Source of the DNA: Chloroflexota bacterium
GTDB lineage: Bacteria; Chloroflexota; UBA6077; JACCZL01
Assembly (NCBI GenBank): GCA_020850535.1
Contig: JADZEM010000117.1
Coordinates: 1 to 64,000 of the forward strand
Direction: 5' to 3'
Length of the DNA: 64,000 bases
The notes beneath the pieces were generated by a model. The model was not told the DNA's origin and did no database searches. It saw only the letters and a list, made by a program, of their open reading frames with translations. A program made the position numbers and the translations under genes. Positions 1 through 64,000 of the stretch are shown here, piece by piece (position 1 is the first letter of the stretch; each line of letters begins with the position of its first letter).

Positions 1-127
1 GGTGGCCGCCTTCTTCATCATGATCCCGTACGGCAAGCTGGCCCACGTGGTGTACCGCTACTCGGCGCTGGTCCGAAACGCCATCGAGGAGCGCCGCGCC
101 GCGGCGCTGCACGTCGGCGGCCACTGA
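1..127 (+). CDS. C-terminal end of a membrane protein, possibly TcuB/CitB-like
   Basis: The first 127 bases read open in one frame to a TGA at 125-127, giving about 41 residues that end in GGH. The piece begins with a hydrophobic stretch, then has an IPYGKLAHVVYR-type segment and a charged tail (VRNAIEERR). From memory, the PYGK-H-YR pattern after a last membrane helix resembles the C-terminus of tricarballylate-utilisation TcuB/CitB-type ferredoxin/cytochrome subunits. That assignment is tentative because the redox domains lie outside the window. The start is off the left edge. Confidence 0.5.
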   Translation, partial: VAAFFIMIPYGKLAHVVYRYSALVRNAIEERRAAALHVGGH

Positions 128-199
128 TCGTTTCGAGTGTCGGGCGGGGGATCCCCCACCTGACACTTTGACAGAATTCGGGCGTCAGCCGGGATGGAC

Positions 200-434
200 C
201 TGACGCCCGCGTTGCGCACCGCATGGCGTGGCGGATCTGCCCGGCCACGTCATGGGCGGCGGTCAATGTGAGGTCGGCGGCGGTGACCAGGGCCGCGCTG
301 CCGATGCGCTGGCCCGTGCGAATCCGGTACGGCGCCACCAATTCGTTGCCCAGAAGGCCGACCGAGCAGCCGATCCAGAGCGGAATATCCGTCCAGGCTT
401 CTGCAGAATTGTGGATCGCGTCCGCCGCCGTCAA
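200..434 (-). pseudogene. Relic of a cation diffusion facilitator (CDF) transporter
   Basis: Read on the minus strand from about 434 down to 200, one frame joins three short pieces that each look like a different part of a CDF metal-efflux protein. A DAIHNSAEAWTDIPLWI piece resembles a transmembrane segment. A GNELVAPYRIRTGQRIGSAA piece resembles the GNE-VA-RIRVGR-IGSAAL region before the HARTDG metal site. DLTLTAAHDVAGQIRHAM resembles the start of the cytoplasmic C-terminal domain. The sequence between them, including the HARTDG site and most membrane helices, is missing, and no good start codon or ribosome binding site is present. This is what sees-saw internal deletion of a dead gene would leave. 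It is not expected to encode a working transporter. Confidence 0.6.
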
Positions 435-556
435 TCCAGGCGCAGTCCGGGGTTGATGACCTTTGACGAATTCCCGCGGTCATAGCCCCCTCACCCCCCG
501 CCCCGCTGCGGTGTATCGGGTGGGGGCGCCCCAGTGCAGCCAGCGGCTCGTGACCC

Positions 557-906
557 GGAAGTCGTGAACGGCCGGGTTGGGTCACTCGATGCTTCCCCCG
601 TCATCCCGAGCGACGTGAGCGTGCGAACGAAGTCGAGGGATCTTCCTCGTCAATCGTCTCTCACCTGGGGAAGATCCCGCTCCGCTCGTTCCTCGCTACG
701 GTCGGGATGACGGAGGGGTGACAGCGTGCCTCGCCGCGGTCGGGATGACGGACGGGTGTGCTCGTTTCTCGCGTAGCTTGCCCTGAGCTTGCCGAATGGG
801 GTCGGGATGACGGAGGGGAGGTCGTTCCTCGCGCGCTTGCCGAATGGGGTCAAGTTGACGATGCGCACCGAGCGACCCTGCGATTCACGCCTGCCAAGCC
901 ACTAGC
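557..906. repeat. Dispersed palindromic intergenic repeat, copy 1
   Basis: This non-coding block begins GGAAGTCGTGAACG and contains several TCATCCCGAGCG / CGGTCGGGATGA inverted arms enclosing GGATCTTCC and GGAAGATCC. It ends with a CACCGAGCGACCCTGCGAT flank. A second direct copy lies at about 3114-3449, and an inverted relative at about 53600-53803. The internal palindromes can form long hairpins. No transposase is present, so it looks like a MITE- or REP-like element rather than an insertion sequence. The rest of 128-981 holds only the CDF relic. Confidence 0.75.
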
Positions 907-981
907 GGCCACCGTCGATCCTCGGCTACGCTGCACACTCAGCATGCCTCTGAAAGCCGTCGGACGGGAAGGGGATTCTCG

Positions 982-2613
982 GTGAAGACAGCAGAGTTCG
1001 TGGGACGATTCCTGGCTGCGCGGGGCGTCCAGCAGGCGTTCGGGCACCCCGGCAGCGACGTGATGGACCTGATCGAGGGCATGGAGCAGGCCGGCATCCG
1101 CTTCGTGCTGACTCACCACGAGAACACCGGCGCGTTTATGGCGAACACGGTCGGGCAGTTGACCGGCGTGCCCGGCGTGGCCCTGGCAACCAAAGGGCCG
1201 GGCGTCACGAACATCACGTCGGGCGTGGCGGCGGCGCTGCTCGATCGTGCCCCGCTGCTCTGCTTCACCTCGCACATCGACGCGACCACGGCAGCGTCGT
1301 ACGTCCATCAGCACCTGCCGGTGGTCGAGTTCTACCGACCGATCAGTAAGCTCGCGGAGGAGCTGACGGCCGCCAACGCCGCCGACCTGCTGCCGCGCGC
1401 CGTCCGCACCGCAACCGCCAGCCTGCCGGGGTCCGTCTACCTGCCGTCGTCGGCCGGCGAGCAGACGAAGACGCTGGCGCAGGACGACGCGACGCTGCAG
1501 CGGCTGATTCAGACGCCGGTCAGGCCCGAGCCGCTGCCGCGGCCATCGCCGGCCGAGATCGAGGCGGCAGCGGCCACGGTGGCCGAGGCGAAGCGGCTTC
1601 TGCTCCTGGTCGGCCCGGGCCTCAATCACCTGGACGTCAACGCAGACCTGTTGCGAACGGTTGAGGCCCTGGGAGCGCCCGTCTGCGTCTCGCCAGAGGC
1701 GATTGGACAGGTACCGGCCGATCACCCGCTCTACGTCGGGATGTTCGGCTGGTACGACGATCCGCTGCGGCGGCTGCTCGACGAGGCCGACACCGTCCTG
1801 ACCATCGGCGTTGACGGCTGGGACAACATGGGCACCTACAGGGGCGGCGGCAAGGTCGTCAGCATCGCGGCGGCCGGCGCCAGCGACCCGACGTTCCAGC
1901 CCGTGGCCCACGCGCTCAACGGCGACCCGGTCACCATGTTGAGGACGCTGGCCGAACGCGGACGCGGCAGCCGCACCTGGGGGCCGGAGCTTGCCGCGGA
2001 AGTCCTCGGCGAGATCGACCACAACCTCGGCGTCTCGACGGAGCACCAGGAGTCGGATGGCATCCCGCCGCAGTCGGTGCTCACGCTGCTGCGGGCCGCC
2101 GCCCCGCGCGACGCGATCTTCAGCTGCGATGTCGGCGCGCACAAGTCGCTGTCGTGCCAGGCGTGGCGCTCGTACGGTCCGAAGTCGTTCGTGGTGACGA
2201 ACGGGCTTTCGCCGATGGGGTACGGCCTTGCCAGCGCGATGGGCGCAAAGCTGGCCTGCCCGGATCGGACCGTCGTCAGCGTGAGCGGCGACGGCGGCCT
2301 GCTGATGTACGCCGGCGAGCTGGCGACCTGGGCGCGCCTGAATCTGCCGCTGGTGCTGGTGGTGATGATCGACTCCAGTCTGACGCAGGTCAAGCGCCGT
2401 CAGGAGCGGCGGGGCTACTCGGTGGTCAGCACCAGCTTCCAGCGGATCGACTTTTGCGGGCTGGCGAAGGTCCACGGGATCGAGTCGCTGCGGGCCGAGA
2501 GCAGCGCTGAGCTTCAGCGGGCACTGGAGACCGCCGTCAGGGCAAATCGGCCATTCCTGGTGGAGGCAGTGCTCGACCAGGAGGAGTACCGGCGCATCCC
2601 GGGCACGCCGTAG
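982..2613 (+). CDS. Thiamine diphosphate-dependent enzyme, acetolactate synthase-like
   Basis: A 543-residue protein with the three-domain plan of the acetolactate synthase/pyruvate decarboxylase family. It has an N-terminal ThDP pyrimidine domain with the activating glutamate E47 (HHENTGAFMA), a central domain, and a C-terminal diphosphate domain with GDGG at residues 436-439. The usual motif ends in Asn 27 residues after the Asp, but here that position is Asp464 (MIDSSL). Magnesium binding may survive, but this is not a standard catabolic or anabolic acetolactate synthase. The GTG at 982 follows GGGAAGGGG. No small regulatory ilvN-type subunit is nearby. A paralogue with the same Asn-to-Asp change lies on the other strand at 5495-7105. 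The substrate cannot be read from the sequence. Confidence 0.85.
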   Translation: MKTAEFVGRFLAARGVQQAFGHPGSDVMDLIEGMEQAGIRFVLTHHENTGAFMANTVGQLTGVPGVALATKGPGVTNITSGVAAALLDRAPLLCFTSHIDATTAASYVHQHLPVVEFYRPISKLAEELTAANAADLLPRAVRTATASLPGSVYLPSSAGEQTKTLAQDDATLQRLIQTPVRPEPLPRPSPAEIEAAAATVAEAKRLLLLVGPGLNHLDVNADLLRTVEALGAPVCVSPEAIGQVPADHPLYVGMFGWYDDPLRRLLDEADTVLTIGVDGWDNMGTYRGGGKVVSIAAAGASDPTFQPVAHALNGDPVTMLRTLAERGRGSRTWGPELAAEVLGEIDHNLGVSTEHQESDGIPPQSVLTLLRAAAPRDAIFSCDVGAHKSLSCQAWRSYGPKSFVVTNGLSPMGYGLASAMGAKLACPDRTVVSVSGDGGLLMYAGELATWARLNLPLVLVVMIDSSLTQVKRRQERRGYSVVSTSFQRIDFCGLAKVHGIESLRAESSAELQRALETAVRANRPFLVEAVLDQEEYRRIPGTP

Positions 2614-2810
2614 CGATCCAGGCGTCGGAATCGCCAGGCGGCTACCGCCCCTGGCGGCAGCCAGTTCGCCCAAACCTCGCCGCTCCGCCCCTGTTGGCTC
2701 CGGAACAGGCCCGGTCAGCCTCCTAACGTCGCGAATGTTCCGTGCTCAACTGATGTGTCCTGGGCAGTCTCCTACGCTGGGGACTACCACCCTGGCACAA
2801 GGAGAGCCCG

Positions 2811-3107
2811 ATGAACGTTCGCACGAAGCTTCGCACCGCTGCCATCGCTGCTACGCTGGGTATCGTGATGCTGACCTCGCCGTCTGGGCTGGTGCTCGCA
2901 GCACCGAAGGAGACGCCCGAACAGTCGTGCAAGCGGCGCGGCTTCTACTGGGATGACAGGCTCGGCTGCCTGGACAAGACCTGCCAATCCGGGGGCAAGA
3001 CCTACAAGCCGGGCGACATCGTGACCTTCACGATCCGGACGCGCAATGGCCCGAAGCAGGTGCTCGGCATGTGCGACGGCTTCACCGGCAACGTGGTGAT
3101 GATCTAG
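2811..3107 (+). CDS. Small secreted cysteine-containing protein, unknown
   Basis: A 98-residue protein whose ATG follows AAGGAGAGCCCG. Residues 1-31 form a typical signal peptide (basic start, hydrophobic core, cut near LAA). The mature part is about 67 residues with four cysteines (SCKRR, GCLD, TCQS, MCDG), which could make two disulfides outside the cell. It also carries a lysine/glycine-rich GGKTYKPGDIV segment. No family is recognised. It stands alone between the ThDP enzyme gene and a repeat block, with a terminator-like hairpin further on at 3480. Confidence 0.7.
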   Translation: MNVRTKLRTAAIAATLGIVMLTSPSGLVLAAPKETPEQSCKRRGFYWDDRLGCLDKTCQSGGKTYKPGDIVTFTIRTRNGPKQVLGMCDGFTGNVVMI

Positions 3108-3113
3108 CGGCCT

Positions 3114-3449
3114 GGAAGTCGTGAACGACCGGGTCGGGTCACTCGACGCTTCCCCCGTCATCCCGAGCGAAGCGACCCATTCGGCATGCTCAGGGCAAGC
3201 CTGATGATCCTCCCCCGTCATCCCGAGCGACGTGAGGCTGCTCCCTTCACCGTCATCCCGAGCGGAGTGAGCGTGCGAACGAAGTCGAGGGATCTTCCTC
3301 GTCAGTCGTCCGTCACCCTGGGAAGATCCCCGCTCCGCTCGTGCCTCGCGACGGTCGGGATGACGGAGGGGTGTGCTCGTGCCTCGCCGCGGTCGGGATG
3401 ACGATGGGCACCGAGCGACCCTGCGATGCACGCCTGCCGAGCCACTGGC
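3114..3449. repeat. Dispersed palindromic intergenic repeat, copy 2
   Basis: A second direct copy of the element at 557-906. Both start GGAAGTCGTGAACG, share the GTCACTCGA(T/C)GCTTCCCCCG segment and the GGATCTTCCTCGTCA core, and end with the same CACCGAGCGACCCTGCGAT flank. The middle differs by insertion or duplication of TCATCCCGAGCG modules. Since the match covers flanks as well as hairpins, the unit is about 340 bp and not just a short REP. It fills most of the gap 3108-3584, which has no gene. Confidence 0.75.
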
Positions 3450-3479
3450 GCACGCTGACTCTCCCCGCGCGAACGACGC

Positions 3480-3508
3480 AGCCCCGGCCCAACTGGCCGG
3501 GGCTTTTC
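3480..3508 (+). terminator. Rho-independent terminator
   Basis: A perfect 10-bp stem (AGCCCCGGCC with GGCCGGGGCT, arms 3480-3489 and 3495-3504) with a 5-base loop, followed by TTTCGC. It would end transcription from the small secreted gene or from the repeat before the reductase gene at 3585. Confidence 0.7.
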
Positions 3509-3584
3509 GCGTCCGCCGCCTTGACCGGGAGGTCGCGCCCGGACCACTATCGCTCGTGAAGCTCAGCGCGATGGGAGCGGATTG

Positions 3585-4655
3585 ATGCGTATCGGGATCA
3601 TGGGCGCAGGGGCCATTGGCTGCAACGTCGGCGGCATGCTGGCGCGCGCCGGCCACGACATCACCTTCATCGACCAGTGGCCGGCCCACGTCGAGGCGAT
3701 GCGGACGACGGGCCTCAAGCTGTCAGGAACCTGGCCGGACTACGTCGTGCCGGCCGGGTCGTTCAAGGCGTTGCACCTCTACGAGGCCCAGAGCATCACC
3801 GAGCCGTTCGACGCCGCCTTCCTGGCCGTCAAAGGGTACGACACCGAGTGGGCCACGATGTTCATCCTGCGGTTCCTGAAGGAGCCTGACGGTGTGATCG
3901 TGGACTTCCAGAACGGCATCAACGACGAGCGCGTCGCCGCGGTGGCCGGACGCCACCGGACGCTCGGCTGCGTCATCACCATCGGCGCCGGCCTCTACGA
4001 GCCGGGCGTGGCGCTGCGGACTGACCCCGTCGGCACGGACCGGATCGGCTTCAAGATCGGCGAGCTGGACGGGCAGGACACGCCGCGCGCCCGCGAGCTG
4101 GTCGAGATCATGAACGCTGTCACCAACACCAAACTGACGACGAACCTCTTCGGCGAGCGCTGGTCGAAGCTGGCGGCCAACAGCATGGGCAATCCGGTGG
4201 CCGGCCTGAGCGGGCTTGGCACCGCCGAGCTGCGGACGAACGCCACGGCCCGCCGCATCTCGATCCACGTGGCGGCTGAGGTCGTGAAGGTCGCCCGGGC
4301 GGCCGGGCACCAGGTCGAGGCGATCAACACCATCGCTCCGCAGCGCTACGTGGACGGCGCCGAGGGCAAGAACCTCGCATCGCTCGAAGAAGACCTGATC
4401 GCGGGCGCCAGGTTCTCGACGGGCGCGGGCCGGCCCTCGTTGTTGCAGGACGTGATCCGGGGCCGGCGCACCGAGATCGAAGACCTCAACGGGCTGGTGG
4501 TGGCCGAGGGCAAGCGGCTCGGCATCGCCACGCCGTTCAACGAGGCCATCGTCCTCGAGGTCAACCGACACGGCGTCGGGACGCTCCAGCCGGACATCAA
4601 GAACCTCGATCCGATTGCGAAGCTGCTGCCCGTCGCCCAGGCGATCCCGGCCTGA
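3585..4655 (+). CDS. Ketopantoate reductase (PanE/ApbA)-family oxidoreductase
   Basis: A 356-residue NAD(P)-dependent reductase. The Rossmann motif GAGAIGCNVGG sits at the very N-terminus. An FDAAFLAVKGYDT segment is the position where this family has its nicotinamide-adjacent Lys, and a KLAANSMGN helix is the usual substrate-contacting region of the C-terminal domain. It is about 50 residues longer than typical PanE, mostly in the C-terminal half. ATG at 3585 is chosen over TTG at 3582 because GGGAGCGG lies at proper spacing. The nitroreductase gene follows 26 bases later, so the two likely form one transcript. No pan genes are nearby, so it may reduce a different 2-keto acid, perhaps linked to the flanking ThDP enzymes. 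Confidence 0.85.
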   Translation: MRIGIMGAGAIGCNVGGMLARAGHDITFIDQWPAHVEAMRTTGLKLSGTWPDYVVPAGSFKALHLYEAQSITEPFDAAFLAVKGYDTEWATMFILRFLKEPDGVIVDFQNGINDERVAAVAGRHRTLGCVITIGAGLYEPGVALRTDPVGTDRIGFKIGELDGQDTPRARELVEIMNAVTNTKLTTNLFGERWSKLAANSMGNPVAGLSGLGTAELRTNATARRISIHVAAEVVKVARAAGHQVEAINTIAPQRYVDGAEGKNLASLEEDLIAGARFSTGAGRPSLLQDVIRGRRTEIEDLNGLVVAEGKRLGIATPFNEAIVLEVNRHGVGTLQPDIKNLDPIAKLLPVAQAIPA

Positions 4656-4681
4656 CCGGCCCGGAAGGAGCACTTGAACAG

Positions 4682-5302
4682 ATGGACTACTCGAAGCTCT
4701 CGATGCCTGTCGGCGAGGCGATGTTCACCCAGCGCGCGACGCGCCGCCTCAAGACCGACCCGATCCCGATGGACGACATTCGGCTGATCCTGGAAGCGGC
4801 CGTCAAGGCCCCCAACGGCGGCAACTCGCAGCCGGCGCGCTTCATGGTGTTGACCGATCCAGACAAGATCCGCGCGTTCGGCGCACTCTACAAGGAAGCG
4901 TGGTGGGCCAAGCGGTCCGACCAGGGCTGGAAGACGTTTGAGGATCTGCCGAAGGACGGGACGTCGTACCGGAACGCGGCCCAGCTTGCCGAAGACATCA
5001 AGGACGCTCCTTGCATCATCTTCGCCTTCGGCGCGAACGGGGCCGGCGGTGGCTCGGTGCTGCCGGCGACCCAGAACCTGATGCTGGCCGCGCGCGCGCT
5101 CGGCATCGGCAGCGTCCCGACGACGCTGCACGAGTGCGTGATGGACCGCTTCTACGCGATGTTCAACATCCCGAAGGACGCGACGTTCCAGTTCTGCATC
5201 CCGATTGGCTACCCCAAGGGCAACTTCGGGCCGACGACGCGCAAGCCGACCGCCGAGGTCAGCTACCTGAACGGCTGGGGCGAGCCGGTGCCCTGGTCGT
5301 AG
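4682..5302 (+). CDS. Nitroreductase-family flavoprotein
   Basis: A 206-residue member of the FMN-dependent nitroreductase fold. An N-terminal QRATRRL motif and the APNGGNSQPARF segment form the FMN phosphate and isoalloxazine site. An LPATQNLMLAARALGIGSV helix and a C-terminal CIPIGYPKGNFGPTTRKP segment are also typical. The family reduces nitro groups, quinones or enones with NAD(P)H. The ATG follows GGAAGGAG and comes 26 bases after the reductase, implying co-transcription. The real substrate is unknown. The downstream gap contains a large palindrome at 5365-5472. Confidence 0.85.
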   Translation: MDYSKLSMPVGEAMFTQRATRRLKTDPIPMDDIRLILEAAVKAPNGGNSQPARFMVLTDPDKIRAFGALYKEAWWAKRSDQGWKTFEDLPKDGTSYRNAAQLAEDIKDAPCIIFAFGANGAGGGSVLPATQNLMLAARALGIGSVPTTLHECVMDRFYAMFNIPKDATFQFCIPIGYPKGNFGPTTRKPTAEVSYLNGWGEPVPWS

Positions 5303-5364
5303 GACGTGGGTCGAACAGGGTGTGCCCGTAGACCGTCAACTTGTGACAACGACGCGATTCCCCC

Positions 5365-5472
5365 ATGTCATTCTGAGCGCAGCGAAGAACCTCACCCGCT
5401 GACGCGGGCGTCGACGGCCTGCGGGTGAGGTTCTTCGCTACGCTCGCAAGCTCGTTTCGCTCAGAATGACAT
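5365..5472. repeat. Large two-armed intergenic palindrome
   Basis: The outer arms (5365-5379 and 5458-5472, ATGTCATTCTGAGCG and its complement) and inner arms (5381-5399 and 5421-5439, starting AGCGAAGAACCTC) are perfect inverted repeats. About 18 extra bases are inserted on the right side between the arms. The element lies between convergent genes (4682-5302 and 5495-7105) and could end transcription from both sides. Its arm sequence is a cousin of the TCATCCCGAGCG repeats elsewhere in the window. Confidence 0.75.
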
Positions 5473-5494
5473 ACTTCGACTGCCTCTCGACTCT

Positions 5495-7105
5495 TCACAG
5501 CTCGCGCAGCGCGTTGAACTGCGCGACGTAGCCCGACTTGTCGATCCGAGCACCGATCACCACCGGGCGCTCGGATCGGACGGCGGCCGTCAGGGCGTCG
5601 GCGAGGGCAGCCTCGCTCTCCACGGTGATGCCGTCCGCGCCGACGCCCTGCGCCAGACGCTCCCAATCGATGCCGCCCAGGCTGATACCGTACGGCTCCA
5701 TCCCCTTGACTTCCTGCTTGACGCGGATCAGCCCGATCTCCTGGTCGTCGAACACCACGACGACGATGGGGAGTCGTTCACGGACGGCGGTGTGCAGCTC
5801 GGCCACGGCCATCAGGAAGCCGCCGTCGCCCGTGAAGCAGACCACCGGGCGATCCGGATGAGCGAGCTTCGCAGCCATGCCGCCCGGGATCGCGTAGCCC
5901 ATCGTCGCCAGGCCGTTTGAGGTCAGGAAGTCGCGCGGGGCGTACGCCTGCCACTTCTGCACGACCAGCAGGCGGCTCGCGCCAGCATCGCAACTGGCGA
6001 TGGCATCGCGCGGCAACAGATCGCGGGCGATCTCCACCAGCCGGGCCGGCGCGAGACCGTGTGACGGGACCTCGAGCGCATCGGCAAGCTGCTGCCGGTA
6101 GGCCCGCGCCGCGACCTCGCCCCAGGTGGACGCCGCCGGCGCGAACTCCACGAGGCTGTCGAGAATCGGGCCGAGGCGGCCGACCACTTCCAGCGTGGCC
6201 GGCACCAGCGCATCGGTGCTCTGGACACTGTTGAGGGCCAGGACCGGCGAGCGGTACGGCCACGGCTTCGGCTGCAATTCCACCGCATCCAGCCCGATGG
6301 CGACGATCAGGTCGGCCTGATCGACGATCTCCCGTTCGATCAGGCCGCCGATCAGCGCGCCGGCCCGCAGCGGGTGATCCTCCGGAACGATGCCCTTGCC
6401 CTTGGTCGTCGTCAGCACCGGCGCGTTGAGCGCTTCGGCCAGTGCCTGGACGCCGCCGCTCGCACGGTCCCAGAGCGCGCCGAGGCCGGCCAGGACGATC
6501 GGCCGGCGGGCGTTGGCCAGCAGATCGAGCGCCGGCTGGAGGCTGGCGCGGTCTGGACGGAGCAGGGCCAGCTCGGGCAACAACGACACGTCGGCCGGCA
6601 AGTCGGCGGCCTCTGCCAGTGTCTCCGTCGAGGGCAGATCGAGCTGGACCGGTCCGGGCGCCGGCGCGGTGGCGACGCGCAGCGCTCGCCGCAGGGTGTG
6701 ACGAACCGTCCGCGCCGCGAGCGTGGCGTTCCACTTGGTGACCGAATCGTACAGGGCTAACTGATCGAGTCGCTGACGGAGGCCGGTGGCATAGGTCGCC
6801 GGGCCGTACTGATCGGTGATCGCGATCAGCGGGCTGCGGTCCATCCAGGCGTGCGTCACCCCGTTCACCATGTTGGCCGCGCCCGGGGCACGGGTCGAGA
6901 GGCAGACGCCCGGAGCGCCCGTCAGATCGCCCCAGGTGGCGGCCAGCATCGCCCCGGCCGACTCCTGCTTGACCAGGATGAAGCGCATCCCCCGATTGCG
7001 GGCGGCCTCCATCAGCTCGACGGACTCCCCGCCCGGGTGCCCGACGATAAACGGCGTTCCGGCCTGCTGAAACGCCTCGGCCATCACTTCAACGGTCGTT
7101 GCCAT
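5495..7105 (-). CDS. Thiamine diphosphate-dependent enzyme, acetolactate synthase-like
   Basis: A 536-residue protein of the acetolactate synthase-like ThDP family. E48 (KQESAGAMLA) is the cofactor-activating Glu, STRAPGAANM is the usual loop, and GDGGFLM is the diphosphate motif. As in the gene at 982, the closing Asn of the motif is Asp (FDDQEIGL, 27 residues after the motif Asp). Start at 7105 is chosen because the reverse strand carries CGGGAGGGTCCGC just upstream, whereas the longer frame has no ribosome binding site. It is divergent from the exonuclease gene at 7268. It is clearly paralogous to the 982 gene but diverged, so the two may act on related 2-keto acids. Confidence 0.85.
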   Translation of the reverse strand: MATTVEVMAEAFQQAGTPFIVGHPGGESVELMEAARNRGMRFILVKQESAGAMLAATWGDLTGAPGVCLSTRAPGAANMVNGVTHAWMDRSPLIAITDQYGPATYATGLRQRLDQLALYDSVTKWNATLAARTVRHTLRRALRVATAPAPGPVQLDLPSTETLAEAADLPADVSLLPELALLRPDRASLQPALDLLANARRPIVLAGLGALWDRASGGVQALAEALNAPVLTTTKGKGIVPEDHPLRAGALIGGLIEREIVDQADLIVAIGLDAVELQPKPWPYRSPVLALNSVQSTDALVPATLEVVGRLGPILDSLVEFAPAASTWGEVAARAYRQQLADALEVPSHGLAPARLVEIARDLLPRDAIASCDAGASRLLVVQKWQAYAPRDFLTSNGLATMGYAIPGGMAAKLAHPDRPVVCFTGDGGFLMAVAELHTAVRERLPIVVVVFDDQEIGLIRVKQEVKGMEPYGISLGGIDWERLAQGVGADGITVESEAALADALTAAVRSERPVVIGARIDKSGYVAQFNALREL

Positions 7106-7267
7106 GCGGACCCTCCCGCGCGTTGGCGGCCAGCGACGGCCGACCTTGGAGGGAGCGTACACCGGCACGGGGAGTCATGTCTGCGGAGCCAGGCCGTCCG
7201 CGGAGCCAGACCGGTCTCCGCTCGTTCTGAGCAGAGACCCCCTCAATCGCATGCTCCTGGAGGCGCG

Positions 7268-8143
7268 ATGGCCCGCCGCCTGCTGCTCGACACGTCAAGC
7301 CTGCTGTACCGCGCCTTCTTCGGCCTGCCGACGTCGATCAAGGCCCCGGATGGGATGGTCGTGAACGCCGTCCACGGCTATCTGGATATGACGGCGCGCC
7401 TGTACGCCTCGCGCCAGCCGGATCAGTTGATCCACGTCTACGACGACGTGTTCGTGCCGGCCTCCCGTGCGGCGGTGTATCCGCCGTACAAGGCCCACCG
7501 CCCGGAAGACCCGCCGGAGCTGCCACCCCAGTTCGGGCTGCTCGCGGAGGCGCTGGCCGCGCTCGGCGAGACGACGGCCCACTCCGAGGCCTGGGAGGCC
7601 GACGACGCCATCGGCGCACTCTGCGCCGGCGCCGCGCCCGAGGACGGGGTTGAGATCGTCACGGGCGACCGCGACCTGTTGCAGCTGGTCCGCGACGGCC
7701 GGCCGGCTGTGCGGGTGCTGTTCACGGTCAAGGGCGTCACCGACCTGGCCACGTTCGACGAGGCCGCCGTGCTGGCCAGGTACGGTGTACCGGCCGGCCG
7801 TTATGTTGATTTTGCCATCTTGCGGGGCGACCCATCGGACGGATTGCCGGGGGTGGCCGGGATCGGCGAGAAGACCGCGCAGAAGCTGGTGCAGGCACAC
7901 GCCGACATGGCGGCCATCCTGGCAAGCGCGCCAACCCAGCCAAAGCGGCTCAGCGCGAATCTGTCAGCCGCCGGCGAGTACATCGCGCTGATGCAGCAGA
8001 TCGTGCCCGTGCGATCTGATGTTCGCGTGGACGTGAGTGCCAACGCGGCGAGCGAGACGGAGATTCAACGACTGTCTGAGTCCCGCCGGCTCGGCGGCCC
8101 GATCAGAAGAATACAGGAGGCCCGCAGGCAGTCACCTGAATAG
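7268..8143 (+). CDS. 5'-3' exonuclease (FEN-type), stand-alone
   Basis: A 291-residue protein equal to the N-terminal 5' nuclease domain of DNA polymerase I, not fused to a polymerase. The acidic metal-binding residues appear in LLLDTSSLLYR, YDDVF, EADDAIG, TGDRDLLQLV and GDPSDGLPG. The helix-hairpin-helix (GVAGIGEKTAQKL) binds DNA. YKAHRPEDPPELPPQ matches the helical arch of the family. The likely role is removal of RNA primers or flaps in replication and repair. The ATG at 7268 follows GGAGGCG, and the open frame extends far upstream without a plausible start. It is divergent from the ThDP gene. Confidence 0.9.
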   Translation: MARRLLLDTSSLLYRAFFGLPTSIKAPDGMVVNAVHGYLDMTARLYASRQPDQLIHVYDDVFVPASRAAVYPPYKAHRPEDPPELPPQFGLLAEALAALGETTAHSEAWEADDAIGALCAGAAPEDGVEIVTGDRDLLQLVRDGRPAVRVLFTVKGVTDLATFDEAAVLARYGVPAGRYVDFAILRGDPSDGLPGVAGIGEKTAQKLVQAHADMAAILASAPTQPKRLSANLSAAGEYIALMQQIVPVRSDVRVDVSANAASETEIQRLSESRRLGGPIRRIQEARRQSPE

Positions 8144-8193
8144 CCCCGCCAACGTTCTCCTGGCCGAAGCAATCTGCCTCGCCTGGAGTCACG

Positions 8194-9360
8194 GTGCCTT
8201 CCCCTCGGTGGCCTCTCCTGTCGCTCACGTTCGGCCTGCTGCTGGCAGGCGCGTCAGCATGCGGCGCGCCGGCCCAGGGCACGTCCAGCCAGGCCCGGGA
8301 CGCGGCGGCCGTCGTGGCGGGAATCGCCGGCAACAACGCGGCGCGCTCGCCGTACCTCACCGCGACGCCGCGACCGGCCGGCGCATCGCCCATCGTGGTC
8401 AGCGCGTCCTCGGGCCGTGCGCCCACCGCGACGCCGATGATGGCGAAGGCCGCGCTCTCCGCACCGACGCTGCGCCTGCCGACCGATGGCCGCAGTGTGG
8501 TCGTGGTCAACTCGACCGACAGCGACGGCCTCTGGACCCGCCGTGAGCCGGGCGGCGAGCCGCTCCGGACCTGGGCCGATGGGACGCCGATGCTGGTGAT
8601 CGGGGAGGACGAGCAGGCCGATGGACGGGTCTGGAAGCAGGTGCAGACGCTCGACGGGCAGATCGCCTGGGCGGCAGCCGAGTACCTCGTGCCGGCCGAC
8701 GAACAGGTGCTGGCCGCTGCTCTGCCCGGCCTGCTCGTGCCGCGAACGCCCGCGCCGGTCGCGCCCGGCGTACAGGCACGGGTCGCCGTGACCGACACTG
8801 CCCCCACGCCTACCCCGGCCCCCCTGATGCCGGTGGCCCCAACGGCAACGCGCCGCACGGTGGCGATCGCCGGGCAGGCCGCCCCGACCCAGCCCCCGGC
8901 GGCTGCAAGCTCGGGCGCCGCGAGCGCCCAGGCGACGGCCACCCCGCAGCCAACCGCGACCGTCGTGCCAACTGCGACCCCGATCCGAGCGCCTTCCGGC
9001 AGCAACGTCATCGAAGCGGAGGACGCCGTCCTCACCGTGATAGGCACGGACCGGGGCATGCCCAACAAGATCGGCAACCGCCCCCGAGATGGCATGGAGC
9101 TGGCGGCCGTCCAGGTCAAGATCGTCAACAACGGCGACGAGCCGTTGGCCGTCTACCGGGGCGCGTTCCGCCTGAGCCTGTCCGACCGCTCGCGCGTCGA
9201 GCCTCTGGCTGGCGGCGCCTCGCCGCTCCCCTACTCCACGCTGGTGCCGGTCGGCGGAGTGCTGGAAGGCTGGCTGACGTTCGAGGTACCGAGCGGCGGT
9301 CGTACCGACGCCATCATCTGGGCGCCCGACCGCGGCACCACCTACGCGGTCGGCCTGTAG
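8194..9360 (+). CDS. Lipoprotein with SH3-like and DUF4352-like domains
   Basis: A 388-residue exported protein starting at GTG 8194. The N-terminus is a signal peptide with a lipobox-like LAGASAC, so lipid anchoring is likely. Residues about 105-175 look like a bacterial SH3 domain (VVVVNSTDSDGLWTRREPG ... WAAAEYLVP). A long Pro/Thr/Ala-rich linker follows. The C-terminal 120 residues (IEAEDAVLTVIGTD ... MELAAVQVKIVNNGDEPL) resemble the telokin-like DUF4352 domain of surface lipoproteins. It probably binds cell wall or another ligand outside the membrane. It does not seem operonic with the exonuclease, which ends 50 bases earlier. Confidence 0.75.
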   Translation: MPSPRWPLLSLTFGLLLAGASACGAPAQGTSSQARDAAAVVAGIAGNNAARSPYLTATPRPAGASPIVVSASSGRAPTATPMMAKAALSAPTLRLPTDGRSVVVVNSTDSDGLWTRREPGGEPLRTWADGTPMLVIGEDEQADGRVWKQVQTLDGQIAWAAAEYLVPADEQVLAAALPGLLVPRTPAPVAPGVQARVAVTDTAPTPTPAPLMPVAPTATRRTVAIAGQAAPTQPPAAASSGAASAQATATPQPTATVVPTATPIRAPSGSNVIEAEDAVLTVIGTDRGMPNKIGNRPRDGMELAAVQVKIVNNGDEPLAVYRGAFRLSLSDRSRVEPLAGGASPLPYSTLVPVGGVLEGWLTFEVPSGGRTDAIIWAPDRGTTYAVGL

Positions 9361-9552
9361 CGCGAGGCGGCCAGCCTCACGCCGGCCCCACGTTCGTGCG
9401 GGACCAGTTCGGCCTGGTGTCAGCAAGCGAACAGCCAGAGTGTCCGGTTTTCGCCTGCCCCGTCAGTAGACTGGTCGTAGGCTGTGGGCAGCAGTGGAAC
9501 GCTGGCGGCTCGATTGACCGTGCGCCGCCGAGATCAACCAGGGAGCACGACC

Positions 9553-9849
9553 ATGATTCTGCCGACACGAATCCTGCGCGGCGCGGCGGCACTGGCGATC
9601 GGATTGGCCGTCATCGGCACGTCGGTCAGCCCGGGCGCGGCTGAGGCGGCGGTGCTGGAGAAGAAGAACGAGAGGAGCGCTGACAACGACAACGACTCAG
9701 GCTCGGGCATCGGCGACGTGCCGATCATCGGCGACCTCGTGGGGAGCTTCGAGGGCCAGGAGCCGGAGGATATCGCGGTTGGCGCGATTCAGCTGACGGC
9801 CGGCGTCGCCGAGACCGTGGTGCCACTGGTCATCCGGGCGTTCAAGTAG
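9553..9849 (+). CDS. Small secreted protein, unknown
   Basis: A 98-residue protein with a signal peptide of about 31 residues (ILRGAAALAIGLAVIGTSVS, cut near AEA). The short mature part has a charged KKNERSADNDND segment and two glycine/hydrophobic patches (IGDVPIIGDLVGSF and GVAETVVPLVI). The ATG at 9553 follows GGGAGCACG. A strong terminator follows at 9930, so this is a single-gene unit. No family recognised. Confidence 0.6.
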   Translation: MILPTRILRGAAALAIGLAVIGTSVSPGAAEAAVLEKKNERSADNDNDSGSGIGDVPIIGDLVGSFEGQEPEDIAVGAIQLTAGVAETVVPLVIRAFK

Positions 9850-9929
9850 CGGGAGTCGGCTCGGCTCGCGCCCAGTCGTCGCGCGGGAACCGGCGCGGGC
9901 TGACGCGCAGACACGAGGAACACAACGGG

Positions 9930-9964
9930 GGCGGCGCATCGGGAAGATGCGCCGCCTCTTTTGT
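9930..9964 (+). terminator. Rho-independent terminator
   Basis: A perfect 11-bp stem (GGCGGCGCATC and GATGCGCCGCC, arms 9930-9940 and 9946-9956) with a 5-base loop, followed by TCTTTTGTG. It ends the small secreted protein transcript. Confidence 0.85.
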
Positions 9965-10116
9965 GTTCTCTTCATTGCTGGGGTAGAACGGCGATGCTAC
10001 CATTCGCCAGCGGGGCAGCCTGAGCTGGCCCGTCTGCTGGTGTGTGCACGGTGGCCGCGCTGCAAGCCTCTGCACATGGCCGCCCTCGCTCAGGTCGGCG
10101 TCTGAAGGAGCCATGG

Positions 10117-11367
10117 ATGCTGCGCATCGCGGTCCTGTCCGTTCATACCTGTCCCCTTGCGCCGCTGGGCGGCTGGGAGACGGGAGGCATGAACGTCTAC
10201 GTGCGTGAGCTCTGTCGTGGACTCGGGCGCATGGGCGTGGCGACGGACGTCTTCACGCGCCGGCAGGATCCAGACGTCCCTACCGTCGTCGAGCTGGGGA
10301 ACCATACGCGGGTGATTCACGTGGACGCGGGTGCGCCGCGCCATCGTGACAAGTACGCGGTGGTGGACGACCTCCCCGAGTTGGCCTGCAACATCCAACG
10401 CTACCGCAACTTTGTTGGAGCGCGCTACGACCTGATTCACAGCCACTACTGGCTGTCCGGGCGCCTCTCCTCGCTGTTCAAGGAGCACTGGCGCGCGCCG
10501 GTCGTGGCGATGTTCCACACGCTCGGCGCGCTGAAGAACCGGGTGGCCCAGGACTCAGCCGAGCTGGAGCAGCAGATCCGCGTGGACATCGAGCGGCGCA
10601 CGATGGCGACCGCCGACCGGCTGATCGCCGCCACCGAGATCGACCGCGGCCACATGCTCGAAGCGTACGGAGCCAACCCGCGCAAGATCTCGATTGTGCC
10701 GGGCGGCGTGAACCTGGACACGTTCGGGCCGGGCTCGCGCGAGGAGGCACGTCGGTCGCTTGGCCTGGGGCCACAGCCGACGCTGCTCTTTGTGGGCCGG
10801 ATCCAGCGGCTGAAGGGCATCGACATCCTGATTCGAGCCGCTGCGACGCTCCGCGCGGAGATCGGTCCCCTGCGGGTGCTGGTGGTCGGCGGGACGGGCC
10901 AGCAGTCTGGCGAAGAGCGGCGCGAGATGAGCCGTCTGCAAGAGATCGTGCGCGACCTCGACCTCGGCTCGGTGGTGCAGTTCGTCGGCGCGGTTGAGCA
11001 GACGCAACTGGCGGAGTACTACCGCGCAGCCGACGTCACGGTGATGCCATCTACCTACGAGTCGTTCGGGCTGGTCGCCGTCGAGTCGATGGCCTGTGGC
11101 ACGCCAGTGGTCGCGTCGCGGGTGGGCGGCCTGGCGACGGTGGTCCGCGACGGCGAGAACGGCGCGCTGGTGCCCTGGCGCGATCCAAACCTGTTCGCCC
11201 AACGCATCCGCACCATCCTCACGGACGCGCCGGCCGCAGCCCGGATGCGTCGAGGCGCGCTGGAGACGGCGCACCAGTACAGTTGGGACGCGGCGGCCGA
11301 GAAGACGGTCACCGTCTACGACAGCTTGCTTTCCCGGGGTGTCGGGCTGGTCGGCAGCGCCGAATGA
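10117..11367 (+). CDS. Glycosyltransferase family 4 (GT-B), MshA/sucrose-synthase-like
   Basis: A 416-residue GT-B enzyme. The N-terminal donor loop LGGWETGGMNVYVREL and the DLIHSHYWLSG motif are typical of the MshA / sucrose-phosphate-synthase-like branch of GT4. Other family signs are VPGGVNLDTFGP, FVGRIQRLKGIDILI and the C-terminal E-x7-E region (YESFGLVAVESMACGTPVV), which binds the nucleotide-sugar. Start at ATG 10117 follows GAAGGAG. The overlapping ATG at 10113 is out of frame. The acceptor is unknown. True MshA would imply mycothiol synthesis, but no other msh gene is near. The zinc-ribbon gene follows within 50 bases. Confidence 0.85.
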   Translation: MLRIAVLSVHTCPLAPLGGWETGGMNVYVRELCRGLGRMGVATDVFTRRQDPDVPTVVELGNHTRVIHVDAGAPRHRDKYAVVDDLPELACNIQRYRNFVGARYDLIHSHYWLSGRLSSLFKEHWRAPVVAMFHTLGALKNRVAQDSAELEQQIRVDIERRTMATADRLIAATEIDRGHMLEAYGANPRKISIVPGGVNLDTFGPGSREEARRSLGLGPQPTLLFVGRIQRLKGIDILIRAAATLRAEIGPLRVLVVGGTGQQSGEERREMSRLQEIVRDLDLGSVVQFVGAVEQTQLAEYYRAADVTVMPSTYESFGLVAVESMACGTPVVASRVGGLATVVRDGENGALVPWRDPNLFAQRIRTILTDAPAAARMRRGALETAHQYSWDAAAEKTVTVYDSLLSRGVGLVGSAE

Positions 11368-11413
11368 ACGCGGCGCGCGCATGCAGGCGGCGGCAGGGCT
11401 TCCGGGTGGACGA

Positions 11414-12133
11414 ATGGGGACTGCCGTGCTGAAGGCGCTCGAACTGCTTCGCCAGCTCCAGGCTCTCGACAGCCAGATCGACGACGGTCGCGACCGCGTC
11501 GCCACGATCGATGCAACGTTGCAGGACCGTTCCGAGTTCGAGGCGGCGAAGCAGCGGCACCAGAGCGCCGCCCTGCCCGTGAAGAGCCTGGACGCCGAGC
11601 AGAAGGACCTGGAGCTCAAGCTCGGAACGGCCCGCGCGCAACTGGCCGAGAACGAACAGAAGCTGTACGGCGGCAAGATCGCCAACCCCAAGGAGCTGAC
11701 CGACTTGCAGAATCGTGGGACGGACCTGCGCCGCCAGATCTCCGTCGGCGAGACCGCTGAGCTGCAGGTCATCGAGAAGCTCGACGCCGCCCGAAACGAG
11801 CTGAACGAGGCTGAGGCCGCCCTGCGGACCATCGTGGCCGAGCGCCGCACCTTGGAGGCGAGTCTGATCGCCGAGCGCAAGGATCTCGTCGCCTCCGTTC
11901 GCGCAACGACCGCCAGTCGGGATCAGCTGCGGACCCAGATCGAGGCCCAGCCCCTTCGCACCTACGACCGCCTGCGCGTCCGGCACGGCGGCTTCGCCGT
12001 GGCCGAGGTGAAGCAGCGGACCTGCCAGGGGTGCCGCGTCTCGATGATCGCGGCGCAGGAACAGCGGCTGCGGCAAGGCGAACAACTGGTGACCTGCCAG
12101 AGCTGCGGGCGGTTCCTCTACCTGCTGAACTAG
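11414..12133 (+). CDS. Coiled-coil protein with C4 zinc ribbon (DUF164/CdsZ-like)
   Basis: A 239-residue protein. About 180 residues of heptad-rich coiled coil (LELLRQLQALDSQIDD onward) contain the YGGKIANPKELTDLQ motif typical of this family. A C-terminal zinc ribbon follows with two CxxC pairs (CQGCRVS and CQSCGRFLY). Homologues are widespread in bacteria and often annotated as nucleic-acid-binding or translation-linked regulators, but the biochemical role is unsettled. Alternative starts are ATG 11381 and GTG 11426; 11414 is a compromise. It is likely co-transcribed with the glycosyltransferase. Confidence 0.8.
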   Translation: MGTAVLKALELLRQLQALDSQIDDGRDRVATIDATLQDRSEFEAAKQRHQSAALPVKSLDAEQKDLELKLGTARAQLAENEQKLYGGKIANPKELTDLQNRGTDLRRQISVGETAELQVIEKLDAARNELNEAEAALRTIVAERRTLEASLIAERKDLVASVRATTASRDQLRTQIEAQPLRTYDRLRVRHGGFAVAEVKQRTCQGCRVSMIAAQEQRLRQGEQLVTCQSCGRFLYLLN

Positions 12134-12289
12134 TCGCGGGCCGTCTGCACCGCCCAGCTCACCGTGTCAGATGTCAGAAGCGCCAGGAATGTCGTGGTAA
12201 GCGTCAGGCGGTCTCACGGCACACGACGGGGCGCGGCGCCGCGGGCGGCGACGGCCCGTCTGCATGCAGCGAGTTGCACCAGGGACGAC

Positions 12290-12357
12290 GATCCGCACCG
12301 CGAGCGTGCGCGAGCCGGACCTGTACTTGAGGCTCGCGCACGCTCGCGGTGCGGATC
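12290..12357. repeat. Perfect 27-bp inverted repeat, 14-base loop
   Basis: Arms 12290-12316 and 12331-12357 are exact reverse complements (27 of 27, starting GATCCGCACCGCGAGCGTGC), with a 14-base spacer. The hairpin lies between convergent genes (zinc ribbon on plus, membrane protein on minus) and would be very stable in RNA or single-stranded DNA. There is no T-run after either arm, so it is not a textbook terminator. Confidence 0.9.
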
Positions 12358-12388
12358 TCCTGCTGCCACCCGCCGCGGCGGCCATCGA

Positions 12389-12432
12389 CGCTCGTCAAGT
12401 TCGCCGCAGTCGCTCGTCAAGTTCGCTGCAGT
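12389..12432. repeat. 22-bp tandem duplication
   Basis: Two head-to-tail copies of a 22-base unit (CGCTCGTCAAGTTCGCYGCA plus GT) differing at one base. It sits 32 bases right of the perfect inverted repeat, just past the end of the minus-strand gene. The rest of the gap 12134-12451 shows no gene. Confidence 0.8.
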
Positions 12433-12451
12433 CGAAGCTGCCGGAGCCGTG

Positions 12452-13009
12452 TCAGATCTGGCCGCGAACAGGCGCGTCTTCGATGTGGAAGTGTCGCTCG
12501 ATCTCCTGCTCGATGAAGATCGCCTGTTCACTCGAGTCAAGGCCCGTCACCAGTGGTTCGGTCTTCCCAGAGTTCGTGACGACATGGACCTCGTAGGTCG
12601 CTGACCTCGTGCTGCGGCCGTTGGAGATCTTCTCCTTCGAGTAGAGCTGCTTGAGATCTCCACCAAGAAAGTTCTTGTTCCCGTACCAGGGCAACGGCCC
12701 GTGCCGAACGGAAATGAAGCCCTGATCGACGGTGACGCGTGTTGCGTTGATCCAGCCAGCCAGCGTGCGGTAGGTGAGGGCGACGCCGATAGCCAGATGG
12801 CCGAGCGGGAAGAGCAACGCGGTCAGATCGACGTGAGCCGCGCTGACGGCCATCGAGTACCAGAGGCAGAGAAAGCCGTCCCAGAAGATGACAAAGACGG
12901 TCATGATGATCGTCGTGAAGTCAAACCACCGTCTGACGATTTCGAAGCCCGAACCCTTGTAGTTCAGCGTCAGCGTGTCAGGTAGCCCGATGTCTGTCCT
13001 GGTGTCCAT
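12452..13009 (-). CDS. Unknown membrane protein with two membrane helices
   Basis: A 185-residue protein starting at ATG 13009 behind GAGGACAAGG on the minus strand. There are two hydrophobic segments, at about residues 32-58 (IIMTVFVIFWDGFLCLWYSM) and 65-86. The soluble tail has a VRHGPLPWYGNK segment, a LKQLYSKEK segment and a closing LDSSEQAIFIEQEIERHFHI helix. Similar unnamed proteins occur in varied bacteria. The tail looks like a small beta-rich PH-like domain facing the cytoplasm, which is an inference. No operon partner is seen. Confidence 0.7.
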   Translation of the reverse strand: MDTRTDIGLPDTLTLNYKGSGFEIVRRWFDFTTIIMTVFVIFWDGFLCLWYSMAVSAAHVDLTALLFPLGHLAIGVALTYRTLAGWINATRVTVDQGFISVRHGPLPWYGNKNFLGGDLKQLYSKEKISNGRSTRSATYEVHVVTNSGKTEPLVTGLDSSEQAIFIEQEIERHFHIEDAPVRGQI

Positions 13010-13449
13010 GTACCTTGTCCTCTCGCGCTCGTTCGCGACGACTCAGGTTTCGCATGCTACGACGGAATGCCTCGTTGGATGAGCGTAGTGCTGCGCACAC
13101 CGACCCTGATCCCCTCGCCTCGACGGTCCGCTGTCACGGCTCCTCACACCCGCTCGCGCCTGCTTGCTGGTCTGGAGCGCCCTGTCGCGTGGTCTTGCGA
13201 GTACCTGTGCGCAGTCTAGTGGTCGGGCTGGCGCTGGCATATCGCGGCACGGACAACCAGCCTGTTCCGAGCCTGACGGCGTCGCACCGCGCGCGCGTCG
13301 GATCCCGCGCTGGTGAGGCCAGACATCGCCCATGCCGGATTCCGACGCGGGCGTCGCAACGCTCCGAGTGGCTCGGCGGCGCAACGTTTCCGCCACGTCA
13401 CGTGGCCGTCACATGCGCCCAATCTGCCGTGCGCGTGCACGATTTGCCG
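13010..13449. other. Intergenic region, no gene seen
   Basis: About 440 bases between the divergent membrane protein and the mraZ promoter. Open frames exist on both strands but have arginine-rich, low-complexity translations with no ribosome binding sites, typical of GC-rich noise. No RNA gene or repeat was recognised. Confidence 0.5.
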
Positions 13450-13478
13450 TTGCCCTGCCCCCGCACGAGGCATACAAT
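13450..13478 (+). promoter_or_regulatory. Sigma70-like promoter of the dcw cluster
   Basis: TTGCCC at 13450-13455 and TACAAT at 13473-13478 are separated by 17 bases. Transcription should begin near 13485, just before the MraZ boxes and about 80 bases ahead of mraZ. Confidence 0.65.
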
Positions 13479-13489
13479 CCCCTCGACGG

Positions 13490-13529
13490 TGGGGAAATGT
13501 GGCGATGAGTGGGGCAACATGGTGGCAAT
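13490..13529 (+). promoter_or_regulatory. MraZ operator: four 10-bp-spaced TGG repeats
   Basis: Four consecutive 10-base units read TGGGGAAATG, TGGCGATGAG, TGGGGCAACA and TGGTGGCAAT. MraZ is known to bind direct TGGG-type repeats at 10-bp spacing in front of its own gene. Their place just after the expected transcription start and before mraZ fits autorepression. A CCCCAC-G-GTGGGG palindrome at 13544-13556 then overlaps the GTG start's likely ribosome binding site. Confidence 0.75.
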
Positions 13530-13564
13530 CCTCTGGCCTGCAACCCCACGGTGGGGCTTGACCC

Positions 13565-14017
13565 GTGTTTCTTGGCCACGTCGTCCACACCATCGACGAC
13601 AAGAACAGGCTCGCGATCCCCGCGCGCTATCGGCAGTACCTCTCCAACGGCGTCTACCTGACGAAGGGTGCCGACCGCTGCCTCTATCTGCTGACCCAGG
13701 AAGGGTGGAGCAAGCTCAGCGAGCGCATCCTGGCGCTGCCGTCGCTCCAGCCCGATGCGCGCCGTCTACAGCGTCACTTCTTCGCGGGAGCGGACTCGAT
13801 GGTCCCTGACAAGCTCGGGCGGATCATCATCCCGCCAGCCCTGCGGGAGTACGCCGGCCTCAAGAACGAGGTGGTCGTCGCCGGCCTCCAGACCCGCATC
13901 GAACTCTGGAGCAAGGAGGCCTGGGAGGACGACGAGGCCCAGGCCGACGCCGAGACAACGTCCACGGCAGCCGCGTTCGCGCTGCTGACCGATCAGTCCG
14001 GCAGCCTGGGGATCTGA
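13565..14017 (+). CDS. mraZ: Transcriptional regulator MraZ
   Basis: A 150-residue protein with the two AbrB-like swapped-hairpin repeats of MraZ. Repeat one is FLGHVVHTIDDKNRLAIPAR and repeat two is DSMVPDKLGRIIIPPALREY, each with the DxxGR/DxxNR core that reads DNA. MraZ forms a ring-shaped oligomer and represses the dcw promoter. The GTG start at 13565 lies just after the four operator repeats. The gene heads the cluster, as in most bacteria, and rsmH begins 9 bases later. Confidence 0.97.
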   Translation: MFLGHVVHTIDDKNRLAIPARYRQYLSNGVYLTKGADRCLYLLTQEGWSKLSERILALPSLQPDARRLQRHFFAGADSMVPDKLGRIIIPPALREYAGLKNEVVVAGLQTRIELWSKEAWEDDEAQADAETTSTAAAFALLTDQSGSLGI

Positions 14018-14026
14018 GGTGCTGAT

Positions 14027-14989
14027 GTGCCTGCACGCACCGCGTCTCGACGCCCGGCCGACCTCCCGCCCGATCCGCTGGCCCCAGGCGAGCACGTCTC
14101 CGTGCTGCTTGCCGAGGTGCTGGCGTGGCTGCGGCCCCGCGCCGGCGGCCGCTACGTGGATGGCACGCTCGGCAACGGCGGCCACGCGTCGGCCATCCTC
14201 CAGGCGTCCGGGCCGGACGGCCGGCTGCTCGGGCTGGACGCCGACCCCGATGCGCTGCCGGTGGCCGCTGCCCGGCTCGCGCCCTACGGCGACCGGGTCG
14301 TGCTCGTGAACGCCAGCTTCAGGCAGGTGGCCGACGTGGTGGCCGAGCAGCGCTTCGGGCCGGTCGACGGCATCCTGCTCGACCTCGGCATCTCCTCGCG
14401 GCAGTTGGACGCCGGCGGACGCGGCTTCACCTTTCGCCACGACGAGCCGCTCGATATGCGGTTCGACCCGACGCGCGGAGAGTCGGCGGCCGATCTGCTG
14501 AACCACGCCGATGAGGGCGAGATCGCGGACGTGCTCTACCAGTATGGCGAGGAGCACCGCTCGCGGCGGGTGGCCCGGAGCATCGTGCGGCGGCGTGAGC
14601 GCGCGCCGCTCGCCAGCACCGCCGACCTGATCGGCGCGGTCGAAGAGGCGCTCGGGCCGAAGCGTGGGCGCGTGCATCCGGCGACCAAGACGTTCCAGGC
14701 GCTGCGGATCGCCGTCAACGACGAGTTGGGCGCACTGGAAGCGGTCTTGCCAGCCGCTGCCAGCATCCTGGCCCCGGGCGGCAGGCTCGCCGTGATCTCG
14801 TTTCACTCGCTTGAGGACCGGCGGGTCAAGCAGTTCTTCCGGGCCGGCGGCGATGCCAGCGCCCCGCTCACCGAACTGACCCGCAAGCCCATCGCGCCCT
14901 CGGATGCCGAGGTGATGCGAAACCCCCGTGCCCGCAGCGCCAAGCTGCGCGTCGCCGAGCGGACTTCTCCCGGAGGTCATCCCCTGTGA
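14027..14989 (+). CDS. rsmH: 16S rRNA m4C1402 methyltransferase RsmH
   Basis: A 320-residue SAM methyltransferase that N4-methylates C1402 of 16S rRNA. The family opening HVSVLLAEVLAWL comes first, then the SAM motif YVDGTLGNGGHA, DGILLDLGISSRQLD, FRHDEPLDMRFD and ISFHSLEDRRVKQFF near the end. The length is normal. GTG at 14027 follows GAGGTG. The last four bases overlap the start of ftsL, indicating translational coupling in the dcw operon. Confidence 0.97.
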   Translation: MPARTASRRPADLPPDPLAPGEHVSVLLAEVLAWLRPRAGGRYVDGTLGNGGHASAILQASGPDGRLLGLDADPDALPVAAARLAPYGDRVVLVNASFRQVADVVAEQRFGPVDGILLDLGISSRQLDAGGRGFTFRHDEPLDMRFDPTRGESAADLLNHADEGEIADVLYQYGEEHRSRRVARSIVRRRERAPLASTADLIGAVEEALGPKRGRVHPATKTFQALRIAVNDELGALEAVLPAAASILAPGGRLAVISFHSLEDRRVKQFFRAGGDASAPLTELTRKPIAPSDAEVMRNPRARSAKLRVAERTSPGGHPL

Positions 14990-15447
14990 GCGCCGTCGCC
15001 CCGAACCATCCTGGCGTCCTGTCCGCTCGGTTCGTGTCGCCCACGCGCGTGAAGCGGATGAGCCGCGCCCTGCTCCTGGTGCTGGGGCTGCTGGCGCTGC
15101 TGCCGCCGGCCTACCTCCTCCAGACGGGCGGCGCCCTGACGACGGGCTACGAGATCCAGAAACTGGAGCGTGAGCGGTCCGCGTGGGTCAACCGCAACCA
15201 GCAGTTGGAGGCGGAGATCGCGAAGGCCCGCTCGCTGGCGTGGATCGAGCATGAGGCGGTCCACCGGATGGGGATGCAGCGTCCGGCCCAGGCGATGTCC
15301 GTGCGAATGGACACGGCCCCGGCCCCGCGCGAGTCGCGCCTGCTGCGGCGGGCCGCCGAGCCGCTGCCGGCCCAGCCGGTCAAGGACGGCCCGTCGTGGT
15401 CCGCCGCCCTCGCCGCCGTGGCCGAGAAGCTGACACGAGGCGACTAG
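14986..15447 (+). CDS. ftsL: FtsL/DivIC-like septum protein
   Basis: A 153-residue bitopic protein in the ftsL position. It has a short basic cytoplasmic start, one membrane helix at about residues 28-45 (ALLLVLGLLALLPPAYLL), and a periplasmic coiled coil (YEIQKLERERSAWVNRNQQL) ending in a RMGMQRPAQ turn that is typical of FtsL/DivIC. A Pro-rich tail of about 60 residues follows. It should bridge FtsQ and FtsI at the septum. The GTG overlaps the rsmH stop (GTGA) with GGAGG 9 bases upstream. Sequence conservation in this family is low, so the call rests on topology and position. Confidence 0.8.
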   Translation: MSAVAPNHPGVLSARFVSPTRVKRMSRALLLVLGLLALLPPAYLLQTGGALTTGYEIQKLERERSAWVNRNQQLEAEIAKARSLAWIEHEAVHRMGMQRPAQAMSVRMDTAPAPRESRLLRRAAEPLPAQPVKDGPSWSAALAAVAEKLTRGD

Positions 15448-15453
15448 ATCGGT

Positions 15454-17190
15454 ATGCAATCGGGAAACGCCAACCTCCGCCCCCGCATCTTCCTCCTGGG
15501 CGCACTCTTCCTGGGCTGCGCCTTCCTGCTGGTCTATCGCCTCTACACCTTTCAGGTGCTCCAGAGCGAGGAGCTGCGGCGGCAGGCCACGCGCAGCCAC
15601 CAGCGCTCGATCCCAGTCGAGGCTCGGCGCGGCTCGATCTTCGACACGAACGGCAATCCGCTGGCCGTGTCCATCGAGATGGACGAGGTCACCATCACCG
15701 GCAGCCAGGTGCAGAAGCCCGAGCTGACCGCTCAGGTGCTGTCCGGCCTGCTCGGGATGCAGCCGCAGCAGGTGCTGGCGATGATCGACCTGAACCGTGC
15801 AGATCCGGTCGTCGTGAAATCGTACCTGCCGGCGGCGGTCGCGGACGCCGTCCGCTACGAGGTTGAGCGCCAGGGGCTGAACGGCGTGCTGGTCGAGCCG
15901 CACCCCGTTCGACAGTATCCGGAGGGCTCGCTCGCCCCGCAGATCCTCGGTTTTCTCGGGCGGGATCGCGAGGGGCTGGCCGGCCTCGAGTACTTCTTCG
16001 AGAGCGATCTCGCGGGCGTCCCCGGCCTGATCGAGACCGAAGCGGACACCACCGACAAGGAGCTGATCCTGGCGCGGCGGGTCGTGGAGGCTCCCCGTGA
16101 CGGCTCAGATCTCATCCTGACCATCGACCGCTTCGTGCAGCGCACGCTCGAGCGGGAGCTGGCAGAAGCCGTCCGCGCCAACAAGGCCTCTGGTGGGCTG
16201 ATCATGGTGATGGAGCCGTCGACCGGCGCGATTCTCGGCATGGCGAGCCTCCCGACGTTCTCGGTCAGCGACCCGATGACCATTCGGCCCGGCGACGCGC
16301 TGCTGCACAAGGCCGTCGGCGTCACCAACCAGTACGAGCCCGGGTCGGTGATGAAGCTGATCACCGTCGCGGGGGCCATCGAGATGGGGCTGGTGACGCC
16401 TCAGACGATGATCAACGATACCGGCATCGTTACCTTCCCGAACGCGCGCGGTCAGCCGCCGACGATCATCAAGAACTGGGACCTGCGCGCCAACGGCACG
16501 ATCTCGATGACCGAAGTGCTGATCCGCTCGTCGAACGTCGGCACCTACTACGCTGCCCGCGAGCTGGGCCGTGAGAACCTCTACCGCTACTTTTCGCTGT
16601 TCGGGTTCGGCCAGCCAACGGGCGTGGAGCTGCCGGGCGAAGTGCGCGGCACCATGCGTACGCCTGATGACCCGGCCTGGACCGTCGTCGATCTTGCGAC
16701 GAACGCCTTCGGGCAGGGCATGGCCGTCACGCCGCTCCAGATGCTCAACGCCGTGTCGGCGCTCGGAAACAACGGCGTCCTGATGCGCCCGACCATCGTC
16801 AAAGAGGTCAACGGTCCGGACGGTCTGCAGCGTGTCGAGCCGCGTCAGCTGCGGCAGGCGGTCTCGCCCCGGACGGCCGCCACGATGCGCGAGATGATGA
16901 TCGCGGTCTGCGATCAACCAGGGTTGCAGCCGTACCGGATCCCCGGGATGCGGGTGGCCTGCAAGACGGGCACGGCAGACTTCCCGACCGACCTGGGTTA
17001 CACCTCGGGCAAGACGTTCGCCTCCATCGTGGCCCTGATGCCGGCCGATCAGCCGCGCCTCTCGATTCTGATTCGGCTCGATGCGCCGGAGGCAATCTAC
17101 GGCGGCGTGGTGGCCGCACCGGTGCTCAAGCGGGTCGGCAGCGAGCTTGCGGCGTACTATAGAATCCCGACGAGCCAGAATGGTCGATAG
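15454..17190 (+). CDS. ftsI: Septal peptidoglycan transpeptidase FtsI (class B PBP)
   Basis: A 578-residue class B penicillin-binding protein. It has one N-terminal membrane helix (about residues 12-29) and a dimerisation domain starting RRGSIFDTNGNPLA. The transpeptidase domain carries S298-V-M-K301, S359-S-N361 and K504-T-G, all intact. It cross-links septal peptidoglycan with FtsW as its glycosyltransferase partner. No C-terminal PASTA domains are present. The start is 6 bases after ftsL. Unlike most dcw clusters, the next genes are not murE and murF but a 59-codon frame and then mraY. Confidence 0.95.
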   Translation: MQSGNANLRPRIFLLGALFLGCAFLLVYRLYTFQVLQSEELRRQATRSHQRSIPVEARRGSIFDTNGNPLAVSIEMDEVTITGSQVQKPELTAQVLSGLLGMQPQQVLAMIDLNRADPVVVKSYLPAAVADAVRYEVERQGLNGVLVEPHPVRQYPEGSLAPQILGFLGRDREGLAGLEYFFESDLAGVPGLIETEADTTDKELILARRVVEAPRDGSDLILTIDRFVQRTLERELAEAVRANKASGGLIMVMEPSTGAILGMASLPTFSVSDPMTIRPGDALLHKAVGVTNQYEPGSVMKLITVAGAIEMGLVTPQTMINDTGIVTFPNARGQPPTIIKNWDLRANGTISMTEVLIRSSNVGTYYAARELGRENLYRYFSLFGFGQPTGVELPGEVRGTMRTPDDPAWTVVDLATNAFGQGMAVTPLQMLNAVSALGNNGVLMRPTIVKEVNGPDGLQRVEPRQLRQAVSPRTAATMREMMIAVCDQPGLQPYRIPGMRVACKTGTADFPTDLGYTSGKTFASIVALMPADQPRLSILIRLDAPEAIYGGVVAAPVLKRVGSELAAYYRIPTSQNGR

Positions 17191-17359
17191 TAAATCAGCG
17201 ACGACACGCCGTCTTTCTGACACGCGCGGCTGCGAGCGGTCGGTGGTGTCTCGTCGTACGCGCAGGCGCGGCAGGCCGCTGGAACTGTTCGGCTGGCTGC
17301 TGCGTCTCTCCTGCGCGCCGGCGCTGCTGCTACCCGCCCGGTCGCGGAGGGCACTGTGA
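17180..17359 (+). CDS. Possible 59-residue basic peptide between ftsI and mraY
   Basis: An ATG frame overlapping the last 11 bases of ftsI ends in a TGA that overlaps the GTG of mraY (GTGA). The peptide is highly basic with RR clusters and one hydrophobic patch (LELFGWLLRLSCAPALLLPA). The tight coupling at both ends suggests translation. The composition is also what random GC-rich DNA gives, and there is no clear ribosome binding site. It occupies the place where murE and murF normally lie, so it may be a remnant left by their loss. Confidence 0.3.
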   Translation: MVDSKSATTRRLSDTRGCERSVVSRRTRRRGRPLELFGWLLRLSCAPALLLPARSRRAL

Positions 17360-18351
17360 ACCCGCAGCCGATGGCGTTGTCGCTGACGTTCGGAGTGGTC
17401 GCCTGCCTGGTCGCGCTGGTGGCCGGCTACCCGTTCGTGCGCTTTCTGCGCCGCCGTGGGCTGGGCAAGAAGGTCCGTGTCGAAGGTCCGAGCAGCCACA
17501 TCGAGAAGACGGGCACCCCGACGATGGGCGGCCTGCTGATCTGCGGAACGGTGCTGCTGCTCACCGCCATCCTCACGTTCACGTTCTACTCGACGGTCGG
17601 CCGGTCGATCCTCCTGCCGCTCTTCGTGCTGGTCAGCTGCGCGGTGCTGGGGGCCATCGACGACCGGATGACGATTCAGGGCGTCGGGAGCCAGGGGCTG
17701 TCGGTCAGGACGAAGTTCGCGTGGCTGTTCGTGATCGCGACGATCTCGTCGGTGGTGCTGTGGTATCCCGAGAGCTTGGGCATCGACTTCATCTTCCTGC
17801 CCACGATTCGCGAGAAGCTGATTGTCCCCTGGTACCTGTTCATCCCGCTCTCGATTGTCGCGATGGTCGGCACGGCCAACGCCGTCAACTTCACGGACGG
17901 CCTGGACAGCCTGGCCGGCTGGACCTCGTTCGTGGCGTTCGCGGCGTACGGCGTCATCGCCTACCTCTACGAGCAGTACTACCTGGTCACGTTCTGCTTC
18001 ACCGTGGCGGGAGCGGTCGCCGCATTCCTGTGGTTCAACGCCCACCCGGCCCAGGTCTTCATGGGCGACACCGGCTCGCTGGCGCTCGGCGCGACGCTGG
18101 CCGTGGTCGCGCTGATGGTCGGTCAGGTTGTGCTGCTGCCGATCATCGGGATCGTCTTCGTGGCCGAGGCGATGTCGGTCATTCTCCAGGTGGGCTACTT
18201 CAAGCTGACCGGGGGCAAGCGGCTGTTCAAGATGGCGCCCCTCCACCACCACTTCGAGCTGAGCGGCTGGTCCGAGACGCACGTGACCCAGCGCTTCTGG
18301 CTGGTCAGCGTGCTGGCGGCCATGCTCGGCGTCGCGCTCGCCCTGGTCTAG
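17356..18351 (+). CDS. mraY: Phospho-MurNAc-pentapeptide translocase MraY
   Basis: A 331-residue integral membrane enzyme with about ten helices. It transfers phospho-MurNAc-pentapeptide from UDP to undecaprenyl phosphate, making lipid I. Diagnostic motifs are HIEKTGTPTMGG, AIDDRM, NAVNFTDGLDSLA with the catalytic Asp, NAHPAQVFMGDTGSLALG and PLHHHFELSGW. The GTG at 17356 follows GGAGGG. It is followed 48 bases later by murD. Confidence 0.96.
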   Translation: MNPQPMALSLTFGVVACLVALVAGYPFVRFLRRRGLGKKVRVEGPSSHIEKTGTPTMGGLLICGTVLLLTAILTFTFYSTVGRSILLPLFVLVSCAVLGAIDDRMTIQGVGSQGLSVRTKFAWLFVIATISSVVLWYPESLGIDFIFLPTIREKLIVPWYLFIPLSIVAMVGTANAVNFTDGLDSLAGWTSFVAFAAYGVIAYLYEQYYLVTFCFTVAGAVAAFLWFNAHPAQVFMGDTGSLALGATLAVVALMVGQVVLLPIIGIVFVAEAMSVILQVGYFKLTGGKRLFKMAPLHHHFELSGWSETHVTQRFWLVSVLAAMLGVALALV

Positions 18352-18399
18352 CATAGCGCTCCACTCTCCCCCGGCGAATCACGCGGAGGCGACGCCACC

Positions 18400-19794
18400 A
18401 TGACAGACCATCGCAACCCGCGCGTCGGGGTCATCGGGCTGGCGCGCGAAGGCACAGACCTGGCTCGCTATCTGGTGGCTGAGGGCGCACAGGTCCTGGC
18501 GAACGATGCCAGGACTGCCGAGCAGCTCGCGGACCGGCTCGACGAGCTCGCGGGACTGCCCATCGAGTTTGTGCTGGGCGGCCACCCGGAGCGTCCGACG
18601 CTCGACGTGGACACCCTCTATGTCAGCCCCGGCGTGCCGCCGGAGCTGCCGCTGCTGGAGGCCGCGCGCCGCCGTGGCGTCAGGCTGTCGAGCGGCACGC
18701 AGCTCTTCTTCGAGCGGTGCCCGGCGCCGATCATCGGCATCACCGGATCGAGCGGGAAGACCACCACAACCACGCTCGTCGGCAAGATCTTTGAACAGGC
18801 CGGCCGCCATGCGTTCGTCGGCGGAAACATCGGCGTGCCGCTGCTCAATCGCCTGGGTGAGATCCGGCCTGACAGCTGGGTCATCCTGGAGCTGAGCAGC
18901 TTTCAATTGGAGCCGATGACGGTCAGCCCGCACATCGCGGCGGTGACCAACATCACGCCCAACCACCTGGACCGCCACCACACGATGGCGGCCTACACCA
19001 ACGCCAAGGCCCAGATCGTCCTGCATCAGCGTCAGAACGACGTGGCAGTGCTCAATGCCGACGATCCTGGGTCCTCGGGGTTGCAGCCGAACGGAACGCT
19101 CATCCGTTTCAGTCTTGAACGGAAGGTTGACGGCGCATATCTCGACCCTGGCGACGGCGAGACGCTCGTGCTGGAGCGGGCAGGCCGCCGTCAGGTCTTG
19201 TGCCGGCGAGGCGAACTGCAAGTACCGGGGATCCACAACGTGGCGAACGTCCTGACTGCGTGTGCAATCGCGTCCGCGGCCGGCATCGAGGTCGAGCCGA
19301 TGCGGGCCGCCGCTCTGGCCTTCACCGGCGTGCGGCATCGCCTGGAGCGGGTGGCAGAGATCGACGGCGTCCAGTACGTCAACGACTCGATCGCCACGGC
19401 CCCCGAGCGGAGTCTCGCGGCGCTGGCTGTCTACGCTGGAACTCCGTACGTGCTGCTGGCCGGCGGGCGCGACAAGCACCTCCCGATGGAGGCGTGGGGT
19501 CGGGTCATCGCCGAGGGTGCGCGGGCGCTGGTGACGTTTGGGGAGGCCGCCGCGCTGATCGAGCGGGCCGCCCGTGACGCGGGCATGCCGGCCGAGCGCA
19601 TCGTGAGCGCCGGCACGGTCGAGCGGGCGGTGACCGAGGCTCGCAACGTGGCCCGGCCCGGCGACGTGGTGCTGCTCTCGCCGGGCGGCACCAGCTACGA
19701 CCAGTACACCGACTTTGTGGAGCGCGGCGATCACTTCTGCCGCATCGTCAGGGAGGCCGCCGCCGAGGCCGCCGTCGCAGGGAGGAAGCCATGA
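18400..19794 (+). CDS. murD: UDP-MurNAc-L-Ala:D-Glu ligase MurD
   Basis: A 464-residue Mur ligase adding D-glutamate to UDP-MurNAc-L-Ala in the cytoplasm. It has an N-terminal Rossmann domain (VGVIGLAREGTDLA) and the ATP loop GITGSSGKTTTTTL. A central domain carries LELSSFQLE and TNITPNHLDRH, and the C-terminal domain carries YVNDSIATAPE and LLAGGRDKHLP. The carbamylated-lysine position is within the TNAKAQIV helix. Its stop overlaps the ATG of ftsW (ATGA) with GGAGG just ahead. Confidence 0.96.
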   Translation: MTDHRNPRVGVIGLAREGTDLARYLVAEGAQVLANDARTAEQLADRLDELAGLPIEFVLGGHPERPTLDVDTLYVSPGVPPELPLLEAARRRGVRLSSGTQLFFERCPAPIIGITGSSGKTTTTTLVGKIFEQAGRHAFVGGNIGVPLLNRLGEIRPDSWVILELSSFQLEPMTVSPHIAAVTNITPNHLDRHHTMAAYTNAKAQIVLHQRQNDVAVLNADDPGSSGLQPNGTLIRFSLERKVDGAYLDPGDGETLVLERAGRRQVLCRRGELQVPGIHNVANVLTACAIASAAGIEVEPMRAAALAFTGVRHRLERVAEIDGVQYVNDSIATAPERSLAALAVYAGTPYVLLAGGRDKHLPMEAWGRVIAEGARALVTFGEAAALIERAARDAGMPAERIVSAGTVERAVTEARNVARPGDVVLLSPGGTSYDQYTDFVERGDHFCRIVREAAAEAAVAGRKP

Positions 19795-21020
19795 AGGGCG
19801 CCGGCAGCGCCAGCCACGTCGACTACATCCTCGTCGGGGCGGTCGCCTTGCTGCTGGCCATCGGCGCGCAGATGGTCTACAGCGCCAGCGTGGTGATCGC
19901 CCACAACGAGTTTGGCGACGAGACCTACTTCTTCACGCGGCAGCTGACCTGGATCGCCATCGGCACCGTCGGGCTGATCGCCGCCGCCAGCATCGACTAC
20001 CGACGCTGGCAGAAGGTCTCGCTGATCGGGCTGATCCTGACGCTCGTCGCGCTGGTGCTGGTGCTGGTGCCGGCGCTCGGGACGGTCCAGTACGGCTCGG
20101 CGCGCTGGCTGCGCCTCGGCCCGCTGCCCTCGTTCCAGCCCAGCGAGATCGCGAAGATCGTCATCTGCATCTACATGGCGGACTGGCTGGCGCGAAAAGG
20201 CAAGAACGTCTCGAAGTTCACGACCGGCTCGATCCCCTTCCTGATCATCCTGGGGGTGATCGCCGGGCTGGTGATCGTCGAGCCGGACATGGGCACGGCG
20301 GTCATCATCTGCGCCGTCGCATTCTCGGTATTCTTCGTGGCCGGCGCGAACATGTGGCACGTGATCCTCGGGTTCCTGCCGGGCGGGCTGCTGGTCGGCG
20401 CGGTCGTCATCATCTTCGAGCCGTACCGACTCGACCGCTTCCTGGGGTTCATCGACCCGTTCGGCGATCCGCTCGGCAAGGGCTGGCAGGCCGTCCAGAC
20501 GTTCTACGCGCTCGGCTCCGGCGGCTGGTTCGGCGTCGGCTTCGGGATGAGCCGCCAGAAGGCGTACTACCTGCCGAACGCGCACACCGACTCGATCCTG
20601 GCGATCATCGGCGAAGAGCTTGGCCTCGTCGGGACGCTCGCCGTCGTGATCTTGCTGATGGTGATCGGCTGGCGCGGGCTGCGGATCGCGCTGAACGCGC
20701 CGGACCCGTTCGGCCGGCTGCTGGCCATCGGCCTGACCGGCAAGGTGGTCTGGCAGGCCATCATCAACATCGGCGCGGTGACCAGCTCGCTGCCCTACAC
20801 GGGTGTGACCCTGCCGTTCGTCAGCTTCGGCGGAAACTCGCTGTGCATGACGATGATCGGCGTCGGGCTGCTGCTGAGCATCTCGCGGTTCGCCGTCGCC
20901 TCGCCGGTCGTCAATCGGATCAGCCGGCCGCCGGCCGACCCACCGCGCATCGACAAGCACCCACGGCCCGGCCCGCGCGGCGGCTCCGGCGGCCCGATTC
21001 CGCTGGCAGGACGGGCTTGA
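19791..21020 (+). CDS. ftsW: Septal peptidoglycan glycosyltransferase FtsW
   Basis: A 409-residue SEDS-family polymerase with about ten membrane helices. Typical motifs are WLRLGPLPSFQPSEIAKI, VEPDMGTA, the large loop with GQA-like VQTFYALGSGGWFGVGFGMS, LPNAHTDSILAIIGEELG and LPFVSFGGNSL. It polymerises lipid II at the septum together with FtsI. The C-terminus is a Pro/Arg-rich cytoplasmic tail. It overlaps murC by one base (TGATG). The usual next gene, murG, is missing. Confidence 0.95.
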   Translation: MKGAGSASHVDYILVGAVALLLAIGAQMVYSASVVIAHNEFGDETYFFTRQLTWIAIGTVGLIAAASIDYRRWQKVSLIGLILTLVALVLVLVPALGTVQYGSARWLRLGPLPSFQPSEIAKIVICIYMADWLARKGKNVSKFTTGSIPFLIILGVIAGLVIVEPDMGTAVIICAVAFSVFFVAGANMWHVILGFLPGGLLVGAVVIIFEPYRLDRFLGFIDPFGDPLGKGWQAVQTFYALGSGGWFGVGFGMSRQKAYYLPNAHTDSILAIIGEELGLVGTLAVVILLMVIGWRGLRIALNAPDPFGRLLAIGLTGKVVWQAIINIGAVTSSLPYTGVTLPFVSFGGNSLCMTMIGVGLLLSISRFAVASPVVNRISRPPADPPRIDKHPRPGPRGGSGGPIPLAGRA

Positions 21021-23419
21021 TGTCGGACCCCGCGCCAACTGCGCCCCAGGCTTCTGTCCAGGCGCTACGCCAGGCGCGCCGGCCGCACCTTGTGGGTGTG
21101 GCCGGCGCTGCCATGCGGAGCCTTGCCGCGCTGCTGCTGGCAGATGGCCGCACGGTCAGCGGCTCGGACAGCGGATCACCGGCCGAGCTTGCGGCGTTGT
21201 CGGCACAGGGCATCCGCGCGGTGCACGGCCACGCTGCCGAGAACGTCGCCGATGCCGACCTCGTGGTTGCGTCGGCGGCGGTGCCCCAGGACAACCCGGA
21301 GCTGGAGGCCGCCCGCGCGAAGGGGATCCCCGTCCTGAGCCACGCCCAGGCGCTCGGCGCCCTGATGTCCGACAAGCACGGCATCGGCGTGGCCGGTACG
21401 CACGGCAAGTCCACCACAACGGCCCTGCTGGCCCATCTGCTGGCGACCGCCGGCCTGGACCCGACCCTCGCGGGGGGAGCGCACGCGCTCGACTTCGACG
21501 GCTACGCGCGCCTGGGGGCTGGCCCGCACCTGGTCGCCGAGGCCGACGAGTTCGGGCGGCGCTTCCACGAGCTGCACCCGAGGCTGGCGATCATTACGTC
21601 GAGCGAGCCCGACCACCTCGACTACTACGGCAGCTTCGAAGCGGTGCTTGAAGCGTTCCAGACCTTCGTGGCCGGAATGCCCGAGGATGGCATCGTGGTG
21701 ACCTGTGAGGACGAGCCGAACCTCGCTCGACTCTCACTCGCGCGGAAGCGCGTCCGGTACGGCTGGAGCGGCCACGCCGACTGGCGGCTCGAACGGTACC
21801 ACCCGCGTCTCGGCGGCGGGTCCGCGTTCGAGGTGCGCCGTCCGGATGGGACGCGCGCGACCTACGACGTGCTCCTCAACGGACGGCACAACGCGGCCAA
21901 CGCCGTGGCGGCGCTGGCCGTGGCAACGCTGCTCGGGCTGCCAGACGCCGCCATCCGTGAGGGGCTCGCCACTTTCCGGGGGACGCGCCGCCGCTTCGAG
22001 ACGCTGGCCCAGCAGGACGGGATCTGGATCGTGGACGACTACGCCCATCATCCAACAGAAGTGGCTGCGAACCTGAGCGCGGCCCGCGATGTGCATGCGG
22101 GCCGCCTCGTGGCGATCTTCCAACCCCACACCACGCATCGGACGCGTGCGCTGCTGGACGAGTTCGCGCGGGCGTTCGACGAGGCCGACCGGGTGATCGT
22201 CGCGCCGATCTACCAGCCCACGGGGCGCACGAGCGGCGAGCCAGAGATCAGCGCCGCCGATCTGGTGGCGCGGATGCAGCATCAAGACGCCGTCGCCTGC
22301 ACGTCGCTGGACGAGGCCCACGCGCTTGCCTGCCAGGATCTCCGCCCGGACACGCTGCTGCTGATCCTGGGCGCCGGCGACGTGACGCAGGTCGCCAGGA
22401 GACTGAGCACGACCCTCGCAGAGCGCACGCCGGCCTCGTCGCCCGAGGACGCCGCGCCGCGACAGCGAGGGCCAGTCAGCATCTCGCTGGAGACGGCCGG
22501 CCCCGAAGCGCTGCGACGGCACACGTCGCTCAAGGTGGGTGGTCCCGCGAAGCACTTCCTGGCCAGCAACGACATCGGCCTCATCGGGCGGATGCTGGCG
22601 CAGGCGAACGACGATGGATTGCCGATCCTGGCGATCGGCGGCGGGTCCAACCTGCTGATCTCCGACGCGGGCTTTGACGGCGTGGTCCTCAAGTACACGT
22701 CCGGCGAGCACACCCTTGAGCCGCTCGGCGGCGAGCGGCTGGTGGTGCGGGTGGACGCCGGCGCGAACTTCTCGAACCTCGCGCGGCGGCTGGCCCGCGA
22801 AGGCCTGGCCGGGCTGGAATGGGCGGCCACCGTGCCGGGCACGGTCGGCGGCGCGGTCGTGAACAACGCCGGGGCGTTTGGCGGCTGCGTGGCAGACTGC
22901 CTGCTCGACGCCGAGATCGTGGGGGCGGACGGGCGAGTGCGGACGCTTTCGCAGGCCGACCTGTCCTACGCCTACCGCACGAGCAGCCTCAAGCGCGGCG
23001 AGCACGGCACAGTCATCGTCAGGTCGGCCCGGCTAACGGTCAGGCGGGACGATCCCCGCGCGGCGCTGGCCCGTATCCACGAGCAGCAGGCCCGTCGGAC
23101 GGCCAGCCAGCCGCGCCAACTGAGCGCGGGCAGCATCTTCGCGAATCCGCCGGGTGACTACTCCGGGCGGCTCATCGAGGCGGTTGGCCTCAAGGGCGCT
23201 CGGCAGGGTGGCGCGGAGATCTCGGCGCAGCATGCCAATTTCATCGTCAACAGTGGCGCGGCCACCGCGACGGACGTCGTCCGGCTGATGCGGCAGGCCC
23301 AGGTGGCCGTCTGGGAGCAGTTCGGGGTCTGGTTGCATCCCGAGGTGCAACTGGTGGGAACCTGGGAACCCGCCGATCTCCAGGTGCTCAACGGCCCGCC
23401 CGCCGAGGAGCGCCGATGA
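21020..23419 (+). CDS. murC-murB: Fused MurC-MurB: UDP-MurNAc:L-Ala ligase and UDP-MurNAc dehydrogenase
   Basis: One uninterrupted 799-residue frame holds two enzymes. Residues 1 to about 470 are MurC, which adds L-Ala to UDP-MurNAc: ATP loop GVAGTHGKSTTT with K130, EADEFGRRFHELHP, and VDDYAHHPTEVAAN. Residues about 485-785 are MurB, the FAD enzyme making UDP-MurNAc: HTSLKVGGPA at 501, GGGSNLLISD, VPGTVGGAVVNNAGAFG, catalytic S705 in SAGSIFANP, and E775 in HPEVQLVG. The N-terminal glycine motif reads VGVAGAAM rather than the common GIGGAGM. Both active sites look intact, with a linker of about 20 residues. The two steps are consecutive (MurB product feeds MurC), so fusion could channel substrate. 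The stop overlaps ftsQ (ATGA). Confidence 0.95.
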   Translation: MSDPAPTAPQASVQALRQARRPHLVGVAGAAMRSLAALLLADGRTVSGSDSGSPAELAALSAQGIRAVHGHAAENVADADLVVASAAVPQDNPELEAARAKGIPVLSHAQALGALMSDKHGIGVAGTHGKSTTTALLAHLLATAGLDPTLAGGAHALDFDGYARLGAGPHLVAEADEFGRRFHELHPRLAIITSSEPDHLDYYGSFEAVLEAFQTFVAGMPEDGIVVTCEDEPNLARLSLARKRVRYGWSGHADWRLERYHPRLGGGSAFEVRRPDGTRATYDVLLNGRHNAANAVAALAVATLLGLPDAAIREGLATFRGTRRRFETLAQQDGIWIVDDYAHHPTEVAANLSAARDVHAGRLVAIFQPHTTHRTRALLDEFARAFDEADRVIVAPIYQPTGRTSGEPEISAADLVARMQHQDAVACTSLDEAHALACQDLRPDTLLLILGAGDVTQVARRLSTTLAERTPASSPEDAAPRQRGPVSISLETAGPEALRRHTSLKVGGPAKHFLASNDIGLIGRMLAQANDDGLPILAIGGGSNLLISDAGFDGVVLKYTSGEHTLEPLGGERLVVRVDAGANFSNLARRLAREGLAGLEWAATVPGTVGGAVVNNAGAFGGCVADCLLDAEIVGADGRVRTLSQADLSYAYRTSSLKRGEHGTVIVRSARLTVRRDDPRAALARIHEQQARRTASQPRQLSAGSIFANPPGDYSGRLIEAVGLKGARQGGAEISAQHANFIVNSGAATATDVVRLMRQAQVAVWEQFGVWLHPEVQLVGTWEPADLQVLNGPPAEERR

Positions 23420-24186
23420 CCGATAGTCGCCAGTGGGAGCAGCGCGGTGGCGGCCAGTCGTTGGAGGCGACCGGTCCCAGCGGCACGTACGGCCTGCTGT
23501 TCGCCAGACTGCTGGCGCTGATGCTGTTGTTCGGTGCTTCCGGGCTGCTGTATTATGTGGCCGCCTCGGACGGGTTCAAGATCGAACGAGTCGTGGTGCT
23601 TGGCTCCCAGCTCGTGCCGCCAGACGAGATCGAAAGCGCGGCCGCGGTGACGGGGTTGAACATCTTCTGGCTCAAGGAAGAGGAGGTCGGCCACCGTTTG
23701 CAGGCGATCACGGCGATCCAGTCAGTGCGAGCGCGGGCGGTCCTGCCGGACCGGCTCGAAGTGCGGATCGTGGAGCGTGCGCCGGTGGCTGTCTGGCAGA
23801 ATGGTGGGATGTCGTACCTCGTCGACGCGGAGGGGCGGATCCTGCGGGCGACTGACCGGGCCGTGGCCCTGCCAACAATCCAGGATCTCAGTTCGGATCA
23901 GATCCCCCCGAGCGGCGCCATCGACCGTGCAGCGCTGAGCACGCTCTTTCAATTGCAGCAGCTTCTTCCAGGAATCGCCGGTATCAATCCCGGCGCAGTC
24001 GAGTACAGTGCAGATACCGGAGTGACGATCATCGTTGATGGCGGGCAGCGGGTTCGATTTGGCCGCGACGACGACCTTGAGTGGAAGGTCAATGCTGTCG
24101 TTGCGCTCCGTCGCGAGCTTGGCCGAGTCGGGCAGCGTGCGGAGCTTATCGACGTGCGCTTCAGGGACCGTCCGTATGTGCGCTGA
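23416..24186 (+). CDS. ftsQ: Cell division protein FtsQ/DivIB
   Basis: A 256-residue bitopic protein. It has a cytoplasmic tail of about 27 residues, a membrane helix (about 28-47, LLFARLLALMLLFGASGLLYY), a POTRA domain (FKIERVVVLGSQLVPPDEI), then the FtsQ beta domain with the LPDRLEVRIVERAPVAVWQ signature and YLVDAEGRILRA. It links FtsL/DivIC to the Z-ring machinery. It is four-base coupled to murCB, and ftsA starts 49 bases later. Confidence 0.93.
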   Translation: MTDSRQWEQRGGGQSLEATGPSGTYGLLFARLLALMLLFGASGLLYYVAASDGFKIERVVVLGSQLVPPDEIESAAAVTGLNIFWLKEEEVGHRLQAITAIQSVRARAVLPDRLEVRIVERAPVAVWQNGGMSYLVDAEGRILRATDRAVALPTIQDLSSDQIPPSGAIDRAALSTLFQLQQLLPGIAGINPGAVEYSADTGVTIIVDGGQRVRFGRDDDLEWKVNAVVALRRELGRVGQRAELIDVRFRDRPYVR

Positions 24187-24235
24187 CACGCTGTGGCAGC
24201 GCACCCGGGCCGCTCGTGTTGGGCGAGGTCTGTAG

Positions 24236-25480
24236 ATGGCGCGAGAGCGAATCGTCGTCGGGATCGATGTCGGGACCACCAAGGTCTGTACGCTGATCGC
24301 GGCCGTCTCGCCCGAGGATCAGCTGGAGATCATCGGCGCCGGCATCACGCCGTCGCGCGGGATGCGGCGCGGCGTGGTCGTCGACGTTGACGACGCCGTC
24401 CAGGCGATCAGCGCCTCGGTCCAGAAGGCCGAGCAGCAGTCCGGCTACAAGATCATGAGCGCGTTCGTCGGTATCTCCGGGGCGCACATCAGCTCGACCA
24501 ACAGCCACGGCGTCGTGGCGGTGCGGCGAACGGACAACGTCATCACCGAAGAGGACATCGAGCGGGCGCTGGACGCTGCGAAGGTCGTCAACATGCCGCA
24601 CGACCGCGAAGTCGTCCACGTCGTGCCCCGTCACTTCGTGATCGACGGCCAGGAAGGGATCAACAACCCGGCCGGGATGCTCGGGCGGCGGCTCGAAGTC
24701 GAGACGACGGTGGTGACGGGAACCCAGACGGCGATCCACAACCTGTCGCGCTGCATCGAGCAGGTCGGCGTGGGCATCGACGCGCTGGTGGTGCAGCCAC
24801 TGGCGGCTGGCGAGGCCGTGCTGACGACCGCCGAGAAGGACATGGGCGTCGCCCTGGTTGACCTGGGCGGCGGCACAACCGACGCCGGCGTCTTCGTGGA
24901 CGGCTCGATCTCGTACCTGGCCTCGGTGCCGGTCGGCGGCAACCACATCTCGAACGACATCGCGGTGGGCCTGCGGACGCCGTTCATGGCCGCCGACGAG
25001 TTGAAGATCCGCCACGGCTACGCCATCTCGGACGGCATCGAAGAGGATCGGATGATCGACATCGCGTCGTACGACGCGGGCGACGGCGATCCGGTCTCGC
25101 GGCGCGAGCTGGCGGAGATCATCGAGGCCCGCCTGGAAGAGACGTTCGAGCTGGTGCGCGAGAGCCTGGAGCGCGGCGGCTTCGAGGTCGGGCGCTCCGG
25201 CCGCGATGGTGGCATCCCTGGCGGCATCGTGCTGGTCGGCGGAACGGCCCAGCTTCAGGGCATCCGGCGGCTCGCCAACGAGATTTTTGGCACATCCGTG
25301 AGGATTGGGACGCCCACAGGGACGTTCGGGCTGGTAGAGTCGATCAGCAACCCGGCCTACGCTGCCAGCGTCGGCCTCCTCAAGTGGGGGCTGACTCAGG
25401 CCGACGACTACGGCGGCCAGAGTGGTGGGAGCGTTGCGGCGCGCGTGAAAGAGTGGCTGCGGAGCTTCTTCCCGGAGTGA
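24236..25480 (+). CDS. ftsA: Cell division ATPase FtsA
   Basis: A 414-residue actin-fold protein tethering FtsZ to the membrane. ATP-binding motifs are VVGIDVGTTKVCTLIA at the start, VALVDLGGGTTDAGVF in the middle and GIVLVGGTAQLQGI late. The 1C subdomain replaces the actin 1B domain as usual. The last residues (VKEWLRSFFPE) form an amphipathic membrane-binding helix. Length is normal. It is followed 45 bases later by ftsZ, forming the classical pair. Confidence 0.96.
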   Translation: MARERIVVGIDVGTTKVCTLIAAVSPEDQLEIIGAGITPSRGMRRGVVVDVDDAVQAISASVQKAEQQSGYKIMSAFVGISGAHISSTNSHGVVAVRRTDNVITEEDIERALDAAKVVNMPHDREVVHVVPRHFVIDGQEGINNPAGMLGRRLEVETTVVTGTQTAIHNLSRCIEQVGVGIDALVVQPLAAGEAVLTTAEKDMGVALVDLGGGTTDAGVFVDGSISYLASVPVGGNHISNDIAVGLRTPFMAADELKIRHGYAISDGIEEDRMIDIASYDAGDGDPVSRRELAEIIEARLEETFELVRESLERGGFEVGRSGRDGGIPGGIVLVGGTAQLQGIRRLANEIFGTSVRIGTPTGTFGLVESISNPAYAASVGLLKWGLTQADDYGGQSGGSVAARVKEWLRSFFPE

Positions 25481-25525
25481 TACCCTTCACTCGGGGTGTG
25501 TGGAGGCCCGCGTCAGGAGGCGGCG

Positions 25526-26704
25526 GTGAACGGAGAAGGTGACGTTTCGGCACGAATCGTTGTCGTCGGCGTCGGCGGCGGCGGCTCGAACGCCGTGAAT
25601 CGCATGATTCAGGCTGGCGTCCACAGCGTCGAGTTCGTCGCGATCAACACCGACGCCCAGGCTCTGGCCCGCTCCGACGCCCGCCATCGCATCCGGATCG
25701 GTGAGAAGCTGACGCGCGGCCTGGGTGCGGGTGGCAACCCGCAGATCGGCCAGCGGGCCGCCGAGGAGTCGCAGGAGCTGATCTACGACATCCTCAAGGG
25801 CGCGGACATGGTGTTCGTGGCCTGTGGGATGGGCGGCGGGACCGGCACTGGCGCATCGCCAGTCGTCGCGAGCATCGCGCGCGAGCTGGGCGCGCTGACG
25901 GTCGGCGTCGCCACCAAGCCGTTCACCTTCGAAGGCCGCAAGCGGATGGCCTCGGCGGACGAGGGGCTCAACCAGCTTCGCCAGCGGGTCAACACGCTGA
26001 TCACCATCCCGAACGACAAGATGCTCTCCGTGATCGACAAGCGGACCTCGCTGGAGCAAGCGTTCGCCGTGGTGGACGACGTGCTGCGGCAGGGTATCCA
26101 GGGCATCTCGGAGCTGATCACCGAGCCGGGCCTGATCAACGTGGACTTCGCCGATGTGAAGTCGATCATGTCGGAGCCGGGCAACGCGCTGATGGCCATC
26201 GGCCACGGCGCCGGCGACCAGCGCGCGGTGGACGCGGCCAACCAGGCCGTCGCCAGCCCCCTGCTCGACCTGTCGATGGAGGGCGCGCGCGGCGTCCTCT
26301 TCAACATCACCGGCGGCCCAGACCTCACCCTGGCCGAGATCAACGAGGCGGCGGAGATCATCAACAAGGCGGCGGACCCCGACGCCAACATCATCTTCGG
26401 CACGGTCACGAACCCCCAGCTCGGCAACGAGGTCAAGATCACGCTGATCGCCACGGGTTTCGACCAGCCAGACGCTCAGCTTGGCGCGCGCCGCGACGTG
26501 GGCATGGGTCCGCGCAGCAGCGGCCCAAGTCGCTCGCGCTACCCCGTCGACGATCCCCAGCCGATCCGCTACGAGCGGCCGACCCGCCCGTCGCGCGACT
26601 ACGCCGACGACCCAGCGCCGACGCCTTCTCCGTTCGAGGATGACGAGAGCGAGATCGACATCCCGCCGTTCCTGCGTGGTCAGCGCCGTCGTCAGCAGCG
26701 CTGA
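25526..26704 (+). CDS. ftsZ: Cell division tubulin homologue FtsZ
   Basis: A 392-residue GTPase that polymerises into the Z-ring. GTP-binding signs are [20 protein letters not shown], the tubulin signature [13 protein letters not shown], and [11 protein letters not shown]. The C-terminal core is followed by a disordered linker of about 60 residues and the conserved tail [15 protein letters not shown], which binds FtsA and other partners. GTG 25526 is chosen because a perfect GGAGG lies 5 bases ahead. The longer frame from 25496 adds ten unconserved residues. Confidence 0.97.
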
Positions 26705-26716
26705 GCGCAGCCCACG

Positions 26717-27505
26717 ATGACCGACGCTGGCCTCACGCGGACGATGCTGCCGTTGCTGACGTTTGGGTCGTTTGACGATCCACGCATCGCGCATGGCGTG
26801 ACGACCCGGGCCGGCGGCGTCAGCGTCGGCCCGTACGCCAGCTTGAACCTGGGCATGTCGGTCGGAGACGATCCGGGCGCGGTGGAGGAGAACCGGGCAC
26901 GGCTGGCCGGCTCGCTGGGCTTCGCGGCCGAGCAACTCGTGACGACGCCACAGGTGCACGGCAACGCGGTGCTCCACGTCACAGCCGAGACCGCTCCGAC
27001 GGCGTTGCAGACCCGGGCCGACATCCTGGTGACGGATCGGCCGGGCTTCCTGATCGTGCAGCGCTACGCCGACTGCGTGCCGATCCTGCTCTGGCACCCC
27101 GAACGAGACGTGGTGGGCGTGGCCCACGCCGGCTGGCGGGGCACCGCTGTCGATGTCGCCGGGACGGCGGTGGCAGCGGTGCGCGAGCTTGCGGGCAACC
27201 GTGACGGCATCCGGGCGGCGATTGGCCCGTCCATCGGCCCGTGCTGCTTCGAGGTGGGCGAGGAGGTCGTCGCGGCCTTCCCCGAGCACCCGGACACGGC
27301 CAGCATCGGGCCGCGTGGCCGGCCGCACGTCGACCTCTGGGAGATCAACCGGCGGCAGCTTCAGGCGGCCGGCCTGGCCGAGGACGCCATCGAGGTAGCC
27401 CAGGTCTGCACGCGCTGCGACGCCAGGACCTTCTTCTCGCACCGGGCGCTGGGGTATCCGGCTGGGCGATTCGGCGCTGCCATCGGGTTGCGCGCCGGTG
27501 TCTGA
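26717..27505 (+). CDS. pgeF: PgeF/YfiH-type laccase-domain protein
   Basis: A 262-residue protein of the peptidoglycan-editing-factor (YfiH/YlmD) family. Known members are purine nucleoside-processing enzymes, and E. coli PgeF prevents L-Ser misincorporation by MurC. The catalytic metal triad is present as His in TPQVHGN, Cys in YADCVPI and His in VAHAGWRG, and CTRCDARTFFSHR is the usual C-terminal signature. Start is 12 bases after ftsZ. Its link to MurC fidelity makes the position in this dcw cluster sensible. It overlaps yggS by 8 bases. Confidence 0.92.
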   Translation: MTDAGLTRTMLPLLTFGSFDDPRIAHGVTTRAGGVSVGPYASLNLGMSVGDDPGAVEENRARLAGSLGFAAEQLVTTPQVHGNAVLHVTAETAPTALQTRADILVTDRPGFLIVQRYADCVPILLWHPERDVVGVAHAGWRGTAVDVAGTAVAAVRELAGNRDGIRAAIGPSIGPCCFEVGEEVVAAFPEHPDTASIGPRGRPHVDLWEINRRQLQAAGLAEDAIEVAQVCTRCDARTFFSHRALGYPAGRFGAAIGLRAGV

Positions 27506-28190
27506 CCTTCAACGCCGAATCGACACTGTCCGCGAGCGGATCGCCGATGCAGCAGCGCGCTCCGGACGCGACGCCTCGTCGGTCACGCTGATCGGCGTGA
27601 CGAAGACGCACGCCGCCGAGACGGTGGCCGAGGCCGTCGCCCGCGGCATCGAGCATGTCGGTGAGAACCGGGTGCAGGAGGCCGCCGCGAAGGCGCCGCG
27701 GGTCCGCGAGCTGCTGAGGCGAGACCCGGCCTGGCACCTGATCGGCACCCTCCAGCGCAACAAAGCTCGCGCCGCCCTCGACCTGTTCAGCATGATTCAC
27801 TCGGTGGACAGCGTGCGGCTCGCCGAGGCGCTGGACGCCCGCGCCGACGGACGGCGTGTCCCCATCTTGCTGGAGGTCTATCTCGGCGACGATGCCGCCC
27901 GGCCGGGCCTTCGCGCCGACGATCTGCAGACGGCAGTGAGCGCCATCACGCAGCTTGAGCACCTCGACGTGCGAGGATTGATGACCGTCGCGCCGCTCGG
28001 CCTCGACGAGGATGGCACGCGGCGGGCATTCCGTCGCCTGCGCGAACTCCGAGACGGCCTGCGCGCGCGGTTCACGACGCTCGCGCTGCCCGAGCTGTCG
28101 ATGGGGATGACAAACGACTATCCGCTCGCAATCGAGGAGGGCGCCACCCTGGTGCGCGTCGGGCGGGCGATCTTTGGGGAGCGTGGCTGA
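27498..28190 (+). CDS. yggS: Pyridoxal phosphate homeostasis protein (YggS/PLPBP)
   Basis: A 230-residue single-domain TIM-barrel PLP-binding protein. The cofactor lysine is in LIGVTKTHAAE. GENRVQEA, WHLIGTLQRNKAR, MIHSVDS and the phosphate-binding end LSMGMTNDYPLAIEEGAT are standard for the family. It buffers free PLP and has no known enzyme reaction. Its GTG lies inside the end of pgeF. In many high-GC bacteria it follows ftsZ and pgeF, often with sepF next, but sepF is not present here. Confidence 0.93.
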   Translation: MSDLQRRIDTVRERIADAAARSGRDASSVTLIGVTKTHAAETVAEAVARGIEHVGENRVQEAAAKAPRVRELLRRDPAWHLIGTLQRNKARAALDLFSMIHSVDSVRLAEALDARADGRRVPILLEVYLGDDAARPGLRADDLQTAVSAITQLEHLDVRGLMTVAPLGLDEDGTRRAFRRLRELRDGLRARFTTLALPELSMGMTNDYPLAIEEGATLVRVGRAIFGERG

Positions 28191-28192
28191 CC

Positions 28193-28465
28193 ATGGGCCT
28201 TGAACGCATGTCAGATTTTGTGCTGACGTTCGTCAGTACCCTGATCTACATCCTGAACTTCGCGATCATCATTCGGGCGTTGATGTCCTGGTTCAACCCG
28301 AGTCCGGACAACCCGATTGTGCGCTTCGTGATCGAGATCACGGAGCCGGTGCTCGCGCCGCTGCGACGGATCGTCCCGCGCATCGGGATGATCGACATCA
28401 CGCCAATCGTGGCGATCCTGCTGATGAACGTGATCTTGCAGGTGCTCGAAACGACGGTCAGATGA
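28193..28465 (+). CDS. yggT: YggT-family membrane protein
   Basis: A 90-residue protein with two membrane helices (about 7-27 and 66-85) flanking WFNPSPDNPIVRFVIEITEP and LAPLRRIVPRIG, the core signature of the YggT family. The family is linked to division-gene clusters and osmotic tolerance, but its function is not established. It is the last gene of the dcw operon and is followed at once by a strong terminator. An alternative start is ATG 28208. Confidence 0.9.
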   Translation: MGLERMSDFVLTFVSTLIYILNFAIIIRALMSWFNPSPDNPIVRFVIEITEPVLAPLRRIVPRIGMIDITPIVAILLMNVILQVLETTVR

Positions 28466-28468
28466 CGA

Positions 28469-28502
28469 ACGGGGCGGACCTGCACGGTCCGCCCCGTTTG
28501 AT
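28469..28502 (+). terminator. Rho-independent terminator ending the dcw operon
   Basis: A perfect 12-bp stem (ACGGGGCGGACC and GGTCCGCCCCGT, arms 28469-28480 and 28486-28497) with a 5-base loop and a TTGATT tail. It starts right after the yggT stop, so it closes the 15-kb cluster. Confidence 0.85.
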
Positions 28503-28514
28503 TCTCAGGCCCGG

Positions 28515-28883
28515 TCAGTCCTCGGGCCAGTAGTCCTCGTCGGTCGAGAGCAGGTAGCGCACGATCGATTCGGGCGTGTGCTCGGCGATGTGGCCGCGCT
28601 CGTCGGTGTAGAGGCCGCGCAGGTATCCGCGCGGATCGGCGCCGATCCAGGCCGCGAGCGCCTGGACGAGCGGCTTCGGGAGTCGGTGAACCCGGCTGCC
28701 AACCGTCTCAAGCAAGGAGATGAGCACGTCCTCGACGGTGTCCTCAACATCGTCGTCGTCGTGAGCCTCCTCGACGAGCAGCGTGAGCACCTCGTCCAGC
28801 AGATTCTGCAGGTGCCCGGCACGATGTTCGTCCGGAGTCTCCTCGTCGCCCGAGCGATGGCCGTTCTGCGAGCCGTTTTCCAC
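28515..28883 (-). CDS. Acidic helical protein, unknown
   Basis: A 122-residue protein starting at GTG 28883, chosen for AGGAGG six bases ahead on the minus strand. Residues 25-65 are a helix-rich acidic stretch (LLDEVLTLLVEEAHDDDDVE). Then a conserved-looking block follows (LPKPLVQALAAWIGADPRGY, ERGHIAEHTPESIVRYLLST) ending DEDYWPED. No family is recognised. The very acidic, soluble make-up would suit a protein-binding adaptor, but this is a guess. It lies convergent to the dcw operon and downstream of the peptidase gene. Confidence 0.65.
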   Translation of the reverse strand: MENGSQNGHRSGDEETPDEHRAGHLQNLLDEVLTLLVEEAHDDDDVEDTVEDVLISLLETVGSRVHRLPKPLVQALAAWIGADPRGYLRGLYTDERGHIAEHTPESIVRYLLSTDEDYWPED

Positions 28884-28957
28884 GCCGTTTCCTCCTGGCG
28901 GCCAGGAGCATAGCAGATCGGACAAACGGCCCTCAGGCGAGATCGTGCCGGGGGACG

Positions 28958-29695
28958 CTAGCTCGGTGCGACGACAGGCAGCGGGCGCGGCCCGCCGAAC
29001 GCGGCTGCCTGCCCTGGGATGTGGCTGTTGCCCATCGCCAGGCCCAGGTGCGAGGCCGAGATCAGGCCAGTCGTGCCGGGGGCAGGGTCCGTCTTGAGGG
29101 AATCGCTGAAGGTGAAGCCGGCCGGGGTGATCCCCGTCAGCAAAATGTAATGACCCCACCTCGGCGCGAGACTCTCGTAGCCGGGCACGAGGTAGAGGCG
29201 CACGAGCGGCATCACCGGACGCCCCTGGCGCAGCTCAGCCACGATGTCGTCGAGCGACCACGTGTGGTACGACCCGCTCGCGTTGTAGAGACGGTGCGTT
29301 GCAAGGCCACAATCCTCAGCCACGTGGGCGACGTGTTCGAGGCCGGTCCCCGTTCGCATGCCCACGGTGCCCTGGTAGGTATGCATCCGAAGTCGGAGAT
29401 CGTCTGTCTCCTGGCCGCTGATCCCGTAGCCATCGAGCAGCATTCCGAGGGTGGCAGGTCCGCAGTTCGATGTTTGCCATCGTGAGCCGTCCTTCTGCGT
29501 GCGAAACGGCACGACGAGCCGGAACTCCGGCTGGGTCAACGATATCGTCAGGCGCGAGCCGGGCGTGTCCGCATTGGCAGGCGAGGGATCATCAGTTTGT
29601 GCGAGGGCCGGATGCACTGACCACGGCGCGGCAGCTACCCTGACGAGGGGTCCGAGGGTCAGGAGCAGCCGCCGACGCGTCCAGTGCCGATTCAT
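28958..29695 (-). CDS. Exported C39-like cysteine peptidase
   Basis: A 245-residue protein. Its N-terminus (RHWTRRRLLLTLG ... ALA) is a signal peptide with a twin-arginine-like run. The mature part has a papain-like C39_2 layout: TSNCGPATLGMLLDGYG with the likely catalytic Cys, WGHYILLTG with His, and FSDSL with Asp. Members of this group cleave peptides or act as secreted transpeptidase-like enzymes. It is divergent from the histidine kinase gene, with about 135 bases between. Thus the two-component pair might control it, though nothing proves this. Confidence 0.75.
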   Translation of the reverse strand: MNRHWTRRRLLLTLGPLVRVAAAPWSVHPALAQTDDPSPANADTPGSRLTISLTQPEFRLVVPFRTQKDGSRWQTSNCGPATLGMLLDGYGISGQETDDLRLRMHTYQGTVGMRTGTGLEHVAHVAEDCGLATHRLYNASGSYHTWSLDDIVAELRQGRPVMPLVRLYLVPGYESLAPRWGHYILLTGITPAGFTFSDSLKTDPAPGTTGLISASHLGLAMGNSHIPGQAAAFGGPRPLPVVAPS

Positions 29696-29831
29696 CGCTT
29701 GTATCTACGTCTACACACCTTCTGTTAGATTCCTGACAGATGCCTTCGAGACGCAGATGTAGTCTTGTGCGCGGACATCAGCGTATCATCTGTCGCGGAC
29801 GGGCCAGCCGCTGACGATCGAGGGGGCGTGC

Positions 29832-30698
29832 ATGGTGGGCAGTGGCGAAGAATCCAGGAGCAGGCACCGAACCAACCGCTCGACGCGCACGGTACAGGGC
29901 GCGCGCCCCGCGCGGTCCATGCCGGCTGACAGTTGCGGGATGGGCTGGCCCGAGCGTCTTGCGCCGGGGGCGCTGCTGGCGAGCCTGACGCACGAACTGC
30001 GGACGCCGGTCGCGGCGCTGGCCACTGGCTCCGAACTGCTGTTGGAAGACCTCGACTCGCTGAGCCGCGAGGACATGCAACGCATCGTGCAGGCCGTGCA
30101 TCGCGGCGCGATGTGGCTCCAGGGGCTGGTCGAGAACGTCCTGCTGGCCGCCACGATTGCCGAGGGGGCGGTGCGCCTCTATCCCCGGCCGGTCCGGCTG
30201 GTCGAACTGGCCCAGGACGTGGCGCCGGTCATGGAGCCGCTGCTTCGTCAGCGCAGCCAGCGCATCCGCATCTCCGACCAGGCAGGCGATGCGTTGGTAT
30301 CGGCAGACAGTCGGCGCATCGGACAGGTCTTGATCAACCTCATCGGCAACGCCAGCAAGTACAGCGGCCCGGGCACGGTCATCGACGTACGGATCAGCCG
30401 TCGCCAACACGGCGTCCGACTGTGCGTCCTGGACCGGGGGCCGGGCCTGCCGGCCGGGCCGACGGACGTGCTGTTCGACCGACACACGCGCGGGCCGGCG
30501 GCCGGGACGACTGGCATCGAGGGCAGCGGGCTTGGCCTGGCGATTGTGCGATCCATCGCGCAGCTGCACGGCGGTGTGGCTGGCGCGGCGCGGCGGCGGG
30601 GCGGTGGCGCGCAGTTCTGGGTGGACCTCCCGACTGTGACCCCCGGCTGCGGCGTCGGCGCGGACAACGAACTTGTGGTGAGGGAACGGTTGGCGTGA
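29832..30698 (+). CDS. Histidine kinase without a recognisable sensor domain
   Basis: A 288-residue kinase. The first 45 residues are basic and disordered and there is no membrane helix, PAS or GAF domain. The H-box SLTHELRTPVAAL carries H54. The ATPase domain shows LINLIGNASKYSGPG (N-box), LDRGPGLPAG (G1) and GIEGSGLGLAIV (G2). It is therefore cytoplasmic and must receive its signal through a partner. The four-base overlap (GTGA) with the response regulator shows they are a cognate pair. Confidence 0.88.
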   Translation: MVGSGEESRSRHRTNRSTRTVQGARPARSMPADSCGMGWPERLAPGALLASLTHELRTPVAALATGSELLLEDLDSLSREDMQRIVQAVHRGAMWLQGLVENVLLAATIAEGAVRLYPRPVRLVELAQDVAPVMEPLLRQRSQRIRISDQAGDALVSADSRRIGQVLINLIGNASKYSGPGTVIDVRISRRQHGVRLCVLDRGPGLPAGPTDVLFDRHTRGPAAGTTGIEGSGLGLAIVRSIAQLHGGVAGAARRRGGGAQFWVDLPTVTPGCGVGADNELVVRERLA

Positions 30699-31375
30699 AG
30701 ATCCTTGTCGTCGACGATGATGCAGATCTCCTGGACCTGACGGGGTACGCGCTTCGACGGGAAGGCTTCACCGTCGTTCAGGCGGTGGATGGCGAGCAGG
30801 CGCTGCAGCGGTGGGAGCGAGAGAACCCCGACCTGGTGCTGCTCGACGCCAACATGCCGAAGATGAACGGGTTCGAGGTGTGCCGGGCCATCCGTCAGGC
30901 TTCGACGACGCCGGTCATCATGTTGACGGCGCGTGACGACGAGGAAGACATCCTGCAGGGCCTGGAGCTGGGCGCTGACGATTATGTCACCAAGCCGTTC
31001 AGCGCCAAGCAGCTCATCGCCCGCATCAAGGCCGTGATCCGGCGGTGTCAGGGCGACCCCTACCGGCAGCCAGTCAGCGAGTTGCGGGCGGGAGACCTCG
31101 TCCTCGACCTGCAGTCACACGAGGCGAGGAAGGGCGGGGCGGTCGTCCAGTTGACGCCACTGGAGTTCCGGCTGCTCTATATGCTGGCCATGAATGAGGG
31201 GCGGGTGATCCCCTACGACCGGCTGGTCGAGTATGCCTGGGGCTACGACGGCGGCGACTCCAGCCTGCTGAAGACGCACATGTCGCACATCCGGTCCAAG
31301 CTGGGCATCGCCGGCAGCGGACCAGGGTCGATCAGAGCGATCCCAGGGGTTGGCTACTCACTGAGTCGATCGTAA
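30695..31375 (+). CDS. OmpR/PhoB-type response regulator
   Basis: A 226-residue regulator. The receiver domain has VVDDDADLL, phospho-acceptor D51 (LLDANMP), MLTARDDEED and K101 in VTKPF, all intact. The winged-helix domain from about 135 shows LTPLEFRLLYML, YDRLVEYAWGYDG and KTHMSHIRSKL. It would bind promoter DNA when phosphorylated by the overlapping kinase. The 3' end (31332-31375) overlaps the end of the convergent receiver gene, so the two mRNAs share 44 complementary bases. Confidence 0.92.
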   Translation: MKILVVDDDADLLDLTGYALRREGFTVVQAVDGEQALQRWERENPDLVLLDANMPKMNGFEVCRAIRQASTTPVIMLTARDDEEDILQGLELGADDYVTKPFSAKQLIARIKAVIRRCQGDPYRQPVSELRAGDLVLDLQSHEARKGGAVVQLTPLEFRLLYMLAMNEGRVIPYDRLVEYAWGYDGGDSSLLKTHMSHIRSKLGIAGSGPGSIRAIPGVGYSLSRS

Positions 31376-31799
31376 CCATCGGGCTGAGCGCACCGTGAGG
31401 CGCCTGCATGGCGGCGCGGACCGTCTCGACCAGCGCCCGTGTCCGGAACGGCTTCCTGACGACGGCCGAGGCGAGGCGGCGGCGGTCGGCCGGCAGCACC
31501 TCCGGCAGGCCCGAGAGCAGGATCACCGGCAGCGCGGCAGTCTCCGGGGCAGCCCGCAGCTCTGCCAGCCAGCTCGCACCCGACCGATACGGCAACATCA
31601 GGTCGAGCAGCACCACGTCCGGGGCGAAGCTACCGAGGAGCGCTGACGCGCCAAACACCGAATCGGAGGTGGCGACCTCGAAGCCGTACATGTCGAAGAT
31701 TGCATCGAGGACGGCTCGACAGTTCGGGTCATCGTCGACGATGAGGATACGATTGCGCGCACGCCCTCGCGCAACGTCACGAACGTGCTGGTACTGCAC
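31332..31799 (-). CDS. Stand-alone response regulator receiver protein
   Basis: A 155-residue single receiver domain. LIVDDDPN holds the acidic pocket, D66 is the phospho-acceptor (VVLLDLMLPYRSG), LLSGLPE the Ser/Thr position, and VRKPF the lysine. There is no output domain, only a 25-residue tail. GTG 31799 (AGGGG ahead) is preferred over ATG 31856, since the extra residues look unstructured. Such proteins relay phosphate or act on protein partners. It ends inside the convergent OmpR-type gene. Confidence 0.78.
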   Translation of the reverse strand: MQYQHVRDVARGRARNRILIVDDDPNCRAVLDAIFDMYGFEVATSDSVFGASALLGSFAPDVVLLDLMLPYRSGASWLAELRAAPETAALPVILLSGLPEVLPADRRRLASAVVRKPFRTRALVETVRAAMQAPHGALSPMVTIDSVSSQPLGSL

Positions 31800-31999
31800 A
31801 GCTGCCCCTGGCGCCCTTCGGCACTGACGACTCTGTGAGGCGCCAGCCACTAGCATAGCCCTGATCGGTTGAGACGACGGAAACCGTGCTGTTGTGGTCC
31901 CGTTCGAGGGTCTCGTGCCAGCCTGGCGCCAGGGCAATTGCACGTTCGTTGGCGTTCCCAGAACGTCGTAAGACGCGCCCGACGGGCCACCGCCCTGAC

Positions 32000-32030
32000 T
32001 TGGCACGCCCGCGCCGGGCTTTGCTATACT
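32000..32030 (+). promoter_or_regulatory. Promoter of tRNA-Lys
   Basis: TTGGCA at 32000-32005 and extended -10 TGCTATACT ending at 32030. The spacing of 19 is long, but the TGn extension compensates. It lies 9 bases before the tRNA. Confidence 0.55.
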
Positions 32031-32039
32031 GAGCGTGCT

Positions 32040-32115
<76 letters not shown>

Positions 32116-32117
32116 GT

Positions 32118-32141
32118 ACCCCCGAGTTTCGGGGGTTTTTT
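32118..32141 (+). terminator. Rho-independent terminator of tRNA-Lys
   Basis: The stem CCCCCG/CGGGGG (32119-32124 and 32130-32135) with loop AGTTT is followed by six T. It is the clearest intrinsic terminator in the window. Confidence 0.92.
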
Positions 32142-32235
32142 GTTGTCCTGCGCTGCGCCAGCGGCCGAATGGCCACGGTACACTTCACTGCCCCATCCGG
32201 CCAGCCACGTCTGCGATTCTGACCTGGAGGTCACC

Positions 32236-32883
32236 GTGTATCTGCCGCCCCACTTCCGTGAAGATCGCCTCGACGTGCAGCACGCCCTGATCCGCAAGCA
32301 GCCGTTCGGCATGTTGGTTACGGCCGGCAGCGCCGGACTGGAGGCGACCCACATCCCGTTCGTCCTCGACGCGGACGCCTCGCCGCTCGGGACCTTGCGC
32401 TGTCACATCTCGAAGGCCAACCGGCAGTGGCAAACGCTCGACCCCGAACAGGATGCCCTGATCGTGTTTCAGGGAGCGCACGCCTACATCACGCCCTCCT
32501 GGTACCCACTCAAAGCCGAGACCGGAAAGGTCGTGCCGACCTGGAACTACGCCATCGTGCACGTCTACGGCCACGTGCGGATCGTCGAGGACGCCGCCTG
32601 GCTGCTGGAGAACGTCTCGGCGCTGACAGATCAGCACGAGGGCGTTCGCGAGCAGCCCTGGGCCGTCGACGACGCGCCAGACGACTTCATCGCCGGCATG
32701 CTCAAGGGAATCGTCGGTCTGGAGATCGAGATCGGCCGGATCGAGGGCAAGTGGAAGGCCAGCCAGAATCGCGGGGAGGCCGACCGCGGCGGAGTCGTAG
32801 CCGGGCTGTCAGCCCAGTCCGACGACGCGTCCGCGCAGGTGGCGGAGATGGTCAGCGTGCGCTCGGCGTCAGGGCCGAGCTGA
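32236..32883 (+). CDS. PaiB-family FMN-binding protein
   Basis: A 215-residue protein of the PaiB family (flavin-reductase-like split-barrel). Signature parts are the opening YLPPHFREDRLDVQHALI, THIPFVLD, GTLRCHISKANRQW, YITPSWYPLK, VPTWNYAIVHVYGHVRI, and MLKGIVGLEIEIGRIEGKWKASQNR. In Bacillus, PaiB works with PaiA on sporulation and protease gene control. No PaiA acetyltransferase is present here. GTG 32236 has GGAGG 5 bases ahead. The final 25 residues are an unconserved tail. Confidence 0.9.
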   Translation: MYLPPHFREDRLDVQHALIRKQPFGMLVTAGSAGLEATHIPFVLDADASPLGTLRCHISKANRQWQTLDPEQDALIVFQGAHAYITPSWYPLKAETGKVVPTWNYAIVHVYGHVRIVEDAAWLLENVSALTDQHEGVREQPWAVDDAPDDFIAGMLKGIVGLEIEIGRIEGKWKASQNRGEADRGGVVAGLSAQSDDASAQVAEMVSVRSASGPS

Positions 32884-33054
32884 GGAGGACGCCGCCGAGC
32901 ACGCCGTCCCAGGCCCGCCAACCAGGGCGAGCCGGCCCCATGCGCCGGGTTGGCGCGGAGGCACAGGCCTGTCGCACGACGCGCAAACCGTGGTTCAGTG
33001 GGCGCGGCCTCTGGTAGACTGGCCTCGCGAAGCGCTTCGAGCAGCCCCCGGACT

Positions 33055-34308
33055 ATGACGACAACCCTCCCCGATACGCTGGCAACGCGGGCGGCAACGC
33101 CGGCTGCTGACCTCTCACGAGTTGCGGCAAGTGCGCGCCGACGGGCGTGGCTGTGCCTCGTCGCGGCGTTCGTGATCTGGTGCTCGCTGATCGGCTCGGT
33201 GCTGGTCACCGCGTGGACCTACCGGCGCAACGCCACCGAGTCGCCGCCGGCTGCCCTGGCCGTCGAGCGCGGCACCGTGTTCTATGGCGGCTCAGCGACG
33301 TCAGACCAGATGCGCGCCCGCCCGGGCATGACCGCCGAAGAGGGTGGCCTGATCGAAGTCGGCGACAATGGCCGCGCGACCCTCGACCTGTTCGACGGCA
33401 CGACGGTGCGCCTGCTCGGCAACACCAAGCTCGAACTGAGTCAGCTGCGAGTCGGCACCTTCAACGCCGATCACACACGGCTCGTGCTGGGGCTTGTCGA
33501 GGGGGCGGCCCATTTCAACGTCGCCGGCAAGCTCCCATACAGCCGCGAGGTCGTGCTCAATACCCCGCACGGGCGGGTGAGCTTGAGCAAGGGCGAGTAC
33601 CTCGTCTGGGTACAGGAGGACGGCACGCGGGTCTCGTCGTATGTCGGGCAGGCCAAGGCCGGCAGCGACGATCACGCCATCCGCATCCGCGACAGCCAGC
33701 GCGCGCTGCTGCCGACCGACGGGTTCCCGCGCGGCCCGTTCGCCCTCTCCGAGAACCTGCTCCGGAACGGTGATTTCGCACGGCAGTTCCTGGGCTGGAC
33801 GATGCTGGACAAGGGAGAACCGGGCCGCCCGGACGTGGGTGGCACCCGCCGGCTGGTCGAGGAGACCATCGCCGGCCGAAAGATGCAGGCCCTCCGCATC
33901 TCCCGAAACACCGACAAAGACACGCACAACGAGACCGGCGTCTTGCAGGACATCAACCGCGACGTCTCGGCGTACCGAACCATCGCCGTGACCGGCTGGG
34001 TCAAGGTCGATCAGGCCAGCCTGTCGGGCGGCGGCTACCTCGGCTCCGAGTACCCGGTCATGATCCGCGTCCAGTACGTCGACGAGAAGGGCGGCCGCCC
34101 GGGCTGGACGCACGGCTTCTACTACGCCAACCCCGAGCTGCGGCCCACCGAGAACGGGGAGATCGTGGCGCAAGGCGAGTGGTATCCGTTCCTCAGCCGC
34201 CTGACCGATCTGCCGGACCGCCCCATCCTGATCCGATCGATCGAGATCCTCTCCGCGGGCCACGACTTCGACGCGATGGTTGCGGACGTGCGGATCATCG
34301 CCGAATAG
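33055..34308 (+). CDS. Membrane-anchored FecR-domain protein
   Basis: A 417-residue bitopic protein. A membrane helix lies at about 32-54. Outside it, residues about 75-200 look like a FecR domain (AEEGGLIEVGDNGRATLDLFDG, TTVRLLGNTKLELSQL, LVEGAAHFNV). The C-terminal 170 residues (SENLLRNGDFARQFLGWTM onward) have the FDGS-type opening of a carbohydrate-binding-like beta-sandwich. FecR proteins usually regulate an ECF sigma factor, but none is adjacent and the N-terminus lacks the anti-sigma part. A structural or sensing role at the cell surface is more likely. Confidence 0.75.
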   Translation: MTTTLPDTLATRAATPAADLSRVAASARRRAWLCLVAAFVIWCSLIGSVLVTAWTYRRNATESPPAALAVERGTVFYGGSATSDQMRARPGMTAEEGGLIEVGDNGRATLDLFDGTTVRLLGNTKLELSQLRVGTFNADHTRLVLGLVEGAAHFNVAGKLPYSREVVLNTPHGRVSLSKGEYLVWVQEDGTRVSSYVGQAKAGSDDHAIRIRDSQRALLPTDGFPRGPFALSENLLRNGDFARQFLGWTMLDKGEPGRPDVGGTRRLVEETIAGRKMQALRISRNTDKDTHNETGVLQDINRDVSAYRTIAVTGWVKVDQASLSGGGYLGSEYPVMIRVQYVDEKGGRPGWTHGFYYANPELRPTENGEIVAQGEWYPFLSRLTDLPDRPILIRSIEILSAGHDFDAMVADVRIIAE

Positions 34309-34368
34309 GCTCGGGTCGGCCCGGCTGCCGCGAGGCAGATCCGGACGGAAAGCCTGGCCGGCGCGCCG

Positions 34369-36594
34369 TCAGGCGCGTGCGCCGGCTGGCCCTTTCCCGA
34401 CCTCGCGCACGACCGTGAACACGTCCTTGATCGCTTCGAGGCGGTGGAGCACCCGGCTCAGCTTGTCGAGGCCGCTGACCTCGACGGTCGCCCAGACCGT
34501 TGCCGTCTGGTCCTTGTGGACGACGGCGGTCTGGGCCGTCATGCTCAACCCCTCGTCGGCCAGGAGCGCCGCCACGTCGCGCGCCAGCCCGACGCGGTCC
34601 CAGGCCTCGACCCGCACGGTGACGGGGAACATTGAGGCGCCGGTGCTGCCCCAATCGACCTGCACCAGCCGTTCCTGATCCTGCTCGTTCTTGACGCTGG
34701 CGCAGGCGCGGCGATGGACCGTCACGCCCTTGCCGCGTGTGATGTAGCCGATGATGTCGTCGCCGGGCACGGGGTTGCAGCAGTTCGCGAGGCGCGTGAG
34801 CAGATCCCCCACGCCCAGCACGCGGATAGCGCTGGTGCTCGGGATCGTCGCTCGGCGGAGGGTCGGGGCCTCGTCCACATCGTGCGGCGGCTTGAACTCG
34901 CTGCCGATCCGCATCGCCACCTGGTGCGGGTGGATGTCCCCGTAGCCGACCGCCGCCAGGAAGTCGTCGAGCTTCTCGTACTTGAACGTGGTCGCCACAT
35001 CCTCAAGCTTGACGTTGTCGAACGAGAGCCGCTTCAGCTCCTTCTCGACCGCTTCCCTGCCGCGTGTGACGTTCTCGCCGCGCTGCTGCTTGCGGAACCA
35101 CTGGCGGATCTTCTCGCGGGCGTTCGCGGTCTTGACGTAGCCGAGATTCGGGTTCAGCCAGTCGCGGCTCGGGCCTTTGGAGCCGCGCGCCGTGATGACC
35201 TCGACGATATCGCCGTTCTGCAGCTCGTGGTCGAGCGGCACCATCCGCCCGTTGACCTTCGCGCCGACGCACTGATGCCCGACGTCCGTGTGGACGCGAT
35301 AGGCGAAGTCCAGGGGCGTCGCGCCCTCGGCCATCTCTTTGATCTCGCCGCGCGGCGTGAAGACGTAGACCTGCTCCTGGAACACATCGGTCCGCAGCGA
35401 GTCCACGAACGCCTGCGCGCCCTGCGCGACGTCGCGCTGCCAGTCCATCAACTGGCGCAGCCAGGCCACCTTGGCGTCGAAGTGCCCGTCCTGCCGCCGA
35501 CCTTCCTTGTAGCGCCAGTGGGCGGCAACGCCGTACTCGGCAACCTGGTGCATCTCCGAGGTGCGGATCTGAATCTCGAGCGGGTGGCCCTCCAGGGCGA
35601 CGACCGTCGTGTGGAGCGACTGGTAGCCGCTCTCCTTGCGATTGGCGATGTAGTCGTCGAACTGGCCCGGCATCGGCCGCCACAGGGCATGCACCTGCCC
35701 GAGCACGCTGTAGCACTCGGGCAGGGTGTCCACCAGCACGCGCACGGCCAGCAGGTCGTAGATCTGCGAGATGTCCGCCTGCCTGGAGCGCATCTTCCGG
35801 TAGATGCTGTAGATGTGCTTCGGTCGACCGGTGATGTCGGCCTGGACGCCGACGCTCTCAAGCTCCTCGCGCAGCCGGCTGATGACGCGCGCGATGTACT
35901 CCTCGCGCTCGACGCGGCGGTTGGAGAGCTGACCGGCGATCTCCTTGTAGATCGACGGCTCCAGGTGCCTGAACGAGAGATCCTCGAGCTGCCACTTGAT
36001 CTGACCGATGCCCAGGCGCGCCGCCAGCGGCGCGTAGATGTCCATCGTCTCCTGGGCGACGCGCCGCCGCTTCTCGACGGGACGGGCGTCCAGCGTCCGC
36101 ATGTTGTGCAGGCGGTCGGCAAGCTTGATCAGCACGACGCGGATGTCGTCGGCCATCGCCAGGAACATCTTCCGCATGCTCTCAGCCCAGATCGTCTGCT
36201 TGTCGACGGGCTGGAACACCTGCTCCCCGTTCTCGTGGAACCAGGGCACGCGCGAGAGCTTGGTCACGCCATCGACGAGCCGCGCGACCTCTGGACCGAA
36301 GCGCGTCTCCAGGTCAGCGATCGAGACGTCGCAGTCCTCGGCCACGTCGTGCAGGAGGGCCGCGATCACGGTCGTCGCGTCGAGCTGCAGCTCGGCAACG
36401 GTCTCGGTGACGGCCAGCGGATGGGTGATGTACGGATCACCCGACTCGCGGAGCTGGCCCTCGTGGGCATCGCGGGCGAACTCGAAGGCGCGCCGGACTG
36501 CGTCCACATCGCTCGGAGTCAGGTACGTGGAAACCTGCTCGAGAAGGGCGGACGGGGAGACCTCAGAAGCAGCGGGAGCGCCAGTTTCGAGCAT
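34369..36594 (-). CDS. rel: Bifunctional (p)ppGpp synthetase/hydrolase Rel
   Basis: A 741-residue long RSH protein. The HD hydrolase domain (about 30-190) has H82-D83 in ALLHDVAEDCD. The synthetase domain (about 230-390) has PKHIYSIYRKM and EIQIRTSEMHQVAEYGVAAH. TGS is near 410-470 (VYVFTPRGEIKEMAEGATPLDFAYRVH), followed by the zinc-finger/CC region and a C-terminal ACT domain (FPVTVRVEAWDRVGLARDVAALL). Hydrolase and synthetase residues are both present, so it should make and break the stringent alarmone. Start 36594 follows GGAGAAAGG; a short-leader promoter is visible. Confidence 0.95.
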   Translation of the reverse strand: MLETGAPAASEVSPSALLEQVSTYLTPSDVDAVRRAFEFARDAHEGQLRESGDPYITHPLAVTETVAELQLDATTVIAALLHDVAEDCDVSIADLETRFGPEVARLVDGVTKLSRVPWFHENGEQVFQPVDKQTIWAESMRKMFLAMADDIRVVLIKLADRLHNMRTLDARPVEKRRRVAQETMDIYAPLAARLGIGQIKWQLEDLSFRHLEPSIYKEIAGQLSNRRVEREEYIARVISRLREELESVGVQADITGRPKHIYSIYRKMRSRQADISQIYDLLAVRVLVDTLPECYSVLGQVHALWRPMPGQFDDYIANRKESGYQSLHTTVVALEGHPLEIQIRTSEMHQVAEYGVAAHWRYKEGRRQDGHFDAKVAWLRQLMDWQRDVAQGAQAFVDSLRTDVFQEQVYVFTPRGEIKEMAEGATPLDFAYRVHTDVGHQCVGAKVNGRMVPLDHELQNGDIVEVITARGSKGPSRDWLNPNLGYVKTANAREKIRQWFRKQQRGENVTRGREAVEKELKRLSFDNVKLEDVATTFKYEKLDDFLAAVGYGDIHPHQVAMRIGSEFKPPHDVDEAPTLRRATIPSTSAIRVLGVGDLLTRLANCCNPVPGDDIIGYITRGKGVTVHRRACASVKNEQDQERLVQVDWGSTGASMFPVTVRVEAWDRVGLARDVAALLADEGLSMTAQTAVVHKDQTATVWATVEVSGLDKLSRVLHRLEAIKDVFTVVREVGKGPAGARA

Positions 36595-36610
36595 GTATCG
36601 CCTTTCTCCG

Positions 36611-36616
36611 AGTATA
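36611..36616 (-). promoter_or_regulatory. Extended -10 element of rel
   Basis: On the minus strand TGCTATACT ends in the hexamer TATACT (36611-36616). The start would be near 36604, leaving only about 10 bases before the ATG at 36594. No clear -35 is seen. The same TGCTATACT stands ahead of tRNA-Lys. Confidence 0.5.
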
Positions 36617-36695
36617 GCACGCGGTGGACACGGGCTCCGCGACGATTCCGCGAGGCCTGACGACACAGGAATGCGGAGCGGCCAGAGGCATGGAA

Positions 36696-37676
36696 TCATC
36701 CGAGCCTTGCCTGATCGGAGACCGCGGGGATGCCGTGCAGGCCGCTCGCCAGCAGGACCGCGCGGCGGATCGACTCGGCGACCACGTCGGCCACGGCGGC
36801 GGTGACTTCCAACGGAATCGGCCAGACCCGGTCCGTGCCAGACAACGCGGGGGCCGTCGACAGGGCGAAGAACGTGTCGCCGTCAAACGATGTGTGAGCT
36901 GGACGCACGGCCAGCGCCAGCCCATCCTGGGCCACCTGGGCCAGTCGGGTTACGCCAGCGGCGTCCAGTGGGAGATCGGTCGCAACCACGCCGATGGTCG
37001 TGTTCTCGCCGGCACGCGGTGCGTCAACGGGCGACGGCAGAGCCTCGGACGAGCGGCAGCCGGCCAGCACCTCACCATCTGGACCATAGACCTCGCCCAC
37101 CGCGTTCAGGACCACCAGCGCACCGATCACATGGTCGCCGACGCGCCTGCTGGCCGTGCCGACGCCGCCCTTGATCGGGCGTTCCGCACCCGCCAGTTTG
37201 GCGACCGTGGCGCCGGTTCCCGCGCCGACCGTTCCCTCGGCTGGACGGTCGGCCGTCGCGGCGTCGCAGGCCGCACGCCCCATGGCTGCATCTGGCCGCA
37301 CGTCCGCCCGCCCGATCCCGAGATCGTAGATCACGGCGCTCGGCACGATGGGCACCACGCCGGCCCGCGTCTGATACCCCTCGCCCCGGGCTTCGAGATG
37401 CGCCATAACGCCGTCTGCCGCGGCCAGCCCGAACGCGCTGCCGCCTGCCAAGATCACGCCGTGCACGCGCTCAACGGTGCTGTCAGGCCGGAGCAGGTCG
37501 GTCTCACGGGTGCCGGGCGCGCCGCCCCGCACGTCAACGCCGCCGACCGCCCCGCCGGCGCACAGCACCACCGTACAGCCGGTCGCCGCGTCCAGATTCG
37601 TGGCATGCCCGACCACGATGCGCGGCACATCGCAGATCGAGCCAGGAGCGTGGCCCACGTGGGGCGACAGCGGCAT
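36696..37676 (-). CDS. P1-family (DmpA/NylC-like) N-terminal-nucleophile peptidase
   Basis: A 326-residue member of the P1/DmpA family, whose members self-cleave and act as aminopeptidases or amidases. The probable self-cleavage site is the Asn-Thr bond in GENTTIGVVATD, as in NylC-type enzymes. Other family segments are VVGHATNLDAATGCTVVL, VILAGGSAFGLAAADGVM, VPIVPSAVIYDLG and GTVGAGTGATVAK. ATG 37676 is chosen because the frame beyond it is unconserved. It is divergent from the uracil-DNA glycosylase gene by about 96 bases. Physiological substrate unknown. Confidence 0.88.
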   Translation of the reverse strand: MPLSPHVGHAPGSICDVPRIVVGHATNLDAATGCTVVLCAGGAVGGVDVRGGAPGTRETDLLRPDSTVERVHGVILAGGSAFGLAAADGVMAHLEARGEGYQTRAGVVPIVPSAVIYDLGIGRADVRPDAAMGRAACDAATADRPAEGTVGAGTGATVAKLAGAERPIKGGVGTASRRVGDHVIGALVVLNAVGEVYGPDGEVLAGCRSSEALPSPVDAPRAGENTTIGVVATDLPLDAAGVTRLAQVAQDGLALAVRPAHTSFDGDTFFALSTAPALSGTDRVWPIPLEVTAAVADVVAESIRRAVLLASGLHGIPAVSDQARLG

Positions 37677-37772
37677 GGTGCTGGTGAGCGTACCGAAACG
37701 ACAATCCCCTGTCCAGCCCCTGCGTCTGACACGATGTTGCCCGAAGCTGGTGCTCGGTCGTACAGTCGAGGC

Positions 37773-38402
37773 GTGACCACCGAGCAGACTCGCCTCGACC
37801 TGATCGCCGATCTTCACGAACGCATCGTTGACTGCCGTGCCTGCCACACCGCCGGATACGTCAGCGGAGTCCGCCCGCTGCGCCATCCCTGGTCCGAGCG
37901 CCAGCGCACGATGATCGTCGGGCAGGCGCCAGGGTCGCAAACGGAGGCCCGGCGGTTCCACTTCGCCGGGCCGGGCGGCCTGCTGCTCGGCCGCTGGCTG
38001 GCGCAGGCCGGCTACGATCCCGATGGCTGGCGGGAGCAGTGCTACATCACGTCGCTGACGCGCTGCTTTCCGGGTAAAGCGCCGAAGGGCAGCGGCGACC
38101 GCAAGCCCTCACCCGCCGAGCTGGCGCTGTGCCGGCCGTTCCTGGAGGCCGAGCTTCGGCTGATCCGGCCGCGCGTCGTGCTGGCCGTGGGCGGGATGGC
38201 CATCGAGCACTTGCTGGGCGCGACGGGCAAACGACCGCTGCACGAGATCGTGGGTGAGGTGATCGAGATCGACGGCCGGCCGATCGTCCCGCTGCCCCAC
38301 CCGTCAGGCGTCAGCCGCTGGTTGAACGCGCCGGCCAACCGGGCGCTGGTCGACGCTGCCCTGGCGCGGCTCTCGGAGCTGCGGCAGTCACTCGACCTGT
38401 AG
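37773..38402 (+). CDS. Iron-sulfur uracil-DNA glycosylase (family 4/5-like)
   Basis: A 209-residue UDG-fold protein that should remove uracil from DNA. Four cysteines suit a 4Fe-4S cluster: C21 and C24 (CRAC), one in LTRCFPGK and one in LALCRPF. The active-site motif is MIVGQAPGSQTEA, and the C-terminal DNA-intercalation motif is PLPHPSGVSRW. The GQAPG motif replaces the GExPG of classic family 4, so family 5 or a related branch is possible. The GTG start follows GAGG closely. Confidence 0.88.
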   Translation: MTTEQTRLDLIADLHERIVDCRACHTAGYVSGVRPLRHPWSERQRTMIVGQAPGSQTEARRFHFAGPGGLLLGRWLAQAGYDPDGWREQCYITSLTRCFPGKAPKGSGDRKPSPAELALCRPFLEAELRLIRPRVVLAVGGMAIEHLLGATGKRPLHEIVGEVIEIDGRPIVPLPHPSGVSRWLNAPANRALVDAALARLSELRQSLDL

Positions 38403-38448
38403 AGAGTGGCACGTGCGCGCTCGGCAGCGACTTGCCGCGGACGCCCTG

Positions 38449-39363
38449 TCAGCGCGTGGGGCCGCTCCCGGAGCGCAGCAGCCAGGTGTGGGTCTTGGCG
38501 CGAAGCTGGGCCGGGGCGAAGGGCCGCAGCAGGTAGTCGTTCGCGCCGGCCTCGATAGCCGCGACCACGTGCTCTGGATGGCCGGGCGGCGTCAGCACGA
38601 TGATGGGAGTCTCGCCAATGGCAGGACAGGAGCGCAGCAGCTTGCAGGCGGTCACGCCGTCGCGGCCGTCCCCGCCGACGCTCAGCAGCACGATGTCCGG
38701 GCGGCTGTCCTCGGCCGTCGCGATCAGCTCGGACAGGTCGACGGCGTGCAGCACGGTCAGATCATCTTCGAGCAGCTCGCGGATCTTGCCGACAATCGTG
38801 GCGTCGGCATCGGCCACCAGCACTTTCGGCGTCGCCGTCAGCACGAGTTGGCCGCCGGCCTCGGCCTGCCGGAGCCGGTCGTACGTCAGGGCGTTCTCAA
38901 TCGCCAGGGCACAGCGGGTCGAGACGCGCTCAAAGCGCTTGACATCGTCGGCGACAAACGGGCCGTCGCCGCGCTTGTTGAGCACCTGCAGCACCCCGAC
39001 GATCCGTCCGTCACGCGCCCGCAGCGGCCCACACAGGATGCTGCGGGTGCGGTAGCCGGTCTGACGGTCGACGGCCGGGTTGAAGCGGGCGTCGGCGTAC
39101 GGGTCTTGAACGTTCAGCACCTCGCCGGTCGTCGCGACGTGGCCGGCGATGCCCCGGTTGGATGGGAAGCGGAGAATCTGCTGCCCCATCCCCAGCGCCA
39201 CGCGCGACCACAGCTCCTGGCGCGCCTCGTCGAGCAGGAAGATCGACGAGCGGTCGGCTTCCATGTCGCCGACGGCCTCGCGGGCGAGGAAATCGAGCAA
39301 GTCGTCAAACGTGCGATCTCGCCCGACGAAGTCTCCACCCTGCGTTGTGCTGATGTCGACCAC
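38449..39363 (-). CDS. GAF domain protein with a degenerate receiver domain
   Basis: About 304 residues. The first domain is GAF (about 15-175: SSIFLLDEARQELWSRVALG, ILRFPSNRGIAGHVATTGE, LCGPLRARDGRIVGVLQVLN), similar to GAFs of cyclase and phosphodiesterase regulators. The second (about 185-300) is a receiver fold, but its phospho-acceptor Asp is Ser (DIVLLSVGGDGRDG) and the conserved Lys is Arg (YLLRPF). VADADAT keeps part of the acidic pocket. It should not be phosphorylated normally and may sense ligand through GAF and signal by binding. GTG 39363 is a guess; 39369 is equally possible. Confidence 0.75.
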   Translation of the reverse strand: MVDISTTQGGDFVGRDRTFDDLLDFLAREAVGDMEADRSSIFLLDEARQELWSRVALGMGQQILRFPSNRGIAGHVATTGEVLNVQDPYADARFNPAVDRQTGYRTRSILCGPLRARDGRIVGVLQVLNKRGDGPFVADDVKRFERVSTRCALAIENALTYDRLRQAEAGGQLVLTATPKVLVADADATIVGKIRELLEDDLTVLHAVDLSELIATAEDSRPDIVLLSVGGDGRDGVTACKLLRSCPAIGETPIIVLTPPGHPEHVVAAIEAGANDYLLRPFAPAQLRAKTHTWLLRSGSGPTR

Positions 39364-39540
39364 GATCACCCCGAACGACAAGTCGAATACGCACGTCACG
39401 TGCCGAGGCAGCGTTGTAGCGTACCTGCGACGGACCACGCACGCCCGGATCGTACCACAGCGGCTGTCACACGTCGCGTGCCACACGGCACGTTCCTGCC
39501 TCGATCGGCGACGCGGCAGCGCGGGAGGGGCTGGCATGGA

Positions 39541-39568
39541 AGAGGAGCCGCCTCACGGCTGCTCCTCG
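39541..39568 (-). terminator. Probable terminator of tRNA-Arg
   Basis: On the minus strand, just after the tRNA, GAGGAGC...GCTCCTC can pair around a GC-rich centre and is followed by TTCC. The stem has an interior mismatch, so efficiency is uncertain. Confidence 0.45.
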
Positions 39569-39579
39569 TGATCTCCGTC

Positions 39580-39654
39580 TGGTACGCCCGGAGGGACTCG
39601 AACCCCCGCATCTGGCTCCGGAGGCCAGCGCTCTATCCACTGAGCTACGGGCGC
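39580..39654 (-). tRNA. tRNA-Arg(CCG)
   Basis: A 75-base cloverleaf on the minus strand. Acceptor GCGCCCG pairs with CGGGCGT (first pair G-U). The D arm is GCTC...GAGC, and the anticodon stem CTGGC/GCCAG encloses CTCCGGA, giving CCG. The T arm is GGGGGTTCGAGTCCCTC-like. Discriminator A and CCA are encoded. Confidence 0.95.
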
Positions 39655-39664
39655 GTGACTCCTC

Positions 39665-39694
39665 AGTGTACCGTGAGCCGGATGGTCGCCGCAA
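39665..39694 (-). promoter_or_regulatory. Promoter of tRNA-Arg
   Basis: Minus-strand TTGCGG (39694-39689) and TACACT (39670-39665) are separated by 18 bases. The expected start is about 5 bases before the tRNA. Confidence 0.55.
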
Positions 39695-39743
39695 CGATGG
39701 TGGTCAGCCCACACACAACCAGGAATCTCGAATCGCTGAATTC

Positions 39744-39763
39744 ATACCCCCGTATGGTATGAT
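39744..39763 (+). promoter_or_regulatory. CsoR-family operator overlapping the -10 of its own gene
   Basis: ATACCCCCGTATGGTAT (39744-39760) is the AT-flanked G/C-tract palindrome typical of CsoR/CstR/FrmR operators. TATGAT at 39758-39763 is a likely -10, so repressor binding would block RNA polymerase. Only one such site is seen, pointing to autoregulation. Confidence 0.65.
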
Positions 39764-39835
39764 GCGATGGACGAGAAACCGGCGCCTGCGACCTGGGCGG
39801 ACTCGTGTGGCCCTGGCCGGACGAAGGAGAGGATC

Positions 39836-40102
39836 ATGCCATCGCGCGCTGACCAGGAGAAGCTGATCAAGGATCGCCTGTCGCGGATCGAGGGTCAGAT
39901 CAGGGGCATCCAGCGGATGATCGACGAGGGGCGTCAGTGCGACGACATCCTCACCCAGGTGCTGGCCGCTCGCACGGCGCTCGAACGCACGGCCGGCGAG
40001 ATCGTCGGCACCTACATCGACGAGTGCATGACCGGGAACCCGCCAGACGAGGCCCGCTCGCGCCTCCAGCGGACGGTCAAACTGCTGACTCGCGTCTCGT
40101 AG
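39836..40102 (+). CDS. CsoR/CstR-family (DUF156) repressor
   Basis: An 88-residue all-helical repressor (LSRIEGQIRGIQRMIDEGRQCDDILTQ is spread over residues 15-41). The sensing cysteines C35 and C64 are present, but the His that copper sensors of this family carry four residues before the second Cys is Tyr60 (GTYIDECM). Loss of that His is a mark of the persulfide sensor CstR rather than copper CsoR, so reactive sulfur is a plausible signal. ATG 39836 follows AAGGAGAGG. No transporter, sulfurtransferase or copper ATPase gene lies downstream; a hairpin ends the transcript. Confidence 0.85.
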   Translation: MPSRADQEKLIKDRLSRIEGQIRGIQRMIDEGRQCDDILTQVLAARTALERTAGEIVGTYIDECMTGNPPDEARSRLQRTVKLLTRVS

Positions 40103-40155
40103 CCAGTCCCCGACTGTCACCAGCCGCGTAGTAACCCGAGACCCCAAGACCCCCA

Positions 40156-40190
40156 GAGGCCCCGACCGGCCGCAAGCCGGTCGGGGCCTC
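40156..40190. terminator. Bidirectional terminator hairpin
   Basis: A perfect 15-bp stem (arms 40156-40170 and 40176-40190) with loop CGCAA lies between the convergent repressor and aldolase genes. No T-run follows, so it may act through structure or with Rho. Confidence 0.6.
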
Positions 40191-40230
40191 TCGGTGCGGT
40201 TCTGGTCAGCCGATCTACGCTGGCGGCGGC

Positions 40231-41028
40231 TTAGCCGAGGGACGCCACCGCGTCGCGCAAGGCCTTGCCTTCCTTGGCGTAGAACTGCCGCAGGATGGCC
40301 GTATCGGTGGACAGGTTGAAGTCCTTCACGCCGAACTTCGCGTAGTACTCGACCTCGGCCGCGCTTCCGATCTCGGCGCGTGGGCGGACACCCATTTTCA
40401 CCGCCGTCCGCATGCAGTACTCGCGGGCCTCGATGACCTCGGGATGCAGGCCGGTCGCATAGTCACGGTTCGGCTTGCCGATGCTCAGGCCGTAGTCGGC
40501 GGGACCGAACTGCACCATGTCCACGCCCGGCACCTTCAGGATCTCTTCGAGATTCTGGATCGCGCCGCTCTTCTCGACCATCAGCACGATCACGGCGTCG
40601 TTGTAGTACTCGATGTAGTCGCTCGCCATGCCGACCTGGATGCGGCCGCCGGCCATACCGTGCGTGAACGCGTTGCCGGGGCCTTCGGGCCGAATCATCT
40701 TGACGGCCGCCTCGGCATCCGCTGCCGTGCGGATATCGGTGAAGAGCAGGTTCTGGATGCCTGCCGACATCGCGCGGATAGCCAGGTGCCACTGCCCCGA
40801 CTGCTCCATCTTGATCATGCCGGCGAAGTTCGGCGACAGCTCGATGGCCCGGCCGATGTTGTCGAGGTCGTGCATCGTGTATGGGGCGTACTCGGCCACG
40901 AACTCGACGTAGTCGAACTGGCCGCTCCGCCCGACATACTCGAACAGCGTCGGCCACGGCGCGGCGACGCGCGTGCCGAACGTCGGCTTGCCTTCGTCGA
41001 GCAGGACGCGCAGGGGATTCTTGCGCAT
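40231..41028 (-). CDS. HpcH/HpaI-family aldolase-like protein lacking the catalytic His
   Basis: A 265-residue TIM-barrel protein of the HpcH/HpaI class II aldolase/citrate-lyase superfamily. Metal ligands look kept: Glu in MVEKSGAIQNL and Asp in VQFGPADYGLSIG, with VPGVD between. But the EHAP catalytic-His motif reads EYAP (Tyr47), and the substrate-binding Arg on the next strand appears to be Lys73 (GMIKME). It likely still binds a divalent metal and a 2-keto acid but uses altered chemistry. It is divergent from the ThDP enzyme at 41362, suggesting one pathway. The ribosome binding site is weak. Confidence 0.82.
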   Translation of the reverse strand: MRKNPLRVLLDEGKPTFGTRVAAPWPTLFEYVGRSGQFDYVEFVAEYAPYTMHDLDNIGRAIELSPNFAGMIKMEQSGQWHLAIRAMSAGIQNLLFTDIRTAADAEAAVKMIRPEGPGNAFTHGMAGGRIQVGMASDYIEYYNDAVIVLMVEKSGAIQNLEEILKVPGVDMVQFGPADYGLSIGKPNRDYATGLHPEVIEAREYCMRTAVKMGVRPRAEIGSAAEVEYYAKFGVKDFNLSTDTAILRQFYAKEGKALRDAVASLG

Positions 41029-41361
41029 GGTTGAAGGATTCCCTTCTGTGTGGGGTGCCCATACGGTAGCGCCGACGACGCGCGATGACAACCTCACGCG
41101 GCTGGCTACGCCCGCACCCTCTCCGGTGTCCCACTCGGCCAGGAGCCGGCCGCCTTCGATCTTGAGCGGCGGAAGACATTCGGTGGCCGGATATGACATC
41201 ATGCCGCGCGAGTCGTGACAGCCGTCTCGCTCCGCGCGCTCTCGCTTGCGCCCCGCTTGGCGTTGGCAGATTCCAGGGCCACGGACACGACATCAAGGCG
41301 GGCGCATGGTGCCAGGTTGCACCGGCGCGCGACCCGCGTCCCAACGGAGGGGACTGCTTCT
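41029..41361. other. Shared upstream region of the aldolase-like and ThDP genes
   Basis: 333 bases between divergent genes. A GGAGGGG ribosome binding site stands before 41362. A GGTGC-N6-GCACC inverted repeat lies near 41308 in the ThDP leader. No confident promoter or coding frame was recognised. Confidence 0.4.
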
Positions 41362-43029
41362 ATGAAGGGCATTGATGCCATCGCACAAGTCCTCAAGATC
41401 GAGGGCGTCGAGTACCTGTTCTCGTATCCGAACCACCCGCTGATCGAGGCCGCCGCGAAGGTCGGCATTCGTCCGATCATCGGCCGCAGCGAGAAGACCC
41501 TCATCAACATTGCGGACGGCTACACCCGCGCGCTGAACGGCACGAAGCCGACGGTCGTCGTGGTGCAGGGCGGCCCGGGCATCGAGAACGCCTTCGGCGG
41601 CCTGGCGCAGGCGGCGGCGGACGGCGTGCCGATGCTGGTGATGCCGGGCGGCGGCGATGCGAAGCGGCTCGGCTCGGGTGAGTTCGACCCGCTGCCCGTC
41701 TACAACCACATCATGAAGTGGACCGGCCGCATCAACCTCGTGGAGCGTATCCCCGAGCTGATGACCCGTGCCTTCTCGCAGCTCCGGAACGGCAAGCTCG
41801 GCCCGGTGCTGCTCGAGATCCCCCGCGACACTGGCAACGCCGAGACGGACGACCCGAACGGCGTCTACGTCCCGCCGAAGAAGTACCGCTCGGGCGCGGA
41901 CGCCACCGATGTGTCGGCGGCGGTCGACCTGCTCCTGGCGGCGAAGCGGCCGGTCCTGCACGTCGGCCACGGCGCCCTCTGGGCCGAGGCCTGGGACGAG
42001 GTCCGCGAGCTGGCCGAGATGCTCCAGATCCCGGTCATGACCACCATGGCCGGCAAGAGCGCGTTCCCCGAGGATCATCCGCTGGCGCTCGGCGCGGGCG
42101 GCCACACGATGACCCAGAGCGCGGCGGCCTTCCTCGTCAAGTCCGACCTGGTCTTTGGCATCGGCTGCAGCTTCGCCAAGGGCTCGTTCTCGTTCCCGAT
42201 TCCGGACGGCAAGAAGATCGTCCAGATCGTGACCGATGGCCGTGACCTGAACAAGGACCACATCGTCACGCACGCCGTCATCGGCGATGCCAAACTGGTG
42301 CTGCGCCAGATCATCAACGAGGTCGGCAAGCGCGGCGCGAAGGGGCCGAATGGCGTGGCCGACGAGGTTCGCCAGGCCAAGAACGAGTTCCTGGATGAGT
42401 GGCTGCCGCGCCTGACAGCGGACACCGCGCCGATCAGCCCATACCGCGTGATCTGGGATCTGCTCCACACCTGCGACCGGCGCAATACCGTCGTCACCCA
42501 CGACTCGGGCAACCCGCGCGACCAGACCCTGCCGTTCTTCGAGGCGGTCGCCCCGCGCGGCTACATCGGCTGGGGCAAGTCCACCCAGCTTGGCACCGGC
42601 TACGGCGTCGCGATGGGCGCGAAGCTGGCGTTCCCCGACAAGCTCTGCGTCAACATCATGGGCGACCTGGCGTTCGGCACGGCCGGCATGGAGATCGAGA
42701 CGGCCTTCCGCGAGCGGCTGCCGATCATGACGGTCCTGCTGAACAACTCGGTGCTGGGCGGCTACAGCAACTACATGCCGGTCGCCAGCGAGAAGTTCGA
42801 CTCGAACAAGCTGACCGGGAACTACACCGAGGTCGCCAAGGGCCTCGGGGCGTACTCGGAGAAGGTCACCAACCCGGCCGACGTGAAGGGCGCGTTCGAG
42901 CGCGGCATCCAGGCGACGCGAGACGGTCGCCCGGTCCTGCTTGAGTTCATCACCCGCGAGGAGCCGGTCTTCCCTGAGTGCAACCGCGTGATCCGCGAGG
43001 CGACGGAGCGCGAGCTGGCTCGCGCGTAA
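41362..43029 (+). CDS. Thiamine diphosphate-dependent 2-keto acid enzyme
   Basis: A 555-residue ThDP enzyme of the acetolactate synthase-like superfamily. E44 (GRSEKTLINIADGYTRA) is the activating Glu. The diphosphate motif reads GDLAFGTAGMEIET, with Leu in place of the second Gly of GDG, but the Asn 27 residues on is kept (LLNNSVLGGYSNY). This differs from the other two ThDP proteins in the window. The pairing with a divergent HpcH/HpaI-like protein suggests breakdown or building of a branched or hydroxylated 2-keto acid. Which one cannot be read from the sequence. A terminator-like hairpin follows. Confidence 0.87.
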   Translation: MKGIDAIAQVLKIEGVEYLFSYPNHPLIEAAAKVGIRPIIGRSEKTLINIADGYTRALNGTKPTVVVVQGGPGIENAFGGLAQAAADGVPMLVMPGGGDAKRLGSGEFDPLPVYNHIMKWTGRINLVERIPELMTRAFSQLRNGKLGPVLLEIPRDTGNAETDDPNGVYVPPKKYRSGADATDVSAAVDLLLAAKRPVLHVGHGALWAEAWDEVRELAEMLQIPVMTTMAGKSAFPEDHPLALGAGGHTMTQSAAAFLVKSDLVFGIGCSFAKGSFSFPIPDGKKIVQIVTDGRDLNKDHIVTHAVIGDAKLVLRQIINEVGKRGAKGPNGVADEVRQAKNEFLDEWLPRLTADTAPISPYRVIWDLLHTCDRRNTVVTHDSGNPRDQTLPFFEAVAPRGYIGWGKSTQLGTGYGVAMGAKLAFPDKLCVNIMGDLAFGTAGMEIETAFRERLPIMTVLLNNSVLGGYSNYMPVASEKFDSNKLTGNYTEVAKGLGAYSEKVTNPADVKGAFERGIQATRDGRPVLLEFITREEPVFPECNRVIREATERELARA

Positions 43030-43057
43030 GCCTCACGCGCGCAGCTCGGGCGGCTAC

Positions 43058-43090
43058 AGGCCCCCGTTCCCGTATTGGGAGCGGGGGCCT
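43058..43090. terminator. Bidirectional terminator hairpin
   Basis: A 14-bp stem (AGGCCCCCGTTCCC against GGGAGCGGGGGCCT, one G-U pair, loop GTATT) lies between convergent genes 41362-43029 and 43093-43833. Confidence 0.65.
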
Positions 43091-43092
43091 CG

Positions 43093-43833
43093 TCAGTCGT
43101 CGTTCTCGTTGGTCGGCTTCGGGGTCTTCGTCGGTGTCGGCGTCCTGGTGTAGAACGGCTGCCGGATCTGCAGCTCGACCTTCCGACAGGGGACCGTCGA
43201 GTCCACGTAGTAAGTGTAGACGTGCTGGCCCGGCCACGTCGCCTGGATGGTCCACTCCCAGACGAAGCCCAGCTGACCCGGGCGCTCGCGGAGAAACGTG
43301 GTGCGCTCGGTGCCGGCGAGGCGCGGGTAGCGGTTCTGGTACGCCGAGCTGACCGCGACGATCACTTCGCTGTTGGTGCGCGGGTCTTCAGGCACGAACG
43401 TGATCTGCTCGTCGCCGAAGCAACGGTCGCCCAGGTAGGGGATGGGCGACGGCGAGGGGACGTGTGGCGGCAGCGGCGTCCCGGTCACGCCGATGGTCGG
43501 CGTGGTGGTGGCGAACCCGCCGATGGTCGCCGTGGCGGTGGCGAACCCGCCGTCGGCGGGCGCCGCGGGCGTGGCCTGCTCCGAGCCGGGCAGCGGCGCT
43601 GCCTCGGAGCCAGCGGGCGACGGATCGCCCGCCTGCGCGGCCGGAGCGGCCAGCGCAACGCGGTCCGCGTCAGGGCCGTGCTGGCCGGGCGAGCGCTGCG
43701 TCGGCCCCGCTCCCGCCTGCCACAGCCCGGCGATACCCGAGGCCCAGCCGACCAGCAGCACGAGAAGCACGCGGGCGAGGACCGGCAGCCCACCACGCCA
43801 CCATCGACCGGACGACGACGAACGTCGAGTCAC
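43093..43833 (-). CDS. Membrane-anchored low-complexity protein, unknown
   Basis: About 246 residues from GTG 43833 (weak ribosome binding site). One membrane helix lies near residues 16-36 (LPVLARVLLVLLVGWASGIA). A long Ala/Pro/Thr-rich linker contains two tandem copies of an ATIGGFATTT-like unit. A C-terminal domain of about 110 residues (GDRCFGDEQITFVPEDPRTN ... YTYYVDSTVPCRKVELQIRQ) has two Cys and an immunoglobulin-like look. It ends in TPTPTKTPKP. It probably displays a small beta-domain outside the membrane. No family recognised. Confidence 0.6.
   Translation of the reverse strand: MTRRSSSSGRWWRGGLPVLARVLLVLLVGWASGIAGLWQAGAGPTQRSPGQHGPDADRVALAAPAAQAGDPSPAGSEAAPLPGSEQATPAAPADGGFATATATIGGFATTTPTIGVTGTPLPPHVPSPSPIPYLGDRCFGDEQITFVPEDPRTNSEVIVAVSSAYQNRYPRLAGTERTTFLRERPGQLGFVWEWTIQATWPGQHVYTYYVDSTVPCRKVELQIRQPFYTRTPTPTKTPKPTNENDD
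43489..43548. repeat. 30-bp tandem repeat inside a gene
   Basis: Two head-to-tail 30-base units (start GCCGATGGTCG, end GCGAACCC) differing at two bases encode a 10-residue repeat in the linker of the minus-strand protein. Copy number may vary between strains. Confidence 0.8.
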
Positions 43834-44057
43834 GCGGCCACACGCCTGCGCCAGCCTGGCGCAATCCTCAGCGCAGCCATGGCGCTCCCTGCCCCTGTGC
43901 GACGGGTCTGTGCGGAGTCGCAGCGCTCGCGCGCACGGTCGCCCGACCGCGATTGTACACCCGGTCGTCGCTGCCGGCCCGAACCGGGCCGTTTCGCCCT
44001 TCCAGCGCGCCGTCACGTAGAATCCGGAAGCAGACTGAGAGACAGGAACATCAGACC

Positions 44058-44303
44058 GTGACGCTTCGCATCCGCCTCTTCGCTTCGTTTCGCGAGGCCG
44101 TGGGAACCGGCTCGCTGACCTGGGATGCGCCCGCCGGAGCAACTGTCGCGGATGTGGTCGCGGCGCTGCAGGCGGCGTACCCGAAGCTTGGACCAGCCTC
44201 TGACCGCGCGCTGCTGGCTGTGAACCAGGAGTATGTCGGCGCGGAGTATCGCCTGTCCGACGGCGACGAGCTGGCGCTGATCCCGCCAGTCAGCGGCGGC
44301 TGA
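44058..44303 (+). CDS. moaD: Molybdopterin synthase small subunit MoaD
   Basis: An 81-residue ubiquitin-fold protein. It opens MTLRIRLFASFREAVG and ends LALIPPVSGG, with the C-terminal Gly-Gly that is adenylated and thiocarboxylated to deliver sulfur to molybdopterin. VNQEYVGAEYRLSDGDE is the usual loop. No other moa gene is seen in the window, so it could also be a ubiquitin-like sulfur carrier for another pathway. The GTG has only a weak upstream AGGA. Confidence 0.9.
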   Translation: MTLRIRLFASFREAVGTGSLTWDAPAGATVADVVAALQAAYPKLGPASDRALLAVNQEYVGAEYRLSDGDELALIPPVSGG

Positions 44304-44352
44304 CGCTCGGCTAACTGGCGGCTGACCGAGCGTCCGCCCGATTCGACCGGCG

Positions 44353-45792
44353 CTAGCTGTCCTCGTCTGACGCGTCGTCGGTGGGCTCGTTTTCGGGCGT
44401 GGCCGGCACGGGCGTGGGCGAGCCAGACGGCAGGGCTGACGGCCCGGCTGGGGCCGGCGAGGGCGCGGCCTGCGGGCGGGTCGGCGTCGGCGCGACTGGA
44501 CCGGCTGCCCCAATGGTCGCCGCGCTGAGCGCCGCCTCGACCTGTGCCAGCGTACCGTTGTCCGGCGCGTACGCGATCCGCACCACGTTGTCGGTCTTGA
44601 TCGCCTGGATGGCGTACTCAGGCGTCGTCCAGCGCGCCAGTGAGGGCTGCACCACGGTGCGGGCCGCGCCGGCCTTGAACTGGGCCTCGATGCTCGCCTC
44701 GAAGGCGTTGTACATCTCGGCAGCGTCTGCCTCGGTGTCCCAGACGGTCACCATCCCGACGACGCGCCTGCCGCTGCCATCCTCCAGGATCGTGTAGACG
44801 TCGCCGCCCCAGCCGGCCGCTGCCGCCTCGGAGTCGGCCCAGCCGAGGTGTGGCTCCAGCAGCAGCCGCAGCACCAGTTCGCCGAAGGTGTCGGTGCGCA
44901 GCGTCTGCCAGTCGCCGTTGAGCGACCGCTCCAGCGGCTCGATGGTCACCCGGACCGGCTGCTCGCCGGCGACGTACTTCTCCGGATGCAGGATCTGCTC
45001 CGTGGAGCGTGGCGGATTCATCAACGCCTGGTTCACGGCGTCGTAGCCGCCGTCCTGGTAGAGCAGTTGAGCGAAGACCCAGCCCGCGTCGTAGGGGAAC
45101 AGCAGCTCACCGCGCGCCAGCAGGGGGGCGGTGTCGAGCACGGGATCGGCCGGGACCGGCTCATCCCCGAGCGAGCGCTTGTCGCTCGGGCGCAGGTACT
45201 GGCGGCCCCAGATCCGCATCGTTAGCATCGCGTCGCCTTCGACCAGCGCGCGGGCGGCCATGTCCGCATCGCTGTTCTCGGGCTTGAGCGGCAGGATGCC
45301 CCGCAGCCCGAAATACTGATCCTGCAGGGCGTGCGTCAGTTCGTGGGCCAGGATCAACCGCTCGTTGGCGTCGAGGTCGTCGGCGGCGTCCGCCACCATG
45401 TAGATAACGCGGTCCTGATAGTCGTACAGGGCCACCGTCTGCTCGTCGAGCAGGCGGAGCTGCAGTTGCCGCAGATCGTAGCCGCGCGGCGTTGCGCCGA
45501 GGACTTCGAGCAGCATCTGGCTTGTCAGGAACTCGCGGATCGTGCGCGGCTCGTTCAGTTCCCTGGACAGCTTCGCGACGAGCGCAGACTTCGCCATGGG
45601 TGTGACGGGCGTCTCAGACTTCGGGGTGAGGCCGCGTACCTGGGCGATCTGCTGCGAGATCGTTGCGACGACGGCGTCGGCCTGTGGAGCCGGCGCCGCC
45701 AGCGCCTGCTGGGCGACAATGGCCACCAGACCGAGGGCGGTGGCCGTGGTGAGAACGCGCGAGAGCACTGGGCGCAGTCGGCCACGCCCCAT
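44353..45792 (-). CDS. Exported zinc metalloprotease-like protein (HELTH)
   Basis: A 479-residue protein with a signal peptide (residues about 1-32). The zinc motif is H150-E-L-T-H154 in ILAHELTHALQDQY, with a possible third ligand E185 in ALVEGDAML, as in gluzincins. The flanks (YDYQDRVIYMVADA, LLFPYDAGWVFAQLLY) resemble uncharacterised exported HExxH proteins. The C-terminal 70 residues are Pro/Ala/Thr-rich and acidic. The ATG overlaps the stop of the RNase Y-like gene by one base (TGATG), so the two are translated together. Targets unknown. Confidence 0.8.
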   Translation of the reverse strand: MGRGRLRPVLSRVLTTATALGLVAIVAQQALAAPAPQADAVVATISQQIAQVRGLTPKSETPVTPMAKSALVAKLSRELNEPRTIREFLTSQMLLEVLGATPRGYDLRQLQLRLLDEQTVALYDYQDRVIYMVADAADDLDANERLILAHELTHALQDQYFGLRGILPLKPENSDADMAARALVEGDAMLTMRIWGRQYLRPSDKRSLGDEPVPADPVLDTAPLLARGELLFPYDAGWVFAQLLYQDGGYDAVNQALMNPPRSTEQILHPEKYVAGEQPVRVTIEPLERSLNGDWQTLRTDTFGELVLRLLLEPHLGWADSEAAAAGWGGDVYTILEDGSGRRVVGMVTVWDTEADAAEMYNAFEASIEAQFKAGAARTVVQPSLARWTTPEYAIQAIKTDNVVRIAYAPDNGTLAQVEAALSAATIGAAGPVAPTPTRPQAAPSPAPAGPSALPSGSPTPVPATPENEPTDDASDEDS

Positions 45793-47390
45793 CAGCCGCG
45801 ACGCCCCGAGCGCCTGCCGCCCTGGTGCCGGCCGCTCTCCGGTCTGGCGGCTCCGTTGTTGCCGCCACCCTCGCCGCGGTGGCGGTTCCGGCCGACCAGG
45901 AATGCCAGCGTCAGCCCGACGCGCGGCCCGAGCGAGGCATCGACCTTCTCCAGCACGGCCCGTGCGAGCTGGATGCGGCCCACCGTGTCCAGTTGCTCGG
46001 CCGGCCGCACGAACAGCCGCACCCGGGTGCCCACCTGGAACGCCTGGGCCTCGCTGACGCCAGGGACGATCGCAGCCGCCCGCTCGACGGCATCCACGCG
46101 TCGGGTCGGGGACTCATCTCGCGAGGCGTGCCACCCCTCCACCAGCGCCCGCGCCAGCCAGATCGATGCCTGATCGGCAGTCACCAGCGGATAGAGGTCG
46201 GTCGGAGGCTTCAGCGCGGCGATGACCGCCTGCGACTCGCTCGCCCGGGCCAGCACGTCGGCGGTGATCGCATCGACCGAGCCGCCGGCCTCCGGACCGA
46301 CCGCCCGTCCGATCCCGCTGAGCAGCGCGGCCCGCCGCACCACCCGTGCGTCGCCGCGCAGCTCCGTGGCGATGGCGGCGGCAATGCCCGACAGCCGGAC
46401 GGCCATCTCCAGGGCGTTCTCGGTCTCGCCTCGGAAAAGGCCCAGCCGCCCCAGCAGATCCGCGATCTCCGGGGGAACGTGGCCGGCGCCGGCAGCGTCG
46501 GCCGCCCGCTGGCCTTCCTCGCGCAGCGCATGCTCCAGCGACTCGCGCGCCCGCTTCACGGCGTCCTCGACCCGACCCGGATGAATCCGGCCGTCGTCCA
46601 CGAGGTCGAGCAACGCGAGGCGAGCGACCTCCCGCCGGAACGGGTCGAAGCCAGAGAGGGTGACGACGTCGGGGGCATCGTCGATCACCAGCTCGACGCC
46701 GGTCATCGACTCGAACGCCTTGATGTTGCGGCCCTCCCGCCCGATGATTCGCCCCTTGATCTCTTCGCGCGGGATCGGCACAGGCACCAGCGCGAACTCG
46801 CCCACCAGTTCGCTGGCCGAGCGCTGGACGGCCAGGGCAGCCGGCCGCGCCCGCACCCGCTGGAAGGCGTCGGACGCCTCTTCGAGCACGGCCTCGGCGC
46901 GGGAGGCCGACCGCTCGCGCGCGCTCGGCGCTACCCGCTCCAGCAGCGTACGGCGGGCATCGCTCGGGGCCAGTGCAGCAATCGCCTCGAACGCCGACCG
47001 CTGCTCCTCCAGGTGGGACTCGGCAGCGCCGTACCGCTCGTTCTGGCCGGACTCGCGAGTGGCGAGCGTGGCCTCGCGGCCTACCAGCCCGTCCATCCGC
47101 CCGTCGAGCCGCTCTTCACGCCGAAGCAGACGCTGCTCGACCTCTTCGAGGGAGGTCAGCGTCTGCCGAACCGTTGCCTCAGCTTCTGCGCGGATCTCCA
47201 GGGCCTGGCTGCGCGCGGACCGCAACCGCTCCTCAAGCTCGCTGCGAGCGCCGGCAAGCAGGTCGTCGCGGGGCGGAGGCTCGCGCCGCGACAGTTTGTA
47301 CGCGATCCCAAATCCCAGCACGAGCGCTGCAATCGGGACGAGCACAAGCGCCACATCTGGAATGGAGCTCACGTCCAGTTGCCTTTCCAT
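45792..47390 (-). CDS. RNase Y homologue with a destroyed HD active site
   Basis: A 532-residue protein with the RNase Y layout: an N-terminal membrane helix (about 12-30), a long coiled coil (to about 190), a KH RNA-binding domain (GRIIGREGRNIKAFESMTGV) and a C-terminal HD-like domain. The KH part is nearly perfect. The HD domain is not: the HD pair of the ALLHDIGKA motif reads SG (residues 358-359, ALLSGIGRAV), the earlier QHS helix reads EMA, and the HHGD region reads LKPPTD. The fold can still be followed to VGTRVRLFVRP at the end. It should bind RNA but not cleave it. A second, active RNase Y elsewhere would be expected. Confidence 0.85.
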   Translation of the reverse strand: MERQLDVSSIPDVALVLVPIAALVLGFGIAYKLSRREPPPRDDLLAGARSELEERLRSARSQALEIRAEAEATVRQTLTSLEEVEQRLLRREERLDGRMDGLVGREATLATRESGQNERYGAAESHLEEQRSAFEAIAALAPSDARRTLLERVAPSARERSASRAEAVLEEASDAFQRVRARPAALAVQRSASELVGEFALVPVPIPREEIKGRIIGREGRNIKAFESMTGVELVIDDAPDVVTLSGFDPFRREVARLALLDLVDDGRIHPGRVEDAVKRARESLEHALREEGQRAADAAGAGHVPPEIADLLGRLGLFRGETENALEMAVRLSGIAAAIATELRGDARVVRRAALLSGIGRAVGPEAGGSVDAITADVLARASESQAVIAALKPPTDLYPLVTADQASIWLARALVEGWHASRDESPTRRVDAVERAAAIVPGVSEAQAFQVGTRVRLFVRPAEQLDTVGRIQLARAVLEKVDASLGPRVGLTLAFLVGRNRHRGEGGGNNGAARPESGRHQGGRRSGRRG

Positions 47391-47655
47391 CGTCAAATAG
47401 CCCACCAGGAAGCAGGACGCACCGCTGGTGGGCGTGGCGCCATTATGCCGTGCCGCGAACGCCCTCCGCGACCGAATCATCCGTCAGGACGCAGTCAGGA
47501 CAGTTGCGTCCAGACCCAGTGCGCCGATCCTCGCCCAGAGATCGGACACCGCCCAGGAGTCCCGGCGCATACTATCGCCGACTACCAGGACAACTCCCCC
47601 GGGCCGCCGCGCCTGTCGATTGCGCGCCCGGGCTGCGCCCACCAGAGGAGCGATC

Positions 47656-48273
47656 ATGACCGTAGCGTCCGAGACACCCGCCGGCCACCGCACCGCCCAC
47701 ATCCGCCGCGAGACCAAAGAGACGACCATCGATCTGAGCCTTGACCTCGACGGGACCGGTCAGGCCGACATCTCGACGGGCATCGGCTTTCTCGATCACA
47801 TGCTCGACGCGCTCGCGCGGCACTCGCGGATCGACCTCACCGTGCGCGCGAGCGGCGACCTCCACATCGACGCGCACCACACCGCCGAGGACATCGCCAT
47901 CGTGCTCGGTCAGGCGCTCGACCGGGCGCTGGGCGACAAGAAGGGGCTGCGGCGTTTCGCCGACGCCATCTGCCCGCTGGACGAGGCGCTGTCTCAGGTG
48001 GTGCTCGACCTGAGCGGGCGCGGGTTCGCCGCCATCGACCTCCCATTCCGGGGTGAGCGGGTCGGGCAGCTGCCCACCGAGATGATCCCGCACTTCCTCT
48101 ACTCGTTCGCCATCGAGGGGCGGCTGACACTCCACGTACGCCTGCTGGCTGGCGAGAACGACCACCACCGCGCCGAAGCAACCTTCAAGGCCCTGGCGCG
48201 CTGCCTGGACATCGCGACCAGGATCGACCCACGGATCGCGTCGCAGGTGCCGTCAACCAAGGGCGCGCTGTAA
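47656..48273 (+). CDS. hisB: Imidazoleglycerol-phosphate dehydratase HisB
   Basis: A 205-residue enzyme of histidine synthesis, converting imidazole glycerol phosphate to imidazole acetol phosphate. The two repeats carry the manganese ligands: GFLDHMLDALARHS and IDAHHTAEDIAI in the first half, and PTEMIPHFLYSFA and GENDHHRAEATFKALA in the second. It has the monofunctional form without the phosphatase domain. The ATG follows AGAGGAG. It is separated from other his genes and divergent from the RNase Y homologue. Confidence 0.96.
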   Translation: MTVASETPAGHRTAHIRRETKETTIDLSLDLDGTGQADISTGIGFLDHMLDALARHSRIDLTVRASGDLHIDAHHTAEDIAIVLGQALDRALGDKKGLRRFADAICPLDEALSQVVLDLSGRGFAAIDLPFRGERVGQLPTEMIPHFLYSFAIEGRLTLHVRLLAGENDHHRAEATFKALARCLDIATRIDPRIASQVPSTKGAL

Positions 48274-48326
48274 GACTGGACTCGGCTGACGCCTGGACTG
48301 GCGTCCGCGGTCACAAGGAGACGACG

Positions 48327-49379
48327 ATGTCGGAGACGTTCCGGGTCGGCCTGACCCGCGACTTCCTGAAGCCCGATGGGACGCTCAGTCTGGGCGACAT
48401 CGGCCTGGACTTGCTGGACGCCGCGCCGGGCGTCGAGCGTCAATTCCTGCCCGAGGATGTGCCAGAGCTCCGCCCGTCCGATCTGGCCGGCTTCGACGCG
48501 ATCCTGGTGCTCGCGCCACGAGTCACGGCGGCGAGCCTGGCAGGGAACGAGCGGCTCGCCATCGTCGCGCGGTTCGGCGTGGGCTACGAGACCATCGACG
48601 TGGACGCCTGCACCGAACGCGGCATCGTGCTGACCATCACCCCGGACGGCGTCCGCCGCCCGGTCGCCACGTCGGTTCTCACCCTGATGCTGGCGCTGAC
48701 CCACAAGCTGCTGATCAAACACGAGCTGACGCGCGCGGGCCGCTGGGCTGAGAAGCTCGATCACATGGGGATGGGCCTGACCGGGCGGACCCTGGGCGTG
48801 ATCGGGCTGGGCAACATCGGGCGGGACGTTTTCAAGCTCGCCGCGCCGTTGGAGATGCGCCACCTGACGTTCGATCCGTGGGTGACGCCCGCGCAAGCCC
48901 GGGCCGGCGGCGCGACACTGGTCGATCTGGACACGCTGCTGCGTGAATCCGACGTGGTCTCCGTCAACTGCCCGCTGACGCCCGACACGCACCACCTGCT
49001 CAATCGGGAACGGCTCGGGCTGATGAAGCCGACCGCCTACCTGATCAACACGGCGCGCGGCCCAATCGTCGATCAGCGGGCGCTCTACGACGTGCTCCGG
49101 GAGCGTCGCATCGCCGGCGCGGCTCTCGACGTGTTTGACCCCGAGCCGCCGGACCCCTCCGACCCGCTGCTGCAGCTCGACAACGTCATCCTCGCGCCGC
49201 ACGGCATTTGCTGGACCGACGAGTGCTTCCACGGCAACGGTTCCAGCGCCTGCCGCTCGATCCTCGATATCGCCGGCGGTCGGACGCCGACCCATGTGGT
49301 CAACCGGGCGGCGCTCGACAGCCCGCGTTTCCGGGCGAAGCTGCAACGGCTAGCCAGCAGGGCCGCCGGCAACGAATAA
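48327..49379 (+). CDS. D-isomer-specific 2-hydroxyacid dehydrogenase
   Basis: A 350-residue NAD-dependent dehydrogenase. The Rossmann motif is LGVIGLGNIGRDVF. Catalytic residues appear as Arg in INTARGPIVD, Glu in LDVFDPEPPD and His in ILAPHGICW. FGVGYETIDVDACTERGI is typical of the phosphoglycerate dehydrogenase-like branch. It lacks the ACT domain of SerA and likely reduces a 2-keto acid. ATG follows AAGGAG. It is 53 bases after hisB on the same strand, but no function links the two. Confidence 0.92.
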   Translation: MSETFRVGLTRDFLKPDGTLSLGDIGLDLLDAAPGVERQFLPEDVPELRPSDLAGFDAILVLAPRVTAASLAGNERLAIVARFGVGYETIDVDACTERGIVLTITPDGVRRPVATSVLTLMLALTHKLLIKHELTRAGRWAEKLDHMGMGLTGRTLGVIGLGNIGRDVFKLAAPLEMRHLTFDPWVTPAQARAGGATLVDLDTLLRESDVVSVNCPLTPDTHHLLNRERLGLMKPTAYLINTARGPIVDQRALYDVLRERRIAGAALDVFDPEPPDPSDPLLQLDNVILAPHGICWTDECFHGNGSSACRSILDIAGGRTPTHVVNRAALDSPRFRAKLQRLASRAAGNE

Positions 49380-49407
49380 TGAAGGGTCGCATCGGGAACA
49401 GCCGGGA

Positions 49408-49869
49408 GTGATCCGCCGGCGTACCGTATGCGTATCTCCTGGTATGAGGGTGCGCGTGACGTTCGGCTCCTGGCGCGGCTGGCGGCTGCTGTCGGTGGTG
49501 CTCGTCGTCCTCGGACTGGCGGTCACCGCACCTCCGGGTGCGCCGTTTCAGGCTGCCGACCACGCAGGCGCGCTCGTCCACCCGATCTTCCCGCACGCGC
49601 ACCAGTCCGACGAGGTGTACGCGCACGACGGCGGGGCCTACGCGCTGGCGAGCCATGACCCAGCATCGCAGGATGTCGCGCCGGGCTTGAGCGTCCCCCA
49701 GGCTGGCACCGGCCTCCACGACGGCGTCGGCGGCATCGCGCTGCCATTCGCCCTGGCGATCTTGTTTGTCGCGCTGACCGCCCGCCGTGGCGTCACGGAG
49801 CTGCCGTTGCTCGGACTCGCCGTCGCGCCCGCGACGCCGCCTCCCCGACTCGTCTCCCGGTATCGGTAG
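49408..49869 (+). CDS. Small His-rich membrane protein beside copper genes
   Basis: Up to 153 residues from GTG 49408; ATG 49444 gives 141. It has two hydrophobic segments (about 26-44 and 109-127), with a loop between that is rich in His (VHPIFPHAHQSDEVYAHDGG, ALASHD). That loop lies on the outer face if the first helix is a signal anchor, and could bind copper or zinc. No family is recognised. The block of CopC and CopD genes downstream suggests a metal-handling role, which is inference. Confidence 0.6.
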   Translation: MIRRRTVCVSPGMRVRVTFGSWRGWRLLSVVLVVLGLAVTAPPGAPFQAADHAGALVHPIFPHAHQSDEVYAHDGGAYALASHDPASQDVAPGLSVPQAGTGLHDGVGGIALPFALAILFVALTARRGVTELPLLGLAVAPATPPPRLVSRYR

Positions 49870-50092
49870 TCGCCCTCAGGCAGAGCGAGCACCATCAGCG
49901 TTGTACCCTCCTGATGGAACCGCACCAGTGGCTGTCTCGTTCTGTCCAATAGGGGCAGGGTCCGCGGTCCACGACAGCACGACCCTGGCGATCGTTCGCT
50001 GGGGCGTTGCGGAAGCGCCCTGCCCAGGCGTGGGGCAATCCTTGGCTGCCCGTTCATGTTGGGAATCGGACAGCCCGAACCAGGGGAGACAC

Positions 50093-50572
50093 ATGCTTCG
50101 CAGATTCGCTGGCGGTCGTCAGGTGGCAGCGCTGGCATTGGCATTGGGGCTGGTGCTGTCGAGCGCCGTGAGTGCGTTCGCGCACGCGCGGTTCGAGCGT
50201 ACCGAGCCGCCGATCACCGCGCCGTTTGACGGCTCGCCCATCACCGTGAAGGCCTATTTCTCGCAGGAGCTCACGTCGAAGAGCTCCATCCGCGTCGTCG
50301 ACGCGAACGGCGTACAGGTTGACCTCGGCGATGGTCACGTTGACCTGGATGATCCGATCCGCAAGACGATGCTGGTCAGCCTGCCGGCGCTGCCGGTCGG
50401 CGTCTACACCATCGAATACCAGGCCGACTCCGCCGAGGACGGCCACGGCGAGCCGGGCATGGCGCAGTTTGGCGTCGGCATGCTGCCAGCCGGGGCCGAG
50501 CAGCCCGCCACCACCGACGAGTACGGCCCGACGGGCCTCTCGCCGGAGATGGCGCGTCCGCTGACTCAGTAG
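50093..50572 (+). CDS. copC: Secreted copper-binding protein CopC
   Basis: A 159-residue exported protein. Cleavage of the signal peptide after AFA would leave His31 as the first mature residue, as in CopC proteins that hold Cu(II) through the N-terminal amino group and His imidazole. The domain then shows HARFERTEPP, VKAYFSQELTSKSSIRVVDANG and LPVGVYTIEYQADSAEDGHGE, with the DGHGE His as another likely ligand. A short unstructured tail follows. The ATG follows AGGGGAGA. It probably delivers copper to the CopD part of the fusion protein at 51251. Confidence 0.85.
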   Translation: MLRRFAGGRQVAALALALGLVLSSAVSAFAHARFERTEPPITAPFDGSPITVKAYFSQELTSKSSIRVVDANGVQVDLGDGHVDLDDPIRKTMLVSLPALPVGVYTIEYQADSAEDGHGEPGMAQFGVGMLPAGAEQPATTDEYGPTGLSPEMARPLTQ

Positions 50573-50685
50573 AGCAGGTACGCATCGCGGAATCCGAAGA
50601 GGCCTGTCACCAGCACGGCTGCTGGTGGCGGCTGCTACCCCGGGCCCGGCTGAGCGCTGGCCCGGATCGTGTGGAGCACTGATCG

Positions 50686-51165
50686 ATGTTGCCCATCCTT
50701 CGCAGCAAGCTCGCATTCACGGCCGCCGGATTTCTGGCTGGCGTCTCGATGACGGTCGCCACGCTTGGCGGGATCGCCGCCCCGGTCGCTGCTGACGAGG
50801 CTGACAACGCCTTCGCCGTCGCGCAGAAGGCTGGCGTGTCCGCCAGCACCTTCCAGCTTGACAAGTCGGGCCTCCACGATATCGACGTCGCGGCGAACGA
50901 GGGCCGGCTGCTGCCGGGTGCGCTGGGCAACGTCCGCCGCGCCCGCATCGCCGTGCAAGCCACCGCGTGGCCAGAGGCGCTCCAGCCGATGGCGGCGGAG
51001 AACGTCGAAGCGCTGAAGGCGCTGGAGGAGGCGATCCGCTCCGAGGATCCGGCGAAGGTCGCTGGCCCGGCCAAGGCCGCCCACGACAAGGGGCACGATC
51101 TCTCGGCGGCTGTGTACGGCTGGCTCGACACGGGCGCTGCGCCGGCCGATGGCCACGGCCACTGA
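50686..51165 (+). CDS. Secreted helical protein with a His tail
   Basis: A 159-residue protein. The signal peptide runs to about residue 36 (VAA/ADE). The mature part is mainly helical, with a KAAHDKGHDLSAAVYGWL helix, and ends ADGHGH, giving five His in the last 35 residues. It lies between copC and the CopC-CopD fusion gene on the same strand, so it may bind or carry copper outside the membrane. No family is recognised. The start follows a GGAG motif with long spacing. Confidence 0.65.
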   Translation: MLPILRSKLAFTAAGFLAGVSMTVATLGGIAAPVAADEADNAFAVAQKAGVSASTFQLDKSGLHDIDVAANEGRLLPGALGNVRRARIAVQATAWPEALQPMAAENVEALKALEEAIRSEDPAKVAGPAKAAHDKGHDLSAAVYGWLDTGAAPADGHGH

Positions 51166-51250
51166 CCGACGCCAACCGTCTTGCGGGGGATCGGCCTGCC
51201 GGTCGCCCCGCAAGACGACCCCGCACACGTCCTCCTGAAGGGGTCACGTC

Positions 51251-53545
51251 ATGACTGGCTTGCGTCGTCATCATCCAGCTGGCGTGACCGTCCGCGTGCT
51301 CGTCGCGGTGTGCGCGGTGCTGCTCCTGCTCGGGAGCGGCGTCGGCGCGCGGCCGGCGTCGGCGCACGCGCTGTACGAGCGTTCCCAACCGGCGACCGGT
51401 GGACGTTTGGAGACGCCCGGCCAGATCCAGGTCTGGTTCACGGAGCCAGTCGAGCCGGCCTTCAGCGAGATCGAAGTCCTGGATACCAGCCGCAAGCGGG
51501 TCGATCTCCAGGACAGCCACGCCGCGCCCGGCGAACCGAAGGCGCTCGTCGTCAGCGTTCCGGAGCTGCCGGACGGCACCTACATGGTGGCGTGGCGGGC
51601 GCTCTCAGCCGTCGACGGCCACGTGACGCGCGGCGTCTTCCCGCTGGTGGTCGGGGCTGGCGGCCTCCAGATCTCTCTGGAGGAAGAACCGGTCTACCTG
51701 CCTGCACCGCTTGACGTGCTCGCACGGTGGGTCATGTACTTCGGAGCGTTGGCGTTGGCGGGCGGATACCTCTTCCGCCGAGTCGTCGCCACACCGGCGC
51801 TGGCCTCCGTCGGAGCTACGGCGACGCTCGCCGCGTTCGTCGCGCGCCAGCGGCGGCTGGGACTGTGGCTCTGCCTCGTCGTCGGGCTGTCGATGGTGCT
51901 GGGCATGCTGGTGCAGGCCGCCAATGCCGCCAACGTCGAGATCTGGCAGGCGCTCGGTTCGCCGGTCGTCAGGCTGCTCGGCACCCAGATCGGCGCGATC
52001 TGGCTCACCCGTCTGGGCTGGCTGGCGATCCTGGCGCTGGTGCTCTGGCGCGCGCCCGGCCGATTCGGCGACTGGGCTGGCGCGATCGTCGGGTCGTGCA
52101 TGCTGCTGGCGATCAGCCTGATCAGCCACGCGGCGGCCGTGCCCAGCGGCGCATGGCTGGCCATCGGACTGGACTGGCTGCACCAGTTGGGCGCGGCGGC
52201 ATGGATCGGCGGGCTGTTCAGCTTCGCCCTGCTGATGATCGTGACGCGGGTCGGCCCTGACCGTCAGCGGCTGCCGGCGCTCCTGGCGACGATGGTCCCT
52301 CGGTTCACCACCGTCGCCGTTGGGTCCGTGGTCGTCCTGGTGCTGACGGGACTGTTCCACTCCTGGCTGCAGGTCAAGAGTATCAGCGCACTCGGGACCG
52401 TCCACGGTCTGTCGCTGACGGTTAAGGTGCTGTTCATCCTGCCGATGCTCGTGCTCGGCGGCCTCAATATGGCGGTCTGGCGTCCGCGTCTCGCCGCCCT
52501 GCTCGGCGGCCGTCGGGCGGGCCAGTCCGCGCCGGCCGAGCAGATGGCCGGTCGGCTCGGGCGCGCCGTCACCATCGAGGCGGCCCTGGCCATTGTGGTG
52601 CTGCTGGCCACAGCCGTGCTGACGGCGGTGCAGCCGGCGCGCGAGGAGTACGCTCGCAAGGTGCGGCCCCTGGAGCTGACGGCCCAGGCGACCGACGTGA
52701 ACGTGCGGCTGACGATGACACCGGCCCGGCCCGGCCCGAACGAGTTCGTGGCCGATCTGACGGGCGCGGTGGCCCCACCAAACGAGATTCAGCGCGTCCA
52801 GTTGCGGTTCACCAACCTGGACGACGACCTTGGCGCGAGCCTGCTGACGCTGACGCCGCGCGACGACGGCACGTTTGGCGCGGTCAGCACCAACGTGACG
52901 GTGGACGGCACCTGGCAGATCGAGGTGATCGTGCGCCGACGCGGCCTCGACGACGTGCGAACGGCGTTCCGTGCGCCGGTCGTCACCCCGGATGCGGCGG
53001 CACAACCGCCCTCGCTGGAGGGCCTGCCGAACCCGGGCAATCTCCCGCCGCGCCAACTGGTGTCGATTGCGCTGATGGCGACCGGCCTCGCCCTGACCTA
53101 CTGGATCTCGCGCACGCGCGATGTCCGGCAGCGGGAGCGCGCCACGCTCTACGCGGCGAGCTTCGCGGTGGTGATGATCGGCGGCGTCCTCTATGCGCGC
53201 GCGGCGGTAACTCCCGCGCTGCCGCAGGACGTTCGCTCGCTCCGCAACCCGTTCCCGCCAGATACGGCGTCCATCGCGCGGGGCCGCGAGCTGTACGAGC
53301 AGCAGTGCGCCTCCTGTCACGGTCTCGCGGGGCGCGGCGACGGTCCGCTGGCGGCCTCGTTGCGCCCGCGCCCGGCCGACTTCCGGGTCCACATGGCGGC
53401 CGGCCACACCGACGGTGAGCTGTTCACCTGGCTCTCGCGCGGCGTGCCCGGCACCGCGATGCCGGCCTTCGAGGCGCAACTGGCCGAGCAGGACCGCTGG
53501 CACCTCGTGAACTTCATCCGGGGCTTCGCGCCGACCAACGAGTGA
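51251..53545 (+). CDS. CopC-CopD-YtkA-like-cytochrome c fusion protein
   Basis: A single 764-residue protein with four parts. A signal peptide (cut before H39, AHALYERSQP) and CopC domain run to about 130. A CopD membrane domain of about eight helices spans roughly 150-465. An external beta-domain (about 480-575, ATDVNVRLTMTPARPGPNEF) resembles the YtkA/FixH-type domain often linked to CopD. After another membrane helix comes a cytochrome c domain with C686-A-S-C-H690 and a Met ligand in GTAMPAF. It should take up copper and carry out heme redox at the membrane. The order suggests copper loading or reduction tied to respiration. The ATG follows AAGGGG. Confidence 0.88.
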   Translation: MTGLRRHHPAGVTVRVLVAVCAVLLLLGSGVGARPASAHALYERSQPATGGRLETPGQIQVWFTEPVEPAFSEIEVLDTSRKRVDLQDSHAAPGEPKALVVSVPELPDGTYMVAWRALSAVDGHVTRGVFPLVVGAGGLQISLEEEPVYLPAPLDVLARWVMYFGALALAGGYLFRRVVATPALASVGATATLAAFVARQRRLGLWLCLVVGLSMVLGMLVQAANAANVEIWQALGSPVVRLLGTQIGAIWLTRLGWLAILALVLWRAPGRFGDWAGAIVGSCMLLAISLISHAAAVPSGAWLAIGLDWLHQLGAAAWIGGLFSFALLMIVTRVGPDRQRLPALLATMVPRFTTVAVGSVVVLVLTGLFHSWLQVKSISALGTVHGLSLTVKVLFILPMLVLGGLNMAVWRPRLAALLGGRRAGQSAPAEQMAGRLGRAVTIEAALAIVVLLATAVLTAVQPAREEYARKVRPLELTAQATDVNVRLTMTPARPGPNEFVADLTGAVAPPNEIQRVQLRFTNLDDDLGASLLTLTPRDDGTFGAVSTNVTVDGTWQIEVIVRRRGLDDVRTAFRAPVVTPDAAAQPPSLEGLPNPGNLPPRQLVSIALMATGLALTYWISRTRDVRQRERATLYAASFAVVMIGGVLYARAAVTPALPQDVRSLRNPFPPDTASIARGRELYEQQCASCHGLAGRGDGPLAASLRPRPADFRVHMAAGHTDGELFTWLSRGVPGTAMPAFEAQLAEQDRWHLVNFIRGFAPTNE

Positions 53546-53599
53546 CCAGCGAGGCACGTCGCGCCAGGACTCCACCACGCAGAAGGCGGCGACGTACCC

Positions 53600-53803
53600 G
53601 TCATCCCGACCCCATTCGGCACGCTCAGGGCAAGCTACGCGAGGCACGAGCACACCCGCTCGTCATCCCGACCGCGGCGAGGCACGAGCGCAGGGATCTT
53701 CTCCTTCTTGGCGTGAGGAAGATCCGTCGACTTCGTTCGCACGCTGACTCCGCTCGGGATGACGGTGAAGCGTCGCCAGAGGTCCAACCCGGTCGTTCAC
53801 GAC
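53600..53803. repeat. Dispersed palindromic intergenic repeat, inverted copy
   Basis: A third, shorter copy of the 557/3114 element in opposite orientation. It contains the CCCATTCGGCACGCTCAGGG and GCGAGGCACGAGCACACCCG segments, the GATCTTCTCC...GAGGAAGATCC pair and the TCGTTCACGACT end, all complementary to copy 1. It fills the gap between the copper fusion gene and the YqhA-type gene. Confidence 0.75.
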
Positions 53804-53813
53804 TGACCGACCA

Positions 53814-54533
53814 CTAGCGCTCCTCCACGCGCTCGTGCTCCACGGCCTCATCGGGCTGGACTTCCCGCTCCTCTTCATCCTGGTGGAAGAGCCGGCGTTG
53901 CGCGCGCACCCGCATCGACGCATGCTCGTGCTCGGCCTCGACGGCCTCGCGGTGGCTGTGCCGCTGAAAGTAGACGAGCGCGGCCACCACCACCGCGAGA
54001 CTGACCCCGAACAGCAGCGTCTCGACGGCCTGCTCCCAGCGGATGTAGTGTTCGAGGAACGTGATGCCCAGGATCACGACGATCACGCTCACGACCTTGA
54101 TCTCCAGGTCGTTGAAGGTCGTGATCCCGAGTGCGGCCGCCACATTGAGCGGCGCGATGAACAGGCTGTAGAAGCCGATCCCGATCAGGTAGAACACGAC
54201 GGCTTTGAGCATCACGCTGACCACTTCGAGCAGGTCGACGGTGATCGCCGACGACGCTTGCTGGCCCGTCACGACGGCCTGGAACGCCTCGACTACGCCG
54301 CGCACCGCCATCGCTGCGCCGACGACGAACAGGGCCATCGAGATCAGCAGAACGCTGGCGACGGCGAGCAGCACGACGAAGCGCGAGCGGCCGATCAGCT
54401 CCGAGAACGGTGCTGCCGGCGTCGGATGGCGCTGACCGCGCCCGTCGAACGCGAGGTGAGATCGCTCAGACGTTCCATCCTGGCGGTCCGCCGGGTCTGG
54501 CCGGGGTCGTGAATCAACGGCAGCACGGTTCAT
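53814..54533 (-). CDS. YqhA/UPF0114-family membrane protein
   Basis: A 239-residue protein with four membrane helices between about 52 and 190. Segments such as LIGRSRFVVLLAVASVLLIS, KAVVFYLIGIGFYSLFI and TFLEHYIRWEQAVETLLFG match the UPF0114/YqhA family, whose function is unknown. The N-terminal 45 residues are a basic cytoplasmic tail. The C-terminal 50 residues are His/Glu-rich and charged (HSHREAVEAEHEHASM), longer than in usual YqhA. The His cluster beside the copper block is suggestive only. Confidence 0.8.
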   Translation of the reverse strand: MNRAAVDSRPRPDPADRQDGTSERSHLAFDGRGQRHPTPAAPFSELIGRSRFVVLLAVASVLLISMALFVVGAAMAVRGVVEAFQAVVTGQQASSAITVDLLEVVSVMLKAVVFYLIGIGFYSLFIAPLNVAAALGITTFNDLEIKVVSVIVVILGITFLEHYIRWEQAVETLLFGVSLAVVVAALVYFQRHSHREAVEAEHEHASMRVRAQRRLFHQDEEEREVQPDEAVEHERVEER

Positions 54534-54590
54534 GGCACGCGCAGCAGACGCACGATGCGTTCCAGGTTGGGCCGAGGGTGCCAGGGGTCG

Positions 54591-55322
54591 TCAGGCGCGC
54601 GGGCGCGGCTCCGACATGACCGGGCCGCCAGCAGCCGCCCGACGAGATGGGACTGGCACAGCCGGGCGCCAGCGCAGGCAGCGGAAGAGCATCAGGACCG
54701 TTGGCAAGCCGTCCATCGGCGTCAGCTTCTTGCCGTCGGTCCTGGCTTCGTAGCGGATGGGCGTCTCGACGATCGGCACGCCGAGCCGCAAGAGCTTCGC
54801 CGTGATCTCCGGCTCGATCTCGAAGCCGCTGCCCTGCAGATCGAGCGCCAGCATCACCTGGCGGTCGATCAGCTTGTAGCAGGTCTCCATGTCGTGCAGG
54901 CGGCTCCGGAAGAGCACGTTGGTGACGAAGGTCACAAACCAGTTGCCCCAGCGCATCAGCGGATCGCGCCCGGAGAGGTCGCGCACGCCGTAGACCACGG
55001 CCCCGGCCTGCTGCTCATACGCGCGTATCAGACCCACATAGTCCTCGGGGAAGTACTCGGAGTCGGCATCCTGGATGATGACCACGTCGCCGGTCGCCTG
55101 GGCCAGCGCCGTTCTGATCGCCGCGCCCTTGCCCCGGTTCTGTGGATGGGCAAACTGGCGCACAGTCGGCAGCGCCGCGCGGATCTCCTCGGCCATGCTC
55201 CGCCTGGAGCCATCGTCCACGACGATGATCTCCTTCTCAACGGGGACGGCATCGACCCGGCGCAGCAGATCGACGCAGGTAGCATCCTCGTTGTAGAGCG
55301 GAACCAGAACTGAGAGCTTCAC
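54591..55322 (-). CDS. Glycosyltransferase family 2, dolichol-phosphate-mannose-synthase-like
   Basis: A 243-residue GT-A enzyme. It opens KLSVLVPLYNEDATCVDLL, has EIIVVDDGS (nucleotide site), GKGAAIRTALAQATGDVVIIQDADSEY (metal-binding D-x-D-like) and DLQGSGFEIEPEITAKLLRLG. It matches DPM1-like bacterial enzymes that load a sugar on polyprenyl phosphate. No membrane domain is fused. GTG 55322 is chosen as the family start. The C-terminal 25 residues are unconserved. It is convergent with nothing and likely a single-gene unit. Confidence 0.87.
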   Translation of the reverse strand: MKLSVLVPLYNEDATCVDLLRRVDAVPVEKEIIVVDDGSRRSMAEEIRAALPTVRQFAHPQNRGKGAAIRTALAQATGDVVIIQDADSEYFPEDYVGLIRAYEQQAGAVVYGVRDLSGRDPLMRWGNWFVTFVTNVLFRSRLHDMETCYKLIDRQVMLALDLQGSGFEIEPEITAKLLRLGVPIVETPIRYEARTDGKKLTPMDGLPTVLMLFRCLRWRPAVPVPSRRAAAGGPVMSEPRPRA

Positions 55323-55427
55323 ACCAACACCAACGGTGGCCGAGAGTCTGACGAGATGGCCCACCGCGCCGCCGATGATACCGGACCACCGGGCCTCACG
55401 TCAGCGACGACGCCCACGTCTGCCGGG

Positions 55428-56591
55428 TCAGCGCGCCTTGAACCGTTCCACGATCTCGCGGTCAACCTCGACGCCCAGCCCGGGGCCGCTCGGGATGGTG
55501 AGCCAGCCGTCGTGCGGACGGAGCGCATCCGTCATCATCGCGTCGCGGATCGGGTGGGGCGTGCTGTCGAACTCGAACAGCGGCTCCTGGGCCAGCGGCG
55601 TGGCCGTCATGGTCGGGGGCGTTGACGGGAGCGTCGCCGCGAAGTGCAACCCAGCCGCAACGGCAACGGGCGTCCCCCAGACGTGCGGGAAGACCCGTAC
55701 ATGAAACGCCTGCGCCAGCCCGGCGATCCGCCGGCTGGCTCCAAGTCCGCCGCAATTCGCCACATCCGGCTGCAGGATATCGACCGTCCGCCGGGAGACG
55801 TACTCACGGAAGCTGTCCAGGCTGCCCAGGTGCTCGCCGCCGGTGATCGGGATTCGCAGCGCTCGGCGGACCTCATCGTACCCGGCGAGGTCGCCCCGCT
55901 GGACCGGCTCCTCGAACCAGGCCACGCCACTTGCTTCGAGGCCCGCCCCGATCTGCATCGCGGTGCGGCTGTCGTAGGCGCAGTTGGCGTCGGCCATCAG
56001 CAGCACGTCGTCGCCGATGGCCCGGCGAATGCCCTCGACCTCGCGAAGGTCGTCGGCCGGAGTCAGGCCGCCGACCTTCATCTTCATCGCTCGGTAGCCG
56101 GCCGCGACGTATCCGCGCGCCTCGTCCTGACGCGCCGCCGTCGGATCGGGCGCGGTCGGCACGTAGTAGAGGCCGGTCGCGTAGGCCATGATCCGCTCGC
56201 GGACCCGCCCGCCCAGCAGTTGGCTCACCGGCCGGCCGGTCGCCTTTCCCATCACGTCCCAGAGCGCCACCTCAAGGCCGCTCCAGGCCTGCATGCCGAA
56301 GTCGCCGGTCCAACCGGCCCGGTCGAAGGTCGTCGCCACCTTCTGCGCGATCCTGGCAAGGTCGAACGGGTCTTCGCCCACGGCCAGCGGCGCCAGCACG
56401 TCCTCGATGAACACCGCGCCCGCCCGCGAGAGCGTGCCCGAGCCGCTCTCCCCCCAGCCGACCAGGCCGTCGTCGGTCTGGACCTCCACGAGCAATGCCT
56501 GACGGATGGGCGTGGTGTAGACGGACCAGCCGAACGGCTCCGGCAGTTGCGCGCGCAGGTAGTGGGCGTGGACGGCGACGATGCGAGTCAC
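55428..56591 (-). CDS. Enolase-superfamily sugar-acid dehydratase/racemase
   Basis: A 387-residue mandelate racemase/muconate-lactonizing-type enzyme. It has the K170-M-K172 motif at the end of strand two, metal ligands D201 (ADAN), E227 (FEEP) and E253 (GGEHLG), and H303 (FPHVWGT). These suit a dehydratase acting on an aldonic or aldaric acid. GTG 56591 is preceded by GGAGG on the minus strand. It is divergent from the LLM/SDR pair and near a FAH-family gene, so a sugar-acid pathway is likely. The exact substrate cannot be told from the motifs. Confidence 0.9.
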   Translation of the reverse strand: MTRIVAVHAHYLRAQLPEPFGWSVYTTPIRQALLVEVQTDDGLVGWGESGSGTLSRAGAVFIEDVLAPLAVGEDPFDLARIAQKVATTFDRAGWTGDFGMQAWSGLEVALWDVMGKATGRPVSQLLGGRVRERIMAYATGLYYVPTAPDPTAARQDEARGYVAAGYRAMKMKVGGLTPADDLREVEGIRRAIGDDVLLMADANCAYDSRTAMQIGAGLEASGVAWFEEPVQRGDLAGYDEVRRALRIPITGGEHLGSLDSFREYVSRRTVDILQPDVANCGGLGASRRIAGLAQAFHVRVFPHVWGTPVAVAAGLHFAATLPSTPPTMTATPLAQEPLFEFDSTPHPIRDAMMTDALRPHDGWLTIPSGPGLGVEVDREIVERFKAR

Positions 56592-56847
56592 CTGGGTCCT
56601 CCATAGCGGCGGTCTGGGCTGGCGGCTGACGGTGCTGGTCGTGATGGTGGTGGCTCTGGCGCCGGCTCTGGCGCCGGCGATGATGCGTCTCAGATTGTGG
56701 ATGGCGGCCTCCGCACGATACCCGACCGGCTGCCCACCGTGACGCCGCGTTGACCTTGCCCGCCAGGGCAGGCTACCGTCCCGGCCACAGGTCGCCGTCA
56801 GCGCCGGCACGCGGGGCATGGCTGACCTGACACGCCGGAGGTGAGAC

Positions 56848-57714
56848 GTGCCGAAGGGGCTGCGTTTCGGCATCTGCACGGACCAGAACATGTCCTGGGA
56901 GCTGACTGCCGAGCGCTGGCGGCTCTACGAGGATCTCGGCTTTGACAGCCTGTGGGACTGCGATCACTATGTCCAGCCCAGCCGGCCGACCGGCCCCTAC
57001 CACGAGGGCTGGACGCTGCTCGCGGGCCTCGCAGCCGTCACCAGGAAGGCACGGATCGGCGTCCTGGTCAGCTGCAACACGTTCCGCCACCCGGCGCTGG
57101 TCGCCAAGATGGCCGCGACCATCGACCATATCTCGGGTGGCCGCGTCGATGTGGGCCTTGGGGCCGGCTGGTACGTGCCCGAGCACACCATGTACGGCAT
57201 CGAGTTCCCCTCGCCGCCGGAGCTGGTCTCACGGTTCCGCGAGGCCGTCGAGATCGTGGACAGCCTCCTCCGCAACGAGGTGACCACCTACCAGGGCGCG
57301 CACTACCAGCTGCAGGAGGCGGCGTTCCGGCCGCAGCCGCTCCAGCGACCCCGGCCGCCGCTGACGCTCGGCGCGCACGGCCCGAAGATGATGCGGATCG
57401 TGGCCCAGTACGGCGACGCCTGGAACTCGTTCGGGACCGTGGACGAGATGCGCCAGCGCAATCAGGTGCTGGACGAGCAGTGCGCCGCTGTCGGGCGTGA
57501 CCCATCCGAGATCTGGCGCGGCCTGTACGGCTGGGCCTCGTTGATGCCGGCCGATCCGTGGCAGTCGCTCGACGCCTTCGCCGACATGGTCGGCCAGTAC
57601 CAGGCGGTCGGCGTCAACGAGTTCATCATCGATCAGCCGGGCGCGGAGCAGTTGCCGATGGCCGAGCGCATCGCCACGGACCTGTTGCCGAAGCTCCGCG
57701 CGTCCGCGCAGTAG
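56848..57714 (+). CDS. F420-type LLM-class oxidoreductase
   Basis: A 288-residue luciferase-like TIM-barrel protein. Segments LRFGICTDQNMSWELTAERW, GFDSLWDCDHYVQPS, RIGVLVSCNTFRHPALVAKM, GGRVDVGLGAGWYVPEH and the PLTLGAHGPKMMRI loop follow the F420-binding branch (with Asn-Thr near the cofactor) more than the FMN monooxygenases. It implies that the host makes F420, although an FMN enzyme cannot be excluded. The GTG follows GGAGG. The SDR gene starts 6 bases after its stop, so the two form an operon. Confidence 0.87.
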   Translation: MPKGLRFGICTDQNMSWELTAERWRLYEDLGFDSLWDCDHYVQPSRPTGPYHEGWTLLAGLAAVTRKARIGVLVSCNTFRHPALVAKMAATIDHISGGRVDVGLGAGWYVPEHTMYGIEFPSPPELVSRFREAVEIVDSLLRNEVTTYQGAHYQLQEAAFRPQPLQRPRPPLTLGAHGPKMMRIVAQYGDAWNSFGTVDEMRQRNQVLDEQCAAVGRDPSEIWRGLYGWASLMPADPWQSLDAFADMVGQYQAVGVNEFIIDQPGAEQLPMAERIATDLLPKLRASAQ

Positions 57715-57720
57715 GGAGGC

Positions 57721-58530
57721 ATGAACGGGATGTCACTTCAGGTTGATCTGCGCGGACGCCGCGCCATCGTCACGGGCGGCGGACGCGGCATCGGACGGGC
57801 CATCGTGCTGGGGCTGGCCCGCAACGGCGCTGACGTGGCCGTCGTCTATCGGCAGGATGGCGCCTCCGCCGACGCGACGGCAGCAGCGGCTCGTGACTTC
57901 GGTGTGCGGGCCATCACGATACAGGCCAGCATCGGCGATGGCGCATCCTCCCGCGACGTTGTCGAGCGCGTCGTGGCCGAACTCGGCGGCGTGGAGATCC
58001 TCGTCAACAACGCCGGGGTGATGACCCGCATCCCCTTCCTCGAGCTGCCCGAGGAGGAGTGGCGGCGCGTCCTTGGCACCAACCTCGACGGCAACTTCCT
58101 GATGGGTCAGGCCGTCGCCCGTCAGATGGTGGCGTCGGGCACGCGCGGCGCGATTGTCAACATTACGTCGGTCAACCAGACGATCTGCTCCCCGAATCTC
58201 GCACATTACGTCGTGTCGAAGGCCGGCGCGCTGGCGCTAACTCGGCAGATGGCGTTTGAGCTTGCGCCCTACGGGATCCGCGTCAACGCTGTCGCGCCGG
58301 GCCTGACCGAGACGGACATCAACCGCAAAGACCTGGCCGACCCGGCCTTCCGGGAGATGCGGCTCGGCCGGATCCCGCTGCACCGCATGGCCGACACCGA
58401 CGATCACGCCAACGCCGTCGTATTCCTGGTCTCCGACGCGGCGAAGTACGTCACCGGCGAGTTCATCAGCCCTGACGGCGGCGCGACGCTGATCGGGCCG
58501 AACCCGCTGCCGATGCAGATCGAGGTCTGA
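57721..58530 (+). CDS. Short-chain dehydrogenase/reductase
   Basis: A 269-residue classical SDR. NAD(P) motif VTGGGRGIGRA, NNAG (ILVNNAG), catalytic Ser in NITSVNQT, Tyr-x3-Lys in YVVSKAG, and APGLTETDI are all present. FISPDGGATL ends the core. Members of this type oxidise sugars, sugar acids or keto-acyl groups. Its spacing behind the LLM gene (6 bases, GGGAGG) shows coupled translation. Between a sugar-acid dehydratase and a FAH enzyme, it is a fair candidate for a sugar or sugar-acid dehydrogenase. Confidence 0.92.
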   Translation: MNGMSLQVDLRGRRAIVTGGGRGIGRAIVLGLARNGADVAVVYRQDGASADATAAAARDFGVRAITIQASIGDGASSRDVVERVVAELGGVEILVNNAGVMTRIPFLELPEEEWRRVLGTNLDGNFLMGQAVARQMVASGTRGAIVNITSVNQTICSPNLAHYVVSKAGALALTRQMAFELAPYGIRVNAVAPGLTETDINRKDLADPAFREMRLGRIPLHRMADTDDHANAVVFLVSDAAKYVTGEFISPDGGATLIGPNPLPMQIEV

Positions 58531-58571
58531 CGCGGGCGGTCAGGCGGACGTAGCGCAGGGAATCGCCCGCA

Positions 58572-58599
58572 CTCCCTCTCCCGCACGTGGGAGAGGGAG
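58572..58599. terminator. Bidirectional terminator hairpin
   Basis: A perfect 11-bp stem CTCCCTCTCCC/GGGAGAGGGAG (58572-58582 and 58589-58599) with loop GCACGT lies between the convergent SDR and FAH-family genes. No T-run follows. Confidence 0.6.
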
Positions 58600-58615
58600 C
58601 GACGGCCGCGCGGCG

Positions 58616-59494
58616 TCAGCCGGACAGCACCGCGCCCTGCTTCCCCCGCGCCACCGTCGTTCGCAGCGACCCGAGCCGGTCGATGGCGATATCCACAAGG
58701 TCACCATCTTCCAGCGTGAACGGGCTGTCCGGAACGAGCGCCGTCCCCGTCGAGATGATCGCCCCGTCCGGGAACTCGTCCTCACGGTAGAGGTAGTGGA
58801 CCAGCTCCTCAAGCTTGCGCTTCAGGCCGCTGGTCCGCGTCTCGCCCTCCCAGACGACCTCACCATCACGCTCGATGGCCATCCAGATGGCGAGGTCGTA
58901 CGGGTCGGGAACCTCCCAGGCCGGCGTGATGCCCGGACCGATGGCACAGGCTCCCAGGTACATCTTGGCCTGCGGCAGATAGAGCGGGTTCTCGCCCTCG
59001 ATGCTGCGCGAGCTGACGTCGTCGCCGATGGTGTACCCGACGATCTCGGCGTGGGCGTTGACCACGACCGCCAGCTCCGGCTCGGGGACATCCCAGGTCG
59101 AGTCGGCGCGGACGACCACCACGCCGTCCGGCCCGACCACGCGGCGCGGCGTGGACTTCAGAAAGATCTCCGGCCGCTCGGCGTTGTAGACCTTGCTGTA
59201 CACATCTGGCGTGCCGCTCTCCTCCATGCGGGCCTCTTCGGAGCGCTTGTAGGTCACGCCGGCCGCCCAGACCTCCATCTGGCCGTCGATCGGGGCCAGC
59301 AGCGTCGTATCGCGCTCAGGCGGCGAGCTGAGGGCGACGGTGCGCTCGACGATGGCCCGAAACTCGGTCAGCGGCAGCCGAAGCAGTTCGGGAAGCGTGG
59401 CGACGGGCGGCTTGAAGCGGGCGACCACCCGCTCATTTCGCAGCGCACCGAGCGTGACGGCCCCGTCTGCTGCGCGGAATCGAACGATCTGCAT
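58616..59494 (-). CDS. Fumarylacetoacetate-hydrolase-family enzyme, possibly 2-keto-3-deoxy acid dehydratase
   Basis: A 292-residue FAH-fold protein. It shows [47 protein letters not shown] (metal Glu pair), [20 protein letters not shown] and [15 protein letters not shown]. This run is like FAH enzymes that dehydrate 2-keto-3-deoxy-pentonates (KdaD-type) to 2-oxoglutarate semialdehyde, though hydrolases of diketo-deoxy sugar acids are close relatives. With the enolase-type dehydratase and SDR nearby, a non-phosphorylating pentose or deoxyhexose pathway is likely. ATG 59494 fits the family start. Confidence 0.88.
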
Positions 59495-59580
59495 GGTGCG
59501 CGTCCTAGCGCGATTGTCTCTGCAACGGCACCCCGACCGTTCCGCGGGCCGCACCGTCCGAGCGGGCTACATTCTAGCGC

Positions 59581-62500
59581 TCAGGAGGCTGCGCTGCCGT
59601 CCGCGACGGCCGCATGATGGACGCCGTTCTGCGTGATTGCGACATCTGAATCCGTCGCGTTGCTCCGGTTGCCCAAACTTACGCCGATGCCTCCAAGCTG
59701 CGTCGCCACCAGCCGGGCGTAGACGCCGCCCCGGGCCACCAGCTCGTCGTGGGTCCCTTGCTCGACCACCCGCCCACGATCGAGCACGACGATCTTGTCG
59801 GCGTTGCGGATGGTCGAGAGCCGGTGGGCGATGACAAGCGTCGTCCGCCCACGCATCAGGCGGTCGAGTGCGCCGCGCACCTGAAGCTCGCTGGCAGCGT
59901 CCAGGTGGGAGGTCGCCTCGTCCAGCACCAGGATCGGGGCGTCCTTGAGCAGCGCGCGGGCGATGGCAATGCGCTGCCGTTGCCCGCCCGAGAGGTGCGC
60001 GCCGCGCTCCCCGACGCGCGTCTCGTAGCCGTCAGGCAACTGCGCGATGAACCCATCGGCGTTGGCGAGGGTCGTGACGCGATCCAGGTCAGCATCAGGA
60101 GCGGCAGGGCGGGCCAAGCGCAGATTGTGGCCCAGGCTGTTGTTGAACAGGTACGTATCCTGTGCCACCAGGCCAACCTGTTGCCGTAAGGCGTCCAGCT
60201 CCAGGTCGCGCACATTGACGCCGCCAACGGTGATCCGCCCATCCGTCGCGTCCCAGAAGCGCAGGATCAGGTGGGCGGCCGTCGTCTTGCCGGAGCCGGA
60301 ACGCCCGACCAGCGCCACCGTCTGCCCGGCCTCGATCGAGAACGACACGTCGCACAGGGCCGGCGGCAGGCCCGGACCGTACGAGAACGTAACGCTCTCG
60401 AACGTGACCGACGGGGCCGCCCGGACGGCCTCGGGCAGTTGGCGGAGGGACCCATCGTGCACGGCAACCGGCTCATCATGGACGGCGAAGACGCGCCGCG
60501 ACGCCGCCAGGGTCTCGGCAAGCTGCTTGGCAACCTTGGCGATGTCCGTGACTGGTCCGAACGACGACAGCGCCAGCAGCGTCGCCAACGGCACCAGCGT
60601 GGGCGCGAGCTGCCCAGACTGAGCGAAGTAGCCGCCCACCACCAGGACCGCCAGCCCGCCCAGGGCGGTCAGGATCTCGATGATGCCGCTCTGGATCGCC
60701 TGAAGATGCAGGAAGTGCAGCTGGGCCGCGCTGAGCTGTTGCCCCTTCGCCGTGATCTCGGCCAGCCGACCGGGGCCGTACCCGAAGGCCGCCACGGTTC
60801 TGAGCCCCTGGACGCTGTCCACGATGTGGGCGTTCACGTCGCCCAGCCGCTCGCGGGCCTCGGTGGCCGCGCTGAGCGACGCCCGCTGACCGATGACCGG
60901 ACTGAGGCCGACCGCCACCAGGAACGGCAGCAGCGTCAGGGGCAGCGGCCACCCCATCACGCCGAGCGCGATCAACACGCCGGCCGGCACCAACACCGCC
61001 ACGAACGCCGGCGCGATGGTGTGGGCGAAGAAGTACTCGACCGTCTCCACGTCCGAGGTGACGGCGCTGACCAGGTCGCCGGTCCGGCGACGCAGCACGT
61101 AGCCCGGGGCCAGGGGGTCGAGCGCCCGGTACATGTCGATGCGCATCTCGGCCAGGAGCCGGTAGGCCAGATCGTGCGCCAGCCACGACTCGGCCCAGGC
61201 CAGGAAGCCGGTCAGCGCCACCAGCAGGCCGAGCGACCAGAGCCAGGGCGCGAGGTCGCCGCCAGCCGCTGCCACCCGCACCAGCAGCGCGCTGACGACC
61301 GTCAGACCGACCACCGCGCCGGCGTGGGCCAGCCCGAGCAGGAAGACGGTGACCTGGGTGCCGGTCCAGGGCTTCACCAATGCCAGCAGCCGCGCCCAGA
61401 GGCCGAGCAGCGGGATCGGCCGGGAGGGGGAGGCCGAGGCTGGCCGCGTGGGCTGGTCTGGGCCCTCCGTGTCTCGCGGGACGGCGCCAGACGCGCCCGG
61501 CCGGTCGCCGGTCGCACGGTCCAGCATGTCGTCGCCCACGACCACATCGGCGGTCGTCTCGGCCCGTTGAGCGGCCATCAGGCTGGCGTAGACGCCGCCG
61601 GCTGCCAGCAGGCCTGGGTGGCGGCCCGTCTCGACCACCTGCCCCTCGCGCAGCACCACGATCTCGTCGGCGTTGACCACGCTCGACAGCCGGTGCGCGA
61701 TGACCAGCGTGGTCCGGCCCTGCTGAAGCCGGTCGAGCGCCTGCTGGATGACCGCCTCGTTCTCGGCGTCGACGCTGGAGAGAGCCTCATCCAGCACCAG
61801 GATCGGCGCATCTTTCAGCAGCGCCCGGGCGATGGCGAGACGCTGCCGCTGACCGCCGGACAGCCGCGCGCCCCGCTCGCCGACCACCGTGTCGTAGCCC
61901 TGTGGCAGGGCCAGGATGAAGTCGTGAGCGTTGGCGGCGCGCGCAGCGGCCTCGAGCTCGGCCGGCGAGGCGTCCGGCCGGGCGATCTTGAGGTTGTCGG
62001 CGACCGTCCCGTAAAAGAGGTAGGTGTCCTGGGTAACCACGGCGACCATCCGCCGAAGGTCGGCCAGCGGCATCTCGCGGATGTCGCGCCCGCCGATGGT
62101 GATACGACCAGACTCCGGATCGTAGAAGCGCAGCAGCAGCCAGACCAGCGTGGACTTCCCGGCCCCGCTCGGACCGACGATCCCCAGCGTCTTGCCGGCT
62201 GCCAGCCGAAAGGAGAGATCGGCAAGCGCCTCGCCGCGCCGCGTCGGGTAGCGGAACCGCACGCCCTCGAAGGCGACGGTCGGCGTGAGATCGGCGTGGC
62301 CGACACCCGGCCCGGCTGGCGGATCGACGATGTCCGGGCGCGCGTCGAACACTTCGAAGATGGCCGTGCTGGCCGACATCGCCACCATCCCCCGATGGTA
62401 GAGCGCCACCAGCTCGCGCAGCGGCCGAAACACCTCGACGCCGAGCATCAGCACGACCAGCAGCACGGACAGCTCCAGCGTGCCCTGTTGGACGCGGATC

Positions 62501-63285
62501 GCCCCCCAGGCCAGGGCCGCCGCCGCGCCCGCCGAGATCCCGAGGACCGTCACGCCGCTGGTGACGATGTTCGCCGCCAGCACGAACATGGTGCTGCGGT
62601 AGAGGTGGCGAGCGCGGTCGGCCAGCAGGTCGCCGTGGGCGCGGCTCTGCCCGAACGCCTTGAGGGTCGGCAGGCCCTGGACGCCATCGACGAAGTCGTT
62701 GCCGAGCGCAGCGTACGCATCCCGCCGGCTCAGCGCGCTGGCAGCGTTCAGGCGGTGGAACAGCGACGGGACGACCAGGGTGAAGACGGCGAACGCCAGG
62801 AAGATCAGGGCGGTGGGGAGATCGAGCCACAGCATGAACAGGAAGACGATCAGCGGGGTCAGGGCCGCCACCAGCAGCTGCGGCAGGTACTGGCCGAAGA
62901 ACGTCTCCAGCGCTTCGACGCCGTCCACGAGGCTGAGCGCGACGCCCCCGGAGCGTTGCTGGTCTATCCGACCGGGTCCGAGCGCGAGGACGTGCTCGTA
63001 GAGGTTCGTTCGCAGGCGGACCTTCATCGCGGCCCCGGTTCGGTTCGCCACATCTTCTTTCCAGAGCTGCACCAGCCCGCGCCCGACGACCAGCAGCGCG
63101 ATGAGCGCAACGGTCGGCAGGATCTGGTTCATCGGCTCGCCACGGATGATGGCGGCCAGCGCAAGGCCGGAGAGGGCCAGGCGGCCGAGGTTGAGCGGCA
63201 TGCCGGCCAGCCCGATCAGCGCCGCGACGACGATGCGCCAGCGCAGGCCGCGCGTCAGTGCGAAGAGCCGCCAGTCGAAGTACAT
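59581..63285 (-). CDS. CydDC-like double ABC transporter in one chain
   Basis: A 1234-residue protein with two complete ABC exporter halves. Half one (about 1-605) is CydD-like: DGVEALETFFGQYLPQLL and Walker A GPSGAGKST with K377, signature LSGGQRQRL. A Pro/Asp-rich linker (about 605-645) joins half two, which is CydC-like: HDLAYRLLAEMRIDMYRALDPLAP and GDLVSAVTSDVETVEYFF, with Walker A GRSGSGKTT and K1000. Both ATPase sites look complete. CydDC exports glutathione/cysteine or handles heme for cytochrome bd in E. coli. cydAB is not in the window. The C-terminal tail of about 40 residues is unconserved. Confidence 0.9.
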   Translation of the reverse strand: MYFDWRLFALTRGLRWRIVVAALIGLAGMPLNLGRLALSGLALAAIIRGEPMNQILPTVALIALLVVGRGLVQLWKEDVANRTGAAMKVRLRTNLYEHVLALGPGRIDQQRSGGVALSLVDGVEALETFFGQYLPQLLVAALTPLIVFLFMLWLDLPTALIFLAFAVFTLVVPSLFHRLNAASALSRRDAYAALGNDFVDGVQGLPTLKAFGQSRAHGDLLADRARHLYRSTMFVLAANIVTSGVTVLGISAGAAAALAWGAIRVQQGTLELSVLLVVLMLGVEVFRPLRELVALYHRGMVAMSASTAIFEVFDARPDIVDPPAGPGVGHADLTPTVAFEGVRFRYPTRRGEALADLSFRLAAGKTLGIVGPSGAGKSTLVWLLLRFYDPESGRITIGGRDIREMPLADLRRMVAVVTQDTYLFYGTVADNLKIARPDASPAELEAAARAANAHDFILALPQGYDTVVGERGARLSGGQRQRLAIARALLKDAPILVLDEALSSVDAENEAVIQQALDRLQQGRTTLVIAHRLSSVVNADEIVVLREGQVVETGRHPGLLAAGGVYASLMAAQRAETTADVVVGDDMLDRATGDRPGASGAVPRDTEGPDQPTRPASASPSRPIPLLGLWARLLALVKPWTGTQVTVFLLGLAHAGAVVGLTVVSALLVRVAAAGGDLAPWLWSLGLLVALTGFLAWAESWLAHDLAYRLLAEMRIDMYRALDPLAPGYVLRRRTGDLVSAVTSDVETVEYFFAHTIAPAFVAVLVPAGVLIALGVMGWPLPLTLLPFLVAVGLSPVIGQRASLSAATEARERLGDVNAHIVDSVQGLRTVAAFGYGPGRLAEITAKGQQLSAAQLHFLHLQAIQSGIIEILTALGGLAVLVVGGYFAQSGQLAPTLVPLATLLALSSFGPVTDIAKVAKQLAETLAASRRVFAVHDEPVAVHDGSLRQLPEAVRAAPSVTFESVTFSYGPGLPPALCDVSFSIEAGQTVALVGRSGSGKTTAAHLILRFWDATDGRITVGGVNVRDLELDALRQQVGLVAQDTYLFNNSLGHNLRLARPAAPDADLDRVTTLANADGFIAQLPDGYETRVGERGAHLSGGQRQRIAIARALLKDAPILVLDEATSHLDAASELQVRGALDRLMRGRTTLVIAHRLSTIRNADKIVVLDRGRVVEQGTHDELVARGGVYARLVATQLGGIGVSLGNRSNATDSDVAITQNGVHHAAVADGSAAS

Positions 63286-63406
63286 GTGCGAGCCTCCCGC
63301 GTGCCGCTGCGCGCTGAGGGAGCGGCCGCCGCCATCATCGTACGGTCGGGGTCAGGCTAACAGGGGGGCGCGCCAGTTGCAAACGCTTGCACCCGGCGCG
63401 GCGTAC

Positions 63407-63703
63407 TCACTCACCCTGATGGCGTGCGACCAGCGCCTCGATCTGCGGCAGCAACCCTTCGAGCTGTTCGCGGGACTCCGGCCGGATCTGGACCTTCTCG
63501 ATGACGTACCGGACCATCTTCGAGAGGACATCCGCCTGCCCGCCGGAAAGCCAGAGCGCCAGGAGCGTGTCACCCTCTGGCGACATCCGCTCGAACTGCA
63601 GCTCTTCACGCAGCTCATCGACCGTGATGGTCGGCCCGCCGGTCTGGACGATCACCTGACCGTCCTCGGGGCTATACGTCACACGCGGCGACGACTCCTC
63701 CAC
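63407..63703 (-). CDS. Small acidic protein upstream of the ABC transporter, unknown
   Basis: A 98-residue protein from GTG 63703, which has GGAGG seven bases ahead on the minus strand. It has a short beta-like start (VTYSPEDGQVIVQTGGPTITV) and two helices (ALWLSGGQADVLSKMVRYVIEK, REQLEGLLPQIEALVARHQG). It has no signal peptide or Cys. The same strand and a gap of about 120 bases to the ABC gene may mean a shared transcript. No family recognised. Confidence 0.6.
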   Translation of the reverse strand: MEESSPRVTYSPEDGQVIVQTGGPTITVDELREELQFERMSPEGDTLLALWLSGGQADVLSKMVRYVIEKVQIRPESREQLEGLLPQIEALVARHQGE

Positions 63704-63803
63704 GCTGGGCCTCCATCAACGGAGCCATGGCGGAGCGCCACGGCCAACTTCTGTTGCGTTGGATACCAGGATTCGACGGTCGCGCTCAAGGGGCGGGACC
63801 GCG

Positions 63804-64000
63804 TCAGTCTGGCCGCACAAGGACGACGACCAGAGGATCGGGCGGCAGCCAACGTGCGCGAATCGGACGTCTGCGATCCTCCTGCAGGTAGCGCAGCAGC
63901 GCAGCGAAACCAGCCGATCCCATCGCGGAGGCGTCGGTGTCCACCTCCAAGGCCAGGAGATCGCGGGCGGCCTCAGCGTCGCGTCGGCTGACGGCGCAGC
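63804..64000 (-). CDS. C-terminal fragment of an unknown protein, cut by the window edge
   Basis: On the minus strand a frame enters from the right edge and runs 64 codons to a TGA at 63804-63806. The piece is a charged helix (SRRDAEAARDLLALEVD) followed by AALLRYLQEDRRR and ends WLPPDPLVVVLVRPD. The residue make-up is that of a real protein, not noise. No family is recognised from the tail. Bases 63704-63803 to its left hold no gene. Confidence 0.5.
   Translation of the reverse strand, partial: CAVSRRDAEAARDLLALEVDTDASAMGSAGFAALLRYLQEDRRRPIRARWLPPDPLVVVLVRPD

Follow-up and report, generated by a model that had tools for sequence, protein, structure and literature searches.

A single protein encoded in the window, the 64,000-nucleotide stretch of a Chloroflexota contig that we analyzed, combines in one chain of 764 amino acids (51251..53545, stop codon included) a CopC domain, a CopD membrane domain, a YtkA-like domain, a transmembrane (TM) hairpin and a cytochrome c. 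We regard the chances as about even that this protein is a YcnJ-type copper importer with a built-in heme c redox partner that exchanges one electron with copper; that the heme arm of the same importer reduces Cu(II) to Cu(I) during uptake is a narrower and more tentative proposal. The first three domains are already known as YcnJ, and the joining of a cytochrome to a permease is known as the FTR1 type; new here, as far as we could find, are the heme arm on a YcnJ-type chain and a pair of histidines, His714 and His719, that is typical of CopCD-linked cytochromes. A literature search, mostly outside the subscription literature, found no published description of a CopC-CopD-YtkA protein with a cytochrome c; such proteins are surely present in sequence databases.

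All genes of the window given here, with their parts, are on the forward (+) strand. A likely ribosome-binding site, GAAGGGG (51237..51243), lies 7 nt 5' of the ATG. The signal peptide (residues 1-38, 51251..51364) is indicated by a helix at residues 12-30 of the AlphaFold model and by a conserved ASA-HA junction, and the predicted mature protein would begin with His39, directly after it. The CopC domain (residues 39-131, 51365..51643) was detected over its full length by Pfam (E 1.9e-16). The eight helices of the CopD membrane domain (residues 153-459, 51707..52627) are apparent in the model, and the Pfam CopD profile matches residues 348-457 (E 2e-13). Downstream are the YtkA-like external beta domain (residues 474-577, 52670..52981), a two-helix membrane hairpin seen in the model (residues 600-653, 53048..53209; basic inner loop SRTRDVRQRER) and a class I cytochrome c domain (residues 660-759, 53228..53527), for which the Pfam profiles Cytochrome_CBB3 (residues 674-756, E 6e-12) and Cytochrom_C (5e-11) both score above their cut-offs, as do CopC and CopD. 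The model, built with 38 natural homologues as input (mean pLDDT 87.8, pTM 0.81), shows in order a signal helix, a CopC beta-sandwich, eight TM helices, a beta domain, the hairpin and the cytochrome c. Its Foldseek matches are the CopC domain of YcnJ (9c14, TM-score 0.89), other CopC structures and cytochrome c552 (CytC552) of Thioalkalivibrio paradoxus, which phmmer likewise finds with the cytochrome domain. By helix count in this model, the CopC, YtkA-like and cytochrome domains would all lie on the outer face of the membrane.

The uninterrupted frame, the model and the Pfam search of the translated protein that the initial annotation had suggested all bear out its reading of four parts in one 764-residue frame. 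The least secure part is the YtkA/FixH-like domain: the Pfam YtkA match (residues 478-559, E 0.048) is below the cut-off, although the model places an eight-strand beta domain at the position of the YtkA domain of YcnJ. Pfam detects no FTR1 permease domain in the protein, and the NCBIfam ccoP profile, with 23.9 bits, does not reach its curated cut-off of 180. No Rfam elements were found near the gene, and a promoter scan gave a single weak, uninformative site at 49351.

An assembly join or frameshift at about 53200, which would make the cytochrome a separate gene, had been named as the result that would overturn the single-gene claim. Such a join is ruled out by a 56%-identical protein (over residues 23-764) that is read straight through in one frame in a separately assembled genome of another genus, and by 39 full-length homologues, each in one frame. 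The survey of related genomes that had also been proposed found the same layout, as one match that covers almost all of the protein, in at least 58 of the 400 sampled Chloroflexota genomes. A scan of named genomes yielded only one full-length relative, which comes from a Chloroflexota MAG, and one match to the cytochrome alone; plasmid records contained no full-length match. Separately from these, a small protein in L059 (10717-11502) has a YtkA/FixH-like domain immediately after CopC and lacks CopD.

The residues expected of a copper importer are conserved in this family. His39, Asp122 and His124, the Cu(II) histidine brace of CopC, are present in 38 of the 39 full-length homologues (a conservation that also supports the domain assignment), the exception being the second copy in L092; the N-terminal His and DxH brace of YcnJ-type CopC is thus present, and the N-terminal histidine that the initial annotation placed after signal cleavage is upheld. 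In CopD, His293 and His311 (span 52127..52183) are kept in all 39 homologues and align with His135 and His154 of Escherichia coli YebZ; one of the two would correspond to His295 of YcnJ, conserved CopD histidines being required for uptake in YcnJ and YebZ. A Met or Cys that would favor Cu(I) is not among the conserved residues of CopD. In YcnJ, growth under copper limitation depends on the two histidines of the brace and on one in CopD (PMC12362106, PMC13344008). A metal site in the YtkA-like domain was considered and rejected, as the homologues have no His, Met or Cys in common there; judging from the alignment, copper binding is unlikely to be a general feature of this domain.

The C-terminal domain is a predicted class I cytochrome c. 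The heme attachment motif CASCH, at residues 686-690 (53306..53320) exactly as first annotated, and Met737 (53459..53461), the sixth heme-iron ligand, have the spacing of this class (CXXCH with a Met ligand some 40-50 residues later), and both CXXCH and the Met are invariant (39/39). The domain also contains the pair His714 and His719 (53390..53407), which the alignment shows complete in 34 of the 39 fused cytochromes and in all three split versions encoded by separate genes (L091 and L132, directly adjoining CopCD, and L133, at a distance of about 1.9 kb). A further 25 cytochromes, the majority of the same class and chosen by similarity to the fusion cytochrome, with FTR1-fused ones included, all lack the pair. 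Many of these 25 have Arg at both positions, and L100, L104 and L105 have one His at most, never the pair. One or both histidines are missing in L089, L090 and three fusions of family f22 (L086, L087 and L088); the cytochromes of the latter three group with unrelated ones, and these fusions may have acquired theirs from another source. The fusion homologue in L068 (8146-10716) carries two tandem cytochrome c domains, the second without the pair. Two solitary relatives possess the pair as well. One is a cytochrome of G022, a genome that encodes a fusion elsewhere, and adjoins a TolB-like propeller gene, the same kind of gene that lies 3' of nine fusions; the other is Thioalkalivibrio CytC552, in which His83 and His87 correspond to His714 and His719 (a numbering that agrees with the published positions of Cys55, Cys58 and His59). 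CytC552 takes electrons from a copper enzyme by a modelled route from the copper ion through His83 to the heme propionate (PMC9456337). Maturation genes of the Cytochrom_C_asm (Ccm-like) family are present in the genome of the window and in all 36 fusion genomes examined, and do not separate these from non-fusion genomes.

We propose that CopC would capture Cu(II) outside the membrane via its histidine brace and, by analogy with YcnJ and YebZ, would hand it to the CopD channel with its two invariant histidines. The cytochrome, tethered by the two-helix hairpin to the same outer membrane face, may pass a single electron to or from copper around the CopC-CopD handover, through a face that bears His714 and His719 next to the heme. 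The likeliest direction would be reduction, with electrons drawn from the periplasmic cytochrome pool, and Cu(I), the form handled by the cytosol, would enter. The redox-exchange reading is favored because the ligands are conserved, the soluble domains are on one side in the model and the His pair is selectively kept; the split gene pairs further indicate that the cytochrome stays with CopCD even when unfused. The case for reduction is that Cu(I) is needed inside. Several observations weigh against these proposals: in CytC552, with a midpoint of about +160 mV, the electrons come from Cu(I), contrary to the direction proposed; Met and Cys are not conserved in CopD; and the His pair is incomplete in the five fusions listed above. 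Moreover, Cu(II) is not easily reduced while bound in a sub-femtomolar brace, and reduction would thus have to follow release from CopC; many Chloroflexota as well as Bacillus subtilis have CopCD-YtkA proteins without a cytochrome, which implies that the heme is not essential for import generally. In its complete form, as a tethered heme cupric reductase in which CopC binds Cu(II), the cytochrome reduces it via His714/His719 at the mouth of CopD and Cu(I) enters, the proposal seems to us plausible at somewhat less than even odds. Of the roles suggested in the initial annotation, a coupling of copper uptake to electron transfer best accounts for the His pair, the split genes, CytC552 and the external domains, although we can only infer its direction; the cuprous/cupric switch itself is conjectural.

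The alternative that fares best, albeit an unlikely one in our estimate, is that the cytochrome serves only as an electron acceptor, oxidizing Cu(I) to Cu(II) for CopC and passing the electrons on to respiratory oxidases. It agrees with the CytC552 precedent and the midpoint of that protein: in TcDH, the partner of CytC552, His83 is the relay by which electrons leave copper for CytC552 (PMC9456337). CopC of this class, furthermore, binds Cu(II) only (PMC12362106), and plasmid records annotate natural cytochrome c/FTR1 permease fusions whose cytochrome is a roughly 40-53% match. Oxidation would have a parallel in these iron permeases, and another in TcDH-CytC552, where the flow is from Cu(I) to heme. 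However, the FTR1-fused cytochromes lack the His pair, and copper in aerobic habitats is already Cu(II).

Slightly less probable still is that the protein is mainly an oxidase assembly factor, its YtkA-like and cytochrome arms docking on a heme-copper oxidase or Sco, with the heme exerting redox control over CuA assembly. In YcnJ, the YtkA domain acts as a backup for CtaK during CuA assembly (PMC13344008), and COX1 is encoded by 34 of 36 fusion genomes versus 9 of 20 genomes with no match (Fisher p 6e-5, with genomes treated as independent). Yet the search for nearby cox genes that the initial annotation had called for found none recurring within 8 kb of the fusions, among the neighbors listed, and COX1 within about 15 kb of a fusion on the same contig in one genome only, and membership in a cox operon is not supported; the YtkA-like domain, in addition, has no conserved metal ligands. 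Oxidase assembly, also suggested initially, is accordingly the weaker reading despite the frequency of COX1 in these genomes.

The genes that do surround the fusion are of other kinds. Upstream in the window are a separate CopC gene (50087..50572, 161 aa; Pfam CopC E 2.7e-10) and a gene for an unnamed exported protein of 159 aa, predicted to be helical and with a His-rich C-terminal tail (50686..51165), which has no Pfam or NCBIfam family; relatives of the latter are found near fusions of other families, in L075, L078, L081, L084 and L085 (phmmer to 4e-10). Farther upstream, before the CopC gene, a 153-aa open reading frame (49408-49869, +) has no family match; its product contains His clusters of the HPIFPHAH type and is hydrophobic over a stretch at the C-terminus. 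At 17 loci, 15 of them fusion loci, a member of another unnamed family is located directly upstream of, and on the same strand as, the CopCD or fusion gene (L057:6875-7549, L065:10650-11312, L072:7566-8237 and 14 more loci). These proteins have an invariant mature N-terminal His (HExR) and mostly a C-terminal helix, and their model is Ig-like in fold and weakly matches CrdA/CopC. The family resembles YcnI in build, though not in demonstrated ancestry, and is a possible functional counterpart of it. A TolB-like propeller gene lies 3' of the fusion in nine loci (e.g., L064:5046-6068, L057:3238-4425 and L096:3031-4614).

The heme arm is modular: it can be fused, missing or, in 3 loci, encoded by its own gene nearby, and it changes state at least 5 times on well-supported branches of the CopCD tree; a single origin of the fused cytochrome is not rejected and also not shown (AU p 0.41). 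In L060 (4176-5525), a tandem CopCD copy without a cytochrome is the sister of the adjoining fused copy. A role for the arm as a general appendage, for carrying electrons or for sensing, and not as a copper redox partner would agree with these repeated gains and losses and with the fusion of cytochromes to nitrite reductases, too, in Chloroflexota (PMC8756737), but is the least probable of the alternatives, with the CXXCH and Met invariant in 39/39 and the His pair selectively kept in CopCD-linked cytochromes and absent in other close ones.

The current YcnJ papers leave open how Cu(II) caught by CopC becomes cytosolic Cu(I), and the fusion puts a heme at this step. If the redox-partner reading holds in the direction of reduction, the heme arm would supply the step missing from current models of CopC-CopD import. 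The fusion also offers a single-protein test system in which the His pair occupies a position implicated in copper-to-heme electron transfer, and a likely role can now be suggested for a widespread Chloroflexota protein type for which we found no description in the literature.

Among characterized systems, YcnJ of B. subtilis is alike in its N-terminal His and DxH CopC, its CopD with conserved His and, judging from the model, its YtkA-like domain, all in the same order, and is a Cu(II) importer with YcnI as its Cu(II) partner (PMC12362106, PMC13344008). It differs in having neither the membrane hairpin nor the cytochrome c and in being encoded together with YcnI (DUF1775) and YcnK, neither of which was seen next to the fusion gene of the window. 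YcnJ has no known reductase partner (PMC13344008), and whether copper reduction is enzyme-catalysed is unsettled in the work on this protein (PMC12362106, PMC13344008). CcoG, a cupric reductase, is a proposed supplier of Cu(I) in oxidase biogenesis (as cited in PMC13344008) and is a different protein that does not belong to an importer. The cytochrome c/FTR1 iron permease fusions of the plasmid records similarly join a class I cytochrome c to a metal permease, whereas the permease is for iron, the cytochrome is at the N-terminal side of the gene and the His pair is absent. CytC552 of T. paradoxus, by comparison, is a class I cytochrome with the same His pair (His83/His87) and has links both to copCD and to an enzyme that contains copper, but is a separate soluble protein whose partner, TcDH, oxidizes thiocyanate, with electrons passing from copper to heme (PMC9456337, PMC5328954).
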